The position numbers were made by a program, and so were the translations under genes. A DNA stretch of 64,000 nt, taken from contig NZ_FPKO01000007.1 in the NCBI RefSeq assembly GCF_900119385.1, forward strand, positions 372,001 through 436,000, written 5' to 3'. This document shows, piece after piece, positions 1 through 64,000 of the stretch. The notes under the pieces were generated by a model. The model ran no database searches. It was not told the DNA's origin and saw nothing but the letters and a program-made list of their open reading frames with translations. Position 1 is the first letter of the stretch; each line of letters opens with the position of its first letter. This stretch comes from Thermophilibacter mediterraneus (GTDB taxonomy: Bacteria > Actinomycetota > Coriobacteriia > Coriobacteriales > Atopobiaceae).

Positions 1-24
1 CCACCACCGGGGGGAGGGCGAGCG

Positions 25-1035
25 GTGAGCCCTGCGCCCGACGCGTCGCGCGCCCCCTTCCCGGGGCCCTCGGGGGACCCCCTTCCCCTCTCCGCCCTCG
101 ACGCCTGCCGGCTGTGCCCGCGCCGCTGCGGCGCACGTCGCTCCCGGGGCGTTGCGGGCCGCTGCGGCATGACGGCGCAGCTGCGCGTCGCCCGGAGCGC
201 GCTGCACTTCTGGGAGGAGCCGCCCATCTCCGGGGAGTCCGGCTCCGGGGCGATCTTCTTCTCGGGCTGCCCGCTGCGCTGCGTCTTCTGCCAGAACCAC
301 GAGATATCGAGCGGCGGGTTCGGCGTGGACGTGAGCACGGAGCGGCTCGCCGAGATGATGCTCGAGCTCGAGGGCGCGGGGGCCCTGAACGTCAACCTCG
401 TGACGCCCCTGCACTTCGCCCCCCAGGTGCGACGGGCGGTTCTTCTCGCCCGTGGAGCGGGCCTCACGCTCCCGGTGGTGTGCAACACCTCCGGGTACGA
501 GCTGCCCGAGGTCGTGCGGGCCCTCGGCGACGTCGTCGACGCGTGGCTCACGGACTTCAAGTACGCCGACGCGCGCCTCGCCGGCGAGCTCTCCGCCGCG
601 CCGGACTACCCCGAGGTCGCGGCCCGCGCGCTCTCGGCGATGGTCGAGTCGGTGCGCGCCGCGGGCGGGCGCGAGCTCGCGGAGGACGGGTCCATGAGGA
701 GGGGCGTCATCGTGCGCCACCTCGTCCTGCCCGGTCACGCGGACGACTCCTGCGCCGTGCTCGACCGCGTGTGGGAGCTCGCGGGCAACGAGGTCGACCT
801 GTCGGTCATGAACCAGTACACGCCCAACGAGGCGTGCCGTCGCGCGGGCGGCGACCTCGCGCGGGGCATCTCCGAGGAGGAGTACGAGATCGTGCTGTGC
901 CACGCGGACGACCTCGGCTTCGAGCGCATCTGGTGGCAGGAGGGCGGAACGGTCTCCGAGAGCTTCGTCCCCGCCTTCGACGCCACGGGCGTCGAGGGGC
1001 CCGAGCTCGGCGCACCTCCCGCGCGGGATGCGTGA
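25..1035 (+). CDS. Radical SAM protein, PflX-like (COG1313)
   Basis: Predicted radical SAM iron-sulfur protein related to pyruvate formate-lyase activating enzymes. The SAM-cluster motif CxxxCxxC is at C82/C86/C89 (GCPLRCVFC). A second Cys group lies near the N-terminus (C28, C31, C35, C47), as in the uncharacterised PflX-like family. The 336-residue length fits that family. The GTG start is preceded by a GGGGAGGG ribosome site. No formate lyase is adjacent, so the target is unknown. Family assignment is from motifs; any activating role is inference. Confidence 0.85.
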   Translation: MSPAPDASRAPFPGPSGDPLPLSALDACRLCPRRCGARRSRGVAGRCGMTAQLRVARSALHFWEEPPISGESGSGAIFFSGCPLRCVFCQNHEISSGGFGVDVSTERLAEMMLELEGAGALNVNLVTPLHFAPQVRRAVLLARGAGLTLPVVCNTSGYELPEVVRALGDVVDAWLTDFKYADARLAGELSAAPDYPEVAARALSAMVESVRAAGGRELAEDGSMRRGVIVRHLVLPGHADDSCAVLDRVWELAGNEVDLSVMNQYTPNEACRRAGGDLARGISEEEYEIVLCHADDLGFERIWWQEGGTVSESFVPAFDATGVEGPELGAPPARDA

Positions 1036-1040
1036 GCGCG

Positions 1041-1064
1041 CCGGTTGGGTGTATAAACTGTAGA
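1041..1064 (+). promoter_or_regulatory. Possible promoter for the small coiled-coil gene
   Basis: A TATAAA hexamer lies in the gap after the radical SAM gene, about 35 bases before the next start codon. TTGGGT upstream is too close to be a standard -35. Weak support. Confidence 0.3.
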
Positions 1065-1087
1065 CACACTGGAACACGGGAGGGCAC

Positions 1088-1399
1088 ATGGCGGACAGGA
1101 CCGGTCTCACCGACGAGGAGCGCGCCGAGCTCGAGGAGCTGCGCGCCGAGAAGGCCGCGCGCGCCCAGGCCGCCCGCGACGCGGCGGAGCGCGCCGAGCT
1201 GGAGCGCCTCCGCGGCGAGCGCGCGCGCAGCGAGGCGGAGCGGGAGCAGGCCGCCCGCGACGCCGAGGCGCGCGAGCGCGGCCGCGCCCTCATGGAGCCC
1301 GATGACGACGACCTCAGGATGTCCCTCGGCCAGAAGATCGTGATCCTCGCGGTGGTGGGGATCGTCGCCGTGTGGCTCGCCGTCACGGCCCTGGGATAG
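1088..1399 (+). CDS. Small coiled-coil protein with C-terminal membrane anchor
   Basis: 103 residues. Residues about 8-75 are almost entirely Glu/Ala/Arg/Leu in a heptad-like pattern (ELEELRAEKAARAQ...), predicting a charged coiled coil. Residues about 83-101 form one hydrophobic segment (KIVILAVVGIVAVWLAV), so it is probably tail-anchored with the coil in the cytoplasm. A GGGAGG ribosome site precedes the ATG. Its stop codon lies within the ribosome-site region of pncB, suggesting co-transcription. I do not recognise the family and cannot assign a function. Confidence 0.7.
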   Translation: MADRTGLTDEERAELEELRAEKAARAQAARDAAERAELERLRGERARSEAEREQAARDAEARERGRALMEPDDDDLRMSLGQKIVILAVVGIVAVWLAVTALG

Positions 1400-1407
1400 G
1401 AGGACAG

Positions 1408-2895
1408 ATGTCGCTCACCGACCGAACCAAGCCCGCTGACGTCTCGCTCAACACCGACCTCTACGAGCTCACGATGGCGCAGGGGTTCTGGGAGTCGGGG
1501 CTCGCCGACGCCCAGGCCTGCTTCAACGCCTTCTTCCGCGACACCCCCTTCGAGGGCGGCTACGCCGTCTGCTGCGGCACGGGCCAGATCGCCGACCTCG
1601 TCGAGAACTTCGTGTTCGAGGACGACGCCGTCGACTACCTCGCGTCCGTCCAGGCGCCCGGCGGCGGCCCCATGTTCAAGCCGGGCTTCCTCGAGTACCT
1701 GCGCAACCACCACCTCGACCTCACCATCCACGCCGTTCCCGAGGGGCAGCTCGTCTTCGGGCGCGAGCCCATGGTGCGCGTCGAGGGTCCGGTGATCGAC
1801 TGCCAGCTCATCGAGACCGCCCTGCTCAACCTCGTGAACTTCCAGACGCTCGTGGCGACCAAGACCGCGCGCGTCGTGCGCGCCGCCGAGGGCCACCCCG
1901 TCTCGGACTTCGGGCTCAGGCGCGCCCAGGGCCCCGACGGTGGCCTCGCCGTGGCCCGCGCCTCCTACATCGCGGGCGCATCCTCGACCTCTAACGTGCT
2001 CGCGGGCAAGATCTATGGCATCCCCGTGTTCGGCACCCACGCGCACTCCTGGGTCATGGCGTTTCCGAGCGAGCTCGAGGCGTTCCGCGCCTTCGCGAAG
2101 TCGAGCCCCAAGAACTGCGTCCTTCTCCTCGACACCTACGACGTGCACCAGGGCATCGCCAACGCCATCACCGTGGCAAAGGAGATGGAGGCCGACGGCG
2201 AGCGGCTCTCGGCCGTGCGCCTCGACTCGGGCGACCTCGCCCGCCTCTCGAAGGAGGCGCGCGCGGCCTTCGACGAGGCGGGTCTGCCCTACGTCAAGAT
2301 CTCGGTCTCGAACGACCTCGACGAGTACACCATCCAGTCCCTCTTCGCCCAGGGCGCACCGATCGACTCCTTCGGCGTGGGCACCAAGCTCGCCACGTGC
2401 GACCCCCAGCCCTCGCTCGGGGGCGTCTACAAGCTCTCGGCGGTGCGCCGCGGCGAGGGCGAGCCCTGGACCCCGGTCATCAAGCTCTCCGAGCAGCACT
2501 ACAAGCGCACGGTGCCGGGCGTGCAGCGCGTGCTGCGCTACTACGACCCGGCGGGCCGCCCCACCGCGGACATGATCGTCGTCGACGAGGTCGCGCGCGA
2601 GGGGCGCGCGCGGCGGATGGTCGACATCCTCGACCCCTACACCACCTTCCCGCTCGTCGGCGAGCCCGAGGAGCTGCTCGTGCCGCTCGTCGAGCACGGA
2701 AGGCGCGCCGGCGAGCCCGAGGGCATCGAGGTCGCGCGCGAACGCTGCAAGGACGCGCTCATGCGCCTCGACCCCGCCGTCGCCCGCTTCCTCAACCCGC
2801 AGACCTACCCGGTGGGCCTCGAGGAGGGGCTCGCCGAGCTGAGGAGCCGCCTCGCCCGCGAGGAGCGCGAGGAGTCCGGTCGCCCCACGGCATAG
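1408..2895 (+). CDS. pncB: Nicotinate phosphoribosyltransferase
   Basis: Converts nicotinate and PRPP to nicotinate mononucleotide, the entry step of NAD salvage. The 495-residue protein begins MSLTDRTKPADVSLNTDLYELTMAQ, of which NTDLYELTMAQ is the family signature. HAHSW at about 211-215 fits the active-site His region; RLDSGDLA (about 271) and FGVGTKL further on belong to the PRPP-binding barrel. An in-frame upstream start exists, but ATG 1408 is chosen because AGGAGGA sits directly before it and it gives the conserved N-terminus. Eight bases separate it from the preceding gene. Confidence 0.93.
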   Translation: MSLTDRTKPADVSLNTDLYELTMAQGFWESGLADAQACFNAFFRDTPFEGGYAVCCGTGQIADLVENFVFEDDAVDYLASVQAPGGGPMFKPGFLEYLRNHHLDLTIHAVPEGQLVFGREPMVRVEGPVIDCQLIETALLNLVNFQTLVATKTARVVRAAEGHPVSDFGLRRAQGPDGGLAVARASYIAGASSTSNVLAGKIYGIPVFGTHAHSWVMAFPSELEAFRAFAKSSPKNCVLLLDTYDVHQGIANAITVAKEMEADGERLSAVRLDSGDLARLSKEARAAFDEAGLPYVKISVSNDLDEYTIQSLFAQGAPIDSFGVGTKLATCDPQPSLGGVYKLSAVRRGEGEPWTPVIKLSEQHYKRTVPGVQRVLRYYDPAGRPTADMIVVDEVAREGRARRMVDILDPYTTFPLVGEPEELLVPLVEHGRRAGEPEGIEVARERCKDALMRLDPAVARFLNPQTYPVGLEEGLAELRSRLAREEREESGRPTA

Positions 2896-2989
2896 GGGGC
2901 GCGAGCGCTCTGGCGGGGGCGCCCCCGCACGGCCTCGCTGCCCGCGCCGGCGCGCTCGCCGCCTGGCCGCTCCGTGGCGCATTCCACGC

Positions 2990-3232
2990 GCCTGCCCAAA
3001 TTCCCAGGCGATTGGGTGAACGAGCGCGCCGGGGGCGCCCGAGATGCCCGTTTTCGCGCGTTGGCGGGGCGATTGGGTATCATTTTTTATGGAGAGATGC
3101 CCGATGCATCAAAACTGATACCCAACCACCTTGATTTTTTGGCGAGAAGGACCGGCGAGGCGCCAATTCGCCCCGCCCGCTCGCCCGTATTGCTGCCCGA
3201 GCATCAAATGTGATACCCAATCGCCCGGGGTT
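2990..3232. repeat. CGATTGGGT repeat cluster 1
   Basis: The gene-free stretch 2896-3531 holds four copies of a CGATTGGGTATCA-type element: plus-strand copies at 3009 and 3070, and minus-strand copies ending near 3128 and 3225. The copies at 3070 and 3128 face each other and form an inverted pair (arms about 23 bases, 3070-3128) with T/A-rich centres. TATCA then TTTTGATG follows the core in several copies. GGCGAGAA lies beside the third copy (3141-3148). Related clusters lie at 15.7 and 17.5 kb. Function unknown. Confidence 0.75.
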
Positions 3233-3262
3233 TCGACCAAAACCTCGGTCTGCGTGTGCACG

Positions 3263-3361
3263 CGACCCGCCCGCGCCGAGCGCCGTGCCTGCGACCCGCC
3301 CGCGCCGAGCGCCGTGCCTGCGACCCGTCTGCGCATGCCCGCGACCCGCCCGTGCCAGGCG
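3263..3361. repeat. 29-bp GC-rich tandem repeat
   Basis: A 29-base unit starting CGACCCGCCCGCGCC occurs twice perfectly (3263-3291 and 3292-3320) and then decays through two partial units. It lies upstream of argS. There are no spacers, so it is not a CRISPR array. Confidence 0.8.
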
Positions 3362-3531
3362 CCTCGCCCTCCCGGCGGTCGCGCGCCCGTTCGCGGGGAA
3401 CGTGGCGTAGCTGCGAAGGCGCGTCCCGCCGCGCGGGCCCCGCCGCGGCTCTGCTACACTCATCCAGCTGGACGATTCCGCGAGCGCGCGGCCCGCTGGC
3501 CGCGCACGCGCCGCAAGAAGAGGGAGACCAC

Positions 3532-5376
3532 ATGCCCGAGAAGATCGAGGAGCTCGTACGTGCCGCCATCGCCGCCGCCCAGGAGGCGGGTGAGCTGCCC
3601 TCCTTCGAGGTGGGCGACCTCGGCTTCGAGCGCCCGGCCGACTCCTCCAACGGCGACTGGAGCTCCACGGTCGCCCTGCGCTCCGCGAAGCTCGCCCGCA
3701 TGAGCCCGCGCCAGATCGCGGACGCCGTCGTGGCGCACCTCCCCGAGGACGCCTCCGTGGAGCGCGTCGAGGTTGCCGGCCCGGGCTTCATCAACTTCTA
3801 CCTCGCCGCCGCATCGGCCAACGAGGTCTTCCGGACCGTGCGCGAGCAGGGCGGCGACTTCGCCCGCTCCAAGATCGGCGCCGGGACCAAGGTGCAGGTC
3901 GAGTTCGTCTCCGCAAACCCCGTGGGCCCGCTCCACATAGGGCACGGCCGGTGGGCCGCGCTCGGGGACTCGCTCTGCCGCGTGCTCGAGCACGCCGGCT
4001 ACGACGTCGAGCGCGAGTACTACATCAACGACCACGGCTCCCAGATGGACGTCTTCGGCAGCTCGGTCTCCATGCGCTACCGCCAGCTGCTCGACGTGAT
4101 GGCGCAGCGCGGCTGCTCGCTCGACGACGCCCGCGCCGCGCTCCTCGCCGACCGCGAGGCCTTCGTCGCCGACGAGGACGACTCCGCTCCCGAGACGCAC
4201 CCCCTGACCGACGCCTTCAACGAGGCGCTCGGCGGCAACGCCTACGGCGGCGACTACATCGTCGACATTGCCCGTCGCTTCGTCGAGGAGGACGGCGAGA
4301 GGTGGGCGGGCGTCCCCGAGGACGAGCGCATGGCGGAGTTCCGCGAGCGCGGCTACCGCTGGATGCTCGAGTCGATCCGCCAGACGTGCCACGAGGCGCG
4401 CTGCGACTTCGACGTGTGGTTCTCCGAGCGCAGCCTCTACGAGAGGGGCGAGGACGGCGCCTCCGCCGTCGACCGCGCCCTGTCCGCCCTGGACGAGCTC
4501 GGCCACCTCTACCGCGACGAGGCGGGCGCGCTGTGGTTTCGCTCCACGACCTTCGGCGACGACAAGGACCGCGTGCTCATCAAGACCAACGGCGAGTACA
4601 CCTACTTCGCCTCGGACGTCGCGTACCACTGGAACAAGTTCCAGCGCGTCGACCACGTGATCGACATCTGGGGCGCCGACCACCACGGCTACATCCAGCG
4701 CGTGCAGTCCGCGTGCGAGGCGCTCGGCTACCCGACGCAGTTCGAGGTGCTCCTGGGCCAGCTCGTCAACCTGCTGCGCGACGGCAGCCCGGTGCGCATG
4801 TCCAAGCGCAAGGGCACCATGGTCACGTTCGACGAGCTCCTCGCCGAGGTCGGCGCCGACGCCACGCGCTACACCCTCATCTCCAAGTCCTCCAACCAGA
4901 TGATCGACTTCGACATCGAGCGCGTGAAGCGCCAGGACAACACCAACCCCGTCTACTACGTGCAGTACGCGCACGCACGCATCTGCTCGATCCTGCGCCG
5001 AGGCGCGGGCGTCACGCTCGAGGAGGCGTCCGAGGTCGGCATGGACGAGGTCGCGAGCCGCGCGGTCGGGGAGTCCTACGACCTGGGGCTGCTCACCGAC
5101 CCCGCCGAGGCCGCGCTCGCGCGCAAGCTCTCCGAGCTGCCCGGCCTGGTCGAGAGCTGCGCCCGCGACCGGGCGCCGTTCCGCCTGACCCACTACGCCG
5201 AGGAGCTCGCCGCCGAGTTCCACTCGTTCTACGCCGCGTGCCAGGTCCTCCCCGGCAAGGGCCGGCCCATTGACGAGGGCCTCTCGCACGCGCGCCTCGC
5301 CGCCGTCGACGCCACGCGCCGTGTGCTCGCGCTCACGCTCTGGCTCGTCGGCGTGAGCGCCCCGCAGAGCATGTAG
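3532..5376 (+). CDS. argS: Arginyl-tRNA synthetase
   Basis: Class I aminoacyl-tRNA synthetase that charges tRNA-Arg. HIGH signature at residues 135-138 (GPLHIGHGR) and a KMSKS-like loop MSKRKG at about 423-428. The N-terminal 100 residues match the Add-1 domain and the C-terminus the anticodon-binding helical domain ending in WLVGVSAPQSM. The 614-residue length fits the family. The frame stays open to 3256, but that extension reads through the tandem repeat; ATG 3532, preceded by AGAGGGAGA, gives the conserved start MPEKIEELV. Confidence 0.95.
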   Translation: MPEKIEELVRAAIAAAQEAGELPSFEVGDLGFERPADSSNGDWSSTVALRSAKLARMSPRQIADAVVAHLPEDASVERVEVAGPGFINFYLAAASANEVFRTVREQGGDFARSKIGAGTKVQVEFVSANPVGPLHIGHGRWAALGDSLCRVLEHAGYDVEREYYINDHGSQMDVFGSSVSMRYRQLLDVMAQRGCSLDDARAALLADREAFVADEDDSAPETHPLTDAFNEALGGNAYGGDYIVDIARRFVEEDGERWAGVPEDERMAEFRERGYRWMLESIRQTCHEARCDFDVWFSERSLYERGEDGASAVDRALSALDELGHLYRDEAGALWFRSTTFGDDKDRVLIKTNGEYTYFASDVAYHWNKFQRVDHVIDIWGADHHGYIQRVQSACEALGYPTQFEVLLGQLVNLLRDGSPVRMSKRKGTMVTFDELLAEVGADATRYTLISKSSNQMIDFDIERVKRQDNTNPVYYVQYAHARICSILRRGAGVTLEEASEVGMDEVASRAVGESYDLGLLTDPAEAALARKLSELPGLVESCARDRAPFRLTHYAEELAAEFHSFYAACQVLPGKGRPIDEGLSHARLAAVDATRRVLALTLWLVGVSAPQSM

Positions 5377-5400
5377 GCGGAGCGCGCCTCCTGTCGACTC

Positions 5401-5436
5401 GCGGGCGCCCGGGACTCCCCGGGCGCCCGCATCTTT
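5401..5436 (+). terminator. Terminator after argS
   Basis: A perfect 13-bp stem GCGGGCGCCCGGG (5401-5413) pairs with 5418-5430, with a 4-base loop, followed by ATCTTT. The stem is strong but the U-run short. Confidence 0.75.
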
Positions 5437-5478
5437 GTGGCGCATGCGTGGTGGGGGAGACTCCCGACCAAAAAAATG

Positions 5479-5484
5479 TATACT
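5479..5484 (+). promoter_or_regulatory. -10 element for the MarR-type regulator
   Basis: TATACT following an A-run, about 54 bases before ATG 5538. No clear -35 is visible. The gap starts just after the argS terminator, so the regulator needs its own promoter. Confidence 0.5.
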
Positions 5485-5537
5485 ACCGCACTGTTGGATT
5501 TCGGCCGTCCCGCACGCGTGCGCTGGGGCTGGTTCGT

Positions 5538-6293
5538 ATGAGCGAGTCGGGGAGGATCTGGAGCGTGGACCTCAGGGAGTACATGTCCGTCCGGAGGGCG
5601 TACAACGTCGTCAGGCAGTCCGTCGCGTCGAGCGAGCGCCTGACGTTCGAGGAGTTCGCCATTCTCTGCAGGCTCGACGCCTCCGAGGGCCCTATGAACA
5701 CCTCCTCCATCGCGGAGTACCAGGGGGCCCTTCGTCCCACGATGACGCACCGCACCAACCACCTCGCCGGCCTCGGCCTCATCGAGCGCGCCCCTGGCGA
5801 GCGCGACCGCCGCAACGTCGTCTGCTCGATCTCCGATTTGGGGCGCGAGCGCGTGCGCGAGCTCTGCGGGCTCACGCGGGCCAAGATCAGGTCCGGGAGG
5901 TCGCTCTCCCGCACCTCGCCGGAGCGGATCGAGAAGTACGTGGACGCGATGGGGTCGTTCTTCTGCAACGCGGGGGACCTCGTCCTGCTCGGGCTCCTCG
6001 CCTCGGAGAAGGGCGAGCTCACGGTGATGCAGCTCGTCGACGCCCTCGGCCTGCTGCAGCCCACGGTCTCCATGTCGGTATCCGCGCTCGTCGAGGACGG
6101 CATGCTCGCGCGCGACGCGATCCCGAGGGGCGGCCGCGGCGCGGCGGCGACCCTCACGCCCGAGGGCTACGCGGTCGCGCGCGAGCTCGAGGACGGCATC
6201 GCGAGGATCGTGGTGAGGCGCGGGCCGCGACGTGCGCGCAGGTCCGCGGCGGAGGGCGACGCGGGGACGGACGGGACCGCGAGCGAGGCGTGA
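5538..6293 (+). CDS. MarR-type regulator with two winged-helix domains
   Basis: 251 residues with two winged-helix units. The first (about 15-105) contains MNTSSIAEYQGALRPTMTHRTNHLAGLGLIERAPGERDRR split across recognition helix and wing, the standard MarR pattern. The second (about 130-215) repeats the layout with LLQPTVSMSVSALVEDGML and a degenerate wing. The frame opens at 5448, but that would place translation on the promoter; ATG 5538 follows GGGGCTGG. The protein ends in a basic, low-complexity tail. Target genes are not evident; it lies alone between argS and rho. Confidence 0.75.
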   Translation: MSESGRIWSVDLREYMSVRRAYNVVRQSVASSERLTFEEFAILCRLDASEGPMNTSSIAEYQGALRPTMTHRTNHLAGLGLIERAPGERDRRNVVCSISDLGRERVRELCGLTRAKIRSGRSLSRTSPERIEKYVDAMGSFFCNAGDLVLLGLLASEKGELTVMQLVDALGLLQPTVSMSVSALVEDGMLARDAIPRGGRGAAATLTPEGYAVARELEDGIARIVVRRGPRRARRSAAEGDAGTDGTASEA

Positions 6294-6365
6294 CGCGCCA
6301 CGACTGCGCCCCTGCCAGCATTCCGTGACGCGCGCCGCGTCGAGGGCGCCCCAGGACCTGTTGCG

Positions 6366-6374
6366 TGATACAAT
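6366..6374 (+). promoter_or_regulatory. Extended -10 promoter of rho
   Basis: TGATACAAT forms an extended -10 (TGN-TACAAT) about 147 bases before the rho start, leaving a leader of about 140 nt. No -35 stands out. Long rho leaders are autoregulatory in several bacteria; here that is only inference. Confidence 0.5.
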
Positions 6375-6521
6375 ATGCGCGAACGCGGGGGGCCGCTTTG
6401 GCGCACAATTCGGTCGCGTCCTCTCCGCTTCTCACATCCTTGCACAGGAATAGGTTATGCCATGTGGGCACGATGTCGCCGTGGGCGAGTCGTGCATGGC
6501 CACAGCAGAGAGGTTGCACAT

Positions 6522-8465
6522 ATGTCCGATGCCGAGACGCCCGTTTCCGGGAACGCCCCCGTCGAGCCTGTCGACGCTCAGCCGCAGGAGGCTCCGGCCA
6601 AGCCGCGCAGGCGTCGTCGCACCAAGGCCGAGATGGAGGCCGCCCGCGCCGAGGAGGCCGCCGCGCGCGCGGCGGCGGAGGCGGCCGGGGAGCCGTGGCC
6701 CCCGAAGCGTCGCCGCGGCCGCCCGCGCAAGAGCGAGTCTCAGGCCGCCGCCGAGGAGGGCTCGTCGGCAGCGGGGGCCGCTCCCGCTCCCGCGGGCGAG
6801 CCCGCCGCCGCGGCCCCCGCGGAGGCTCCCGCCCCGGGCACGGAGCCGGAGGGCGACGCGGCGCAGCCCAAGCGCCGTCGCGGCCGCCCGCGCAAGCAGG
6901 ACGGTGCGTCCGACCAGCCCGCCGCCGACGCCGCGTCGCCGCAGCCGGCCCAGGACGAGCAGGCGGCCCCGCAGGTCGAGCCCGGGTCGCAGCCGCAGGC
7001 TGCCGCCCCGCGCGACCAGGCGCCCGCCGACGGCTCCGCGCAGCGCGACGACGCCGGGCGCCAGGGCCGCAAGCGCCGCCGACCCGGCGATCACGCCAAC
7101 CGCCAGGACGGCGGCCAGCAGGACCGCCGCAAGGGCGAGCAGGGCAAGGGCGGACGCAAGCGCAACCGTCGCCAGCAGGAGGTCGCCACCCCCACGCTCA
7201 CCGTCGAGGAGCTCTCCGCCATGAAGGTCGCCGAGCTGCGCTCCAAGGCCGCTGAGCTCGGCGTCGAGTACGCCGGCGTCCGCAAGCCCGCGCTCGTCGA
7301 GGCGGTCTTCGAGGCCGCGGCGCGCGCAGAGGGCTTCCGCCAGGTCGAGGGCATCCTCGAGATCGGCAACGAGGGCTACGGCTGGGTGCGCACCGGCAAC
7401 TACATGGAGGGCGACGACGACGCCTTCGTGCACCAGCAGCTCATCCGCTCGCTCGGCCTGCGCCCCGGCGACCGCGTCGCCGGGACCGTCGGCCCCGGTC
7501 GCGCCAACAGCAAGTACCCGCCGCTCCAGCAGGTCTCGTCCGTCAACGGCCGCCCTCCCGAGAACCTCAGGGCGCGCCCGCGCTTCCGCGACCTCACGCC
7601 GGTCTATCCCAACGAGCGCCTCGTCATGGAGTGCGGCAAGGACTCCATCACCGGTCGCGCCATCGATCTCGTGAGCCCCATCGGCAAGGGCCAGCGCGGC
7701 CTGATCGTCAGCCCCCCCAAGGCGGGCAAGACCACGGTCCTCAAGAAGATCTGCCAGTCCATCGCCGCCAACAACCCCGAGGTGCACCTCTTCTGCCTGC
7801 TCGTGGACGAGCGCCCCGAGGAGGTCACCGACATGGAGCGCTCCATTCGCGGCGAGGTCGTCGCGTCCACCTTCGACATGCCCGCCGACAACCACACCCA
7901 CGTCTCCGAGCTCGTGATCGAGCACGCCAAGCGCCTCGTCGAGCTGGGGGAGGACGTCGTGGTCGTCCTCGACTCCATCACGCGCCTCGCGCGCGCCTAC
8001 AACCTCGCGCAGCCCGCGAGCGGGCGCATCCTCTCCGGCGGCGTCGACTCGGCGGCGCTCTATCCGCCCAAGAAGTTCCTGGGCGCCGCGCGCAACATCG
8101 AGAACGGCGGGTCGCTCACGATCATCGCCTCCGCGCTCGTCGACACCGGCTCGAAGATGGACGAGGTCATCTTCGAGGAGTTCAAGGGCACGGGCAACAT
8201 GGAGCTCAAGCTCGACCGCGACCTCGCCGACAAGCGCGTCTTCCCGGCCATCGACCCGGTTGCGTCCGGGACGCGCAACGAGGACCTGCTCATCGACCCT
8301 GACTACCAGCCGCTCGTCTGGGGCATCCGCCGCGTGCTCGCCAACATGAGCAGCGTCGAGCGCGCGGCCAACGCGCTCGTGCGCGGTCTCAAGGAGACCG
8401 ACTCCAACCGCGAGTTCCTCATCAAGAGCGCCAAGAAGGCCGCCCAGTCCGGCTACGTGGCCTAG
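6522..8465 (+). CDS. rho: Transcription termination factor Rho with basic AT-hook-like extension
   Basis: Hexameric RNA-dependent ATPase that releases RNA polymerase. Rho_N helical domain starts at about 227 ([14 protein letters not shown]), followed by the RNA-binding cold-shock-like domain and the ATPase with P-loop SPPKAGKTT at 397-405, [10 protein letters not shown] and the conserved C-terminal SGYVA region. Residues 1-225 are an insertion-rich, disordered Ala/Pro/Arg region with two copies of KRRRGRPRK (about 62-70 and 117-125), the GRP core of AT-hooks. Total 647 residues versus about 420 for short Rhos. ATG 6522 is chosen over an in-frame start at 6375 because the latter coincides with the promoter -10. 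Confidence 0.95.
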
Positions 8466-8478
8466 GGGCGCCGGCCGG

Positions 8479-8510
8479 CCCGGGCGGGGCGCGACCCCGC
8501 GCCCCGCCCG
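8479..8510 (+). terminator. Hairpin after rho
   Basis: GGGCGGGGCGCG pairs with GCGCCCCGCCC across a short ACCCC loop. No U-run follows, so it is a transcript-end hairpin rather than a textbook intrinsic terminator. Confidence 0.5.
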
Positions 8511-8529
8511 CCGGCTCCCGCCCACCCCC

Positions 8530-8559
8530 TTGCGCGAGCGGGAGGGTAATGGGTATATT
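8530..8559 (+). promoter_or_regulatory. Promoter TTGCGC-18-TATATT
   Basis: -35 TTGCGC at 8530-8535 and -10 TATATT at 8554-8559, spaced 18. It points at the membrane-protein gene starting at 8703. Confidence 0.6.
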
Positions 8560-8702
8560 CGTAGACGTCCGCACCGCGGGCATGTCACGGTACACGAAGA
8601 TGAAACGCAGCCCAAACCGTTGACGCATCTGCCCCCCGGCTCGGCTGGGGCATGGGTTTGAAGCTCGTCTCGTCTTCCCAGTCTTGGGAGGAGCGGGAGC
8701 AC

Positions 8703-10001
8703 ATGGGCGTGAGGAGAAACGCCGCCATATTCGCGGGCCTGCTTGGAGCCCTGTCGCTCGCCGCGCCCGTCGAGGCGGACGCCCTCTCTCTGGGCGATGC
8801 TCTCTCGGCGGTCGACTCCGCCTTCGCGACGCCGTCCGCCGCGCTCGCCGCCGGCTTCGCCGGGGGCGTCGCCCTCACCGCCCTCGTCGCGAGCGGCGTC
8901 GCACTCGTGGGGCGCCGTCGCGCGCGCGATGCGCAGAGTTCCTCCGACAACACCTCTGACCAGCCGCTCGTTGGCAGCGAGACGGCTAATGCGCCGTCCG
9001 GAGCAGTCGCGGGGGAGTCTGTCGCGGAGAAGGGCGGGGACGCTCCCGAGCCGCCTCGTCCCGTGCGCGGGCGCCACTTCCGCACGGACGCGCCCCCCGT
9101 CGACGACGCCCCGGCAGAGGCGGCAGACCCCTCCGGGACCGGCTCCCACGCGCCCTCGCATGCCGCGCGCGACTACGCCGACATCGCGGAGAACTACGTT
9201 CGCCGCCAGAGCTTCCGCGAGCGCATGGCGCGCCGCGCGGAGGGCGTCTCCGCGACGCTGCTCGAGCGCCTCGGGGCGAACATGATGAGCGGCGTCCCGG
9301 TGATCGAGCGCGCCGACGGCTCGGTGGGCGACGTCGGCACCGCCTGGTGGCGCAAGGCCGTGGGGGAGGGGGCGATGACCTCCAACACCGGGTTTGCCGC
9401 CGACGAGGCGGACCTCGCCATCCCCTCGGACTTCACCGCGTCCGGAACCGCCCCGCGGCCCCGCGTGGCGCCGCCGGCAGCCGCGCCCGCGCCCGCCCCG
9501 CGCCCGACCGAGCCCCACGACGCCGAGGGAATCGCGCTGCGCGTCGCCCGGATCGACGAGGGCGCCTATCCCGAGCACCGCACCGTCGACGACCTCAACG
9601 TCGTCGACGAGTGGGACCTCGCGCTCCGCTCGCTCGACGAGAGGATCGCGGCCGAGGAGCTCGCGCAGGGCGACCGCCCGCTGCGCCCGTTCTTCGACCT
9701 CGTCGGGGGCGCCGACACGCTCGACGAGCCCGACAACCTCGAGCCCCAGACGTCCTTCATCCCGTTCAAGACCCCCGCGGGCCACCCCGAGGTGGTCGAC
9801 GCCGAGTCCTACGTCGACTACCTCATCGAGGACGAGTTCTCCAAGAACTCCTCCACGGCGGCCCGCCGCAGCTCGCGCCGGTTCCTGCGCGTGCTCGAGG
9901 GCGGCACCCAGCCGGCGTCCCGCCACCTCGCCGACACCGTGGCGGGCGGAACGGGCTACGTGGGCAAGCACTTCTCGGCTCCCAAGGCCGCTGAGGCGTG
10001 A
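8703..10001 (+). CDS. Secreted or membrane-anchored protein of unknown function
   Basis: 432 residues. N-terminus MGVRRNAAIFAGLLGALSLAAPVEADA is an apparent Sec signal peptide (given here in two parts: MGVRRNAA, IFAGLLGALSLAAP). A second hydrophobic stretch at about 46-70 ends in GRRRARD, a likely membrane anchor with the remaining acidic, Pro/Ala-rich region on one side. ATG 8703 follows GGGAGGAGCGGGAG; an ATG 51 bases upstream is in frame but would bury the signal peptide. The GTGA overlap with the VanZ-like gene indicates translational coupling. No family recognised. Confidence 0.7.
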   Translation: MGVRRNAAIFAGLLGALSLAAPVEADALSLGDALSAVDSAFATPSAALAAGFAGGVALTALVASGVALVGRRRARDAQSSSDNTSDQPLVGSETANAPSGAVAGESVAEKGGDAPEPPRPVRGRHFRTDAPPVDDAPAEAADPSGTGSHAPSHAARDYADIAENYVRRQSFRERMARRAEGVSATLLERLGANMMSGVPVIERADGSVGDVGTAWWRKAVGEGAMTSNTGFAADEADLAIPSDFTASGTAPRPRVAPPAAAPAPAPRPTEPHDAEGIALRVARIDEGAYPEHRTVDDLNVVDEWDLALRSLDERIAAEELAQGDRPLRPFFDLVGGADTLDEPDNLEPQTSFIPFKTPAGHPEVVDAESYVDYLIEDEFSKNSSTAARRSSRRFLRVLEGGTQPASRHLADTVAGGTGYVGKHFSAPKAAEA

Positions 10002-10492
10002 CGGCCGCGCGCGGGGGAGGGCCGACCCGCCCCAACGGCCCGTCGCGCCGCGCGCTCCCATGGCGGGGGATCGCGCTCGTCTGCTGGGTCCTGTTCATCT
10101 GGGGGCACTCCCTCGTGCCGGGCCCGGGGTCCACGGCAGAGAGCGACGCGGTGGCGCGCCTCGTCACCTCGCTCGTTCCCTCGCTCGAGGCCGTTGACGC
10201 TCACCTGGTCACGTTCGTGATACGCAAGGGGGCGCACCTGAGCGAGTATGCCGTCCTCGGCGCCCTCGCCTCCTCATGGGCCTCCGCGCGCGGCATCGGG
10301 GCGACCCCGCGCTCCCTGCTCGCGCTGTGCGCCGTCCCGCTGGTCGACGAGTGCGTCCAGCTGCTCGTCCCGGGACGAACGGGCCAGCCGCTCGACGTGC
10401 TCATCGACGTGACGGGAATCGCGGTCGGCTGCGCGCTTATCGCGCTCGCCCGTCGCGCCCGCGCGGGGCGTCGCGGGTCACGGGGCGCCTGA
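9998..10492 (+). CDS. VanZ-like membrane protein
   Basis: 164 residues with four hydrophobic segments (about 23-42, 84-96, 106-118 and 135-152). Motifs RKGAHLSEYAVLG and DECVQLLVPGRTGQPLDVLIDVTG are the conserved VanZ-family signature (xKxxHxxEYxxL; DExxQxxxPGRxxxxxDVxxN/D). The family includes a teicoplanin-resistance accessory protein, but most members are of unknown role. The GTG start overlaps the preceding stop as GTGA. Resistance should not be inferred from this alone. Confidence 0.8.
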   Translation: MTAARGGGPTRPNGPSRRALPWRGIALVCWVLFIWGHSLVPGPGSTAESDAVARLVTSLVPSLEAVDAHLVTFVIRKGAHLSEYAVLGALASSWASARGIGATPRSLLALCAVPLVDECVQLLVPGRTGQPLDVLIDVTGIAVGCALIALARRARAGRRGSRGA

Positions 10493-10532
10493 CGGACAAT
10501 GTTTCGGCAGTGTTAGCGACGTCACGTCTCGG

Positions 10533-10560
10533 TTAACAAACCCTCCACATCGCTTATGAG
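10533..10560 (+). promoter_or_regulatory. Possible livJ promoter
   Basis: TTAACA at 10533-10538 and TATGAG at 10555-10560, spacing 16, upstream of livJ. A palindromic GACGTC lies just before it. Moderate to weak match. Confidence 0.35.
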
Positions 10561-10627
10561 CGCCTGCGCGCGGGCGTAGCGTAGTCGCAGCGCTTTGCTC
10601 AACAAGAAGCGACGGGAGGAGAAAGTC

Positions 10628-11824
10628 ATGTTCGAGAGCGTTTCCAGGCGTCAGTTCCTGCAGGTATCCGCAGCGGGCACCGCACTGCTCGGCCTTGCCG
10701 CGTGCAACGGCGGCTCCGAGGGCGGCTCCGAGGGCGGGGACGGCGCCTCCACCATCAAGGTCGGCATCCTCGGCCCGCACACCGGCGACGTCGCCAACTA
10801 CGGCATCGCCTGCCGCAACGGCGCCCAGCTCTACTTCGACCAGCTCAACGCCGACGGCGGCATCAACGGCAAGCAGGTCGAGTATCTCGTCGAGGACGAG
10901 CAGGGCGACCCCACCCAGGCCGTGACCGCCTACAACCTGCTCGTCGAGCAGGGCGTCGTGGGCATCGTCGGCGACGTCACCACCGGCCCCACCACCGCCG
11001 TCGCCCAGCAGTCCGTGAACGACAACATGCCCTGCGTGACCCCGTCCGCCACGGCGGCCGAGATCGTCACCTACGGCGACAACACGTTCCGCGCCTGCGT
11101 CACCGACCCGGAGCAGGGCCGCATCATGGCCGCGTTCGCCAACGAGCAGGGCTACAAGAACGTCGGCACCCTCTATCTCAAGGGAGACGACTACAACGAG
11201 GGCGTCAACAACGCCTTCGTCGAGGAGGCCCAGGCGCTCGGCATCACCATCACCGCCGAGCAGTCCTACTCCGCGGGCGACGTCGACTTCAACTCCCAGC
11301 TCACCACCATCATCGCCACGAACCCCGACGCGATTCTCGCCCCCAACTACTACGAGGACGACGGCCTCATCGTCACCCAGGCCCGCCAGCAGGGCTACAC
11401 CGGCGTGATCCTGGGCGTCGACGGCTGGTCGGGCGTCGCCGACTACGCCTCCGCCGAGGACCTGCAGAACTGCTACTACTGCTGCGCGTTCTCCTCGGCC
11501 AACACCGAGGGCCTCGCGGCGCAGTTCACGGCCGACTACGAGGAGGCCTACGGCGAGACGCCGACCAACTTCTGCGCGCTCGGCTATGACGCCGCCATGG
11601 TTCTCGCCGGCGGCATCGCGGCCGCCGAGGAGGCCGGGCTCGAGGCCGGCTCCGACGAGTACCTCCAGGCCGTGATCGACGGCATCGCCTCCGGCTCGGT
11701 CGAGGGCGTCACCGGCACGATCGCCTACGAGGGCACCGGCGACCCGGTCAAGTCCTCCCTCGTCCTCACCTTCGCCGAGGACGGCTCCGAGGAGGTCTTC
11801 GAGACCATCGACGCGTCCGCGTAA
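10628..11824 (+). CDS. livJ: Branched-chain amino-acid ABC transporter, binding lipoprotein
   Basis: Extracellular receptor of a Leu/Ile/Val-type importer. 398 residues. The N-terminus has a twin-arginine motif SRRQFLQ (6-12) and a lipobox LAAC with lipidated C26, followed by a Gly/Ser linker. The mature part begins TIKVGILGPHTGDVANYG and contains DDYNEG and the two-lobed Leu-binding fold typical of type I periplasmic-binding proteins. ATG 10628 follows GGGAGGAGAAAG. It heads the livJHMGF operon; a terminator after it should raise its dose over the membrane genes. Actual ligand could be another amino acid. Confidence 0.9.
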   Translation: MFESVSRRQFLQVSAAGTALLGLAACNGGSEGGSEGGDGASTIKVGILGPHTGDVANYGIACRNGAQLYFDQLNADGGINGKQVEYLVEDEQGDPTQAVTAYNLLVEQGVVGIVGDVTTGPTTAVAQQSVNDNMPCVTPSATAAEIVTYGDNTFRACVTDPEQGRIMAAFANEQGYKNVGTLYLKGDDYNEGVNNAFVEEAQALGITITAEQSYSAGDVDFNSQLTTIIATNPDAILAPNYYEDDGLIVTQARQQGYTGVILGVDGWSGVADYASAEDLQNCYYCCAFSSANTEGLAAQFTADYEEAYGETPTNFCALGYDAAMVLAGGIAAAEEAGLEAGSDEYLQAVIDGIASGSVEGVTGTIAYEGTGDPVKSSLVLTFAEDGSEEVFETIDASA

Positions 11825-11845
11825 CGCGTCCCTCCCGCCTCGTCC

Positions 11846-11877
11846 GGGGCACCGGGCTCACGCTCGGTGCCCCTTTT
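11846..11877 (+). terminator. Attenuator-type terminator between livJ and livH
   Basis: GGGGCACCG (11846-11854) pairs with CGGTGCCCC (11865-11873), followed by TTTT. Partial termination here would make more receptor than permease. Confidence 0.8.
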
Positions 11878-11931
11878 CGCAGTCCGAGGGGCGCGCCGCA
11901 GCGCGCCCCCGTTCACGAGAGGAGTGATGTT

Positions 11932-12819
11932 GTGGACGGCGTCGCGCTGATAGTCTCGCAGGTCCTGAACGGCCTGCAGCTCGGCAGCATCTACGCACTC
12001 GTCGCCCTGGGCTACACGATGGTGTACGGCATCATCCTGCTGCTCAACTTCGCCCACGGCGACATCATCATGGCAGGTGCCTACATCCTGTGGATCATCC
12101 TCGCGCAGCTCGGCCTCAACCCGGTGATCGCCATGCTGCTCGCCGTGCTCGGGTGCACGCTGCTCGGCGTCCTCATCGACAAGGTCGCCTACGCACCGCT
12201 GAGAAACGCCCCGCGACTCTCGGTGCTCATCACCGCCATCGGCGTTTCCTACTTCCTCGAGAACGGCGCCCAGCTCGTCTTCGGGGCCGACGCCAAGGTC
12301 GTCCCCTCGTTCGCGCCGGTCTCGAGCATCCAGGTGGGGGGACTGTCCCTGTCCTTCGTCGCGCTCGTCACGGTGCTCGTCACCGCCGCTTCCACGATCG
12401 TCCTGACGTTCCTCGTCCAGAAGACCAAGCTCGGCAAGGCGATGCGGGCGGTGTCTGAGGACATGGGCGCTGCGCGGCTCATGGGGGTCAACGTCAACAA
12501 CACGATCACCTTCACCTTTGCCGTCGGCTCCGCCCTCGCCGGCATCGGCGCCGTGCTCTACGTCATGGCCTACCCGCAGGCCACGCCCACGATGGGCATG
12601 ATGCTCGGCACCAAGGCCTTCGTCGCTGCGGTGCTCGGCGGCATCGGCTCGATCCCCGGGGCCGTGGTCGGTGCCATGCTGGTCGGCTTCGCCGAGGTCT
12701 TCGTCTCGGCCATCGGCCTGTCCGTCTGGCGCGACGCGGTCGTGTTCCTGCTGCTCATCGTCGTCCTCATCGTGCGGCCCACCGGCATCTTCGGCCGTAC
12801 CATGAGCGAGAAGGTCTAG
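11932..12819 (+). CDS. livH: Branched-chain amino-acid ABC transporter permease
   Basis: 295-residue integral membrane protein with about eight hydrophobic segments. It carries the LivH landmarks LQLGSIYALVALGYTMVYGI near the N-terminus (first 20 residues of the motif shown) and AFVAAVLGGIGSIPGAVVGA near residue 230. Starts at GTG 11932 after GAGAGGAG. Pairs with LivM as the membrane channel. Its stop is only 11 bases before the livM start. Confidence 0.92.
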   Translation: MDGVALIVSQVLNGLQLGSIYALVALGYTMVYGIILLLNFAHGDIIMAGAYILWIILAQLGLNPVIAMLLAVLGCTLLGVLIDKVAYAPLRNAPRLSVLITAIGVSYFLENGAQLVFGADAKVVPSFAPVSSIQVGGLSLSFVALVTVLVTAASTIVLTFLVQKTKLGKAMRAVSEDMGAARLMGVNVNNTITFTFAVGSALAGIGAVLYVMAYPQATPTMGMMLGTKAFVAAVLGGIGSIPGAVVGAMLVGFAEVFVSAIGLSVWRDAVVFLLLIVVLIVRPTGIFGRTMSEKV

Positions 12820-12830
12820 GGGGTGTGAGC

Positions 12831-13994
12831 ATGGAAGAGGAACTCATGGCCAAGAAGCGCCCGATCATCTCCACGGGAGGGCGCGGGGGTGCCGCGGACG
12901 GGAAGAGGCGCTCCCTGCCCATGCCCGCGCGCTACGTCATCAACGCGCTGCTCGTGTTCGTCGTCCTCGCGGTGGGGGAACTCATGGTCGACGGCGGCGC
13001 CATCACGCGCTACCAGACCTCCGTCCTGCAGCAGGTCGGCGTCTACATCATCATGGCCGTCTCGCTCAACATCGCCACGGGCTACCTGGGGCAGCTCCCC
13101 CTCGGTCACGCGGGCTTCATGTCGGTCGGCGCGTACGGCTGCGCGATCTTCATCATGCGCCTGAGCGAGGCGCTCGGCATCGGCGCGCGAGACATCGTCG
13201 CCGGAGGCCCCATGGTCGCGCTCCTCGTCTTCGCCGGCGTGGTCTTCGGCGGCATCTGCGCCGCGGTCGCGGGAGTCATCATCGGCATCCCGGCGCTGCG
13301 CCTCAAGGGCGACTACCTCGCCATCATCACGCTCGCCTTCGCCGAGATCATCCGCGTGGTCATGCTCAACATCGACGACGTGCTCGGCTTCGAGCTCACG
13401 CGCGGCGCCGCCGGCCTCACGGGCATACCCAGCTACTCGAACTTCCTGAACGTGTTTCTCGCCGTGGCGATCGTGTGCTTCCTCGTGCACACGATGATGA
13501 AGTCGCGTCACGGCCGCTCCATCCTCGCCATCCGCGACAACGAGATCGCGGCCGAGGCGACGGGCGTCAACACGACCTACTACAAGACGCTCGCCTTTGT
13601 CGTCTCCGCGTTCTTCGCCGGCGTCGCCGGCGGCCTCTACGCGGGGTGCGTGGGCGTCCTCCAGCCGGCCAACTTCGGCTTCATGCAGTCGATCGAGATC
13701 CTCGTCATGGTGGTCCTCGGCGGCATGGGCTCGATGCTCGGCTCCGTGCTCTCCGCCACGGTGCTCACGATCCTGCCCGAGGCGCTGCGCGCCTTCTCGG
13801 ACTACCGCATGATCGCGTACGCGGTGGTGCTCATCCTCGTGATGATCTTCAGGCCCCAGGGTCTTCTCGGCAGCTACGACTTCTCGCTCTCCCGCGTGAT
13901 CGAGCGCGTGATGAACCGGGACTTCCCCTGGAAGAAGGACAAGGGCGCCGACTCGGGCGCAAGCGTCGAGGAGGTGAGCGCCGATGGCCGATAG
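12831..13994 (+). CDS. livM: Branched-chain amino-acid ABC transporter permease
   Basis: 387-residue permease. Basic N-terminus (about 35 residues), then eight or so membrane segments with LivM motifs YIIMAVSLNIATGYLGQLPL and LVMVVLGGMGSMLGSVLSA. ATG 12831 is chosen; an in-frame GTG lies two codons upstream. It overlaps livG by 11 bases, implying coupled translation. Confidence 0.92.
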   Translation: MEEELMAKKRPIISTGGRGGAADGKRRSLPMPARYVINALLVFVVLAVGELMVDGGAITRYQTSVLQQVGVYIIMAVSLNIATGYLGQLPLGHAGFMSVGAYGCAIFIMRLSEALGIGARDIVAGGPMVALLVFAGVVFGGICAAVAGVIIGIPALRLKGDYLAIITLAFAEIIRVVMLNIDDVLGFELTRGAAGLTGIPSYSNFLNVFLAVAIVCFLVHTMMKSRHGRSILAIRDNEIAAEATGVNTTYYKTLAFVVSAFFAGVAGGLYAGCVGVLQPANFGFMQSIEILVMVVLGGMGSMLGSVLSATVLTILPEALRAFSDYRMIAYAVVLILVMIFRPQGLLGSYDFSLSRVIERVMNRDFPWKKDKGADSGASVEEVSADGR

Positions 13995-14835
13995 GAAGAA
14001 GCGCCGTCCGGTCCTCGTTCAGGTCGAGACGCCCAACCTCATTCCCGAGCGCGACCTCGGCACCATCCCGGTGCTGCAGGCCGAGCACCTGGGCATCGAC
14101 TTCGGCGGTCTCACTGCCGTCGACGACTTCAACATCGCCATGGGCAGGACCGAGATCTCGGGCCTGATCGGCCCCAACGGAGCTGGCAAGACCACGATCT
14201 TCAACCTGCTCACCAACGTCTACAAGCCCACGCGCGGCACCGTCCTCATCGACGGCTACGACACGGCCGGCAAGTCAGTGGCCGAGGTCAACCGCATGGG
14301 CATCGCGCGCACGTTCCAGAACATCCGCCTCTTCTCCAAGATGACGGTCGAGGAGAACGTGCTCGTGGGCTTTGGCAACACCATGCGCACGCACCTGCTG
14401 GCTGACATGCTCCGGCTCCCGAGCCACTGGCGCCAGGAGGCGGAGTTCCACGACCGCGCCCTCGAGCTGCTGGACATCTTCGACATGCGCAAGTACGCGG
14501 ACACGCTGGCGGGCAACCTGCCCTACGGCGCCCAGCGTCGCCTCGAGATCCTGCGAGCCCTGGCGACGGGTCCCAAGGTGCTGCTCCTGGATGAGCCGGC
14601 AGCGGGCATGAACCCGGCCGAGACCGAGGAGCTGATGGAGAACATCCAGCGGATTCGTGACGAGTTCCAGATCGCGATCCTGCTCATCGAGCACGACATG
14701 TCGCTCGTCATGGGCGTGTGCGAGGTCGTGGGCGTGCTCGACTACGGCAAGATCATCGCCAAGGGCACGCCGGAGCAGATTCAGAACGACCCGCGCGTCA
14801 TCGAGGCGTATCTGGGCAAGCAGGAGGTGAAGTAG
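13984..14835 (+). CDS. livG: Branched-chain amino-acid ABC transporter ATPase
   Basis: 283-residue ATPase. Walker A GPNGAGKT near residue 60, Q-loop RTFQNIRLF, signature LPYGAQRRLEI (variant of LSYGQQRRLEI), Walker B LLLDEPAAG and H-loop LLIEHDMS. A 30-residue N-terminal extension precedes the ATPase core, slightly longer than usual. It starts inside livM. Confidence 0.92.
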   Translation: MADRKKRRPVLVQVETPNLIPERDLGTIPVLQAEHLGIDFGGLTAVDDFNIAMGRTEISGLIGPNGAGKTTIFNLLTNVYKPTRGTVLIDGYDTAGKSVAEVNRMGIARTFQNIRLFSKMTVEENVLVGFGNTMRTHLLADMLRLPSHWRQEAEFHDRALELLDIFDMRKYADTLAGNLPYGAQRRLEILRALATGPKVLLLDEPAAGMNPAETEELMENIQRIRDEFQIAILLIEHDMSLVMGVCEVVGVLDYGKIIAKGTPEQIQNDPRVIEAYLGKQEVK

Positions 14836-14836
14836 G

Positions 14837-15544
<708 letters not shown>

Positions 15545-15580
15545 CCGCGTGTTGCAGCGCGCGGCCGAAGCCCTCGTCGT

Positions 15581-15618
15581 GGGCGGCGGACCACCCTCCC
15601 GGGTCCGCCGCCCCTTTT
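15581..15618 (+). terminator. Terminator of the liv operon
   Basis: GGGCGGCGGACC (15581-15592) pairs with GGTCCGCCGCCC (15602-15613), then CTTTT. Confidence 0.9.
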
Positions 15619-15689
15619 GTGCGCGACGGCGGGCGGCGCGGTGCTGCGGGCGCGTGGCTGCGAGCGGCGTGTGGCTCGGCCCCACGCGT

Positions 15690-16031
15690 CTTTGGGTGGC
15701 AGGCTCGCCCGGCGATTGGGTGGTGCGTCCTCGCTCCAACGTCCGCACCAAGGGGCGATTGGGTAGTCTCGTGACGCGCGTAAGCGAGAAGGACCCGATT
15801 TTGCATGAACCCCAGGCGATTGGGTAGCCATCTTGATGTTTCCCAAGCCGGCTCGGGCTCGACGGGCGTCGTTGTCACCCAACCGCTGGCAGTTTCGGGC
15901 ATTCTGGGGGTCCACGAGCGGTTCGAGCTCGTCTCGCGACGCGACTCCCTGAGGGCGAGCACCCAATCGTCGGGGCTTCTGTTCGAAATGAGGCTTCTCG
16001 GCCTACGCGCACATCGGGTTTACCCAACCGC
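15690..16031. repeat. CGATTGGGT repeat cluster 2
   Basis: This gene-free stretch (15619-16224) holds at least six copies: plus-strand CGATTGGGT at 15713, 15756 and 15817, and minus-strand copies reading ACCCAACCG at 15877, ACCCAATCG at 15961 and ACCCAACCG at 16022. The 15817 copy continues AGCCATCTTGATGTTTCCC, matching the downstream part of copies in the other clusters. GAGAAG or its complement lies about 23-26 bases upstream of two copies. The cluster abuts the predicted nuclease gene. Confidence 0.75.
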
Positions 16032-16102
16032 ATGGAGATTGTGGACAGCCTGCACGCTCGCGCGCGTGACGACACCCGCCCTTGGGGAGCGCCCCGGTCC
16101 GG

Positions 16103-16131
16103 CGGGGGTGCGGGGCGCGTTCGCACCCCCG
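16103..16131. other. GC-rich hairpin
   Basis: CGGGGGTGCG (16103-16112) pairs perfectly with CGCACCCCCG (16122-16131) around a 9-base loop, between repeat cluster 2 and the nuclease gene. No U-run follows. Confidence 0.55.
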
Positions 16132-16224
16132 CCCCGCACCAAGGTTGTGGAATGTGCGTGAACGCGGTGACGGAGCCGCCCCCACGTTCTTCTCGCTTGG
16201 GCCCAGTTGCTTGAAACGACGTCT

Positions 16225-17439
16225 ATGAGCTGGGTAAACGTGGCTTGCACGAAGCGTTCGCCATGCTATCGGCTCGCCCCGTCGGCACGGGTCCCCCCAA
16301 GTGCCTACGCTTTCCGTAGAGAGGGAGGGCGCCGACGCGCTGCGCGACCGCGCCCGTGCGGGGCTTCGACGGGGAGGGGACCAGTCTCTTTTAAGTTTGC
16401 GAGCGCTCGGGGATTCTGGCGGGGCGTCGGGCACCGCATCGCGGCCGACAACCCGGCGAGCGATGAGGTGCCGACCCTGCTCGTCAGGATTCTGTTTCAG
16501 GGAGGGCCGGGCATCGACCTCGGGTCCATGCCCAAACGGTCCCGTCATACGGGGGTCCCCGCGCGCGTCGCCACGGCGGGCGTCGCGACGGTTCGCGCGG
16601 GTCATCCCGAGCTCGGCGACGTCGTCGACGTCTGCGTCTCGACCCAGGCGGCTCGCCACGAGGTGCGCTCGGCCCGGGTCCACCTGGTGACGGGGCGCTA
16701 CCCGACGGGGTCGCTGTATCGCGTGCGCGAGGGGGCCGTGGTCGTCTCCCCGGAGCTGTGCTTCCTCCAGGCCGCCTCCGAGCTCGACGTAGACCTGCTC
16801 GTTGCGTACGGGTACGAGCTCTGCGGACTCTATGCCAGGGACGGCGCCGGCACCGCGACGTTCGCGAACTGCCCCGCCCTCACCACGCGGGCGAGGATTT
16901 CCTCCTACCTTGATCGCCTTGAGGCGCTGCGGGACGAGGACGGTCGGGGGCTTCCCCCGGGGGTCGCGCGGGCCCGTCGGGCGCTCGCGCGGGTTCGCGA
17001 CCGGGCGGCGTCGCCCGAGGAGGCGGTGTCGTCGATGGTGCTCACCTACCCGCGGCGGCTCGGGGGCTTTGGGCTTCCCGAGGCGAGGATGAACGAGCGC
17101 GTGCGCCTGGGCGCCCCCACCTCGAGACTCTTCGGCATCGACTCGTTTGTGTGCGACATCAGCTGGAACGGTGGGCGCAACGTCGTCGAGTACCAGGGCT
17201 CGCAGCACAAGTCCCGCTCGCGCGCGAGCTATGACATGCGCAAGGGAAACGTGCTGGTGGCGGACGGTCGCACGCTCACCCAGCTCGATGCCGGGATGCT
17301 CAAGCGCCAAGACCGCATGGAGGAGGTCGCGAAGGCGGCTGGGAGGGGCCTCGGCATCCGTTGGCGCGAGCCGAGCGCGGAGGTCAGGCTCAGGCAGATC
17401 CTGCTGAGGGGGAAGCTGCTGAAGGACCTCGGCATGTAG
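16225..17439 (+). CDS. Predicted nuclease-fold protein (DUF559/Vsr-like C-terminus)
   Basis: The C-terminal 100 residues read FVCDISWNGGRNVVEYQGSQ then HKSRSRASYDMRKGNVL, the D...ExQ/Y pattern of DUF559/Vsr-type PD-(D/E)xK nucleases. The central part has VVVSPELCFLQAASELDVDL and GYELCGLYAR, a region I recall from multicopy, uncharacterised Coriobacteriia proteins with an AbiEi-like upstream half. The start is unresolved: the frame opens at TTG 16207, the first ATG is 16225, and neither has a good ribosome site. A second frame starting at 16301 (MPTLSVEREGADALRD) resembles a natural N-terminus, so a frameshift near 16.43 kb is possible. It is flanked on both sides by CGATTGGGT clusters. Confidence 0.6.
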   Translation: MSWVNVACTKRSPCYRLAPSARVPPSAYAFRREGGRRRAARPRPCGASTGRGPVSFKFASARGFWRGVGHRIAADNPASDEVPTLLVRILFQGGPGIDLGSMPKRSRHTGVPARVATAGVATVRAGHPELGDVVDVCVSTQAARHEVRSARVHLVTGRYPTGSLYRVREGAVVVSPELCFLQAASELDVDLLVAYGYELCGLYARDGAGTATFANCPALTTRARISSYLDRLEALRDEDGRGLPPGVARARRALARVRDRAASPEEAVSSMVLTYPRRLGGFGLPEARMNERVRLGAPTSRLFGIDSFVCDISWNGGRNVVEYQGSQHKSRSRASYDMRKGNVLVADGRTLTQLDAGMLKRQDRMEEVAKAAGRGLGIRWREPSAEVRLRQILLRGKLLKDLGM

Positions 17440-17524
17440 CGCGGGGCCGAGGGCTCGGTCGAGGTGCGGGGCGGCAAGCGACCCAAAGAGCGGCGGGCGG
17501 TCCGGAGGGCGGCGGGCAGGAATT

Positions 17525-17750
17525 GCCGATGATTGGGTATTGCGGGGCCGACGCGCTCTTCTCGCCGTCGATTTTGTCAAGATCGCCCCATGGTTGGGTG
17601 CCCATGATTATGCACCGCTCGCCAGTGCGTGCGCGAAAGCACCCAATCGTCGGATATTCTGGGCAAATTGCCGAGAAGGGCGCGTGGTTGGGTGGATGTC
17701 CAAGCGAGCGCGCGGGGGAAACATAAAAAGTTATGCCCAATCGCGGGAGG
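17525..17750. repeat. CGATTGGGT repeat cluster 3
   Basis: Five copies between the nuclease gene and thrB: plus-strand GATTGGGTAT at 17531, TGGTTGGGTG at 17591 and TGGTTGGGTG at 17685; minus-strand ACCCAATCG at 17641 and GCCCAATCG near 17735. The 17641 copy shares its flank with the cluster 2 copy at 15961 (CCGACGATTGGGTGCT on the minus strand). The 17735 copy reads into TTTTTATGTTTCCC, like 15817. TTCTCGCC (17559-17566) lies 24 bases upstream of the 17591 copy. The rest of 17440-17900 holds no gene. Confidence 0.75.
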
Positions 17751-17845
17751 TTTGCGCCGGCGAGCGTCTCGGTCGCCGGCGGGCGCCCTGGTCGGAGACG
17801 TCGCGCGGCGCTCCGCGGGGACGCAGGTGACGTCGCGCGATGCAC

Positions 17846-17878
17846 CGCGGCAGAGGGCGAGAAGGACCCGCAGCCGCG
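17846..17878 (-). terminator. Hairpin downstream of thrB
   Basis: CGCGGC (17846-17851) pairs with GCCGCG (17873-17878), with an inner GGG/CCC extension. The loop contains the GGCGAGAA octamer. It is placed to end the thrC-thrB transcript, but there is no U-run. Confidence 0.45.
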
Positions 17879-17900
17879 AGGCCCCTCTCTCCTCAGGTCT

Positions 17901-18809
17901 CTAGTGGACCTCGACGGTTGTGCCGAGGGTGTTGGCGGGGAGGGACTGGAGCCAGTAGCCCGGGCGCTCGGAGCGCAGCGCGGAGGCGACGGCGGAGGCC
18001 GCCTCGTCGCCGTCGGCGATGGCGATCATGGTCGAGCCGGATCCGGAGATCACGAACGCGCACGCCCCGGCGCCCAGGGCGGCGCTGCGCAGCTCGTCGT
18101 AGTCGGGGATGAGCCTTGCGCGGTAGGGCTCGTGCAGGCGGTCGTGGCACGCCGCGCCAAGGAGGTCGGCGTCGCCCAGCTCGAGGGCGCGCACCACGGC
18201 CACGCAGCGGCCCATCTGCCACACGGCGGTCTCGCGCGAGACGGTGTCGGGCAGGACGCGCCTCGCCTCGGCGGTGCGAACCTCGTAGGGGGGCGCGACC
18301 GCGACGAAGCGCAGGTTGTCCGCCACGTCCATGCGTGTGGAGGTGGTCAGCCCGCCGTCGACGAACGAGCTCACGAGCCCGCCGAGCAGCGCGGGGGCGA
18401 CGTTGTCGGGGTGGCCCTCGATGGAGACCGCGAGCTCGAGCGCGCGGTCGCGGTCAAATCCGTCGGGGGAGAGCGCCATCGCGGCGCCTATACCCGCGAT
18501 CACGCACGCGGAGCTCGAGCCAAGCCCGCCGGAGAGCGGGATGGGGGAGAGGATCGTGATGTGCAGCGGCCTCGGGCGCGTCCCGAGCCGGGAGCACGCC
18601 TCGAGGTAGGTGGTCCAGACAAGGTTGTCCTCCCCGCGGAAGCGCTGCTCGCAGCCCTCGATCTGCAGGCTCTCGGCCGGCGTCATGAGAAACGTCGCGG
18701 TGAGGTCGAGCGCGACGCCCAGGCAGTCGAATCCCACGCCCACGTTGGCGCTCGTCGCGGGCACGCGCACGATGACCATGGGGCGCTCGCGACCGTCGGC
18801 CCCGATCAC
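17901..18809 (-). CDS. thrB: Homoserine kinase
   Basis: Phosphorylates homoserine in the threonine pathway. GHMP kinase family: N-terminal MVIVRVPATSANVGVGFDCLG region (ATSANVGVGFDCLG is diagnostic), ATP loop PLSGGLGSSSACVIAG, and C-terminal FVISGSGSTMIAI. The GTG at 18809 overlaps the thrC stop as GTGA; an internal ATG at 18779 gives the more usual family N-terminus and may be the true start (292 residues). Downstream partner of thrC. Confidence 0.92.
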   Translation of the reverse strand: MIGADGRERPMVIVRVPATSANVGVGFDCLGVALDLTATFLMTPAESLQIEGCEQRFRGEDNLVWTTYLEACSRLGTRPRPLHITILSPIPLSGGLGSSSACVIAGIGAAMALSPDGFDRDRALELAVSIEGHPDNVAPALLGGLVSSFVDGGLTTSTRMDVADNLRFVAVAPPYEVRTAEARRVLPDTVSRETAVWQMGRCVAVVRALELGDADLLGAACHDRLHEPYRARLIPDYDELRSAALGAGACAFVISGSGSTMIAIADGDEAASAVASALRSERPGYWLQSLPANTLGTTVEVH

Positions 18810-20290
18810 AGGAAGACCCTCGCGCAGGCCGACTCGACGAAGGCGCCCATCCGCTCTCGGTCGCAGACGTCGTCGTGGAGGACCTCGCCGGCGCGAAGCC
18901 CGGCGAGCTGGGCGGGGGCGACCGTGCCGGTGAGGCGCTCGAGGGCGTCCATGCACGCGAAGTCGTTCATGCCGTCGGTGACCTCGCCGAGCGCGCGGAG
19001 CACGTCGGTGCAGAACTTGTAGGGGCTTGCCGTGGAGAGGCAGACGCGCTCGCTGCCGTCGCGCTCGATGCCGTCGAGCACGTGCTTCGCCACGGCGGTG
19101 TGCGGGTCGATGAGGACGTCGAGCTCGCGCCAGGTGTCGCGGATCGCGGCGCGGGTGTCGTCGTCGTCCGCGCGCCCGCACGCGAAGGTCGCGCGGATCT
19201 CGTCCAAGACGCGGTCGGGCACGGTGTAGGCCCCGTCCTCGGCGAGGTCTCGCATGAGGGAGGACACGAGCTCGCAGTCCCCGCCGGAGGCGAAGTAGAG
19301 CAGGCGCTCAAGGTTGGACGAGACGAGGATGTCCATGGAGGGGGAGATGGTCTTGTGGAAGGGGCGGCGGCGGTCGTAGGTGCCGGTGGTGAGGAAGTCG
19401 GCGAGGACGTCGTTTGCGTTGGAGGCCACGACGAGCCGGCGGACGGGGAGGCCCAGGCGCTTGGCGTAGTACCCGGCGAGGACGTCGCCGAAGTTGCCGG
19501 TGGGGACGCAGAAGGTGACCTCGTCGCCCGCCCTCACGGCGCCGCGGCGGACGAGCTGCGCGTAGGCGTCGAAGTAGTAGGTGACCTGCGGGGCGAGGCG
19601 ACCCACGTTGATGGAGTTCGCGCTCGAGAGGGCGACGCCCGCCGCGTCGAGCCGCTCGGCCAGCGCGCGATCGGCGAAGATGCGCTTGACCTCGCCCTGG
19701 CAGTCGTCGAAGGTCCCGCGGACGGCGCACACCGCCACGTTGCCTCCGAGCTGCGTCACCATCTGGAGACGCTGGATGTCGGAGACCTTGCCGTGCGGGT
19801 AGAAGACGGTGACGCCGGTGCCCTCCACGCCCGCGAAGCCGTCGAGCGCGGCCTTGCCGGTGTCGCCTGAGGTGGCGGTGACGATCATGATCTTGCGGCC
19901 GCCGCCGTCGCGAGCCACGCTCATGAGGCGCGGGAGCATCTGCAGGGCCACGTCCTTGAAGGCGCAGGTGGGCCCGTGGTAGAGCTCGAGCAGCCAGTCG
20001 GTGCCGAGCGGCGTCACCGGGCACACGGCGTCGCTGTCCCACTGCGTGCCGTAGGCGCCCTCGACGCACGAGGCGACCTCGTCGGGCGCGTAGTCGGGGA
20101 GGAGCGTTCCCAGCACGAGCCGCGCCGTGGCGTGGAAGCCCTGGGCGCACACCGTCTCGAGCGGGACGCGCGCGTCGGCGAGCGCGTCGCTCACGTACAG
20201 CCCGCCGTCCGGCGCGATGCCGGCGAGGATAGCTTGCTTGCTTGTTACGGAATCTTCGGCAGAGCGCGTGCTGTGATAGAACGTGGTCAC
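18806..20290 (-). CDS. thrC: Threonine synthase
   Basis: PLP enzyme converting O-phosphohomoserine to threonine. 494 residues, the long bacterial/yeast type. The PLP lysine is K112 in HGPTCAFKDVALQ; TSGDTGKAAL and the phosphate-binding VPTGNFGDVLAGYYAK follow. GTG 20290 has AAGGAGCAACC directly before it; the frame continues 16 codons upstream without better support. Divergent from hom, with about 110 bases shared. Confidence 0.94.
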   Translation of the reverse strand: MTTFYHSTRSAEDSVTSKQAILAGIAPDGGLYVSDALADARVPLETVCAQGFHATARLVLGTLLPDYAPDEVASCVEGAYGTQWDSDAVCPVTPLGTDWLLELYHGPTCAFKDVALQMLPRLMSVARDGGGRKIMIVTATSGDTGKAALDGFAGVEGTGVTVFYPHGKVSDIQRLQMVTQLGGNVAVCAVRGTFDDCQGEVKRIFADRALAERLDAAGVALSSANSINVGRLAPQVTYYFDAYAQLVRRGAVRAGDEVTFCVPTGNFGDVLAGYYAKRLGLPVRRLVVASNANDVLADFLTTGTYDRRRPFHKTISPSMDILVSSNLERLLYFASGGDCELVSSLMRDLAEDGAYTVPDRVLDEIRATFACGRADDDDTRAAIRDTWRELDVLIDPHTAVAKHVLDGIERDGSERVCLSTASPYKFCTDVLRALGEVTDGMNDFACMDALERLTGTVAPAQLAGLRAGEVLHDDVCDRERMGAFVESACARVFL

Positions 20291-20340
20291 GGTTGCTCCT
20301 TGCGTCTGGTGCTCGGGCCGAGGCCCCTCCGGATGCATGT

Positions 20341-20346
20341 ATCATA
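20341..20346 (-). promoter_or_regulatory. -10 element for thrC
   Basis: On the minus strand TATGAT, about 50 bases before the thrC start and inside the divergent thrC/hom gap. No convincing -35. Confidence 0.4.
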
Positions 20347-20401
20347 AGCCGCGGGCCGCGGCGCGCGGCCGCCCGACACAGACTCGAAAGATTGGACGAA
20401 C

Positions 20402-21523
20402 ATGAAGATAGCCCTTCTCGGCTACGGCACGGTCGGTCGCGGCGTGGACGAGATCATCTCGTCGCGCGTGCCCGGCGTCGAGGTCGCGCGCATCCTCGAG
20501 CTCCCCGACCGCCTCACGGACGACCGCATGACCGCGAGCTTCGACGACATCCTCGCCGACGGCTCCGTCGAGCTCGTGGTCGAGTGCATGGGCGGCATCG
20601 AGCCGGCGCACACCTACCTCATGTCCGCCCTCGAGGCCGGCAAGCACGTGGTCACCTCCAACAAGGCCGTCGTGGCGGCCCACCTCCCCGAGTTCGCCGC
20701 GGCGGCGCAGGCGTCGGGCGTCGGCCTGTACCTGGAGGCCTCCGTGGGCGGCGGCATTCCCTGGATCGCGAGCATCGAGAAGGCGCGCCGCGTCGACGAC
20801 GTCACCTCGTTCATGGGCATCATGAACGGCACCACCAACTACATCGTCGACGCCATGCGCCGCGACGGGGCGGACTTCGCGGACGTGCTCGCGCGCGCCC
20901 AGGAGCTCGGCTACGCCGAGCGCGACCCCTCTGCCGACATCGACGGCGTCGACGTCCTCAACAAGACCATCATCACGGCCTCGGTCGCCTTTGACGTGGC
21001 GTGCGAGAAGAACCTCCCGGCGTCGGGCATCCGCAACCTGCGCCTCTCCGACCTCGAGCTCTTCGCGGGCGACGGCCGCACGGTGAAGCTCCTCGGCCGC
21101 GGCGTGCGCGAGGGGGGCTCCTACGCCGCCGCCGTCGAGCCCGTCGCCGTGCGCGAGGACTCGCTCGAGGCGTGCGTCCCCGGGAACTTCAACCTCGTGA
21201 CGCTCGATGCCACCACGGTCGGCGAGCTCAAGTTCTACGGCCAGGGGGCCGGCAGCCTCCCCACTGGAAACGCCATCGTCCAGGACGTGCTCGACTGCGC
21301 CACGGGCGCGCGCCGGCCCGTCTACGACTTCTCGAGCCCGCTCGCCTACGACTCGTCGCTGCTGCGCGCCGACTACGTCCTGCGCACCGAGGCGGCGGTC
21401 GGCGGCGAGCCGTACGCGCCGGGCGCCGTGCTCGTCCGCGACCTCACGGCCGAGGCGGCCCGCGCCCTGCTCGACGAGGCGCTCGCCGCCGACCCCACGA
21501 CCTTCATGGCCGCGCTGGGCTGA
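20402..21523 (+). CDS. hom: Homoserine dehydrogenase
   Basis: NAD(P)H-dependent reduction of aspartate semialdehyde to homoserine. Nucleotide-binding loop GYGTVGRG (7-14), EASVGGGIPWI and MGIMNGTTNYI motifs, and catalytic region with DPSADIDGVDVLNK. 373 residues: the C-terminal ACT domain of the 430-residue form is missing, so classical threonine feedback through that domain is not expected. First gene of a rightward hom-lysC-asd set. Confidence 0.93.
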   Translation: MKIALLGYGTVGRGVDEIISSRVPGVEVARILELPDRLTDDRMTASFDDILADGSVELVVECMGGIEPAHTYLMSALEAGKHVVTSNKAVVAAHLPEFAAAAQASGVGLYLEASVGGGIPWIASIEKARRVDDVTSFMGIMNGTTNYIVDAMRRDGADFADVLARAQELGYAERDPSADIDGVDVLNKTIITASVAFDVACEKNLPASGIRNLRLSDLELFAGDGRTVKLLGRGVREGGSYAAAVEPVAVREDSLEACVPGNFNLVTLDATTVGELKFYGQGAGSLPTGNAIVQDVLDCATGARRPVYDFSSPLAYDSSLLRADYVLRTEAAVGGEPYAPGAVLVRDLTAEAARALLDEALAADPTTFMAALG

Positions 21524-21560
21524 CGCCTGACGCTGGCGTCTGACGCTTGCGTCAACCCCG
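21524..21560. repeat. TGACGC direct and inverted repeats
   Basis: Between hom and the aspartate kinase gene, ACGC/GCGT words alternate (GACGCTGGCGTC and TGACGCTTGCGTCA are small palindromes). It could be two adjacent hairpins or a repressor-type site. Function unknown. Confidence 0.45.
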
Positions 21561-21635
21561 CGTCGAGTCGTCCGACGCCGGGTGCCCGCCCGTCCCACCG
21601 CCCCGCGCACCAACCAACAGGGAGGCAGTTCTCAC

Positions 21636-22967
21636 ATGATCAAGATCGCAAAGTTCGGCGGCTCCTCGGTGGCCTCTGCCGAGCAGTTCCGCAAGGTCAA
21701 GGCCATCGTCGAGTCCGACCCCGACCGCCGCTTCGTGGTGGTGTCGGCGGCCGGCAAGCGCTTCTCGGCGGACAACAAGATCACCGACCTGCTGCTGCTG
21801 GTGAACGCGCACGTCCAGTACCACGTCGACTGCACGTCTCTTCTCGCCGACATCGAGCAGCGCTTCGTCGACATCGCCACCGAGCTCGGCCTCAAGTGGC
21901 CCGTGCACGAGAAGTTCGAGCTCTTCGCCAAGAACATCAAAAAGCACTCGCCCGAGTACGTCGTGGCGCGCGGCGAGTGGTTCACCGCCCACCTCATGGC
22001 CGAGTACCTGGGCATGCCCTTCGTCGACGCCGCTGACGTCATCGTCTTCCACCACAACGGCGAGGTCGACATGGAGCGCACGGCCGCCCGCCTCAAGGAC
22101 GTGATGGTGCGCCAGGGCTCCTTCGTGCTCCCGGGCTTCTACGGGGCCACGGTCGACGGGCAGATCAAGCTCTTCCAGCGCGGCGGCGGCGACATCACGG
22201 GCGCCATCCTCGCGCGCTGCATCGACGCCGGGCTCTACGAGAACTGGACCGACGTCTCGGGGTTCCTCTCGGCCGACCCGCGCATCGTCGAGCACCCGCG
22301 CTCCATCCGTCGCATCACCTTCGACGAGATGCGCGAGCTCTCCTACATGGGCGCCACGGTCCTGCAGGAGGAGGCCATCTTCCCCGTCCGCGAGGTCAAC
22401 ATCCCCATCCAGATCAAGAACACCAACCGCCCCGGCGACGAGGGCACGATCATCCGCGAGAAGGCGCGCCTCGGCGAGGACGAGCACCTCATCACCGGCA
22501 TCGCCGGCAAGCGCGACTTCATCTCCGTGCACGTCAAGAAGGCGCACATGTCCGGCGAGGTCGGCTTCGTCCGCAAGGCGCTCTCGGTCTTCGAGCGCTA
22601 CGGCGTCTCGGTCGAGCACATCCCCACGGGCGTCGACTCGTTCTCGGTGGTGGTCAACGGCGCCGACGTGCGCGACTCGATCTACTCCATCGTGACCGAC
22701 ATCCGCCGCGAGCTCGAGCCCGACGACATCACGATGGTCGACAAGCTCGCGCTCATCTCGGTGGTCGGGCGCAACATGTCCAAGCGCTCCGGCACCTCCG
22801 GCAAGATCTTCGGGGCGCTCGGAGACGCCGGCGTCAACATCCGCATGATCACCCAGAGCTCGCAGGAGATCTCGATCATCATGGGCGTCAACAACGAGGA
22901 CTTCGAGCGCGCCATCCAGGTGATCTACGATCGATTCGTCCGCGACGAGATGGTTACCGCCGGATAA
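21636..22967 (+). CDS. lysC: Aspartate kinase
   Basis: First step of the aspartate family pathway. 443 residues. Kinase domain opens IAKFGGSSVAS and includes FQRGGGDITGA and WTDVSGFLSADPR; two C-terminal ACT domains (about 300-443) contain VEHIPTGVDSFSVVV and ISVVGRNMSKRSGTSGKIF. This is a monofunctional kinase of the type with an insert after the N-terminal GSS (DNKITDLLL). ATG 21636 follows GGGAGGCAG. ACT domains suggest feedback control by lysine or threonine. The gene symbol is by function; the isozyme type is not resolved. Confidence 0.92.
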   Translation: MIKIAKFGGSSVASAEQFRKVKAIVESDPDRRFVVVSAAGKRFSADNKITDLLLLVNAHVQYHVDCTSLLADIEQRFVDIATELGLKWPVHEKFELFAKNIKKHSPEYVVARGEWFTAHLMAEYLGMPFVDAADVIVFHHNGEVDMERTAARLKDVMVRQGSFVLPGFYGATVDGQIKLFQRGGGDITGAILARCIDAGLYENWTDVSGFLSADPRIVEHPRSIRRITFDEMRELSYMGATVLQEEAIFPVREVNIPIQIKNTNRPGDEGTIIREKARLGEDEHLITGIAGKRDFISVHVKKAHMSGEVGFVRKALSVFERYGVSVEHIPTGVDSFSVVVNGADVRDSIYSIVTDIRRELEPDDITMVDKLALISVVGRNMSKRSGTSGKIFGALGDAGVNIRMITQSSQEISIIMGVNNEDFERAIQVIYDRFVRDEMVTAG

Positions 22968-22974
22968 CGCGAAG

Positions 22975-23071
22975 GGGGCGTGCGGGGGGGCGTGCAAGGG
23001 GGACAGTCACTTTTGCACGCGGACACCGTGCAAAAGTGACTGTCCCCCTTGCACGCCCCCCCGCACGCCCC
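22975..23071. repeat. Perfect 45-bp inverted repeat, GGGGACAG family
   Basis: Arms 22975-23019 and 23027-23071 are exact inverted copies around a 7-base loop. The core reads CGTGCAAGGGGGACAGTCAC then TTTTGCACG. It fills the lysC-asd gap and should form a very stable hairpin in the mRNA. It belongs to the same family as copies at 44.5, 46.8, 51.2 and 53.06 kb. Confidence 0.95.
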
Positions 23072-23090
23072 TCGGCAGAAAGGAAACGTC

Positions 23091-24110
23091 ATGAGTGAGA
23101 AGACCGTCGCCATCCTCGGCGCCACCGGCGTGGTGGGCCAGCAGATGCTCCAGTGCCTCGAGGAGCGCGCCTTCCCCGTGGGGCGCCTCGTGCCGCTCGC
23201 GAGCCAGCGCTCCGTCGACGCGGGTCGCACCGTGCGCTTCGCCGGCGAGGACGTGCCCGTGCGCCTGGCCGAGCCGGACGCCTTCGAGGGCGTCGACATC
23301 GTCCTCGGCGCCGCCGACGACGCCACGGCCCGCGAGCTTCTGCCCGAGGCGGCGCGCCGGGGCGCGGTGTGCGTGGACAACTCCCACGCCTTCCGCCTCG
23401 AGGAGGACGTGCCGCTCGTGGTGCCCGAGATCAACGCGTCGGACATCGCCGACCACCCGCGCGGCATCATCGCCAACCCGAACTGCGCGACGATCATCGG
23501 CCTCGTGCCGGTGTGGCCGCTGCACCAGGCGGCGGGCGTGACGCGTCTCATCGTCTCCACCTACCAGGCCGCCTCCGGCGCGGGCAAGCCCGGCCTCGAC
23601 GAGCTCGTGCGCGAGATTCGCTGCGTGGCGGCGGGCGAGGAGGTCGGCCCGAGCGCGCCCTTCCAGTACCAGCTCGCCGAGAACCTCATCCCGCAGATCG
23701 GCGGATTCAGGGAGGAGGGCTACACCTCCGAGGAGCTCAAGATGCAGAACGAGGGGCGCAAGATCATGCACCTGCCCGGCCTGCGCGTGAGCTGCACCTG
23801 CGTGCGCGTCCCGGTGGTGCGCTCGCACTCCGAGTCCATCACGGCGGAGTTCGAGCGGCCGCTCTCCGTGGACGAGGCGCGCGAGCTGCTCGAGGCCGCG
23901 CCGGGCGTGCGGGTCGTCGACGACCCCGCGGCGTCGCGCTACCCGATGCCGCTCGAGACGTCCGACCAGGACCTCGTCTGGGTCGGTCGCCTGCGCCGCG
24001 ACCTCTCCGCGCCCGACGGCGTGAGCTCGCTCACCTTCTGGTGCTGCGGCGACCAGATCCGCAAGGGCGCGGCGACCAACGCCGTGCAGATTGCGGAGCA
24101 CCTGCTGTAG
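23091..24110 (+). CDS. asd: Aspartate-semialdehyde dehydrogenase
   Basis: Reduces aspartyl phosphate to aspartate semialdehyde. 339 residues. GATGVVGQQML NADP loop (10-20), catalytic C132 in NPNCATI, VSTYQAASGAGKPG substrate region. Start ATG 23091 after AAAGGAAACGTC. It completes, with lysC, hom, thrB and thrC, the whole route from aspartate to threonine within 6 kb. Confidence 0.95.
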   Translation: MSEKTVAILGATGVVGQQMLQCLEERAFPVGRLVPLASQRSVDAGRTVRFAGEDVPVRLAEPDAFEGVDIVLGAADDATARELLPEAARRGAVCVDNSHAFRLEEDVPLVVPEINASDIADHPRGIIANPNCATIIGLVPVWPLHQAAGVTRLIVSTYQAASGAGKPGLDELVREIRCVAAGEEVGPSAPFQYQLAENLIPQIGGFREEGYTSEELKMQNEGRKIMHLPGLRVSCTCVRVPVVRSHSESITAEFERPLSVDEARELLEAAPGVRVVDDPAASRYPMPLETSDQDLVWVGRLRRDLSAPDGVSSLTFWCCGDQIRKGAATNAVQIAEHLL

Positions 24111-24299
24111 GCGCTTCCTCAGACCTGGCGAGAAGTGCGGCGGGGTCGGCGCGTGGCCGGCCTCGCCGCCGTCGTGTCAGGGACCTGGCGTGGCGGCACG
24201 GGGTCCGCGGCTGAGGCGCCCTCACGCGCCGCGGCCGCGACGACCCCAGGGCAGCAACGACCCCAAGGCCCTTCTCGCCCGGCGCATGGACCGCCTGCG

Positions 24300-25373
24300 C
24301 TAGAACCCCGCGACGACCTCCGGGGTGAGGCGCTCCGCCACCGCCACGGCGACCTCGGCGGCGACCTTGACGTCCTCGAGGGCGCAGATGGCCGTCCCCG
24401 CGTGGACGTGGCGGCACGGGACGCCGGCCACCACGCACGGGACGTCGAGCTGGTGGACGGGCCCGCCGTCGGTGCCGCCGCCCTCGCGCACCGAGGTCTG
24501 CGCCGGCAGGCCGCACTCGCGCGCGACCCCCAGAACGAAGCGCTGGTAGCGCGGGTTGGTTATCATGCAGCGGTCGAAGTACCTGAACATCGGGCCGCGG
24601 CGCAGGGCTGCCTGGACCTCGTCGGCGGGCGCAAAGGTGTCGTCGGCCGGGCACCCCTCGAACATGAACGCGACGGCGGGCGAGAAGTGCCGCGCGGCCG
24701 CGGCCACCCCGCGCTCTCCGACCTCCTCCTGCGCCGAGACCGACGCCACGACGTCAAACGGCAGGTCGTCACGGCCGGAGAGCTCGCGCAGGGCGAGCAG
24801 CATCGCGCACACGCCCGCTCGGCAGTCGAAGGCCTTGCCGTGCGCGATGCCCGTGCGGTCGTCGAACGAGAACGAGGTCGCGGGCACGAAGGGCTCGCCC
24901 ATCCCCATGCCGAAACGTCCGATCGCATCCTCGCGTGACGTCGCGCCCACGTCGAGCACGAGCGTGCCGCGCCCGGCGGCGCGCTCCGCCTCGCTCCAGA
25001 AGTGCGGCGGCTTCACGCCGACGACGCCGCGAACCCACGAGCCGTCCGTCGCCCGGACCCAGACGTCCTGCCCGTCCAGGGCGCCCGGCGAGAAGCGCCC
25101 GAGCTCGACAAAGCTCATCGCGCCGCTGGCGTGGATCGCGCGCACCATGCCGCCCACCTCGTCGCCGTGGGCGTCCAGCATGAGCACGGGCTTCTCGCCG
25201 GTGAAGCTGCGCGGCGTGACGAGGCCGTCGCGCAGCGTGTTCTCATCCACGCGCGCCCACCCCTCGCAGAACCGGCGGACGACGTCGAGCACCTCGTCCT
25301 CGAAGCCCGACGGCCCCTTCGCGTCGGACAGCGCGCCGAGAAGGGCGACGACCTCGGTGTCGTTGATGTGCAT
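24300..25373 (-). CDS. M42-family aminopeptidase
   Basis: Predicted dinuclear metal aminopeptidase or related glutamyl-aminopeptidase/endoglucanase-like protein of the tetrahedral TET type. 357 residues. Metal and catalytic landmarks: VLMLDAHGDEVG (H and D), FDCRAGVCAMLLAL (bridging Asp region), VSAQEEVGERG (catalytic and metal Glu), and C-terminal GGGTDGGPVHQ and PCRHVHAG. The ATG follows AAGGAGGACCC. Stands alone and faces away from the DUF4160-type cassette. Confidence 0.9.
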   Translation of the reverse strand: MHINDTEVVALLGALSDAKGPSGFEDEVLDVVRRFCEGWARVDENTLRDGLVTPRSFTGEKPVLMLDAHGDEVGGMVRAIHASGAMSFVELGRFSPGALDGQDVWVRATDGSWVRGVVGVKPPHFWSEAERAAGRGTLVLDVGATSREDAIGRFGMGMGEPFVPATSFSFDDRTGIAHGKAFDCRAGVCAMLLALRELSGRDDLPFDVVASVSAQEEVGERGVAAAARHFSPAVAFMFEGCPADDTFAPADEVQAALRRGPMFRYFDRCMITNPRYQRFVLGVARECGLPAQTSVREGGGTDGGPVHQLDVPCVVAGVPCRHVHAGTAICALEDVKVAAEVAVAVAERLTPEVVAGF

Positions 25374-25403
25374 GGGTCCTCCTTGCTGTGGGTGCCTGCG
25401 TCA

Positions 25404-25409
25404 AGTATA
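25404..25409 (-). promoter_or_regulatory. -10 element for the M42 peptidase
   Basis: TATACT on the minus strand, about 30 bases before the start codon. No clear -35. Confidence 0.35.
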
Positions 25410-25450
25410 TCTGCGGACGTGCCCCGCGGCGCCCGTTCCCGTGCATGGGA

Positions 25451-25456
25451 TATAAA
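25451..25456 (+). promoter_or_regulatory. -10 element for the small-protein cassette
   Basis: TATAAA about 30 bases before ATG 25486, pointing right; no recognisable -35. Confidence 0.35.
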
Positions 25457-25485
25457 GTAGGTGCGCACGATGCGAGGAGGCCACC

Positions 25486-25758
25486 ATGATGTACCCGTTC
25501 ATGACGCTTAACGACGGCAGCGAGATTGTCCATTCGGAGACGAGGCCCGATGGTCGCGTCAAGGTATACATCGAGAAGCCCGATGAGAAGGACTGCTTTC
25601 ACCATGTGACCTGTTATCTTCCCGATTACACCTGGGAGGACTCCTTCGGCTTTACCGACGAGGAGCTCGCGCGCTACAAGGAGATTGTCTCGTCGACCTC
25701 GAACCTCATTCTCGAGTTTGCCGCGGACGGGGGGTTCGAGAATGCCTCAGGTTTTTAG
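25486..25758 (+). CDS. Small protein, partner of DUF4160-like gene
   Basis: 90-residue acidic protein (MMYPFMTLNDGSEIVHSE..., HHVTCYLPDYTWEDSFGFTD). I recall similar small proteins next to DUF4160 genes in Coriobacteriia, but no biochemical role is known; DUF4160 pairs with a small partner are suspected toxin-antitoxin modules. The ribosome site GAGGAGG is strong. It overlaps the next gene by 17 bases. Base composition is visibly less GC-rich than the neighbours, suggesting transfer. Confidence 0.65.
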   Translation: MMYPFMTLNDGSEIVHSETRPDGRVKVYIEKPDEKDCFHHVTCYLPDYTWEDSFGFTDEELARYKEIVSSTSNLILEFAADGGFENASGF

Positions 25759-26021
25759 GGTCGGATCGTATTGGGTCTACTTCTGGACAAACGAAAGCGA
25801 TCCTCTCGAGCCAGTTCACGTGCGCGTCTCGGAAGGCGCTCCTAGCGCGGCGGCTACGAAGATTTGGATTACGCGTGCAGGGAAAGAGTTACCTCTGCAA
25901 TAACAATTCCAAGATTCCAGCTAAGACTCTTCGCAACATCATGAGAATCGTTGAGGCACGAAGCGCGGAGATTGTTGAGCAGTGGAAAACGTACTTTGGG
26001 GAAGCTCACTTCTACTGCTAG
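25742..26021 (+). pseudogene. DUF4160-family gene broken by a frameshift
   Basis: Reads MPQVFRVGSYWVYFWTNESD...KIWITRAGK in one frame, then hits a stop at 25901-25903. The following frame continues SYLCNNNSKIPAKTL...VEQWKTYFGEAHFYC to a stop at 26019-26021. Together they give a full-length (about 92 residues) DUF4160 protein. One extra base at about 25880 explains the break. Unless this is a sequencing error or programmed shift, the gene is inactive. Confidence 0.75.
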
Positions 26022-26067
26022 GGACCTTGCACCGTTCGCTTTTGCCGAGAAGAGCGGGGAGGCCATC

Positions 26068-26260
26068 ATGGTGGGTGGATTCGCGGACTGGGCCGCATAG
26101 GGCAGCCTTGCAGACGAGCAGCTTGTCGCTGACGCGCGCGAGCTGCTTGACCTTTACGGGCGTCGTATGGCACGCTGCCGCAGTACAACCGGAGCATCGT
26201 GCGTGAGGCGCTCGGTTGTCTGCGGAACTGGCAATCGCGCCCCATCGGCCCTGCTGGGTG
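26068..26260 (+). pseudogene. Decayed gene remnant after the DUF4160 cassette
   Basis: After ATG 26068 the frame gives MVGGFADWAA, a stop (26098-26100), then LADEQLVADARELLDLYG. A shift near 26160 continues GTLPQYNRSIVREALGCLRN WQSRPIG in another frame. The two pieces read as one protein with a nonsense codon and a frameshift. I do not recognise the family. The rest of 26260-26345 holds nothing obvious. Confidence 0.5.
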
Positions 26261-26351
26261 CTCAGGAGACGCGAGACGTGCGTCGCCGCCCCTCCACCGA
26301 GTTCCGCCCGCCTCTGACGGAAGGCGCTCCGCCCTCTGTCGCGCGCGGCCC

Positions 26352-26357
26352 TAAAAT
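26352..26357 (+). promoter_or_regulatory. -10 element for the Fic gene
   Basis: TAAAAT about 32 bases upstream of the Fic start. No clear -35. Confidence 0.4.
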
Positions 26358-26389
26358 ACTCAGAAGGTAACCCTTATGGGGAGGTGCCC

Positions 26390-27139
26390 ATGGCAAACGA
26401 GCTGAAGGAGCGCTACGACGCGCTCGTCGCGACGTGGGTGGCGCTGCCGGAGGGGCGGCGCGAGGCGCTCCTGGGCGACTTCGTGGCCGACTACGTCTAC
26501 AACTCCGAGAAGATCGAGAACGGCGACCTCGAGTTCTCAACCGTGCGCGACATCGTGGAGCGCGACGCGCTCACCAACTACACCGGGGACGCCGAGGTCC
26601 TCGTGGAGACCCGCAACCTCAAGCTGTCCTGGGACCTCGCGCGCGAGAGGCTCGCCGAGGACCCGTGCCTGTCCGAGGAGCTCATCTGCCAGGCGCAGGG
26701 GCTCGTGACCATGGGGACCTACAGCGAGCGGCTCCTGAGGGCCGGCGAGCTCCCGGGCACCTTCAAGATCGACAACTACGTGGGCGGCCCGGCGCGCGTG
26801 GGCATCCCCGCGGTCGAGGTCCCCCACGCGGTCGGCACGCTCGCCGACGAGGTGAACACCGAGCTCGAGGAGGGGAGGCGCTCGCTCACGATCGCCGCCT
26901 ACCTGCACGCGAGGCTCTTCGCCATCCACCCCTTCGCGGACGGCAACGGCCGCACGGCGCGCCTGCTCATGAACGGCGTCCTGCTCGCCATGGGCATGCC
27001 CCCCATCGTGATCCGCGCGCAGGACCACGCCGCCTACCACGCGGGCCTCGACATCTTCCACCTCGAGGGCGACCTCAGCCCCTTCAGGCGATTCCTCAGG
27101 AGCGAGACCCTGCTGACCTGGGACGGCCTGCTCGACTAG
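26390..27139 (+). CDS. Fic-domain protein (AMPylase type) with N-terminal inhibitory motif
   Basis: 249 residues. Catalytic motif HPFADGNGRTAR at 180-191 matches HxFx(D/E)GNGRxxR exactly, so AMP or another nucleotide monophosphate transfer is plausible. S39-x3-E43-N44 (SEKIEN) matches the inhibitory (S/T)xxxE(G/N) motif placed before the core, as in class II Fic proteins, so the enzyme is probably autoinhibited. ATG 26390 follows GGGGAGG. No separate antitoxin is needed or seen. The target protein is unknown. Confidence 0.88.
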   Translation: MANELKERYDALVATWVALPEGRREALLGDFVADYVYNSEKIENGDLEFSTVRDIVERDALTNYTGDAEVLVETRNLKLSWDLARERLAEDPCLSEELICQAQGLVTMGTYSERLLRAGELPGTFKIDNYVGGPARVGIPAVEVPHAVGTLADEVNTELEEGRRSLTIAAYLHARLFAIHPFADGNGRTARLLMNGVLLAMGMPPIVIRAQDHAAYHAGLDIFHLEGDLSPFRRFLRSETLLTWDGLLD

Positions 27140-27141
27140 CC

Positions 27142-27366
27142 ATGCGAGGCAACCCCTACGACTTCGACCGCGACGGCTGCTGGGAGGGCCACGAGCGGGC
27201 GTTCACGCACTATGGCATCGGGGGCGAGCTGCGCCGCGCGGACTCCGGGCGCGCCCGGGGCCCCGGCGGCTGCGGCTCGTGCCTGGGCGGGTGCGCGGCG
27301 TCGATGCTCGTGCTCGCGGCGCTGCTGCTCGTATTCATGGGCCTCGCGACGTGCGCCGCGGCGTGA
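27142..27366 (+). CDS. Small Cys/Gly-rich single-pass membrane protein
   Basis: 74 residues starting two bases after the Fic stop. The first 45 residues are polar; then a GGCGSCLGGCAAS segment leads into a hydrophobic stretch SMLVLAALLLVFMGLATCAA. It looks tail-anchored. The tight spacing suggests co-expression with Fic. No family recognised; there is no strong ribosome site, so it could be coupled to Fic translation. Confidence 0.5.
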   Translation: MRGNPYDFDRDGCWEGHERAFTHYGIGGELRRADSGRARGPGGCGSCLGGCAASMLVLAALLLVFMGLATCAAA

Positions 27367-27423
27367 GGCGCCCCGGCGCGGCATTGGCGCGATGGGGAAA
27401 TCAGATTATCCCGAAAAAAGTCC

Positions 27424-27452
27424 TTGCATCGCATCACGCGGTTGTGCATAAT
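27424..27452 (+). promoter_or_regulatory. Promoter of the tRNA-His/Lys cluster
   Basis: TTGCAT (27424-27429) and CATAAT (27447-27452), spacing 17, ending about 30 bases before tRNA-His. Confidence 0.65.
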
Positions 27453-27482
27453 AATCGAGCTGCCTGAAGAGGTTCGCGAAAT

Positions 27483-27559
27483 GGTGGGTGTAGCTCAGTT
27501 GGTAGAGCGACGGACTGTGGCTCCGTAGGTCGAGGGTTCGAGACCCTTCGCCCACCCCA
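27483..27559 (+). tRNA. tRNA-His (GTG)
   Basis: Full cloverleaf with anticodon GTG, acceptor GTGGGTG/CGCCCAC, TTCGAGAC T-loop and encoded CCA. The extra 5' G (27483) opposite C is the expected His identity element. Confidence 0.97.
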
Positions 27560-27572
27560 TTTAATCGAATAC

Positions 27573-27648
27573 GGATCGTTAGCTCAGCTGGTAGAGCAGG
27601 GGACTCTTAATCCCAAGGTCCAGGGTTCGAACCCCTGACGATCCACCA
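27573..27648 (+). tRNA. tRNA-Lys (CTT), copy 1
   Basis: 76 bases, anticodon CTT, acceptor GGATCGT/ACGATCC, CCA encoded. Identical to the next tRNA. Confidence 0.97.
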
Positions 27649-27653
27649 TCTTT

Positions 27654-27729
27654 GGATCGTTAGCTCAGCTGGTAGAGCAGGGGACTCTTAATCCCAAGGT
27701 CCAGGGTTCGAACCCCTGACGATCCACCA
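27654..27729 (+). tRNA. tRNA-Lys (CTT), copy 2
   Basis: Exact duplicate of copy 1, separated by 5 bases. Tandem identical tRNAs are an easy recombination target. Confidence 0.97.
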
Positions 27730-27738
27730 TGATAGCTT

Positions 27739-27770
27739 CGGCCGGGTGCCCTCGGGTGCCCGGCCGTTTT
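27739..27770 (+). terminator. Terminator of the tRNA cluster
   Basis: CGGCCGGG (27739-27746) pairs with CCCGGCCG (27759-27766), followed by TTTT. Confidence 0.9.
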
Positions 27771-27897
27771 CATGTCTCGGGTGCCGGTGCGCGGGGAGGG
27801 CTTTGCCCCCGGTCCCCGCGGTCGCGTTCCGGGTGTGTCCGGCGCCCGTGGTATCCTGCGAGAAAGGCAGATGGGGGACCTATCGGGAGGTGGTCGC

Positions 27898-28695
27898 ATG
27901 GCACACGGTGCGCGCTCCGGGCGGCGTCGGGCGCGCCGCATGAGGAGCAGGCCCGCCGCCCTTCTCGCCGCGGTCTTCGTCGCCCTGCTCTTCGTGGGGC
28001 TCAGCGCCGCGGTCCCGAGCATGAGGCAGTCCCTGGGCATCGGGCCCGCGGCACCGTTCGCGGACCGGGGTGGCTGGACCGAGTGGGACCCCCAGGCGTG
28101 CCCGGACTACTACCGCGTTGTCGGCGAGGCCGAGGTCGACCTCGAGCTCGAGCCGGGGGAGGTGCGCTACGAGGGGCTCGACGAGCTCGGGCGCACCGGT
28201 CGCGTCGCGGCGCTCGTCACGCCGGAGATGGCGGAGGCGGGCAGCGAGCGCGAGCGCGAGGACATCTCCGACGTCCACCCCTCGGGCTGGGGGCACAACG
28301 AGGAGGTCGCCATCCAGATGCCCGACGGCAGCACCTACCACGGCTACCTCTTCAACCGCAGCCACCTGCTCGCCAAGTCCCTGGGCGGCGACGACGCGGA
28401 CTACAACCTCGTGACGGGCACGCGCACGCAAAACGTCGGCGACAACCGCGGCCAGGACGGCGGCATGGCCTACACGGAGGGACTTGCCCGCGACTGGCTC
28501 CGCTCCCACCCCGACGGGACCCTCTACTACTCCGCCGCGCCCGTCTACGAGGGCTCGGAGCTCGTCCCGAGGAGCGTCATCGTCGACGTGCGCTCCTCGG
28601 ACGGCGAGCTCGACCTCGAGGTGGAGGTCTTCAACGCCGCGCTCGGGTACGACATCGACTACGCAACGGGCTCGTTTTCCGCTGCGGGAGAGTGA
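27898..28695 (+). CDS. Secreted or membrane-anchored DNA/RNA non-specific endonuclease (EndA-like)
   Basis: 265 residues. Basic start then a hydrophobic segment (20-38), giving a signal anchor. The nuclease core has FNRSHLLAKSLGGDDADYN with H156 as the general base and N170 region as metal ligand, followed by LVTGTRTQNVGDN; this matches the (D/N)R(G/S)H...NLVTGT pattern of EndA/streptodornase-type nucleases. Role: extracellular DNA degradation, nutrition or DNA uptake. ATG 27898 follows GGGAGGTGG; an ATG at 27871 is in frame but sits next to a likely -10 (TATCCT, 27851). Confidence 0.85.
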   Translation: MAHGARSGRRRARRMRSRPAALLAAVFVALLFVGLSAAVPSMRQSLGIGPAAPFADRGGWTEWDPQACPDYYRVVGEAEVDLELEPGEVRYEGLDELGRTGRVAALVTPEMAEAGSEREREDISDVHPSGWGHNEEVAIQMPDGSTYHGYLFNRSHLLAKSLGGDDADYNLVTGTRTQNVGDNRGQDGGMAYTEGLARDWLRSHPDGTLYYSAAPVYEGSELVPRSVIVDVRSSDGELDLEVEVFNAALGYDIDYATGSFSAAGE

Positions 28696-28701
28696 GGGAC
28701 C

Positions 28702-29289
28702 ATGGGAGAGAAGAACGAGGGGCTCGATGCGGTGCGCCGCGCGCTCGAGGTCGACCCCGCGATGGTCGAGCGCGTGGTGAGCGCCGAGGCCGAGTGGGAG
28801 GGCGCGATCTTCACGGTCGAGCACCTGAGGGTGGGGCTCTCGGACGGGAGCCTCGCGTGGCGCGAGGTCGTGCGGCACCACGGGGGAGCGGGCGTCGTCG
28901 CCGCGGTGGGCGGGCGCGTCTGCCTCGTGCGCCAGTACCGCGTGGCGCTCGGGCGCATGACCCTCGAGATCCCGGCGGGCAAGGTCGACCCGGGGGAGGC
29001 GCGCGACGTCTGCGCCGCCCGCGAGCTCACCGAGGAGACCGGGCTCGTCGCCGAGCGCCTCGAGCTGCTCACGGAGTCCTACGGGGCCCCGGGGTTCACC
29101 GACGAGCACACCTCGGTCTACTTCGCCCACGGGCTGCGGCAGGGCAGCGCCCGCCTCGACGAGGGCGAGTTCCTCAACGTGGTGTGGGTGGGGGTCGACG
29201 ACGCCGTCGCCGCCATCCGCGAGGGGCTCATTCAGGATGCCAAGACGGTGGAGGGCATTCTCGCGGCAAAGGCGTTCGGGATGCTCTAA
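28702..29289 (+). CDS. NUDIX hydrolase, ADP-ribose pyrophosphatase type
   Basis: 195 residues. NUDIX box at 94-116 (GKVDPGEA...RELTEETGL) matches Gx5Ex7REUxEExGU. LEIPAGKVDPGEA and APGFTDEHTSVYFA upstream and downstream are characteristic of ADP-ribose pyrophosphatase (NudF). Likely hydrolyses ADP-ribose to AMP and ribose-5-phosphate. It starts six bases after the nuclease gene. Confidence 0.88.
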   Translation: MGEKNEGLDAVRRALEVDPAMVERVVSAEAEWEGAIFTVEHLRVGLSDGSLAWREVVRHHGGAGVVAAVGGRVCLVRQYRVALGRMTLEIPAGKVDPGEARDVCAARELTEETGLVAERLELLTESYGAPGFTDEHTSVYFAHGLRQGSARLDEGEFLNVVWVGVDDAVAAIREGLIQDAKTVEGILAAKAFGML

Positions 29290-29312
29290 AATGACTGACG
29301 CACGTGTCTGCC

Positions 29313-29389
29313 GCGCCCTTAGCTCAGCTGGATAGAGCAGGAGACTTCTAATCTCAAGGTCGGGGGTTCGAATCCCTCAGGGCGCACCA
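29313..29389 (+). tRNA. tRNA-Arg (TCT)
   Basis: 77 bases, anticodon TCT, acceptor GCGCCCT/AGGGCGC, CCA encoded. Confidence 0.96.
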
Positions 29390-29541
29390 GGATCGCTCGC
29401 GGGCCGGGCGTCGACCGCCGACGTCTGGCCCGCACACCACCTCTGGCCGCGCCGACACGCGCGCTCGCGTATTTTTACACGAGCTTTCAGAGGCATGCGG
29501 CATACTGTACAGGTGTTCTCGCCCGTTGGAAGGAGCGCGCG

Positions 29542-30540
29542 TTGATTTACACAATGACGTTGAACCCCGCCCTCGACTATGTCATGCACCCCCTGACGCT
29601 CGACATGGGCTTCACGAACCGCTCCTCCAGCGAGGAGCTGCACTGCGGCGGAAACGGCATCAACATTTCCACGCTGCTCAACGAGCTCGATACCCCCAGC
29701 ATCGCCATGGGCATCGCCGCCGGCTTCACCGGCGACTACCTCCTGCGCCGCCTGCAGGAGAAGGGCATCGCGAGCAACTTCGTCTTTCTCGACCGCGGCT
29801 ACACCCGCATCAACGTCAAGCTCAACGGCATCGTCATGACGATGGTCAACGGCATGGGCCCCAAGATCCCCGAGAAGAAGGTCGACGAGCTTCTCGAGCG
29901 CATGGACGTCGTCACCGCCGGGGACACGCTTGTCCTCACGGGCTCCATCCCCAACACCCTCCCCGAGGACATGTACTCGCAGATCATGAAGCGCCTGGGC
30001 GGGCGCGGCATCCAGTTCGTGGTGGACGCCCCGGGCCAGCTGCTCATGGAGGCCCTCGAGATGCACCCGTTCCTCATCAAGCCCAACAACCACGAGGTCG
30101 GGCGCATCTACGGCGTCAACATCGAGGAGCCCGAGGAGTGCATGCCCTACGCCCACAAGCTCCAGGAGGCAGGCGCGCGCAACGTCATCATCTCCTGCGG
30201 CGGGCACGGCTCGCTGCTGCTCGACGAGAACGGCGCCGAGCACGTCGTCCCCACCGCCAAGATCAAGCTCGTCAACGCCACCGGCGCGGGCGACTCCATG
30301 GTCGGCGGCTTCCTCTCGCAGGTCACGCGTGGCGTCGACTACGAGACGGCGCTCATCTTCGCCTCCGCGTGCGGAACCGCCACGGCGGCGAGCAAGGGCA
30401 TCGCCAAGCGCTCCACCATCGACCGCGTGGTGACCGCGCTCTACAAGAAGATGGGCCGTGCCATCCCCGGCACCATCGCGCGTGACATCCAGGCCAACAA
30501 GGATCGCGAGGCCGCGGCCGAGGAGGCTGCGTCCAAGTAG
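29542..30540 (+). CDS. fruK: 1-phosphofructokinase/tagatose-6-phosphate kinase family (PfkB)
   Basis: 332 residues of the PfkB fold. Opens IYTMTLNPALDYVM, contains CGGNGINISTLLNELD (sugar-phosphate binding) and the C-terminal signature NATGAGDSMVGGF with catalytic D251. This pattern fits 1-phosphofructokinase, though tagatose-6-phosphate or tagatose-related kinases look alike. Starts at TTG 29542 with GGAAGGAG upstream. Followed by ptsI, so it belongs to sugar phosphotransfer metabolism. Confidence 0.85.
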   Translation: MIYTMTLNPALDYVMHPLTLDMGFTNRSSSEELHCGGNGINISTLLNELDTPSIAMGIAAGFTGDYLLRRLQEKGIASNFVFLDRGYTRINVKLNGIVMTMVNGMGPKIPEKKVDELLERMDVVTAGDTLVLTGSIPNTLPEDMYSQIMKRLGGRGIQFVVDAPGQLLMEALEMHPFLIKPNNHEVGRIYGVNIEEPEECMPYAHKLQEAGARNVIISCGGHGSLLLDENGAEHVVPTAKIKLVNATGAGDSMVGGFLSQVTRGVDYETALIFASACGTATAASKGIAKRSTIDRVVTALYKKMGRAIPGTIARDIQANKDREAAAEEAASK

Positions 30541-30650
30541 CGCGTCGGCGACCGTCGCCGACGCTCTTGCCACGTGTTCTTCGCCTCGGTCGCCCGGGGC
30601 GTGAGCGTTATGGGATACGGCCGCTGAGCGGCCCAAAGGTAGGGGGTAAC

Positions 30651-32354
30651 ATGTACGAGGGAGTCAACGCATCTGACGGCATCGGGATTGGCGTGGCACG
30701 CGTTGCCGTTGAGCCCGACCTGAGCTTCACGCCGCACAAGCCCGATGACGCCGGTGACGAGAAACAGCGCTACGCCGCCGCCGTCGCCAAGTTCATCGAG
30801 CAGACCAACGCCCAGATTGAGCGCATGACGCAGACCGTGGGCGAGGAGGCCGCCGCCATCATGGGGGCCCACATCGAGTTCGCCGAGGACGAGGGCATCC
30901 AGGAGATGGTCAACGGCTCCATCGAGAGCGGCATGTGCGCCGAGCAGGCCGTCTCCGAGGCCTATGACATGTACTACAACATGTTCTCCAACATGGAGGA
31001 CGAGCTGTTCCGCGAGCGCGCCGCCGACGTCGCCGACGTCAAGACCGGTCTTCTCGCCGACCTTCTGGGCAAGGAGGTCGTCGACCTCTCCACGCTGCCC
31101 GAGAACTCCATCGTCGTGGTACACGAGCTCACCCCGTCCATGACGGCGGACATCGACAAGGACAACGTCGCTGGCATCGTGACCGAGACCGGCGGCCGCA
31201 CCTCCCACTCCGCCATCATCGCCCGCGCCCTCGAGATTCCCGCGGTCCTCTCCGTGGCCGACTGCACCAAGAATATCAAGAGCGGCGACATGGTCATCGT
31301 CGACGGCTCGCGCGGCCGCGTGCTCGCCAGCCCCTCCGACGCCGACCTCGAGCACTACCGCACCAAGGCCAAGCAGTACGCCGAGGAGAAGCTCGCGCTC
31401 GAGGCCTACCGCGGCAAGGAGACCGTGACCGGCGACGGCGAGAAGGTCCTTCTCGTCGCCAACATCGGCAACCCCGACGACGCCAACGTCGCCGCTGAGC
31501 ACGACTGCGAGGGCGTCGGCCTGTTCCGCTCCGAGTTCCTGTTCATGGACGCCAAGGAGCTCCCGAGCGAGGACGAGCAGTTCGCCGCGTACCAGAAGGT
31601 CGCGCTGCGCATGAAGGGCCAGCCGGTCATCATCCGCACCCTCGACGTGGGCGGCGACAAGGAGATCCCGTACATGCACCTCCAGAAGGAGGAGAACCCC
31701 TTCATGGGGTACCGTGCGGTCCGCTACTGCCTCGCCAACCCCGACCAGTACAAGGTCCAGCTCACGGCCCTGCTGCGCGCCTCCGCCTTCGGCGACATCA
31801 AGATCATGGTGCCGCTCGTGACCAACATCGACGAGATTCGCCAGGTCAAGGCCCTCGTCGAGGAGTGCAAGTCCGAGCTTGACGCCCGCGGCGTCGCCTA
31901 CAACAAGGACATCGAGGTCGGCACGATGATCGAGACCCCCGCGGCCTCCCTCATCGCCGACGACCTCGCAGCCGAGTGCGACTTCTTCTCCATCGGCACC
32001 AACGACCTCATCGGCTACACCATGTGCGCCGACCGCGGCAACGACAAGGTCGCCTATCTCTACGACGTCTACCAGCCCGCCGTCCTGCGCTCGCTCAAGC
32101 GCATCATCGAGGAGGGCAACAAGGCCGGCATCATGGTCGGCATGTGCGGCGAGGCCGCGGCCGATCCGCTGCTCATCCCGGTGCTCATCTCCTTCGGCCT
32201 GAACGAGTTCTCCGTGAGCGCCCCGTCGATCCTGCGCACGCGCCGCATCATCTCCGAGTGGACCAAGGCCGACGCGGACGCCCTCACCGAGAAGGTCATG
32301 GCGCTCAAGACCGCGACCGAGGTCAAGGCGATGCTCCAGGCCGCTGCCCGCTAG
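30651..32354 (+). CDS. ptsI: PTS enzyme I (phosphoenolpyruvate-protein phosphotransferase)
   Basis: Autophosphorylates from PEP and passes phosphate to HPr. 567 residues. Active-site H186 in GGRTSHSAIIAR; PEP-binding regions GVGLFRSEFLFM, DVGGDKEIPYM and C-terminal IMVGMCGEAAADPLL. ATG 30651 follows TAGGGGG. HPr (ptsH) and sugar-specific EII genes are not in the window. Confidence 0.96.
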   Translation: MYEGVNASDGIGIGVARVAVEPDLSFTPHKPDDAGDEKQRYAAAVAKFIEQTNAQIERMTQTVGEEAAAIMGAHIEFAEDEGIQEMVNGSIESGMCAEQAVSEAYDMYYNMFSNMEDELFRERAADVADVKTGLLADLLGKEVVDLSTLPENSIVVVHELTPSMTADIDKDNVAGIVTETGGRTSHSAIIARALEIPAVLSVADCTKNIKSGDMVIVDGSRGRVLASPSDADLEHYRTKAKQYAEEKLALEAYRGKETVTGDGEKVLLVANIGNPDDANVAAEHDCEGVGLFRSEFLFMDAKELPSEDEQFAAYQKVALRMKGQPVIIRTLDVGGDKEIPYMHLQKEENPFMGYRAVRYCLANPDQYKVQLTALLRASAFGDIKIMVPLVTNIDEIRQVKALVEECKSELDARGVAYNKDIEVGTMIETPAASLIADDLAAECDFFSIGTNDLIGYTMCADRGNDKVAYLYDVYQPAVLRSLKRIIEEGNKAGIMVGMCGEAAADPLLIPVLISFGLNEFSVSAPSILRTRRIISEWTKADADALTEKVMALKTATEVKAMLQAAAR

Positions 32355-32381
32355 CGTTGCCCCTCGCTGAGCGATTCCTTG

Positions 32382-32419
32382 CGGCGCCCCGGGCCCATCT
32401 CAGGGTCCGGGGCGCCGTC
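32382..32419 (+). terminator. Terminator after ptsI
   Basis: CGGCGCCCCGG pairs with CCGGGGCGCCG around a loop, followed by TCTT. Confidence 0.7.
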
Positions 32420-32441
32420 TTGTGCGTCGCGAGGGGATGGC

Positions 32442-32489
32442 CCGAGTCTTTCGCACGGAAGCGGCGCCCGGACCGTGCGCACGGCTCGG
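32442..32489. repeat. 48-bp palindrome, copy 1
   Basis: CCGAGT-N4-CGCACGG ... CCGTGCG-N4-GCTCGG, exactly 48 bases, between convergent ptsI and dgk-like genes. Confidence 0.75.
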
Positions 32490-32519
32490 ACCAGCGCTCA
32501 GGGCGAGAAGATCGTGGAC

Positions 32520-33449
32520 CTACCGGGGGAAGATGACGCGCAGGGCCTGTGGGACGACCTCCACAGAGAAGTGCGTGCCCTCGAGGCGCTCGCCGTCGAC
32601 CTGGCAGGGCGGCTCCTCGGAGAACTCGATCTCGGCGTGACGCATCCTGCGAAGCCTGACGACCCCCGACCCCGCGTGACGCCCCCAGCGGGCCAGCCCG
32701 AAGAGCGCCATGAGATGGGGGAGCGCAGGCCTCCGAACGTTGTAGCAGACGTCGAGCATCCCGTCGCGGGGGTCGGCGTCGGGACACACCCTGAAGCCCC
32801 CGCCGTAGCTCGGTCCCACCTGGATGGCAAAGATGAGGGTTGAGAGCTCCTGCGCCCGCTCGCCGTCGAAGCTCGCGACGCACGGGTATCCGCCGCGCGC
32901 CCTCGAGAGAATCTTGATGCCCGACGTGACGAACAGCGCCTCGCCCTCCTGCGAGGTGTCGGCGGCGCGCCGCTCCGTCGTGTCGAGCGCGATGGCGGCG
33001 TCGAGTCCGAAGGAGAGCGTCTGCATGAAGTGCACGCCGTTGACGCGGCCGACCTCGACCTCGTGCGCGGTGCCGCGCACGAGGCGGGCGAAGGCCGCCT
33101 CGACGTCGTTTCTCGGCATGCCGAGCGTCCTCGCGTAGTCGTTTCCCGAGCCGAGGGGGATCACGCCGAGCTGCGGGCGCGCGGTGGTGGGGAGCGTCAT
33201 GAGGCCGTTCACCACCTCGTGGATCACCCCGTCGCCGCCGAGGGCGAGCACCGTGTCGAAGCCCGCCGCGTCGGCCGCGACGCCGACGGCGTCGCCCGGG
33301 CCCCGGGTGAGCCGAACCTCGTAGCCCCGCGTCGCCGAGGCGTAGCTTCCGAGGAAGCGCCGGGCAAAGTCCGCGCCGGCGGCGCCCCGCCCGCTGTGGG
33401 CGGCGGGGTTGGCGATGAGCAGCGTGCGTCCAAGCGGGGAGTGGGGCAT
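32520..33449 (-). CDS. Diacylglycerol/lipid kinase family protein
   Basis: 309 residues of the DAGK catalytic fold (DagK/YegS type). NPAAHSGRG at the start, LALGGDGVIHEVVNGL with the catalytic GGDG at 71-74, and GVIPLGSGNDYAR are diagnostic; C-terminal QVDGERLEG is the conserved turn. Likely phosphorylates a lipid alcohol at the inner membrane face. The frame runs on into the tRNA-Pro gene, but ATG 33449 follows GAGAAGGGTGAG. Confidence 0.9.
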   Translation of the reverse strand: MPHSPLGRTLLIANPAAHSGRGAAGADFARRFLGSYASATRGYEVRLTRGPGDAVGVAADAAGFDTVLALGGDGVIHEVVNGLMTLPTTARPQLGVIPLGSGNDYARTLGMPRNDVEAAFARLVRGTAHEVEVGRVNGVHFMQTLSFGLDAAIALDTTERRAADTSQEGEALFVTSGIKILSRARGGYPCVASFDGERAQELSTLIFAIQVGPSYGGGFRVCPDADPRDGMLDVCYNVRRPALPHLMALFGLARWGRHAGSGVVRLRRMRHAEIEFSEEPPCQVDGERLEGTHFSVEVVPQALRVIFPR

Positions 33450-33587
33450 CGGTCTCACCCTTCTCGCGGTCCTGTGCTCGCTCGATTGTACGCCAGCGCC
33501 CGGGCTCCGCGACCGGCCCGCTCGCCGGAGGCCTCCGACCATCGTCCGCCCGTCGGTCGTGAAAATGGGTGCGTTCCGTTTTTCCCG

Positions 33588-33616
33588 TTGCCGGAGCGGG
33601 CCCGCTCGCCTATACT
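33588..33616 (+). promoter_or_regulatory. Promoter of tRNA-Pro/Gly
   Basis: TTGCCG (33588-33593) and TATACT (33611-33616), spacing 17, ending 13 bases before tRNA-Pro. Confidence 0.8.
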
Positions 33617-33629
33617 TACATCTCGCGAC

Positions 33630-33706
33630 CGGGGCGTGGCGCAGCTTGGTAGCGCATCTGCTTTGGGAGCAGAGGGTCGCTGGTTCGAATCCAGTCGCCC
33701 CGACCA
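33630..33706 (+). tRNA. tRNA-Pro (TGG)
   Basis: 77 bases, anticodon TGG, acceptor CGGGGCG/CGCCCCG, CCA encoded. Confidence 0.97.
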
Positions 33707-33711
33707 TATGT

Positions 33712-35343
<1,632 letters not shown>

Positions 35344-35371
35344 CGCCTGCGAGAAGAACATGGGCTCGATG

Positions 35372-35404
35372 GCCCCCGGCCCCCTCAGGGAGCCGGGGGC
35401 TTCT
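35372..35404 (+). terminator. Terminator after gdhA
   Basis: GCCCCCGGC (35372-35380) pairs with GCCGGGGGC (35392-35400), followed by TTCT. Confidence 0.75.
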
Positions 35405-35470
35405 GGGTGAACTGGGGGTAGGTTGTCGCTGCGTCCGGTTCTTCTCGTCCGCAGCGCTGACGGCGCTCGC

Positions 35471-35518
35471 CCGAGCGTCTGGAACGCTTCCGCGCGCGCT
35501 TCCGTGCGAGAGGCTCGG
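35471..35518. repeat. 48-bp palindrome, copy 2
   Basis: CCGAGC-N4-GGAACGC ... TTCCGTGCG-N4-GCTCGG, 48 bases. It lies in the gene-free stretch 35344-35649, which also holds the gdhA terminator and a possible -10 (TATGAT, 35610-35615) for the next operon. Confidence 0.8.
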
Positions 35519-35649
35519 GCCACGCCGGATGGGGGCGCCGGCGGCTGGGAGCCGTGCCGCCCGCCTTCTCGGAGGGCCGAGGCTCGTCCCGGGCTTCCCG
35601 AGAAAGCCCTATGATGCTCTCATCGCGTCCGTTGAGGGGAAGGGGAGCC

Positions 35650-35922
35650 ATGACCACGCGCGTCGCCATCATGGGCATCATCGTCGAGGACCCCGCGTCC
35701 GTCGAGGCCCTGAACGAGCTTCTGCACGAGTATCGCGACCACATCTTCGGTCGCATGGGCGTGCCCTACCGCGAGCGAGGGGTGAGCGTGATCTCCGTCG
35801 CGCTCGACGCGCCGCAGGACGTCACCTCCGCGCTCGCCGGGAAGGTGGGGGCGCTCCCCGGAGTGAGCGTGAAGACGCTGTACTCCAACGTGGTTGCCGA
35901 GCAGGGCGGCGCGGGTGCCTAG
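35650..35922 (+). CDS. TM1266-type putative [FeFe]-hydrogenase system regulator
   Basis: 90-residue ferredoxin-like (ACT/NikR-like) protein. TTRVAIMGIIVEDPASVEAL and GRMGVPYRERGVSVISVALD match the family found beside hydrogenase maturation genes. A regulator is the database-style label; experimental proof is scarce. Its stop overlaps the start of hydE by 8 bases, so the two are coupled. Confidence 0.82.
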   Translation: MTTRVAIMGIIVEDPASVEALNELLHEYRDHIFGRMGVPYRERGVSVISVALDAPQDVTSALAGKVGALPGVSVKTLYSNVVAEQGGAGA

Positions 35923-36961
35923 CGCCCCCGAGCTCCTCGAGGTCCTGTCCCGCGAGCACTCCCTCCCGACCGGGCAGTACGAGGAGCTCGTGAGGTCCTT
36001 CTCGCCGAGCCTCGCCGCCCGCGCGGCCGAGCTCGCCCGCGAGGCCCGACGCGCGGTCTACGGCGACGAGGTCTTCATCCGAGGCCTCATCGAGCTGAGC
36101 AGCTTCTGCAGGAACGACTGCCTCTACTGCGGGCTGCGCCGCTCCAACCGGTCCGCGGAGCGCTACCGCCTTACGCCCGAGGCCGTGCTCGCCTGCTGCG
36201 AGCGGGGCTACGACCTGGGCTTCAGGACCTTCGTGCTCCAGGGCGGGGAGGACCCCGCGCTCACGGACGAGCGCGTCTGCGACCTCGTGCGCGCCATCAG
36301 GGCCGCGCACCCGGACTGCGCCGTCACGCTCTCGCTGGGCGAGCGCTCCCGTGACAGCTACCGGGCGCTCTTCGACGCCGGAGCGGAGCGATACCTGCTG
36401 CGGCACGAGACCGCGGACCCCGCCCACTACGCGCGCCTGCACCCCGCCGAGCTCACGCTCGAGCACCGCCTGGCCTGCCTGCGCGACCTCGCCGAGATCG
36501 GCTACCAGGTGGGCTGCGGCTTCATGGTGGGCTCGCCGGGCCAGACCGCGTCCTCGCTCGCGGAGGACCTCAAGCTCGTGGAGCGAATCCGCCCGGCCAT
36601 GTGCGGGATCGGGCCCTTTGTCCCCCATCACGCCACGCCGTTCGCCGACGCGCCCGCGGGCTCGGTGGGGCTCACGTGCTACCTGCTCTCGCTGCTGCGC
36701 CTGATCGACCCCCGGCTGCTGCTCCCGGCCACGACGGCGCTCGCCACGCTCGACCCGCGAGGCCGGGAGCTGGGCATGCTCGCGGGGGCCAACGTGGTCA
36801 TGCCCAACCTCTCGCCGATGGAGGCACGCGAGAAGTACGAGCTGTACGATAATAAGGCGCACGCCGGGAGCGAGGCTGCCGAGGGGCTCGCCGAGCTGAG
36901 GCGTCGCATGGGGGACATGGGTCTTTGCGTCGTCGTGGACCGCGGCGACGCGAGGCGCTGA
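35915..36961 (+). CDS. hydE: [FeFe]-hydrogenase H-cluster maturation radical SAM enzyme HydE
   Basis: 348 residues. Radical SAM motif CxxxCxxC at C65/C69/C72 (SSFCRNDCLYCGLR), followed by TFVLQGGEDP and LPATTALATLD typical of HydE. Works with HydG and HydF to build the 2Fe subcluster; HydE acts on the HydG-made Fe(CO)2CN-cysteine species. GTG 35915 gives the family-like N-terminus; TTG 35894 is also in frame. Confidence 0.93.
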   Translation: MPSAPELLEVLSREHSLPTGQYEELVRSFSPSLAARAAELAREARRAVYGDEVFIRGLIELSSFCRNDCLYCGLRRSNRSAERYRLTPEAVLACCERGYDLGFRTFVLQGGEDPALTDERVCDLVRAIRAAHPDCAVTLSLGERSRDSYRALFDAGAERYLLRHETADPAHYARLHPAELTLEHRLACLRDLAEIGYQVGCGFMVGSPGQTASSLAEDLKLVERIRPAMCGIGPFVPHHATPFADAPAGSVGLTCYLLSLLRLIDPRLLLPATTALATLDPRGRELGMLAGANVVMPNLSPMEAREKYELYDNKAHAGSEAAEGLAELRRRMGDMGLCVVVDRGDARR

Positions 36962-37072
36962 TTCCCCGACAACGGGCCGGCGGCGCATCGCCCGCCGACC
37001 GGCCGAGGAGGCCTTGAGTCTGAGCGAGAAGGACGGGCGCGCCCGCACCTGACCGCGAAGGAGGGGAGACAC

Positions 37073-38521
37073 ATGGCGACGTATGACCCGAGGTCCCGTC
37101 ACGCCGAGGACTTCATCAACGACGAGGAGATTCGCGAGACGCTCGACTACGCGGCCGCGCACGCGCGCGACGCCGCGCTCATCGAGGACCTGCTCGAGAA
37201 GGCGCGCCCGCGCCCGTCGGGAGCCGGCTGCCGCTGCGCCGGGCTCACGCACCGCGAGGCGAGCGTCCTTCTCGCCTGCGAGATCCCCGAGCTCAACGAG
37301 CGCATCTTCGAGCTCGCGCGCGAGATCAAGCTCGCCTACTACGGCAACCGCATCGTGATGTTCGCGCCGCTCTACCTCTCGAACTACTGCGTCAACGGCT
37401 GCACGTACTGCCCGTATCACGCCAGGAACAAGCACATCGCGCGCAAGAGGCTGACGCAGGACGAGGTGCGCCGCGAGGTCATCGCCCTGCAGGACATGGG
37501 CCACAAGCGCCTTGCCATCGAGGCCGGCGAGGACCCGCGCATGAACCCGATCGAGTACATCCTCGAGTGCATCGACACGATCTACTCGATAAAGCACAGA
37601 AACGGCGCCATCCGGCGCGTGAACGTCAACATCGCCGCCACCACGGTGGAGGAGTACCGCATGCTCAAGGACGCGGGCATCGGCACCTACATCCTCTTCC
37701 AGGAGACCTACGACAAGAGGAGCTACCTGGAGCTGCACCCCACCGGTCCCAAGCACGACTACGACTATCACACCGAGGCCATGGACCGGGCCATGGACGG
37801 AGGGATCGACGACGTGGGCCTCGGCGTGCTCTTTGGCCTCGAGAAGTACCGCTACGAGTTCGCGGGCCTTCTCATGCACGCAGAGCACCTCGAGGCCGTG
37901 CACGGCGTGGGGCCGCACACCATCTCGGTCCCGCGCCTCAAGCGCGCCGACGACATCGACCCCGACGAGTTCGACAACGGGATCGACGACGACACCTTCG
38001 CCAAGATCATCGCCTGCATCCGCGTCGCCGTGCCCTACACCGGCATGATCATCTCCACGCGGGAGAACGAGGCCGTCCGCGCCCGCGCGCTCGAGCTGGG
38101 CATCTCGCAGATCTCCGGCGGCTCGCGCACGAGCGTGGGCGGCTACGAGGAGGCCGAGCGCCCGCACGACTCCGAGCAGTTCGACGTCTCGGACCAGCGG
38201 TCGCTCGACGAGGTCGTGCGCTGGCTCATGGAGCTCGACCACATCCCGAGCTTCTGCACGGCGTGCTACCGCGAGGGACGCACCGGCGACCGCTTCATGA
38301 GCCTGTGCAAGAGCGGGCAGATCCTCAACTGCTGCCACCCCAACGCGCTCATGACGCTCTCGGAGTACCTGGTCGACTACGCATCGCCAAAGACGCGCGA
38401 GGTTGGCTGGCCCCTCGTGGAGCGCGAGCTCGCGCGCATCCCCAACGAGCGCACGCGCGCGCTCGCGTCCGAGCACGTTGCCGACATCCGCGCCTCCAAC
38501 CGTCGCGACTTCCGGTTCTAG
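37073..38521 (+). CDS. hydG: [FeFe]-hydrogenase maturation radical SAM enzyme HydG (tyrosine lyase)
   Basis: 482 residues. Splits tyrosine to give the CO and CN ligands of the H-cluster. N-terminal SAM cluster C106/C110/C113 (SNYCVNGCTYCPYH) and a C-terminal auxiliary cluster with CTACYREGRTGDRFMSLCK and NCCHPNAL. GEDPRMNPIEYI and FQETYDKRSYLELHPTGPK are ThiH/HydG features; the C-terminal Cys motif separates HydG from ThiH. GGAGGGGAG precedes ATG 37073. Confidence 0.95.
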   Translation: MATYDPRSRHAEDFINDEEIRETLDYAAAHARDAALIEDLLEKARPRPSGAGCRCAGLTHREASVLLACEIPELNERIFELAREIKLAYYGNRIVMFAPLYLSNYCVNGCTYCPYHARNKHIARKRLTQDEVRREVIALQDMGHKRLAIEAGEDPRMNPIEYILECIDTIYSIKHRNGAIRRVNVNIAATTVEEYRMLKDAGIGTYILFQETYDKRSYLELHPTGPKHDYDYHTEAMDRAMDGGIDDVGLGVLFGLEKYRYEFAGLLMHAEHLEAVHGVGPHTISVPRLKRADDIDPDEFDNGIDDDTFAKIIACIRVAVPYTGMIISTRENEAVRARALELGISQISGGSRTSVGGYEEAERPHDSEQFDVSDQRSLDEVVRWLMELDHIPSFCTACYREGRTGDRFMSLCKSGQILNCCHPNALMTLSEYLVDYASPKTREVGWPLVERELARIPNERTRALASEHVADIRASNRRDFRF

Positions 38522-38543
38522 CGAGACGACGGGGAGGGGGAGC

Positions 38544-39782
38544 ATGGGACTCAACGACATGCCGTCCGGCGAGCGGGCGCGCATCGGCTTCTTCGGCGTG
38601 CGCAACGCCGGCAAGTCGAGCGTGGTGAACGCCGTGACCGGGCAGGGCATGAGCGTCGTCTCGGACGTGGCGGGCACCACCACCGACGCGGTGCGCAGGG
38701 CAATGGAGCTTCTGCCGCTCGGCCCGGTCGTGGTGGTGGACACCCCCGGGGTCGACGACGACGCCGGCGAGCTCGGGGCGCGCCGCGTGGCCGCCGCCCG
38801 CCGGGAGCTCGAGGGGTGCGACGCCGCGGTGCTCGTCGTGGACGGCGCGCGCGGCCTCGCGGGGCCGGATCGCGACCTCCTGGACGCCTTCGGGCGCCGC
38901 GGCGTGCCGTTCGTCGTCGCGTGGAACAAGTGCGACCTCCCCGCCGCCCGCGCCGCCCTCGTCGGGCTGGGCGAGCGCGAGGCCGACCTCGCGGAGCGCT
39001 GCGTCGCCGTGAGCGCCCGCTCCGGAGCGGGCGTCCGCGAGCTCAAGGAGCGCCTCGCGCGCCTGGCCGCCCCCGCGCCCCGCGCCCGGCGCGTGGTCGC
39101 CGACCTGGTGGAGCCGGGCGACGTCGTGGCGCTCGTGTGCCCCATCGACGCCTCCGCGCCCCGGGGGCGGCTCATCCTGCCGCAGCAGATGACGATCCGC
39201 GACCTGCTCGACGCCGGGTGCCTGCCGCTCGTCTGCCGCGAGACCGAGCTCGCCTCCGCCCTCGCCGCCCTCGTCGGGCCCCCGGCGCTCGTGGTCACGG
39301 ACTCGCAGGTCTTCGCCCAGGTGGCGCGCGTCGTGCCGGACTCGGTGCCGCTCACGTCCTTCTCGATCCTCATGCTGCGCTACAAGGCCGACCTCGTGGC
39401 GGCGGTGCGCGGAGCGGCGGCGCTCGACGTCCTGCGCGACGGCGACCGCGTGCTCGTGAGCGAGGGCTGCACGCACCACCGCCAGTGCGAGGACATCGGG
39501 ACCGTCAAGATACCGGCGTGGCTCGCCGCCCACACGGGCGCCGACCTCAGGCTCTCGTTCACGAGCGGCGGGGAGTTCCCCGAGGACCTCACGCCCTTCT
39601 CGGCCGTGGTCCACTGCGGCGGGTGCACGCTGGGCGCGCGAGAGATGCGCGCGCGACAGGAGCGCGCCGAGGAGCAGGGGGTCCCCATGACCAACTACGG
39701 CGTGGCGATCGCGCACATGCACGGCATCCTGCGCCGGAGCCTCGCACCCTTCCCCGAGGCGCTCGCGGCGCTGGACGCGTAG
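38544..39782 (+). CDS. hydF: [FeFe]-hydrogenase maturation GTPase HydF
   Basis: 412 residues; scaffold that receives the precursor and loads apo-hydrogenase. GTPase P-loop GVRNAGKSS (18-26), DTPGVDDDAGELG (G3), NKCD (G4), SARSG (G5). C-terminal Fe-S ligands CTHHRQCED and VHCGGC. Starts 22 bases after hydG with GGGGAGGGGGAG. The hydrogenase structural gene itself is not in the window. Confidence 0.94.
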   Translation: MGLNDMPSGERARIGFFGVRNAGKSSVVNAVTGQGMSVVSDVAGTTTDAVRRAMELLPLGPVVVVDTPGVDDDAGELGARRVAAARRELEGCDAAVLVVDGARGLAGPDRDLLDAFGRRGVPFVVAWNKCDLPAARAALVGLGEREADLAERCVAVSARSGAGVRELKERLARLAAPAPRARRVVADLVEPGDVVALVCPIDASAPRGRLILPQQMTIRDLLDAGCLPLVCRETELASALAALVGPPALVVTDSQVFAQVARVVPDSVPLTSFSILMLRYKADLVAAVRGAAALDVLRDGDRVLVSEGCTHHRQCEDIGTVKIPAWLAAHTGADLRLSFTSGGEFPEDLTPFSAVVHCGGCTLGAREMRARQERAEEQGVPMTNYGVAIAHMHGILRRSLAPFPEALAALDA

Positions 39783-39849
39783 CGGGACGGGCGACCCGAC
39801 GTGCCAATATTGCGAAGGCGTTGTCCCGTCACACGAGCAACGCCAGACC

Positions 39850-39858
39850 TGCTATGCT
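39850..39858 (+). promoter_or_regulatory. Extended -10 of carAB
   Basis: TGCTATGCT (TGN-TATGCT). Transcription would begin near 39865, exactly where the PyrR-type loop starts. Confidence 0.5.
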
Positions 39859-39864
39859 ATCTAT

Positions 39865-39957
39865 GACCTTTAAGACGGTACGAGAGACCGAAAAGGCGTC
39901 CACAACTTAGCGTCGCAGCCTTAGTCGGAGTCCTCGCGTGCGGGTGCTCCGTTTTTT
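39865..39957 (+). promoter_or_regulatory. PyrR-type attenuator of carAB
   Basis: The leader holds the hallmarks of a PyrR RNA-binding loop: GACCTTTAAGACGGTACGAG at 39865-39884, then AGACCG and AAAAGG. This is the CCTTTAA ... GAGAG ... AAGG pattern of anti-antiterminators. It is followed by an intrinsic terminator (CGGAG 39926-39930 with CTCCG 39947-39951, then T6). High UMP would let PyrR stabilise the loop and terminate before carA. pyrR is not in the window. Confidence 0.75.
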
Positions 39958-40011
39958 GTAGCTGCGGCTGCCTCTGATGAGGGCGCGCGCGGACGAAAGG
40001 GCGGTGTTGCT

Positions 40012-41280
40012 GTGAACCTACTGGTAGATGGCGGCAGGCATCCGAGGGCGCTCCTTGCGCTCGAGAACGGCATGTACTTCTTCGGGCGCTCTGCCGGCGC
40101 CGAGGGCGAGACCTTCGGCGAGGTCGTGTTCAACACCTCGATGGTGGGCTATCAGGAGATCGTCTCCGACCCGTCGTACGCGGGCCAGATCGTGACGCTC
40201 ACCTACCCCCAGATTGGCAACTACGGCATCAACGAGAAGGACATGCAGGGCGACCCGCTCAACCTCGCCGGCCTCGTGGTCCACGACATGTGCTACACCC
40301 CGAGCAACTGGCAGAGCGTCGAGTCCCTGCCCAACTTCCTCGCGAGCCGCGGCGTCGTGGCCATCGAGGACGTGGACACGCGCGCGCTGACCCTGGCCAT
40401 CCGCGAGGGCGGCGCCATGCGCGCTGCCATCTCCACGACCGACCTCGACCCCGAGAGCCTCGTCGCGCGCGTGAAGGCGTCCCCCTCGATCGCCGAGCAC
40501 AACTACGTCGCCGACGTCTCCACGAGCGAGCGCTACGTCGTGCCGGGCCAGGACGCCGACGGGCAGCCGCGCCTCTCCGTGGTGGCCTACGACTGCGGCG
40601 AGAAGCGCGGCATCGCGAAGCGCCTCTCCGCGGCGGGCTGCGAGGTCACGGTGGTCCCCTGGGACACCCCGGCCGCGGACGTCCTCGCGCTCGAGCCCGA
40701 CGGCGTGTTCTTCTCCAACGGCCCCGGCGACCCGGTCAGCGTGCCGCCCGTGGTCGAGGCGGTGCGCGCGTGCCTGGGCACGCTCCCCGTCTTCGGCATC
40801 TGCCTGGGCAACCAGGTCATCTCCATGGCCGCCGGCGCCCAGATCGAGAAGCTCCCGTACGGCCACCACGGCGGCAACGAGCCCGTCATGAACCTGCTCA
40901 CGGGCAAGGTCGAGATCACCGCGCAGAACCACAACTACGGCCCGGTCTTCTCGACCTTCGGGGCGCTCGTGCCCGAGCTCTCGGGTGGCGTGACTGAGCA
41001 CCCGGCCGACGAGGACCTGCGCTTCTGGAGCCGCATGCGCGTGGCGCCGGTCGTCCGCAACGAGCGCTACGGACGCATCCGCCTCACGCACGTCAACCTC
41101 AACGACGGCACCCCCGAGGGCATCCAGTTCCTCGACGTCCCCGCCTTCTCCATGCAGTACCACCCCGAGGCCAAGCCCGGCCCCAACGACTCCACCTACG
41201 CCTTCTCGGCGTTTGCCAAGCTCATGCGCGGCGAGGACGACTACCTCGCCATCGACGTCCGCGAGGGGAGGCGCTTCTAG
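40012..41280 (+). CDS. carA: Carbamoyl-phosphate synthase small (glutaminase) subunit
   Basis: 422 residues. Releases ammonia from glutamine for CarB. Class I amidotransferase domain with nucleophile C264 in FGICLGNQ and HPEA near 383; N-terminal NTSMVGYQEIVSDPSYAGQI region is CarA-specific. GTG start after AAAGGGCGG. Its stop directly abuts the carB ATG. Confidence 0.95.
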   Translation: MNLLVDGGRHPRALLALENGMYFFGRSAGAEGETFGEVVFNTSMVGYQEIVSDPSYAGQIVTLTYPQIGNYGINEKDMQGDPLNLAGLVVHDMCYTPSNWQSVESLPNFLASRGVVAIEDVDTRALTLAIREGGAMRAAISTTDLDPESLVARVKASPSIAEHNYVADVSTSERYVVPGQDADGQPRLSVVAYDCGEKRGIAKRLSAAGCEVTVVPWDTPAADVLALEPDGVFFSNGPGDPVSVPPVVEAVRACLGTLPVFGICLGNQVISMAAGAQIEKLPYGHHGGNEPVMNLLTGKVEITAQNHNYGPVFSTFGALVPELSGGVTEHPADEDLRFWSRMRVAPVVRNERYGRIRLTHVNLNDGTPEGIQFLDVPAFSMQYHPEAKPGPNDSTYAFSAFAKLMRGEDDYLAIDVREGRRF

Positions 41281-44490
<3,210 letters not shown>

Positions 44491-44493
44491 CGT

Positions 44494-44520
44494 GTAAAGG
44501 GGACAGGCACTTTTGCACGC
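44494..44520. repeat. GGGGACAG-family half element
   Basis: GTAAAGGGGACAGGCAC then TTTTGCACGC: one arm only, directly after carB. Confidence 0.75.
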
Positions 44521-44522
44521 TT

Positions 44523-44558
44523 GCGGGCCGTCGGGCTTCTCGCCCGGCGGCCCGCCTT
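44523..44558 (+). terminator. Terminator after carB
   Basis: GCGGGCCG (44523-44530) pairs with CGGCCCGC (44548-44555); an inner GGGC-TTCTC-GCCC extends the stem. Ends CTTTG. The loop is the TTCTCGCC octamer. Confidence 0.75.
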
Positions 44559-44635
44559 TGTGAAACGCTTACACTCCCGCGCGCCCCGATGCGGCACAAT
44601 GGGGCGAGAAGAACCCGCGGCCCCAAGGAGGCGCC

Positions 44636-45478
44636 ATGGCCCGACCGCTCGACCCCGGGTCGATCGTCGACACCCACACCCACACGCACTTCTCGGACGG
44701 CGTGGGCACCTTTGACCAGAACGCCGCCGCGGCGCTCGCCGCCGGGTGCCGCGTGCTCGTCTCGACCGACCATCTCACGCTGCCGCGCGTCATGGACCCG
44801 GAGGGCGCCGTGCAGGTGGTCGAGTCGCAGCTCGCGGAGCATCGCGCCGCGTGGGAGGCGGCTCGCGACGCTCACCCCGAGCTCGAGATGATCTACGGCT
44901 TCGAGTGCGACTGGTACCCCGGCTGCGAGCCGAACGTCGAGCGGTGGGCGTCCGGGGCGCAGGTGCTCCTGGGCAGCGTGCACTGGCTCGGCGAGCAGGA
45001 CGACGGGGCCTGGATCGACGACCCGACCGACCAGCGCATCTGGCGCGAGCTCGGCCCCGACGAGGTCTGGAGGCGCTACGCGCGGACGTGGTGCCGCGCC
45101 TGCGAGAGCCCGCTGCCCTTTGCGACGATGGCCCACCCCGACCTAGCCATGCGCTTCGTCAACGCCGGATTCGCCCCCACGATCGACCTCGCGCCGCTCT
45201 GGGACGAGATGGTCGCCTGCGCGCACGACACGGGCAGGCGCGTGGAGCTCTCCACGGCGGGCTGGCGCAAGGGGGTGGGGGACTACTACCCCGCGCGCGG
45301 GCTGCTCGAGCGCTTCTGTGCCGCCGGGGTGCCCATCACCGTGGGGTCGGACGGCCACGTTCCCGCCGACATCTGCGACGGTATCTCCGGCGCCTATGCG
45401 CACGCCTGGGAGGTCGGCTACCGTGCGGTCGAGGTCCCGCGCGCGGACGGCTCCTGGGAGTCGATGCCGCTCAGGTAG
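44636..45478 (+). CDS. PHP-domain phosphoesterase, histidinol-phosphatase type
   Basis: 280 residues. Starts DTHTHTHFSDG (metal His cluster), then STDHLTLPR, HPDLAMRF and GSDGHVPADI, the ordered metal ligands of the PHP fold. The layout (insertion with YGFECDWYPG and LLGSVHWL) resembles HisK/HisJ-type histidinol phosphatases, but no his genes are adjacent, so substrate is uncertain. AAGGAGG precedes the ATG. Confidence 0.8.
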   Translation: MARPLDPGSIVDTHTHTHFSDGVGTFDQNAAAALAAGCRVLVSTDHLTLPRVMDPEGAVQVVESQLAEHRAAWEAARDAHPELEMIYGFECDWYPGCEPNVERWASGAQVLLGSVHWLGEQDDGAWIDDPTDQRIWRELGPDEVWRRYARTWCRACESPLPFATMAHPDLAMRFVNAGFAPTIDLAPLWDEMVACAHDTGRRVELSTAGWRKGVGDYYPARGLLERFCAAGVPITVGSDGHVPADICDGISGAYAHAWEVGYRAVEVPRADGSWESMPLR

Positions 45479-45545
45479 GTCGCCGGGGCGGGCGCTCTTC
45501 TCGCCGCCGCACGGTCCTTCTCGCCGCTTCTGTTGCGAGGCTAGT

Positions 45546-45593
45546 CCGAGCAAAAGGCACGCTTCGGCTCAACGAAACGTGCCTTCTGGGCGG
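45546..45593. repeat. 48-bp palindrome, copy 3
   Basis: CCGAGC-AAAA-GGCACG ... CGTGCC-TTCT-GGGCGG, 48 bases. Both sides of the inner stem differ from the other copies (GGCACG/CGTGCC) but still pair. The gap 45479-45749 between convergent PHP genes holds this copy, copy 4 and four TTCTCGCC/GGCGAGAA octamers, and no gene. Confidence 0.75.
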
Positions 45594-45628
45594 AGCTGCG
45601 ATGGTCTCGCCCGGGTTCGAGCGGTTGT

Positions 45629-45676
45629 CCGAGCCGCGCGCACGCTTTTGACTCCGATTCCGTGCGTTTAGCTCGG
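45629..45676. repeat. 48-bp palindrome, copy 4
   Basis: CCGAGC-N4-CGCACG ... TTCCGTGCG-N4-GCTCGG, 48 bases, closest in sequence to copy 5 at 57731. Confidence 0.85.
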
Positions 45677-45749
45677 ACGAGGCGGCCGTGCAGGCGAGAA
45701 GGGCACGCAGCCGAGGCGGCCGCGGCAGGCGAGAAGGGCTCGCGGACGC

Positions 45750-46742
45750 CTACGCCTCGTCCGCGAAGGCGGGGTTCGACCACGCCGTGCGCCCATGGGC
45801 GTCGACGCACTCGACGCGCAGGTAGGTCTCGCCGCCGCGCAGCCTGAACTCGGCGCGCTCGAGCAGCTCGCCCTCGGGGGCGATCACGGTGCCACCCGCG
45901 TTGACGGGGCCGCCCGCCACGAAGTTCACGCGCTCGCACGGGCTGCACTCCACCCACGCGACGCCGTCACGCACGCCCCAGCCGCAGATCTCGGGGCCCG
46001 AGCTCGAGTAGAAGTCGCCCGCCAGCAGCGCGCGCACCACGGCGTCGCGCGTGAGCTCGGGCGCGCACACCGTGACCCAGCCGCCAAAGGCGTCGTCGAA
46101 GAGGCCCTCGTTGTGGTTGTCGTCGGACGCGAAGCCGAGCACGCGCCTGCCGCGTCGCAGCATGAGGTCCCAGTACGTGACGTCATATCCGGTGCCCGAC
46201 TCGTTCACCGTGTCGTAGTTGAAGATCTCGAGCGCGAAGTAGCCCTTCGCGCCGCAGAAGTCGTCGGGCTCGACGCGGCTCCAGATGGGGTGGTTGTAGG
46301 TCACGGCGCACCCGCGCGCAGCGAGCTCGGCGGCCAGCCGCTCGGCGACCGCCTCCCCGTCCCAGGACCCGTGGAAGCGGAGGGGCTCGAGGCGCTCCAG
46401 GTGCGAGAACCGCCGCTCGGCCGCGGCGACCATCTCGTCGGTGCCCAGGATGCCGTGCATGTGGTGGCACCTCAGACGCACGGTCTCGGTCTCGTCGGCG
46501 TAGAGGTAGGCCGACGCCTCGAGACCGGGCAGGATGACGAACCCCTCGTCGTCGAACTCGCCGGAGAGGTCCGTGTAGAGGTCGTGCTCGGAGAGGCAGA
46601 GGAAGTCGTACCCGCGCTCGCGGAAGGCGGCGACGGACTCCGCGGGGGTGAGGAGCCCGTCGGAGTTGGTGGTGTGGCTGTGGAGGTTGCCCTTGTAGCG
46701 GTTGCTGCCCGGGGCGAGAAATACCTGGTCGTGGAAGGGCAT
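45750..46742 (-). CDS. PHP-domain metallohydrolase, CehA/McbA-like
   Basis: 330 residues. Opens KGNLHSHTTNSDGLLTPAES (PHP metal ligands), with LCLSEHDLYTD, TYNHPIWSR and GFASDDNHNEG following in order. That pattern fits the CehA/McbA branch, which cleaves diverse phospho- or carbamate esters. A C-terminal beta-rich region may be a binding domain. AAGGAGTGAAC precedes the ATG. It lies downstream of a four-gene ABC importer in the same direction, so it may process the imported compound. Confidence 0.8.
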   Translation of the reverse strand: MPFHDQVFLAPGSNRYKGNLHSHTTNSDGLLTPAESVAAFRERGYDFLCLSEHDLYTDLSGEFDDEGFVILPGLEASAYLYADETETVRLRCHHMHGILGTDEMVAAAERRFSHLERLEPLRFHGSWDGEAVAERLAAELAARGCAVTYNHPIWSRVEPDDFCGAKGYFALEIFNYDTVNESGTGYDVTYWDLMLRRGRRVLGFASDDNHNEGLFDDAFGGWVTVCAPELTRDAVVRALLAGDFYSSSGPEICGWGVRDGVAWVECSPCERVNFVAGGPVNAGGTVIAPEGELLERAEFRLRGGETYLRVECVDAHGRTAWSNPAFADEA

Positions 46743-46765
46743 GTTCACTCCTTGCTGTCGGTGGG

Positions 46766-46864
46766 GCGTGCAAAGGGGACCGTGCAAAGGGGACAGGCAC
46801 TTTTGCACGCTGCCTCCGGCCGTGCAAAAGTGCCTGTCCCCTTTGCACGGTCCCCTTTGCACGC
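46766..46864. repeat. 44-bp inverted repeat, GGGGACAG family
   Basis: Arms 46766-46809 and 46821-46864 are exact inverted copies, each with a duplicated GTGCAAAGGGGAC. The 11-base loop is CTGCCTCCGGC. It sits between the importer ATPase and the PHP gene and could stop or process the shared transcript. Confidence 0.95.
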
Positions 46865-46920
46865 GGGGAGCCCGCACGCCGGGGCGTGCGGGCCGGGAGG
46901 GAGGGTCTTCTCGCCCGGCG

Positions 46921-47955
46921 CTACGCCGCGCTGCGGGCGTTCTCGGGGATGACGAGGCAGTCGCGCTCGGGGAGGGTGAGGTAGACGGTCTCGCCGTCGT
47001 CGAACATGTGGAAGCTGCGGAAGAGCACGTCGACGAGCAGCGTGGTCTGGCCGACCCGCACGGTGTAGCGCAGGACGTTGCCGCGCGGCGTGCTGTCGGC
47101 GACGGTGCCCACGACGACGTAGCCGTCGGCGTCGGTCGGGCGCTCGCGGGAGATGCCGATGGTCTCGGGGCGGATGGCGACGACGTTGCCCGCGGGCACG
47201 TCGCTGCCGGAGATCGCCTTGAACTGGGCGCCGGAGAGCTGGTTGTAGCTGCCGATGAAGCTCGCGGCGAACTCGGAGACGGGGCTCGTGTATACCTCGA
47301 CGGGGCTGCCGGCCTGCTCGATGCGGCCCGCGTGGAACAGCTGGATCACGTCGGACATGACCATGGCCTCGTCCTGGTCGTGCGTGACGAAGATCGTGGT
47401 GAGGCCGAGCTCCTGGTGGATCTCGCGGATGCGGGACTGGAGGGCCTTGCGGAGCTTGGCGTCGATCGCCGAAAGCGGCTCGTCGAGCAGGAGCACGGAG
47501 GGCTCGGTCACGATGGAGCGCGCGAGGGCGGCGCGCTGCTGCTGGCCGCCGGAGAGGTTGGCGGGGTACGCCCGCTCCTTGCCGGTGAGCTCGACCATGG
47601 CGATGGCCTCGCGCACCTTGCGCTCGGTGGTGGCCGGGTCGACCTTCTTCATCTTGAGGCCAAAGGCCACGTTCTGCTCGACGGTCATGTTGGGGAAGAG
47701 GCTGTACTGCTGGAAGACCATGCCGATGTTGCGCTTGCTGGCGGGCACGTTGGTGACGTCGCGGCCGTTGAGCACGATCTGGCCCTCGGTGACGGTCTCG
47801 AGCCCGGAGAGGCATCGCAGCAGCGTGGACTTGCCGCAGCCGGAGGGTCCGAGCAGCGTCACGAGGTCGCCCTGCTGGATGCCAAAGCTGATGTGGTCGA
47901 GGACGGTGTTGTCGCCGAAGCGCTTGACGACGTCCCTGAACTCAATGTAGGCCAT
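46921..47955 (-). CDS. ABC importer ATPase (PotA-like)
   Basis: 344 residues. Walker A GPSGCGKST, Q-loop MVFQQYSLFPNM, signature LSGGQQQRAALAR, Walker B LLLDEPLSAID, H-loop VTHDQDEA, plus a C-terminal TOBE-like regulatory domain (about 240-344). This is the CUT1/PotA class for polyamines, iron, phosphonates or thiamine. AAGGAG precedes the ATG. Last of the four transporter genes. Confidence 0.9.
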   Translation of the reverse strand: MAYIEFRDVVKRFGDNTVLDHISFGIQQGDLVTLLGPSGCGKSTLLRCLSGLETVTEGQIVLNGRDVTNVPASKRNIGMVFQQYSLFPNMTVEQNVAFGLKMKKVDPATTERKVREAIAMVELTGKERAYPANLSGGQQQRAALARSIVTEPSVLLLDEPLSAIDAKLRKALQSRIREIHQELGLTTIFVTHDQDEAMVMSDVIQLFHAGRIEQAGSPVEVYTSPVSEFAASFIGSYNQLSGAQFKAISGSDVPAGNVVAIRPETIGISRERPTDADGYVVVGTVADSTPRGNVLRYTVRVGQTTLLVDVLFRSFHMFDDGETVYLTLPERDCLVIPENARSAA

Positions 47956-47967
47956 CTGGCTGACTCC

Positions 47968-48792
47968 TTACTTGTTCTGAGAGGTGTGCTGGAGCTTGAG
48001 GACGAGCGCGGTCACCGCCGCCACCACGAGGAAGATGACGACCACGATGGCGCTCGACAGGCCGCTGGAGCGGGCCATGTTGGCCTGGAGGAACACCTGG
48101 ATGTTCTGGTAGTTGGTGCCCGCGATGTTGTTGGCGAGAACGAAGTCGCCAAAGACGATGCTCTCGGCCAGGAGGCTCGAGACAAGGATGCCCGACACGA
48201 TGTTGGGGAGCACCACCTGCACGTAGGCGCGGAAGCGGCCGCAGCCGAGCATCTCTGCCGCCTGGATGAGCATGTTCGCGTCGATGGCGTTGAGCGCGTT
48301 GCGGATGCCCTGGTAGATGTAGGGCAGCACGAGGATGGTGTAGGCGCCAAAGAGCATGAACATGCGGTTGGAGAGGATCGTCCCGGTTCCGGTGTAGAGC
48401 GAGATGATGCCGATGGAGAGGATGACGCCCTGGAGAGCGTAGGGAATCATGCAGACAAACTGCATGAAGCGCCCCAGCCTGCGGTTCACGGCCACGACGA
48501 CGTACATGGCCAGGAGGAGAAGAACGATGGTGATGGCCACGCTCACCAGGCACAGGACGAGCGTGCGGCCGATGGAGAACCAGAACGTCGAGTTGGTGAA
48601 GAGCTCCGCGTAGTTGCGCAGCGTGAAGCCCGAGGGAAGGACGTCGGTCCACTCGACGAAGAGCGAGTACACGAGCGTGGTGAGAAACGGAACCAGCAGG
48701 TACAGGGCGACGACGCCCAGGAAGATCCTTGCGGCGAGCGGGGTCTTCTTGTCAGGGGCGGATGCCCCGACGGCCTTGGTCTTCAGACTCAT
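47968..48792 (-). CDS. ABC importer permease (PotC-like)
   Basis: 274 residues with six membrane segments and the inner-membrane EAA loop near 190 (EMLGCGRFRAYVQVVLPNI). It pairs with the next permease; start ATG overlaps the upstream stop as ATGA. Confidence 0.88.
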   Translation of the reverse strand: MSLKTKAVGASAPDKKTPLAARIFLGVVALYLLVPFLTTLVYSLFVEWTDVLPSGFTLRNYAELFTNSTFWFSIGRTLVLCLVSVAITIVLLLLAMYVVVAVNRRLGRFMQFVCMIPYALQGVILSIGIISLYTGTGTILSNRMFMLFGAYTILVLPYIYQGIRNALNAIDANMLIQAAEMLGCGRFRAYVQVVLPNIVSGILVSSLLAESIVFGDFVLANNIAGTNYQNIQVFLQANMARSSGLSSAIVVVIFLVVAAVTALVLKLQHTSQNK

Positions 48793-49742
48793 ATGATCTC
48801 ACGCCCCTTGGATGCGCGCTTGGTGAAGTAGTTGTTGATGAGCGTGCAGACGACCATCAGGATGATGAGCACCACGGCCAGCGCCCCGCCCGTCGCGGCG
48901 TCGATCTGCACGTCGCCCTTGAACTTGGACGTGATCTGCAGGGGGAGCAGCGCGTAGTTGTTCATGACGACGGCAAAGGCGGTGGCGTACGCGGCCAGCG
49001 CGTTGGAGAAGAGCACGGAGAGGGTGCCCAGGATGGACGGCATGAGGTTGGGGATCACGATCCTGAACCAGTAGTCCAGCGGGGATGCCTGCAGGATGAT
49101 CGCCGCCTCGCGCCACGACTTCTTGATGCCGCTGAAGGCGGGCAGGAGCAGCAGCGTCGCCAGCGGGATCTGGAAGTAGATGTAGAGCACGAGCAGGCCC
49201 TCGCCGGTGTAGAGGTCAAAGTCAGCGAGGAAGGGGATTCCCCACTGCTCGCCCAGGATGGTGAGGACGCCGGAGTTGCCCATGAGGATCATGAAGGCAA
49301 ACGCCAGGGGCACGCCGGAGAAGTTGGACATCATGTTGAGGACCATCGTGAAGGCGTTGCGCACGCGTTCGCTCGACTCGTAGGCAAAGCGCGCCGCAAG
49401 GAACGACACGACGATGCCCACAACGGCTGAGACCAGGCTGATCCACACGCTGTTGATAATGGACTGCTGGTAGAGCGGGGTGGTGAAGACCTTGATAAAG
49501 TTCTCGAGGCCGAAGGCGCCGGACTCCTTGCCAATAAGGCTGTCCAGGACGAGCTGCGCGAGCGGGAGCAGCTCGTATCCCACGATCACGAGCAGGAAGG
49601 GGAGAAAGGCGATGTAGCCGACCCACTTGCGGCCCCTCGGTGGCCTGGCCTCCTCGGCCGAGGCGTGGGCGGCGGTCCGTCCTGCTCCTGACGCGGCGGC
49701 GTCTGCGGCGAGGGCGGCGCCTGCCTGAGAGATGTCTGCCAC
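48789..49742 (-). CDS. ABC importer permease (PotB-like)
   Basis: 317 residues. Ala-rich cytoplasmic N-terminus of about 40 residues, then six membrane segments and an EAA loop (REAAIILQASPLDYWFRIVIP). GTG start with a perfect AAGGAGG site. Likely forms the heterodimeric channel with the downstream permease. Confidence 0.88.
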   Translation of the reverse strand: MADISQAGAALAADAAASGAGRTAAHASAEEARPPRGRKWVGYIAFLPFLLVIVGYELLPLAQLVLDSLIGKESGAFGLENFIKVFTTPLYQQSIINSVWISLVSAVVGIVVSFLAARFAYESSERVRNAFTMVLNMMSNFSGVPLAFAFMILMGNSGVLTILGEQWGIPFLADFDLYTGEGLLVLYIYFQIPLATLLLLPAFSGIKKSWREAAIILQASPLDYWFRIVIPNLMPSILGTLSVLFSNALAAYATAFAVVMNNYALLPLQITSKFKGDVQIDAATGGALAVVLIILMVVCTLINNYFTKRASKGREII

Positions 49743-49793
49743 GGTACCTCCTTACACGGTTTCTGTGCTGGTCAGTGGTGAGAGGCCGCGTCC

Positions 49794-49823
49794 TTCTCGC
49801 CCCGCAGGGCCTGCTGGCGAGAA
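49794..49823. other. Inverted pair of the TTCTCGCC octamer
   Basis: TTCTCGCC (49794-49801) faces GGCGAGAA (49816-49823) with a 14-base interval, making a 8-9 bp hairpin between the binding-protein and permease genes. Confidence 0.6.
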
Positions 49824-49841
49824 GAACGCTGGGCCCCAAGA

Positions 49842-49865
49842 AGAAGGGCGGCCCTGAGGCCGCCC
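49842..49865 (-). terminator. Attenuator after the binding-protein gene
   Basis: Read on the minus strand: GGGCGGCC-TCA-GGGCCGCCC then TTCTTCTT. As after livJ, it would give more receptor than permease. Confidence 0.7.
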
Positions 49866-49903
49866 GGGTGCGCCGATGACGGCGGCGGGTGATCGTCGTG
49901 CGT

Positions 49904-51046
49904 TTAGCCCAGGATGGGGATGATGTTCTCCTGGTACCAGGTCACGAGCTCGTTGGTGACGTCAGTCCACTTGTCGTAGTCGATGGACTGGACCTGGTCG
50001 CCGTACTGCTCATCGGGGAGGCGCAGCGCCTTGACGTCCTCGGGAAGCTCCACGGAGCTGCGGATGGGCGTGGCGTAGCCGCGGGCGAGGTTGATCTGGC
50101 CCTCGTCGGACAGGATGTACTCGCGGGCGAGGCAGGCGGCGGCGGGGCGCGGCGCGTTGGCGTTGATGATGGTGGCGTAGCCGGACTGCACGGAGCCGTC
50201 CGTGGGGATGCTCACCGTGAACTTGGCGTCGGGGTTGTTCTCGACGATCTGGGCGCGGTAGTTGAGGGAGTTGTAGTCCCAGTTGAGGCCCACGGCGACC
50301 TCCCCGGACTCCAGGCGGGCGACGGAGACGTCGGAGACGTCCAGGCGGCCGGCCTCGGCGATCTTGGTGATGAAGTCGTAGGCGGGCTGCATGTCGTCAA
50401 GACCGCCGCCCAGGGCGACGGCGATGGCGAGCACCGCGTGCTGCGCGGCCGCGGCGGCCGTGATGTCGCCGATGGAGACCTTGTAGTCGCCGTCGGCGAG
50501 CTCAGCGAGCGTCGTGGGCGGGTTGGGGACCTGGTCGTCGTTGGAGATGATCGACATCGTGCCGTAGTAGCCCACGACCCAGTCACCGTCGTCGTCCTTG
50601 GCCCAGTCGGGAATCTCGTCCCAGTAGCTGGTCTTGTACTTGAGGGTCACGCCCTCGGCCTCGGCGGTGGGGCCCCACTGCTGGCCCACGTCGCCGATGT
50701 CCTTGGTGCCGTCGGTGCCCTCCTGCTTGAACATGGCGATCTCCTCGGCGGAGGACATGTCCTGGTCGGCCTGCGTGATGCCGTACTTCTCCTCGATGTC
50801 ATCCCAGGTGCCGACCCAGTTGGCCCAGGTGTCCGGCATGCCCACGGAGTTGATCTGGCCCTCCTCCTTGGCCTGGGCGATGATGTCGTCCAGCGACATG
50901 GAGTTGTAGTCCACGGCCTCCGTCGCGGGGGCGGCGCTGTCCTCGCAGCCGGTGAGGCCGAGGCCCGCCGCGCAGGCAAAGCCCGCCATGCCGAGCATGC
51001 CGAGGAATGAGCGGCGAGAGATGCCACGCGCGCTGGTGTTGTTCAC
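49904..51046 (-). CDS. ABC importer substrate-binding lipoprotein (PotD/Fe3+-type)
   Basis: 380 residues. Twin-arginine motif SRRSFLG (10-16) and lipobox LTGC with C34. The mature part starts after an acidic linker and contains GMPDTWANWVGTW, GDYKVSIGD and GLNWDYNSLNYRAQIVEN, typical of family 1/type II solute-binding proteins for polyamines, iron, or 2-aminoethylphosphonate. Exact substrate not deducible. GTG start with GAAGGGAG. Heads the operon SBP-permease-permease-ATPase-PHP. Confidence 0.88.
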   Translation of the reverse strand: MNNTSARGISRRSFLGMLGMAGFACAAGLGLTGCEDSAAPATEAVDYNSMSLDDIIAQAKEEGQINSVGMPDTWANWVGTWDDIEEKYGITQADQDMSSAEEIAMFKQEGTDGTKDIGDVGQQWGPTAEAEGVTLKYKTSYWDEIPDWAKDDDGDWVVGYYGTMSIISNDDQVPNPPTTLAELADGDYKVSIGDITAAAAAQHAVLAIAVALGGGLDDMQPAYDFITKIAEAGRLDVSDVSVARLESGEVAVGLNWDYNSLNYRAQIVENNPDAKFTVSIPTDGSVQSGYATIINANAPRPAAACLAREYILSDEGQINLARGYATPIRSSVELPEDVKALRLPDEQYGDQVQSIDYDKWTDVTNELVTWYQENIIPILG

Positions 51047-51076
51047 AAGAGCTCCCTTCGATTGCCTTTCCCATTT

Positions 51077-51099
51077 GCCGACGGCTTCGTGTCGTCGGC
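51077..51099 (-). other. Hairpin in the 5' leader of the binding-protein gene
   Basis: GCCGACG (51077-51083) pairs with CGTCGGC (51093-51099). About 30 bases upstream of the start. The wider 51100-51240 stretch shows nothing else clear. Confidence 0.45.
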
Positions 51100-51241
51100 C
51101 AAGCCGAGAGTTACGTTAGAGTCCGCTTGCGGTGGAATCGTTCGCGTTTGGGGAGCCCTTTCGCTGCGCTGACCGTTGATTACGGCGCTCTTAACAAGGG
51201 GGAGCGGATACTTACGCTTGGATGGCCGCCCTTACATCCCC

Positions 51242-51276
51242 ATGATTCAAAAGGGGACAGTCCCCTTTTGAATCAT
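51242..51276. repeat. GGGGACAG palindrome
   Basis: ATGATTCAAAAGGGGAC (51242-51258) is the exact inverted copy of 51260-51276 around a single A. The related word CGAAGGGACGGTCACTTC follows at 51300. Confidence 0.9.
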
Positions 51277-51334
51277 TCTGGGGTCCATGCCGCTATGATA
51301 CGAAGGGACGGTCACTTCATTACTTTGGAGAATC

Positions 51335-52045
51335 ATGGCGCGGGTGCTGGTGATAGAGGACGACGCGGCAATCAACGACGTGGTGGCCACTCGGCTCTCG
51401 CGCGACGGCCACGCCGTTACGCAGGCGTTCTCCGGCTCTGAGGCGCGCCTGCTGCTGGGCGGCGCGGGCGAGAGGGACGCGTCCTACGACGTCGTCATCT
51501 GCGACCTCATGCTTCCGGGCGCGACGGGGGAGGAGCTCGTGGGGCTCATTCGCGAGCGCGACGAGGCGACGCCCGTGATCGTGATCTCCGCGCGCACTGC
51601 CGCCGCGGACAAGATCGACCTGCTGCACCTAGGCGCCGACGACTACCTCACCAAGCCCTTCGACCTCGACGAGCTGGCCGCGCGCGTGGAGGTGCAGCTG
51701 CGGCACCGCGGGTCGACGGGCCCCGTGGGAGGAGTCCTGACCTGGCGGCGCTGGGAGCTTGACCCCGAGGCCCGCACGCTCGCGGTGGCTCCCGGTGAGG
51801 CCGGCGAGAAGGGCGGGGAGGTCGCGCTCACCAAGATCGAGTTCAACATTCTCGAGACCCTCGTTCGCAGGCCCAACCGCGTGTTCTCAAAGTCGGAGCT
51901 CTTCGAGCTGGCGTGGGGCGAGCCCTTCGCCGGCGACGACTCCACCGTTGCGGCGCACGTCTCCAACATCCGCGCCAAGCTGCGTGCCACCGGCACCGAC
52001 GACTACCTCAAGACCGTCTGGGGCATGGGCTTCAAGCTCGCGTGA
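51335..52045 (+). CDS. OmpR-family response regulator
   Basis: 236 residues. Receiver domain with acidic pair ED at 8-9, phospho-acceptor D57 (VICDLMLPG) and conserved K in LTKPFDLDEL; C-terminal winged helix (about 150-236, VFSKSELFELAW, VAAHVSNIRAKLR, TVWGMGFKL). Partner kinase is at 54722 in the same operon-like set with ABC genes in between, the arrangement typical of peptide or cell-envelope stress sensing. Confidence 0.93.
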   Translation: MARVLVIEDDAAINDVVATRLSRDGHAVTQAFSGSEARLLLGGAGERDASYDVVICDLMLPGATGEELVGLIRERDEATPVIVISARTAAADKIDLLHLGADDYLTKPFDLDELAARVEVQLRHRGSTGPVGGVLTWRRWELDPEARTLAVAPGEAGEKGGEVALTKIEFNILETLVRRPNRVFSKSELFELAWGEPFAGDDSTVAAHVSNIRAKLRATGTDDYLKTVWGMGFKLA

Positions 52046-52075
52046 TCAAAGAGGGGCCTATCCCCAATTGGATCA
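52043..52075. repeat. GGGGACAG-like palindrome at the regulator stop
   Basis: TGATCAAAGAGGGG ... TCCCCAATTGGATCA: imperfect palindrome whose first three bases are the stop codon of the response regulator. Confidence 0.6.
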
Positions 52076-52159
52076 CTCTCAAGATTTCTTTAGATTTGGC
52101 TCACGGTTTCTAAAGGACTGCCCGCCAGACTGAGAGGCAGCCTCTAGAAAGGAGCGAGC

Positions 52160-53110
52160 GTGAACGTCATAGAGACGCACGGCCTCACCAAGCGCTACCG
52201 GAGCAAGCTTGCCGTCGACGGCCTCGACATGACCGTCGCCGCGGGCGACATCTACGGCTTCGTGGGCAGGAACGGGTCGGGCAAGTCCACCACGATGAAG
52301 ATGGTCTGCGGCCTGGCGCGCCCCACGGCCGGCGAGGTCGTCCTCTTCGGCGACCCCGTGGGCGGCGGCGCCACCCCGCAGGGCTTCTCGCGCATCGGTG
52401 CCCTCATCGAGAGCCCCGGCGTCCTGGCCAGCCTCACCGCCCGAGACAACCTCGTTGCCAAGGCCCTCGCCCTCGGCCTCACGCACGCCGGCGCCGTTGC
52501 GGACGACCTGCTCGCGCTCGTCGGCCTCGACCCGTGCGACCACCGCCGCGTGAAGGCCTACTCGCTCGGCATGCGGCAGCGCCTGGGGCTCGCGCTCGCG
52601 CTTGTGGGCGCGCCCGACCTGCTGATGCTCGACGAGCCGTTCAACGGGCTCGACCCCGAGGCTACGCGCGCCATGCGCCTCGCCCTCGTGCGGCTCAACC
52701 ACGAGCACGGGGTCACCGTCGTGATCTCGAGCCACGTCCTCGACCAGCTCGACCGCGTGGCCACGCGCTTCGGCGTCATCTCCGCGGGTCGCCTCACCGC
52801 GGAGTTTACCGACGTGGAGCTCCACGAGCGCTGCGGCAGCTCCGTGCGCGTGCGCCTCGCCCGCCCCGAGCGCGGCCTGGCCCTCCTCGAGCAGGCGCTC
52901 CCGTCCGCCGCCTTCCGCGCGGAGCCCGACGGTGCCCTCGTGGTCACGGGCTCCTCGCTCGACGAGGTGAGCTCCGCGTGCTTCTCGGCCGGCGTCGAGG
53001 TCCGCGAGCTCGCGACCGTCGAGCGCGACATCGAGGAGTACTTCGTCGAGCTCATGGGCGTGCAAAAGGGACAGGCACCTTTGCACGCTGAAGACGGTGA
53101 GGCCCGATGA
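52160..53110 (+). CDS. ABC transporter ATPase (bacitracin/lantibiotic-export type)
   Basis: 316 residues. Walker A GRNGSGKST, signature YSLGMRQRLGLALAL (the SLGMRQRL variant typical of BcrA/lantibiotic immunity ATPases), Walker B LLMLDEPFNGLDP, H-loop VVISSHVLDQL. The last 15 residues (GVQKGQAPLHA...) are encoded by a GGGACAGGCACC palindrome (53058-53088), so the natural C-terminus seems overwritten. GTG start with AAAGGAGCG. Its stop overlaps the next start as ATGA. Confidence 0.92.
   Translation: MNVIETHGLTKRYRSKLAVDGLDMTVAAGDIYGFVGRNGSGKSTTMKMVCGLARPTAGEVVLFGDPVGGGATPQGFSRIGALIESPGVLASLTARDNLVAKALALGLTHAGAVADDLLALVGLDPCDHRRVKAYSLGMRQRLGLALALVGAPDLLMLDEPFNGLDPEATRAMRLALVRLNHEHGVTVVISSHVLDQLDRVATRFGVISAGRLTAEFTDVELHERCGSSVRVRLARPERGLALLEQALPSAAFRAEPDGALVVTGSSLDEVSSACFSAGVEVRELATVERDIEEYFVELMGVQKGQAPLHAEDGEAR
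53058..53088. repeat. GGGACAG palindrome inside the ABC ATPase gene
   Basis: GCGTGCAAAAGG-GACAGGCA-CCTTTGCACGC, inverted arms around an 8-base centre, in frame near the 3' end of the gene. Confidence 0.9.
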
Positions 53111-53907
53111 TGGCCCTGCTGCGCGCGGACGCCTATCGCGTCGTGCGCTCCCGCTGGGCCTGGGTGATTCTTGCCCTCATGGCGCTCCTGACGTTCGCTC
53201 CCGCCCTGCTCATGCGCTGGACGAGCATGGGCCCCGTCGCCTTCGACAGCCTCACCGGGTCGGCGCTGAGCCTCGGCGGCATCGAGATCCTCGCCGCCGT
53301 CATGGCGGCGATCGTGTGCAGCGACCGGAATGACATCGGCTTTGGCCGCTCGGTCCTCTCCTCGCTGAGCCGCCGCGGGCGCGTGGCGTGGTTTGTCGAG
53401 AAGTGCGCGTTCTCGGTCCTTCTCGCCATGGCCACGCTGGTCGTCGCGCTGGTGCTGGGGCTTATTGCCGTGCCGATCTCCGGCGTGCCCGTCCTCGCCC
53501 CCGAGCCCGCGTGGCAGGTGGCGGTCTGGTTTGGATGCAACTGGCTCGTGGGCTCGACCTACGCGGTGCTCACCGTGCTCGTGGCGCACCTCACTCGCAG
53601 CGAGGCGGTGAGCATGGGCTTTGCGATCCTCGCGTCCACGGGGCTGCTCGAGGGGGGTGTCGTCGTGGGCATCGACGCCCTCTGTTACCTTGCGGGGGGC
53701 AGCTTCCTCGACTTCTCCGCCGCCGTTGCCCCGTGGCTGCCCGCGCAGGTCGTCAGCGCCATCGGCGAGGGCGCCGGGGCGCTCCTCTCGGCGGACAACG
53801 CGGTGCGCCTGGCGCCCGCCGTGCGCGCGCTCGTCGTCTGCATGCCGACCATCGTGGCGACCGTCGCCGCCGACGCGCTGCTCGTCTCAAGGAGGGATGT
53901 CGCATGA
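53107..53907 (+). CDS. ABC transporter permease, paralogue 1
   Basis: 266 residues with six hydrophobic segments. First residues MMALLRADAYRVVRSRWAWV are closely similar to MIALLRSDLYRVARSRWPWV of the next gene, and both end SRRDVA, so the pair arose by duplication. Fits the ABC-2 type permeases of lantibiotic/bacitracin exporters. ATGA overlaps on both sides. Confidence 0.85.
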   Translation: MMALLRADAYRVVRSRWAWVILALMALLTFAPALLMRWTSMGPVAFDSLTGSALSLGGIEILAAVMAAIVCSDRNDIGFGRSVLSSLSRRGRVAWFVEKCAFSVLLAMATLVVALVLGLIAVPISGVPVLAPEPAWQVAVWFGCNWLVGSTYAVLTVLVAHLTRSEAVSMGFAILASTGLLEGGVVVGIDALCYLAGGSFLDFSAAVAPWLPAQVVSAIGEGAGALLSADNAVRLAPAVRALVVCMPTIVATVAADALLVSRRDVA

Positions 53908-54725
53908 TCGCCCTGCTCAGGTCCGATCTCTACCGTGTGGCCCGCTCGCGATGGCCGTGGGTGGTGCTCGCGCTCGTGGCGCTCGCCACCCTGGGCTCGG
54001 CCGTCTTCACGATCTGGTGGCCGCTCGAGCCCGGGGTCGTCTACGACGGCCTCACTACGAGCTCCGGCGCCCTCCGCCTCGCCGGCCGCGGCTCGAGCAT
54101 CGGGCTCGCTGTCATGGTCGCGCCATTCGTGGCCGCGCATCTCTCGACCGCCGACTCGGACACCGGCTTTGACCGCACGCTCCTCTCGTCGCTTCGTGGG
54201 CGCAGCGCCTATTTTGCCGAGAAGTGCCTGCTCACGGTCATCCTCTCGGGCGCTGCCCTGCTCGCCTACCTCGCCCTCAGCGGCGTCGGGGCCTTCGTGA
54301 CCATGCGCCCGGTGGCAAACGTCGAGCCGCTCTGGCAGATTGCTGTCTGGGCGGTCGAGGGATGGCTCGTGGCGTGCGCCTACGCATTCGTCGTGCTGCT
54401 CGCGGGCCAGCTCACGCGCATTCGAGCGATAGCGTTCATCGTCGCCTTCCTGCTGCTCTCGGCTGTGTTCGAGCAGGGGTTCTTCTCGTTCCTCCTGCTC
54501 GTGAGCAACATGTTCGGCCTTGGCTGGGGGCCTGCCCTGGAGGCAGCGCTGGCGTGGACGCCCTACGTCACGATGCGCTCGATTGAGCAGGGCGCGGCCG
54601 CGATGCTCGCCGTCGACTCGACCGGCGTGGCCCCGGCCCTCCGCGCGCTCGTCGTCTGCGCGCCGCTCTGCCTCGCGTGCGCGGCGCTCTCGGCCGCCGT
54701 GGGCTCGAGGCGTGACGTGGCATGA
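53904..54725 (+). CDS. ABC transporter permease, paralogue 2
   Basis: 273 residues, duplicate of the preceding permease (shared N- and C-terminal motifs and ALRALVVC...[11 protein letters not shown]). Six membrane segments. ATG 53904 overlaps the upstream stop; its own stop overlaps the kinase start (ATGA). Confidence 0.85.
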   Translation: MIALLRSDLYRVARSRWPWVVLALVALATLGSAVFTIWWPLEPGVVYDGLTTSSGALRLAGRGSSIGLAVMVAPFVAAHLSTADSDTGFDRTLLSSLRGRSAYFAEKCLLTVILSGAALLAYLALSGVGAFVTMRPVANVEPLWQIAVWAVEGWLVACAYAFVVLLAGQLTRIRAIAFIVAFLLLSAVFEQGFFSFLLLVSNMFGLGWGPALEAALAWTPYVTMRSIEQGAAAMLAVDSTGVAPALRALVVCAPLCLACAALSAAVGSRRDVA

Positions 54726-55777
54726 GCCCGGACGCGCTCCTCGAGCCGCTCTACCACTGGCTCTACTCTGTGGCGGAATGGCTGCTCGCAGGCTCTAGGA
54801 TGGAATGGCTGGGACGTGTCGTGGAGAGGTTTCGCATGGCAGAGGGACTCGTGCTCGTGGTGGCCATCGCGCTCGGCATGGGGTTTGGCGCGCTCTTCGT
54901 GCTCGCGTGCTACGCGAGCGAGCTCGCCCGACAGTCGCGCTTCCTCGTGAGCCGCGAGCGCGCGAGCAACGCGCGGCTCACCTGCGGCAGTCGCCTGCCC
55001 GGGATGGTGGGCCTCGTGGATGCCGTGAACGCCGAGCTCGACGCGGCGGACGCCGAGCGCGTCGAGGCGCTGCGGGCAGCCGACGAGTTCTCCCGCGGGC
55101 TCTCCGCGCTCTCCCACGACGTGCGGACGCCGCTCACCGGGGCCCGTGGCTATCTGCAGCTCGCGCGCGAGGAGGCCGATCCCGGGCGCAAGGACGCCCA
55201 GCTCGCCGCGGCAGACGCCCGTCTCGCGGCGATGTCGGGGCTTCTCGACGAGCTCTTCTCCTACGCGCGCGCCGCCGACCCGGACACCCCGCTCGAGCTG
55301 GGGCCGGTCGCGCTGCGCCCGCTGCTCGAGCAGGCCCTCCTGGGCCACTACCCCGAGTTCGAGGCGCGTGGCTGGGAGCCCGCGCTCGAGGTGCGCGACC
55401 CCGCGCCCACGGTGATCGCCGATTCCGACGCGCTCTCGCGCATCGCGGAGAACCTCGTGGCAAACGCGTTGAGGCACGGGAGCGGGCCGCTCTCCGTGCG
55501 GGTGGCGACGGGCGAGGGGGACCGCGTCGACGTGGAGTTCTCCAACCCGGTCGCCGACCCCGGCGCCATCGACGCCGATCGGCTCTTCGAGCGCTTCTAC
55601 CAGGCCGACGCCTCGCGCGCGACGGCCGGCTCCGGCCTCGGGCTCGCCGTTGCCGCCCAGCTCGCCGCCGCCCAGGGGATGCGGCTCTCGGCTCGCCTCG
55701 ACGGCGCCGCCCTTGTCATTACGCTAGTGATGCGAGGGGACGGTCCCTTCGCATCGTCGAGAGAGGAGACGCGATGA
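54722..55777 (+). CDS. Sensor histidine kinase
   Basis: 351 residues. One or two hydrophobic segments (about 13-24 and 42-64) and no large sensor domain, as in intramembrane-sensing kinases near peptide ABC transporters. H-box [12 protein letters not shown] with H132, N-box [12 protein letters not shown]-box [13 protein letters not shown]. The last 15 residues ([17 protein letters not shown]) are encoded by a palindrome at 55729-55755. ATGA overlaps on both sides. Confidence 0.92.
55729..55755. repeat. GGGAC palindrome inside the kinase gene
   Basis: GATGCGAGGGGAC (55729-55741) faces GGTCCCTTCGCATC (55742-55755), one bulge. It encodes the final kinase residues. Confidence 0.8.
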
Positions 55778-56091
55778 TCGTTACCACCACCAACTCCGTC
55801 GAGGGGCACCAGATCGTGGAGTACCTGGGCATCGTCACCGGCGAGGCCGTGAGCGGCATCAACATGTTCCGCGACCTCGGCGCCGGGATCAGGAACGTCT
55901 TCGGAGGGCGCTCGGCGGGCTACGAGGAGGAGCTCCAGCAGGCCCGCAACGAGGTGCTCGACGAGATGCAGCAGCGCGCCGCCCAGCTCGGCGCCGACGC
56001 CGTCGTGGGCGCGAGCATCGGCTACGAGACCTTCGAGGGCATGATCATGACCTGCTGCTCGGGGACGGCCGTGCGCCTGCGCCGCGCCTAG
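55774..56091 (+). CDS. YbjQ/UPF0145-family protein
   Basis: 105 residues. [20 protein letters not shown], the [13 protein letters not shown] segment, and [18 protein letters not shown] are the conserved family blocks. Soluble, pentameric fold in known structures; function not established. ATGA overlap with the kinase places it as the last gene of the operon. Confidence 0.88.
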
Positions 56092-56107
56092 GTCGGGCGA
56101 CTCGGGC

Positions 56108-56668
56108 CTAGCGGACGAGCTCGTCGAGGCGAGGCTCGAGCTGAGGCGCCATCTCGTACTCCGTCGTGCCGAGAAGGGCGACGGGATCGGCGATCGCCGC
56201 GCCGGGCAGCACGGAGCGCAGGTCCGCGAGAAGCGCCTCGCCGGGCTCCCCCGTGCTGTCCGCGAGCGTCACGACCGGCAGCACGGTGGCGCCCGTAAGG
56301 TCGTGCGGGCCGAACCGCGTGAGCGCATCGGCGACGACGCCCGGCAGCCGGCCGTCCGCGAGCGGCGTGACGAGCACGATGGCCTCGTGGAGGGCGGCGA
56401 CGCTTTTCATGTCGGGCCCGACCACGAGCCCGTGCCGGAGCGAGCAGATCTCGCTGACCTGCAGCCGGCTCATGCCGGCACCGTGGCGCCCCGGCGGGAA
56501 GAGGCGCGAGGAGAGGAGGCCCTCGGCCACGCGCGCGGCGGCGGAGGCGGGGGAGGGCTCGGCCTCGACGGGGCTGCCGTCCGCCCCGGGCACGAAGCCC
56601 GCGCGCGACAGCCAGAGGATGCACGCGTGCCGGTCGTCCGGCAAAGGCCTGGCATTGATGGGCTGCAT
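56108..56668 (-). CDS. Flavodoxin-like protein
   Basis: 186 residues. CILWLSRAGF resembles the first strand and FMN loop of flavodoxin-type proteins (usually xxYxSRxGN), and LHEAIVLVTPLADGRLPGVV and LADLRSVLPGA match later parts of that fold. The FMN loop is not canonical, so cofactor binding is uncertain. GGAAGGGAG precedes the ATG. Faces the YbjQ gene; the spacing is 16 bases. Confidence 0.45.
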   Translation of the reverse strand: MQPINARPLPDDRHACILWLSRAGFVPGADGSPVEAEPSPASAAARVAEGLLSSRLFPPGRHGAGMSRLQVSEICSLRHGLVVGPDMKSVAALHEAIVLVTPLADGRLPGVVADALTRFGPHDLTGATVLPVVTLADSTGEPGEALLADLRSVLPGAAIADPVALLGTTEYEMAPQLEPRLDELVR

Positions 56669-56900
56669 GCGGCTCCCTTCCGTGCGTGTGCTCGCGCGCC
56701 ATTATCGCACTTGCCGAGCCTCTGCCCCCGCCGGCCGAACCGCCGATGGGGGGCGTGTCTCGCCCAACTGGGCAGACGCCGCTCGGTGCGCGCGGGACGC
56801 GCGCAAATCCGCGACCCCCAAAGCACAGGCCGGGGCTTTCTCGCCGCGTGCCCGCCTCGCTTGGCGACGGGCGGGCCGTTCGGCCGGAGTGCGCCGTCGC

Positions 56901-56964
56901 CGACCGCGCACACCCTCTCATTTTGGCGAGCGGCGCCCCAAAAATGGAAAGGTGTGCGCGGTCG
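56901..56964. repeat. Large hairpin upstream of the ABC exporter remnant
   Basis: CGACCGCGCACACC (56901-56914) is the exact inverted copy of 56951-56964; inside, CATTTTGG faces CCAAAAATG. The rest of 56669-57028 holds no gene. Confidence 0.8.
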
Positions 56965-57046
56965 CCCCTCCCATAGGGGCCGCAACGGCGTCGCGTGGGT
57001 TGCCGGCCCGCCGCGCCCCACGTGTCAGGCTGGGCACCAAACGCAA

Positions 57047-57704
57047 GATGGCCGTGGTGGGCCCCAACGGCGCGGGCAAGACCACCTTCATCAAGCTGCT
57101 GTGCCGCCTGTACCGCCCCACGTCCGGTCGCATCACGCTCAACGGCATCGACGTCGAGAAGTACGACGAGGACGAGTACCGCGACCTCATGGCGGTGGTC
57201 TTCCAGGACTTCAAGCTCTTCGCCTTCCCGGTGTGGGAGAACCTCGCCGCCGGCTACCCGCGCGACGACGCTCGCCTCTGGGCGGCGCTTGACCAGGCCG
57301 ACGCCGGCTTCGTGCGCGGGTGGCCGGACGGCCTCGAGACCCGCCTCTACAACGACCTGGGCCCGGGCGTGGCGCCCTCCGGCGGCCAGGCGCAGAAGCT
57401 TGCGCTCGCCCGCGCGCTCTACAAGGACGCGCCGGTCGTGATCCTGGACGAGCCCACGGCCGCGCTCGACCCCATCAGCGAGGCCGAGGTCTACGCCGGC
57501 TTCGACCGGATGGTTGCCGGCAAGACCGCGATCTACATCTCGCACCGCATGAGCAGCTGCCGCTTCTGCGACGACATCATCGTCTTCGACGGCGGGCGGG
57601 TGGCCGAGCGCGGCTCCCACGAGGAGCTGCTCGCCGCGGGTGGCCTCTACGCAAGGATGTGGGAGGCTCAGGCCAGCTACTACGTGGACGGCGAGAAGAA
57701 CTGA
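57047..57704 (+). pseudogene. ABC exporter remnant: nucleotide-binding domain only
   Basis: Homology begins abruptly near 57029 at LGTKRKMAVVGPNGAGKTTF, in the middle of a typical exporter ATPase. The rest of the ATPase is complete: Q-loop VVFQDFKLF, SGGQAQKLALARAL, Walker B VVILDEPTAALDP, H-loop IYISHRMSS. The preceding 350-400 residues of membrane domain are absent, and no gene with it lies upstream. It is either a decayed exporter or a rare stand-alone domain; start at ATG 57047 has no clear ribosome site. Confidence 0.65.
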
Positions 57705-57730
57705 CGGCCTGCGCGCTCTTCTCGCATGCC

Positions 57731-57778
57731 CCGAGCCAGGCGCACGCCCTTGCGTCCGATTCCGTGCGTCCGGCTCGG
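57731..57778. repeat. 48-bp palindrome, copy 5
   Basis: CCGAGC-N4-CGCACG ... TTCCGTGCG-N4-GCTCGG, 48 bases. Preceded by TTCTCGC at 57719 and followed by the TTCTCGCC octamer at 57824. Confidence 0.85.
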
Positions 57779-57874
57779 GCCGGCGCCTTGGACCGTGCGC
57801 CCGCGCCCCCGGCTCGCCGGTTCTTCTCGCCGCGCGTGAATTATCTGCCGAGATGCGGGTATCCTGTAGAAGTT

Positions 57875-57883
57875 TGCTATGAT
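57875..57883 (+). promoter_or_regulatory. Extended -10 of tRNA-Leu (and tig)
   Basis: TTGCTATGAT provides TGN-TATGAT, ending 18 bases before tRNA-Leu. No -35 needed for this class. Confidence 0.5.
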
Positions 57884-57901
57884 TCAAAGGCTGTGAAAAC
57901 C

Positions 57902-57988
57902 GCGGGCGTGGCGGAACTGGTAGACGCGCTGGATTTAGGTTCCAGTGGGGGAGACCCCGTGAAGGTTCGATTCCTTTCGCCCGCACCA
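57902..57988 (+). tRNA. tRNA-Leu (TAG)
   Basis: 87 bases, anticodon TAG, long variable arm (GGGGGAGACCCC region), acceptor GCGGGCG/CGCCCGC, CCA encoded. Confidence 0.96.
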
Positions 57989-58041
57989 CGCAGGGAAACA
58001 TGGCGGGGCCGGCCCGCCAGGCACGAGACACTGGAGGAACG

Positions 58042-59388
58042 TTGAAGATCACCGTCACCGCTGAGCAGCCCGTCGACGAGAAGATGGCCGCCAAGGTCAC
58101 CGTCCCCGCCGCCGACGTCAACGCAGCCATCAAGAAGACCTATCGCGACATCGCCAAGAAGTACAACTTCCAGGGCTTCCGTCGCGGCCACGCGCCCCGT
58201 CCGGTGATCGACGGCATCATCGGCCGCGAGGCGGTGCTCGCCCAGGCCACCAACGACCTGCTCAATGCCCTCGAGCCCATGATGCTCGAGGAGCTCGACG
58301 TCACTCCCGTGGGCCGCGTGAGCTTTGGCCCCGAGGGCGCCGACCCCGAGCTCGCCGCCGAGGGCGCCGACTACGTCGTCGACGCCACCATCGGCGTCCG
58401 CCCCGCGGCTGAGCTCACCTCCTATGACGCCCCCGAGATCAACCTCCCGCCCGAGGAGGCCACCGAGGCCGAGATCGACTGGCAGATCAACCAGCTCCTC
58501 AGCTACCAGGTGACCTACGAGGACGTCGAGGAGGACCGCGCCGTCGAGCCCGGCGACGTCGTCTCCGTCGACATCGAGAACGTTGACGGCGCCGGCCACC
58601 TCGCGGGCAAGAACCGCCTGCTCGCCCTCGACGGCCAGCAGGTCCCCGAGCAGCTCCAGGAGGGCATCGTCGGGATGAAGAAGGGGGAGGAGAAGGCCAT
58701 CGAGTGGACGCACACCCACGTCCACGAGGGCGAGGAGCACTCCCACACCTTCTCCGTCAAGGTGACGCTCAACGCCATCAAGAAGGCCGTCACCCCCGAG
58801 CTCGACGACGAGATGGCCAAGAAGTACGGCTACGACACCGTCGACGCCTTCAAGGCGGCCGTCAAGGAGGAGATCGAGGGCGACAAGAAGACCTCCATCC
58901 TCAACCTCAAGGAGGACCGCGTCGTCGAGGCCGTGGGCAAGCTGCTCGACCTCGAGACCGTGCCCGAGGCCTACCAGAACGAGATCTTCAACGAGCTCGC
59001 GCAGGAGTTCCTCGGTCAGCTGCAGCGCCAGAACGTCTCCCTCGACATGTTCCTGCGCGCCCGCGGCATCAAGTCCGACGACTTCATCGCCGACCTGCGC
59101 GTCCAGGCCGAGGAGCGTGCGCGCCAGTCGCTCGCCCTCGACGCCGTGGCCGCCAAGCTCGGCCTCGAGGCCAGCGAGGACGAGGTCCGCGCCGAGTTCG
59201 AGAAGGCCGGCGTCGAGGACGTCGACGCCTCCTACAAGGAGTGGAAGAACGAGGGTCGCCTGCCCGCCATCCGCGACTCCATCCGTCGCACCAAGGCCCT
59301 CGACTGGCTCGTCGAGAACTGCAAGGTGAACATCGTCGACGAGGTGGCCGAGCGCGCCAAGGAGCAGGGCGAGAAGGACGCCGAGTAG
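58042..59388 (+). CDS. tig: Trigger factor
   Basis: Ribosome-bound chaperone and prolyl isomerase. 448 residues: N-terminal ribosome-docking domain with [12 protein letters not shown] (the GFRxGxxP signature), FKBP-like PPIase domain (about 160-245, [11 protein letters not shown]), C-terminal helical arms. Starts at TTG 58042 with CTGGAGGAAC; no ATG fits. Lies 53 bases after tRNA-Leu and before clpP, a common actinobacterial order. Confidence 0.95.
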
Positions 59389-59411
59389 TCCCTCGCTCCG
59401 CACGACGAAGC

Positions 59412-59445
59412 GCCCCGGGCGAGCCCGACCTCGTCCGGGGCTTTC
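59412..59445 (+). terminator. Terminator after tig
   Basis: GCCCCGG (59412-59418) pairs with CCGGGGC (59435-59441), extended by GCGAG/CTCGT, followed by TTTCT. Confidence 0.75.
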
Positions 59446-59464
59446 TACAAGAAACGGAGCATCC

Positions 59465-60082
59465 ATGCACCAGCCCACCAACATCCCGCTCATACCCTAT
59501 GTCGTCGAGCAGACGCCGCGCGGCGAGCGCAGCTACGACATCTACTCCCGCCTGCTCAACGACCGCATCGTGTTTCTTGGTGAGGAGGTGACGCGCGACT
59601 CGGCGAACCTCGTGATCGCGCAGCTCCTCCACCTCGAGAGCCAGGACCCCGACAAGGACATCGCGCTCTACATCGACTCGCCCGGCGGCGACGTCTACTC
59701 GGGCCTCGGCATCATCGACACGATGAACTTCATCAAGCCCGACGTCTCCACCATCTGCGTGGGCATGGCCGCCTCCATGGGCGCCGCCATCCTCGCCTCC
59801 GGCGCAAAGGGCAAGCGCCTCGCCCTGCCCAACTCGATGGTGCTCATCCACCAGCCGAGCTCGGGCGTCCAGGGGCAGCAGACCGACATCCAGATCGTGG
59901 CCGACGAGACCCGCTGGATCCGCAACCGCCTCAACGAGATCCTCGCCGAGGCCACCGGCCAGCCCATCGAGCGGATCAACGCGGACACCGAGCGCGACAA
60001 CTACATGCGCGCCTCGGAGGCCTGCGCGTACGGCCTGGTCGACAAGGTCATCACGTCGCGCGCCGACCAGAGCCAGGAGTAG
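59465..60082 (+). CDS. clpP: ATP-dependent Clp protease proteolytic subunit
   Basis: 205 residues. Serine protease with S104 ([12 protein letters not shown]) and H129 (LIHQP); Asp about 178 completes the triad. Forms the protease chamber with ClpX. Three bases separate it from clpX. N-terminal [20 protein letters not shown] is the family start. Confidence 0.97.
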
Positions 60083-60085
60083 CCC

Positions 60086-61396
60086 ATGTCCAACAACGAC
60101 AGCTACGGTGGCTTCGGGAGCGAGATGCGCTGCTCGTTCTGCGGCAAGACCCGCAGCCAGGTGAGCAAGCTCATCGCGGGCCCCGGCGGCGTCTACATCT
60201 GCGACGAGTGCGTCCACGCGTGCTCCGACATGATCGACGAGGCGGAGTTCCCCGATGACGACGAGGCGCTCGAGCTCGAGGAGGGGATGCCGCCCATCAA
60301 GGACCTCCCCACCCCCCACGAGATCTACGACGAGCTCTCCCAGTACGTCATGGGGCAGGAGCAGGCCAAGCGCGCCATGAGCGTGGCCGTCTACAACCAC
60401 TACCGCCGCATCCTCTCCGGAAACGACGAGGTTGAGGAGGGCGCCGAGGAGGTCGAGATCGCCAAGAGCAACATCTTGCTGCTGGGCCCCACCGGCACCG
60501 GCAAGACGCTGCTCGCGCAGACGCTCGCCCGCTTCCTCGAGGTGCCGTTTGCCATCGCGGACGCCACCACCCTCACCGAGGCCGGCTACGTTGGCGAGGA
60601 CGTCGAGAACATCCTGCTCAAGCTCATCACCGCCGCTGACGGCGACGTGGAGCGCGCGCAGGTGGGCATCGTCTACGTGGACGAGATCGACAAGATCGCC
60701 CGCAAGGCCGAGAACCTCTCCATCACGCGCGACGTCTCCGGCGAGGGCGTGCAGCAGGCGCTCCTCAAGATCCTCGAGGGCACCGAGGCGAGCGTGCCCC
60801 CGCAGGGCGGCCGCAAGCACCCCCAGCAGGAGCTCATTCGCATCGACACCACCAACATCCTGTTCATCTGCGGCGGTGCCTTCGTCGGGCTCGACAAGAT
60901 CGTCGCCGACCGCATCGGCAAGAAGGGCGTCGGCTTTGCCGCCGAGGTCGGGAGGAACGCCGAGAAGGACGAGGACTACCTCATGGGCCAGGTCATGCCC
61001 CAGGACCTCCACAAGTTCGGCATGATCCCCGAGTTCCTCGGCCGCATCCCCGTGATCACCGCGACGCGGGAGCTCACCGAGGACGACCTCGTCGCCATCC
61101 TCACGCAGCCCCGCAACGCCCTCGTCAAGCAGTACAGGCGCATGTTCGAGCTCGAGGGCGTCGAGCTGGTCTTCGAGGACGACGCGCTCGTGGAGATCGC
61201 GCGGCAGGCGCTCGAGCGCGGCACCGGCGCCCGCGGCCTGCGCGCCATCTGCGAGGCCACGCTGCAGGACACGATGTTCGACCTGCCGAGCGACCTCGAC
61301 ATCACCAAGGTCATCGTCACCAAGGAGAGCGTCGGGGGCGGCGCGAGCCCGCGCCTGGTCACTAAGGCGCACGGCAAGCACCACCTGGAGGGCTAG
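60086..61396 (+). CDS. clpX: ATP-dependent Clp protease ATPase subunit ClpX
   Basis: 436 residues. N-terminal zinc-binding domain with C16, C19, C39, C42; AAA+ with Walker A GPTGTGKT at 134-141, [12 protein letters not shown] Walker B, and pore loop GYVGEDVEN. Unfolds and feeds substrates to ClpP. Immediately downstream of clpP. Confidence 0.97.
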
Positions 61397-61419
61397 TCAG
61401 GCGAAGAAGAAGCCCCTGC

Positions 61420-61460
61420 GCGGCGCGCCCGGTGCCTCGAGCCCGGGCGCGCCGCTTTTT
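61420..61460 (+). terminator. Terminator after clpX
   Basis: GCGGCGCGCCCGG (61420-61432) pairs with 61443-61455, followed by T5. Confidence 0.92.
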
Positions 61461-61523
61461 GTTCGCGGCGATGCCGTGGGGCTGGCGCTTGGTTTGGGAG
61501 CGCTTGGTCCGGAGTGCGCTTTG

Positions 61524-61816
61524 TTCTTCTCGGCCGTTGCGCGGGGGGAGTTTGGAGCGCTTAGGAATCCGCGCCCGTTTGCGATCGGACGCGCGCCCCT
61601 CTTCGGTCCTTCTCGCCCGCGGCTTCCCGTTCCCTCAAACGCACGGGGGTTTCTATGCACCGAGAAGAACGGTGGTGCAACGGCAGAGAGAACGTAAGCA
61701 CAAGAGGAATCGCCGCCGCGTGCGACGCGCTCCGAACCGGAGGCTTGACGCACGCGACGCAAACGGGCGGGGATTCCTAAGCGCCGCATCCGCCTCCCGC
61801 GCAACGGCCGAGAAGA
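61524..61816. repeat. Element with ~60-bp terminal inverted repeats
   Basis: Left arm 61524-61583 and right arm 61758-61816 are inverted copies: TTCTCGGCCGTTGCGCGGG, a variable patch, then GCGCTTAGGAATCC and CGCCCGTTTGCG, with few mismatches. The 174-base centre (61584-61757) has no gene, but contains another small inverted pair (TGCACC ... GGTGCA) and TTCTCGCC at 61610. It resembles a MITE or a large hairpin element between clpX and the glycosyltransferase. No target-site duplication is obvious. Confidence 0.8.
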
Positions 61817-61888
61817 GCTAATCATGCACCTTGGGGGCGTGCCTCGATGTACGCATATCCGTTATTTGAGTCGAGGCCTGGCCGCAAT

Positions 61889-63013
61889 TTACAGGTTGGA
61901 GCCGCCGAGGTTCATGTAGGTGGTGATGATTGCCCTGCGGCGACGCGTGCCCGCGGGGCACACCTTGTCGAAGGCGGGCATGATGCCCTTGTAGAGGGCG
62001 ATGACCTGCAGGCGCTTGGCGAGGCCGGCAGCCGACGCGCGGGACTCCTCGAGCTGGCCGCGAATCTCGTCGAGGTAGGGGGAGCGCATGGCGTAGTGCC
62101 AGAAGAGGTCGGCGCGGTCCGCGTCGGGGTAGAGCCAGGGTCGGTTGTCCGGTCCGGCGAAGTGGATGATCGCGGGGTCCGCGGCGGCCTGCTCGTACTC
62201 CTCGCGCACGTCGGCCGGTGCGTTGGCGACGATGTGGGTGCGGCGCAGGTGCTGCCAGTCCATGAGGTAGTTCCAGCGCATGTGGACGCGCACGTAGTTT
62301 CCGTTGACGACCTTGTTGAGGACGTCCTGGTCGAGCCAGCGCCACATGCGCTCGGTCGACAGGGCGAGGAACTCCTCGGGGGTCACGGTGCGCCTGAGCT
62401 CGGCGAGGTTCATCAGCAGAACGCCGGCCTGGAAGTAGTCGTGCGGGTCGCTCATGCCGAGCTCGTGGGCGAGGTAGGGTCCCACGGTGGCGTCGTACCC
62501 GTCGATCTGGCCGATGGTGTCGGCGTCGCGCGTCGCGGCGAGCGGGTAGCCCGTGACGTCGACGTCGAAGAGGGCGGCAACGTCGTCGTCGACGATGAGG
62601 TCCGAGTCGAGGTAGATGGCCTTGTCCACGTTGGGCAGCAGCTGCGGCGCGAGCAGGCGGTAGTAGGTCTCGGGCCGGAAGTGCCCGTGGTGGGGGAGCT
62701 CGATGTCGCCGAGCGCGGCGTCCACGTCGAGAAAGCCGATGCCGACGTTGTCGGACTTGGTCTGGCGCGTGAGCAAGATCATGCTCGCCGGCGAGATGTC
62801 GCGCGTGAGGACCACGATGTCGTAGCGACGGCTCGCGCTCGCGTTCTCGAGGATCGACTGGATCGCCACCGAGAGGTACGGGACGAAGTTCTCGCTGCAG
62901 GCGAAGACGATGACGACGTCGTCGAGCGGCAGGTCAAGGTCGCCGGAGGTGCTCGCGAGCATCGTGGACGAGAGCGGGTTTCTCACGTGCGTTGTCTTGC
63001 GCAGCGGCTTCAT
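61889..63013 (-). CDS. Glycosyltransferase family 8 protein
   Basis: 374 residues. Nucleotide-sugar site VVIVFACSENFVPYLSVAI, metal motif D136-S137-D138 in KAIYLDSDLIVD, acceptor region NYLMDWQHL and HFAGPDNRPW typical of GT8 LgtC/glycogenin-like enzymes. Likely adds a sugar (glucose or galactose) to a surface polysaccharide; acceptor unknown. The C-terminal 60 residues are basic. Its 3' end runs close to the inverted-repeat element. Confidence 0.9.
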   Translation of the reverse strand: MKPLRKTTHVRNPLSSTMLASTSGDLDLPLDDVVIVFACSENFVPYLSVAIQSILENASASRRYDIVVLTRDISPASMILLTRQTKSDNVGIGFLDVDAALGDIELPHHGHFRPETYYRLLAPQLLPNVDKAIYLDSDLIVDDDVAALFDVDVTGYPLAATRDADTIGQIDGYDATVGPYLAHELGMSDPHDYFQAGVLLMNLAELRRTVTPEEFLALSTERMWRWLDQDVLNKVVNGNYVRVHMRWNYLMDWQHLRRTHIVANAPADVREEYEQAAADPAIIHFAGPDNRPWLYPDADRADLFWHYAMRSPYLDEIRGQLEESRASAAGLAKRLQVIALYKGIMPAFDKVCPAGTRRRRAIITTYMNLGGSNL

Positions 63014-63132
63014 GGGTCCTCGGTTCCTTGTCCTGTACGACCTGTCAACTCTACCATTGCGGGCGGTCGGTCACAAACCGGCGAGAAGGACTTCGTGCCG
63101 CGCCTCCGTCGGACCCGGCGGCGCGTGCCGCG

Positions 63133-63930
63133 TCAGCCCAGGAGGCGCTCCGCGTTGCGGGCGACGAGGGCGCGCGTCTCGTCGGGGGAGGCCCCGCGCG
63201 CGGAGGCGATGCCGGCGACCGCGCGCTCGAGCGACGAGATGACGTCACGGGCTGTGGCGGGGGAGCCCTCGGCCTCGGGGAGGTCCGTCTCGGCGAGGAT
63301 GCGCCCCGCGGGCAGGACGCGCGCGTACTCCCGCCCGCGCCGCGTCGCGAGCGCGCGCTCCCCGAGCGAGAACCAGCACCCCAGGCGCACCGCGCGCCAG
63401 AGCTCGTCCGAGCTGCCTGAGAACCAGTGCAGCACGCAGCGGCACGACCCCGCGGCCCCGGTGCGCTCGAGGGCGTCGAGCGCGGCCCCGGCGCTCCGCA
63501 CCGCGTGGACCGAGACGACCTTGGGGGCGTCGGGGTCGCTCGTGCGGGCGCACGCCTCGCAGATGCGCTCGAAGCAGGCGAGCTGCGCCTCCCACGTCGC
63601 GACGCGCCGGGGCGCGGCGTCGAGGCCGACCTCGCCGACGTGGCGCACACCCGGCAGCAGGGCGGCGAGCTCGTCGGCGTCGCGCGCGTCGCGCACCCAC
63701 CACGGGTGGAGGCCGGCGGCAAGCGCCACGTTCCTCTCGCCCGCAAGGCGCCCGCGCAGCGCCAGGTACTCGCCCGGGCTCACCGTGACGGCCAGCGCGG
63801 AGAGCCCCGCCGCCGCGCCGTCGCGCGCCGCGGCGACGGGATCGGCGAACCAGCCGAGGTGGCAGTGCGCGTCAAAGAGCCGCGGGTCCGTCCGCGATGG
63901 GGTGCCGGCCGTCTCGTCCTTCTCGCACAT
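63133..63930 (-). CDS. TatD-family metal-dependent hydrolase
   Basis: 265 residues. Metal ligands in order: LFDAHCHLGWF (H22, H24), VGEVGLDA (Glu), VSVHAVRSAG (His), VLHWFSGSSDEL (His) and LAETDLPEA (Asp). These fit TatD-type deoxyribonuclease/amidohydrolase proteins. ATG 63930 follows GGAGGACCC; an upstream frame is open but lacks a start with support. Independent of the GT8 gene, from which it is separated by about 120 bases. Confidence 0.85.
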   Translation of the reverse strand: MCEKDETAGTPSRTDPRLFDAHCHLGWFADPVAAARDGAAAGLSALAVTVSPGEYLALRGRLAGERNVALAAGLHPWWVRDARDADELAALLPGVRHVGEVGLDAAPRRVATWEAQLACFERICEACARTSDPDAPKVVSVHAVRSAGAALDALERTGAAGSCRCVLHWFSGSSDELWRAVRLGCWFSLGERALATRRGREYARVLPAGRILAETDLPEAEGSPATARDVISSLERAVAGIASARGASPDETRALVARNAERLLG

Positions 63931-64000
63931 GGGTCCTCCGCGTCCTCCCGAAGCCGTCGCACGCTCCCCACGGTACCCCAAGGCGCCGCCGATGTCGCGC

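What the first reader, a model, noticed from the sequence alone, without database searches (positions are those of the whole stretch)
61524..61816. Non-coding element with ~60-bp inverted arms after clpX
Arms share TTCTCGGCCGTTGCGCGGG and GCGCTTAGGAATCC plus CGCCCGTTTGCG with few mismatches, around a 174-base gene-free centre. This is the size and form of a MITE, but there is no clear target duplication. It could also fold as a large structured RNA.
Basis: seen in the sequence. Interest (0 to 1): 0.65.

Follow-up and report, generated by a model that had tools for sequence, protein, structure and literature searches.

The report
Solo repeat array with partner nuclease
The hairpin-like stretch after clpX is one of eight related DNA arrays in this gut bacterium, built from short boxes that all face the same side of the double helix; the same boxes surround the gene of an uncharacterised DNA-cutting-type protein elsewhere in the genome, and such gene-plus-repeat pairs occur across the actinobacteria without, as far as I could find, having been described.

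Summary
The inverted repeat is real (64-nt arms, 86% complementary), but it is neither a MITE nor a structured RNA. Each arm is two ~26-bp boxes whose starts are 41 bp apart; the 'gene-free centre' holds two more. The array is ++ / ----. The genome has 8 such arrays, and relatives (genus Thermophilibacter, Atopobiaceae) have many, each species with its own box sequence. Nearly all of about 50 arrays are intergenic with + boxes left and - boxes right; spacers are random.
Box spacings and the +/- distance are locked to ~10.4 bp (R=0.90, p~3e-16), so the boxes lie on one face of double-stranded DNA.
The same boxes flank, on both sides, a ~360-aa gene (contig C1:683789-684871) with a Vsr/MTES_1575-like PD-(D/E)XK nuclease domain. 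Orthologues in the same genomic slot carry other boxes, and solo arrays match the gene-flanking boxes of their own genome best. Distant relatives across Actinomycetota also often sit between matching repeats.
Best reading: a solo recognition array of a REPIN/RAYT-like gene-repeat system built on a Vsr-type nuclease rather than an HUH transposase. DNA binding, cutting and dispersal are inferred. No description was found in open-access papers.

The parts
61516..61825 (.). whole solo array: 2 boxes on + then 4 boxes on -, in 41-bp register
61516..61541 (+). box 1, type u1: GCGCTTTGTTCTTCTCGGCCGTTGCG
61557..61583 (+). box 2, type u2: GCGCTTAGGAATCCGCGCCCGTTTGCG, starts 41 bp after box 1
61634..61660 (-). 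box 3, type u2, degenerate: GTGCATAGAAACCCCCGTGCGTTTGAG (inside the 'gene-free centre')
61676..61701 (-). box 4, type u1, degenerate: GTGCTTACGTTCTCTCTGCCGTTGCA, 41 bp from box 3
61758..61784 (-). box 5, type u2: GCGCTTAGGAATCCCCGCCCGTTTGCG, 83 bp (8 turns) from box 4
61800..61825 (-). box 6, type u1: ATGATTAGCTCTTCTCGGCCGTTGCG, 41 bp from box 5
60086..61396 (+). clpX, left neighbour (not part of the element)
61420..61455 (+). clpX terminator-like hairpin (not part of the element)
61889..63013 (-). glycosyltransferase-like gene, right neighbour, convergent with clpX (not part of the element)
16468..17439 (+). paralogue of the array-associated Vsr-like protein inside the window (start uncertain); a second example, with its own box
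   Evidence: weak DUF559, E=0.037
15800..16040 (.). upstream flank of that paralogue with boxes like CACCCAATCG in both orientations (near 15818, 15878, 15961, 16021)
17516..17752 (.). downstream flank of that paralogue with the same box (near 17531, 17590, 17640, 17685, 17735)

Best explanation
The element is a solo array of double-stranded-DNA recognition boxes belonging to a gene-plus-repeat system. Shown: boxes of ~26 bp are repeated at fixed spacing, in two converging blocks, all in helical phase; the same boxes flank both sides of one gene in this genome (C1:683789-684871), a ~360-aa protein with a Vsr/MTES_1575-like PD-(D/E)XK nuclease domain; and box sequence and protein change together between species. 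Inferred: the protein binds the boxes as an ordered, two-fold symmetric oligomer on one face of the helix, controls its own gene through the flanking arrays, and its nuclease activity (with host repair) has spread or rebuilt arrays in other intergenic sites, as RAYT proteins are thought to do for REPINs. The array after clpX would be one such dispersed site, kept because the cognate protein still recognises it.
For: 8 clusters in the genome. Nearly all examined arrays are + block then - block and intergenic. Boxes are 0.56-0.72 identical across arrays but spacers ~0.3, i.e. random. Same-strand spacing is 41 (42), and +/- distances have period ~10.4 bp, R=0.90, n=44, p~3e-16, 0/2000 jittered sets; 8 other box families have spacings of 21-84 bp that are all close to multiples of 10.4. 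The gene lies between two arrays in G000, G006 and G010 with different boxes and in further species. Shared motif on both flanks: 21/29 homologues vs 17/120 control genes, p=2e-9. Flanks are up to 96% identical inverted copies over 361 bp; 0/120 control genes have an inverted match of 60 bp or more. Orthologues sit in conserved slots with different boxes. Solo arrays score best with gene-flanking boxes of the same genome or a sister with the same box type, 8/8 rows. Protein identity 54% vs 83% for neighbours in slot A, 62% vs 91% in slot B. Nuclease family. Beyond Coriobacteriia: 10/20 genes vs 1/380 control pairs, and one distant genome with 2 flanking and 14 other matches of one repeat.
Against: No binding, cutting or movement was observed. 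No two arrays share spacers, so arrays are not simply copied whole; growth by tandem duplication plus box selection fits as well. Many distant paralogues show no detectable flank-to-flank repeat (12 of 19, 15 of 18). In G029 I did not find the gene cognate to its GCTTAG-type arrays. The fold assignment rests on weak profile hits (PDB E=0.011; Pfam MTES_1575 best 8.9e-8, 12/25 members). A single-sequence AlphaFold model was useless (pLDDT 34).
Confidence: 0.62

Rival explanations
1. Same partners, but no mobility: the arrays are operators or architectural (bridging, insulating) sites of a domesticated DNA-binding protein with a nuclease fold. Array number changes by local tandem duplication and loss, and boxes drift with the protein.
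For: Genes are inherited in fixed slots; same-strand neighbouring spacers are slightly alike (0.40-0.43 vs 0.31-0.34 in three genomes), pointing to tandem duplication; helical phasing suits looping or bridging.
Against: Arrays appear at sites that are empty in most congeners; flanking arrays can be near-identical inverted copies including spacers; the nuclease core residues are retained.
Confidence: 0.25
2. MITE or foldback remnant of an unknown transposon.
For: Inverted arms, repeat family, intergenic, insertion relative to relatives.
Against: No target duplication; no common termini or internal sequence; spacers random; helical phasing; box type follows the Vsr-like gene.
Confidence: 0.05
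3. Large structured RNA or bidirectional terminator / mRNA stabiliser.
For: Fold z=-7.5; convergent gene pair at this site.
Against: No Rfam match; no consensus fold within a module; spacers of opposite blocks not complementary; arrays also lie between tandem and, more rarely, divergent genes; 10.4-bp phasing has no role in RNA.
Confidence: 0.04
4. REP/REPIN family mobilised by a RAYT (HUH Y1) transposase.
For: RAYT genes are present in 28 of 31 congeners; similar genomic pattern.
Against: G019 (99% complete) has many arrays and no Y1 transposase; 12 RAYT loci have no such arrays.
Confidence: 0.02

Closest known systems
RAYT-REP / REPIN system (IS200/IS605-related HUH transposase with repetitive extragenic palindromes; PMC2817692, PMC3116915)
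   Same: Gene between two inverted repeats, cognate solo repeats dispersed between genes, repeat and protein coevolve, protein evolves faster than neighbours, species-specific repeats.
   Different: Protein is a Vsr/MTES_1575-like nuclease, not an HUH Y1 enzyme; repeats are not individually hairpins with a tetranucleotide head; arrays of several boxes are locked to the helical repeat of double-stranded DNA.
Vsr / MTES_1575 REase / DUF559 nucleases, and I-Bth0305I (PDB 3r3p, Vsr-like homing endonuclease)
   Same: Nuclease core (E, PD, E/D-Y-x-G, H, D residues conserved).
   Different: Not in an intron, no methyltransferase partner seen in the short flanks inspected, associated with its own repeat arrays.
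AbiEi antitoxins (type IV toxin-antitoxin), which bind inverted repeats and autoregulate (PMC3985639, PMC7319586)
   Same: Weak AbiEi_1 profile match in the middle of distant relatives (E=0.04 and 0.12); inverted-repeat DNA next to the gene.
   Different: No AbiEii toxin recognised among the immediate neighbours (malQ, mfd, glgB, rubrerythrin etc., named by eye), nuclease domain attached, repeats on both sides and in trans.
BIMEs of enterobacteria
   Same: Clusters of regularly spaced repeats in both orientations between genes.
   Different: BIMEs alternate orientation; these arrays are one + block then one - block with a strict helical register.

Membership tests
RAYT-REP/REPIN | Associated protein has the Y1 (HUH) transposase domain PF01797 | tested here: not met
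   Associated protein matches Vsr-like MTES_1575/DUF559; G019 has arrays but no PF01797
RAYT-REP/REPIN | Gene flanked by two copies of the repeat | tested here: met
RAYT-REP/REPIN | Solo cognate repeats dispersed between genes | tested here: met
   outside the class
RAYT-REP/REPIN | Each repeat unit is a hairpin palindrome with a conserved head (GTAG-like) | tested here: not met
   No consensus fold of the module; unit is a non-palindromic ~26-bp box
RAYT-REP/REPIN | Protein evolves faster than neighbouring genes | tested here: met
MITE | Target-site duplication | tested here: not met
   No shared flank of 6 bp or more
MITE | Copies share ends and internal sequence | tested here: not met
   Only boxes conserved, spacers random
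MITE | Autonomous transposon with the same ends | tested here: inconclusive
   Only gene found between two arrays is the Vsr-like gene; the genome was searched by sequence, not annotated in full
Structured RNA | Known Rfam family | tested here: not met
   Only tRNAs in the window
Structured RNA | Conserved pairing across relatives | tested here: not met
Structured RNA | Transcribed | not testable with these tools
   no RNA data
Vsr-like PD-(D/E)XK nuclease (associated protein) | Catalytic core residues conserved | tested here: met
   E179, D223, H244, D253 invariant, E/D238 conserved in 25 sequences; Pfam MTES_1575 in 12/25, best 8.9e-8, over its cut-off in a distant relative
Vsr-like PD-(D/E)XK nuclease (associated protein) | Cuts DNA | not testable with these tools
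Type IV TA (AbiE) | Adjacent AbiEii toxin | tested here: not met
   Immediate neighbours look like housekeeping genes, judged by eye from their sequences
CRISPR array | cas genes and unidirectional identical repeats | tested here: inconclusive
   Repeats are degenerate and split into two opposite blocks; cas genes not searched

The most novel reading that the evidence does not exclude
A previously undescribed class of gene-repeat systems, spread through Actinomycetota, in which a Vsr-like nuclease coevolves with its own phased, converging arrays of recognition boxes, flanks its gene with them and seeds solo arrays across the genome: a second, independent invention of the RAYT-REPIN lifestyle that acts on double-stranded DNA.
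Probability: 0.5. Interest if true: 0.92.

Novelty: categorically new. Interest (0 to 1): 0.85.

Why it matters
If true, a large, uncharacterised actinobacterial protein family (MTES_1575/DUF559-type, up to 15 matches per genome here) gains a target and a testable function, and many unexplained intergenic repeats in gut Coriobacteriia are explained at once. It would show that the RAYT-REPIN way of life, whose origin and benefit are open questions, arose with an unrelated nuclease. The rapid, matched change of box and protein gives a natural series for working out a new DNA-recognition code, and the helical register makes an assembly model directly testable with half-turn insertions.

Tried and rejected
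MITE, structured RNA and RAYT-REP were tested and dropped (see rivals). Universal motif: a k-mer search of all homologue flanks found no common box, only shared neighbour-gene sequence; GGTTCTTCTCG is 3-fold enriched (1.52 vs 0.50 per kb) but not explained. A general inverted-repeat score was too noisy alone (33/120 control flanks at z>=3), so I used the both-flanks test instead. Viral contigs: no relatives; plasmids: one Collinsella record of 900 kb. A single-sequence AlphaFold model of the window paralogue was unusable; a family-alignment fold was not tried because most homologues come from loci the tool does not accept. A profile search of viral contigs with the broad alignment was not possible. 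The full-text search found no paper on these arrays, but it covers open-access papers only. Type III toxin-antitoxin (tandem RNA repeats before a toxin) was considered from memory and not favoured: arrays lie on both sides, are inverted, dispersed and helically phased.

Full report
1. Observation. The reported arms are there: 61520-61583 and 61758-61821, 64 nt, 86% complementary, 174 nt apart, far beyond shuffles (55 vs at most 42 matching positions). The strand folds with z=-7.5. There is no target duplication. The element lies between clpX and a convergent glycosyltransferase-like gene.

2. Anatomy. Searching the host genome (2.37 Mb, 9 contigs) showed related pieces elsewhere. Reading them gave two box types: u1 GCGCTTAGTTCTTCTCGGCCGTTGC and u2 GCGCTTAGGAATCCGCGCCCGTTTGCG. 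In a gapless alignment of 18 modules the two boxes start 41 nt apart and the ~15-nt spacer is unconserved. A sequence model of the module finds eight clusters in the genome.

3. A genus-wide family with species-specific boxes. The genus is Thermophilibacter or close. Most relatives have 64-202 bp between clpX and the glycosyltransferase gene; this genome has 493, and Olsenella profusa An794 has 601 with an array of its own box type. The pattern GCTTAG-(35,36)-GCTTAG is hugely enriched in several congeners (85 vs 7 control, 65 vs 2, 25 vs 4, 23 vs 1, 17 vs 1). About 50 arrays were examined; nearly all are intergenic with a left + block and a right - block. Detection there used the GCTTAG seed and 40-43 bp lags, so the strict register claim rests on the unconstrained scan.

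4. Helical register. With position weights and no lag constraint, same-strand spacings are sharply 41 (42 in G029), and the distance from the last + box to the first - box takes values near 57, 67, 77, 88, 108, 119, 140, 150, 162, 191, 202, 212, 223 and 251. The best period is 10.35-10.4 bp, R=0.90, n=44, Rayleigh p about 3e-16, 0 of 2000 jittered sets as good; with distinct values per species only, p about 1e-11. In eight unrelated box families the spacings 21, 31, 41, 52, 62, 73, 83 are again close to whole turns. All +/- distances of the window array fit within 1 bp. Opposite-block spacers are not complementary. This is the signature of a protein assembly on double-stranded DNA, not of a hairpin RNA or a passive foldback.

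5. The partner gene. Between two arrays of the same genome lies a ~360-aa ORF in three species with three different box types. A search found 5-15 matches per Thermophilibacter genome and more distant ones through the order. Nine of the 30 best loci have GCTTAG arrays of the usual ++/-- form beside them; seven others read by eye all have inverted arrays of other boxes on both sides. Tests: a shared motif on both flanks in 21/29 homologues vs 17/120 control genes, p=2e-9; flank-to-flank copies up to 96% over 361 bp, and no control gene of 120 with an inverted match of 60 bp or more. Orthologues stay in fixed slots (malQ-gene-mfd; glgB-gene-rubrerythrin; beside glnB; beside an ABC transporter; names judged by eye from the neighbour sequences) while their boxes differ. 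Solo arrays score highest with the gene-flanking boxes of their own genome or of a sister with the same box type, in 8 of 8 rows. The protein evolves much faster than its slot neighbours (54% vs 83%, 62% vs 91%). The window array therefore belongs with C1:683789-684871.

6. What the protein is. Conserved SPxE, PD, E/D-Y-x-G, H and D..R residues, a weak PDB match to the Vsr-like homing endonuclease domain 3r3p (E=0.011), Pfam MTES_1575 (a Vsr-family REase, PMC3710099) in 12/25 members and above its cut-off in a distant relative place its C-terminal half in the Vsr-like PD-(D/E)XK group. The middle weakly resembles AbiEi. Residues ~20-80 and the C-terminus vary most; I infer that these set box specificity.

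7. Beyond the order. Distant ~310-aa relatives in other actinobacterial classes are frequently sandwiched between matching, usually palindromic repeats: 7 of 9 loci and 10 of 20 vs 1 of 380 control pairs, each with its own repeat. In one such genome (G272) the flanking ~60-bp palindrome has 14 further matches elsewhere. Many distant paralogues in Coriobacteriales show no such flanks at my thresholds, so the association is common, not universal.

8. Mechanism. Shown: box, register, symmetry, partner gene, co-change. Inferred: the protein binds the boxes in an ordered oligomer, regulates itself, and has spread arrays with help of its nuclease. The lack of shared spacers means that arrays are not pasted as units; seeding plus in-register tandem duplication is more likely. 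The non-mobile regulatory reading remains a serious rival.

9. Novelty. It works like RAYT-REPIN (PMC2817692, PMC3116915) but fails two defining tests: enzyme class and hairpin unit. RAYTs are absent from an array-rich, near-complete genome. I found no description in open-access literature; subscription papers could not be searched.

Noticed in passing
window 15800-17752: A paralogue of the array-associated Vsr-like protein with its own box (CACCCAATCG) on both sides; a second example inside the window.
   Followed up: partly
L194-L197 (G097, same order, another family): A different converging array family, GTTGCTAAGCAGATNTGCCACCAAG, + block then - block, partner gene not identified.
   Followed up: no
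L010:1478-1536 (C1:1062477-1062535): Tandem 17-bp repeats GGTTCTTCTCGGCGCTT, made of box parts, at the end of one array.
   Followed up: no
flanks of L214-L243: GGTTCTTCTCG is three times denser beside the array-associated genes than in control loci (1.52 vs 0.50 per kb), whatever the box type; possibly a shared host or cleavage motif.
   Followed up: partly
L116, L118, L121, L124, L126, L129, L132, clpX-glycosyltransferase gap: Relatives carry another short repeat there (TTGGGGACTGTCCCCAA pairs), probably a REP type; RAYT genes are in 28 of 31 congeners.
   Followed up: no
L112:7271-10099: In Olsenella uli An820 a 942-aa cell-surface-like protein gene sits between clpX and the glycosyltransferase gene.
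   Followed up: no
L013:1370-1410 (C1:1023869-1023909): One own-genome array has a very AT-rich centre (TATATATAATATATATTA) in a high-GC genome.
   Followed up: no
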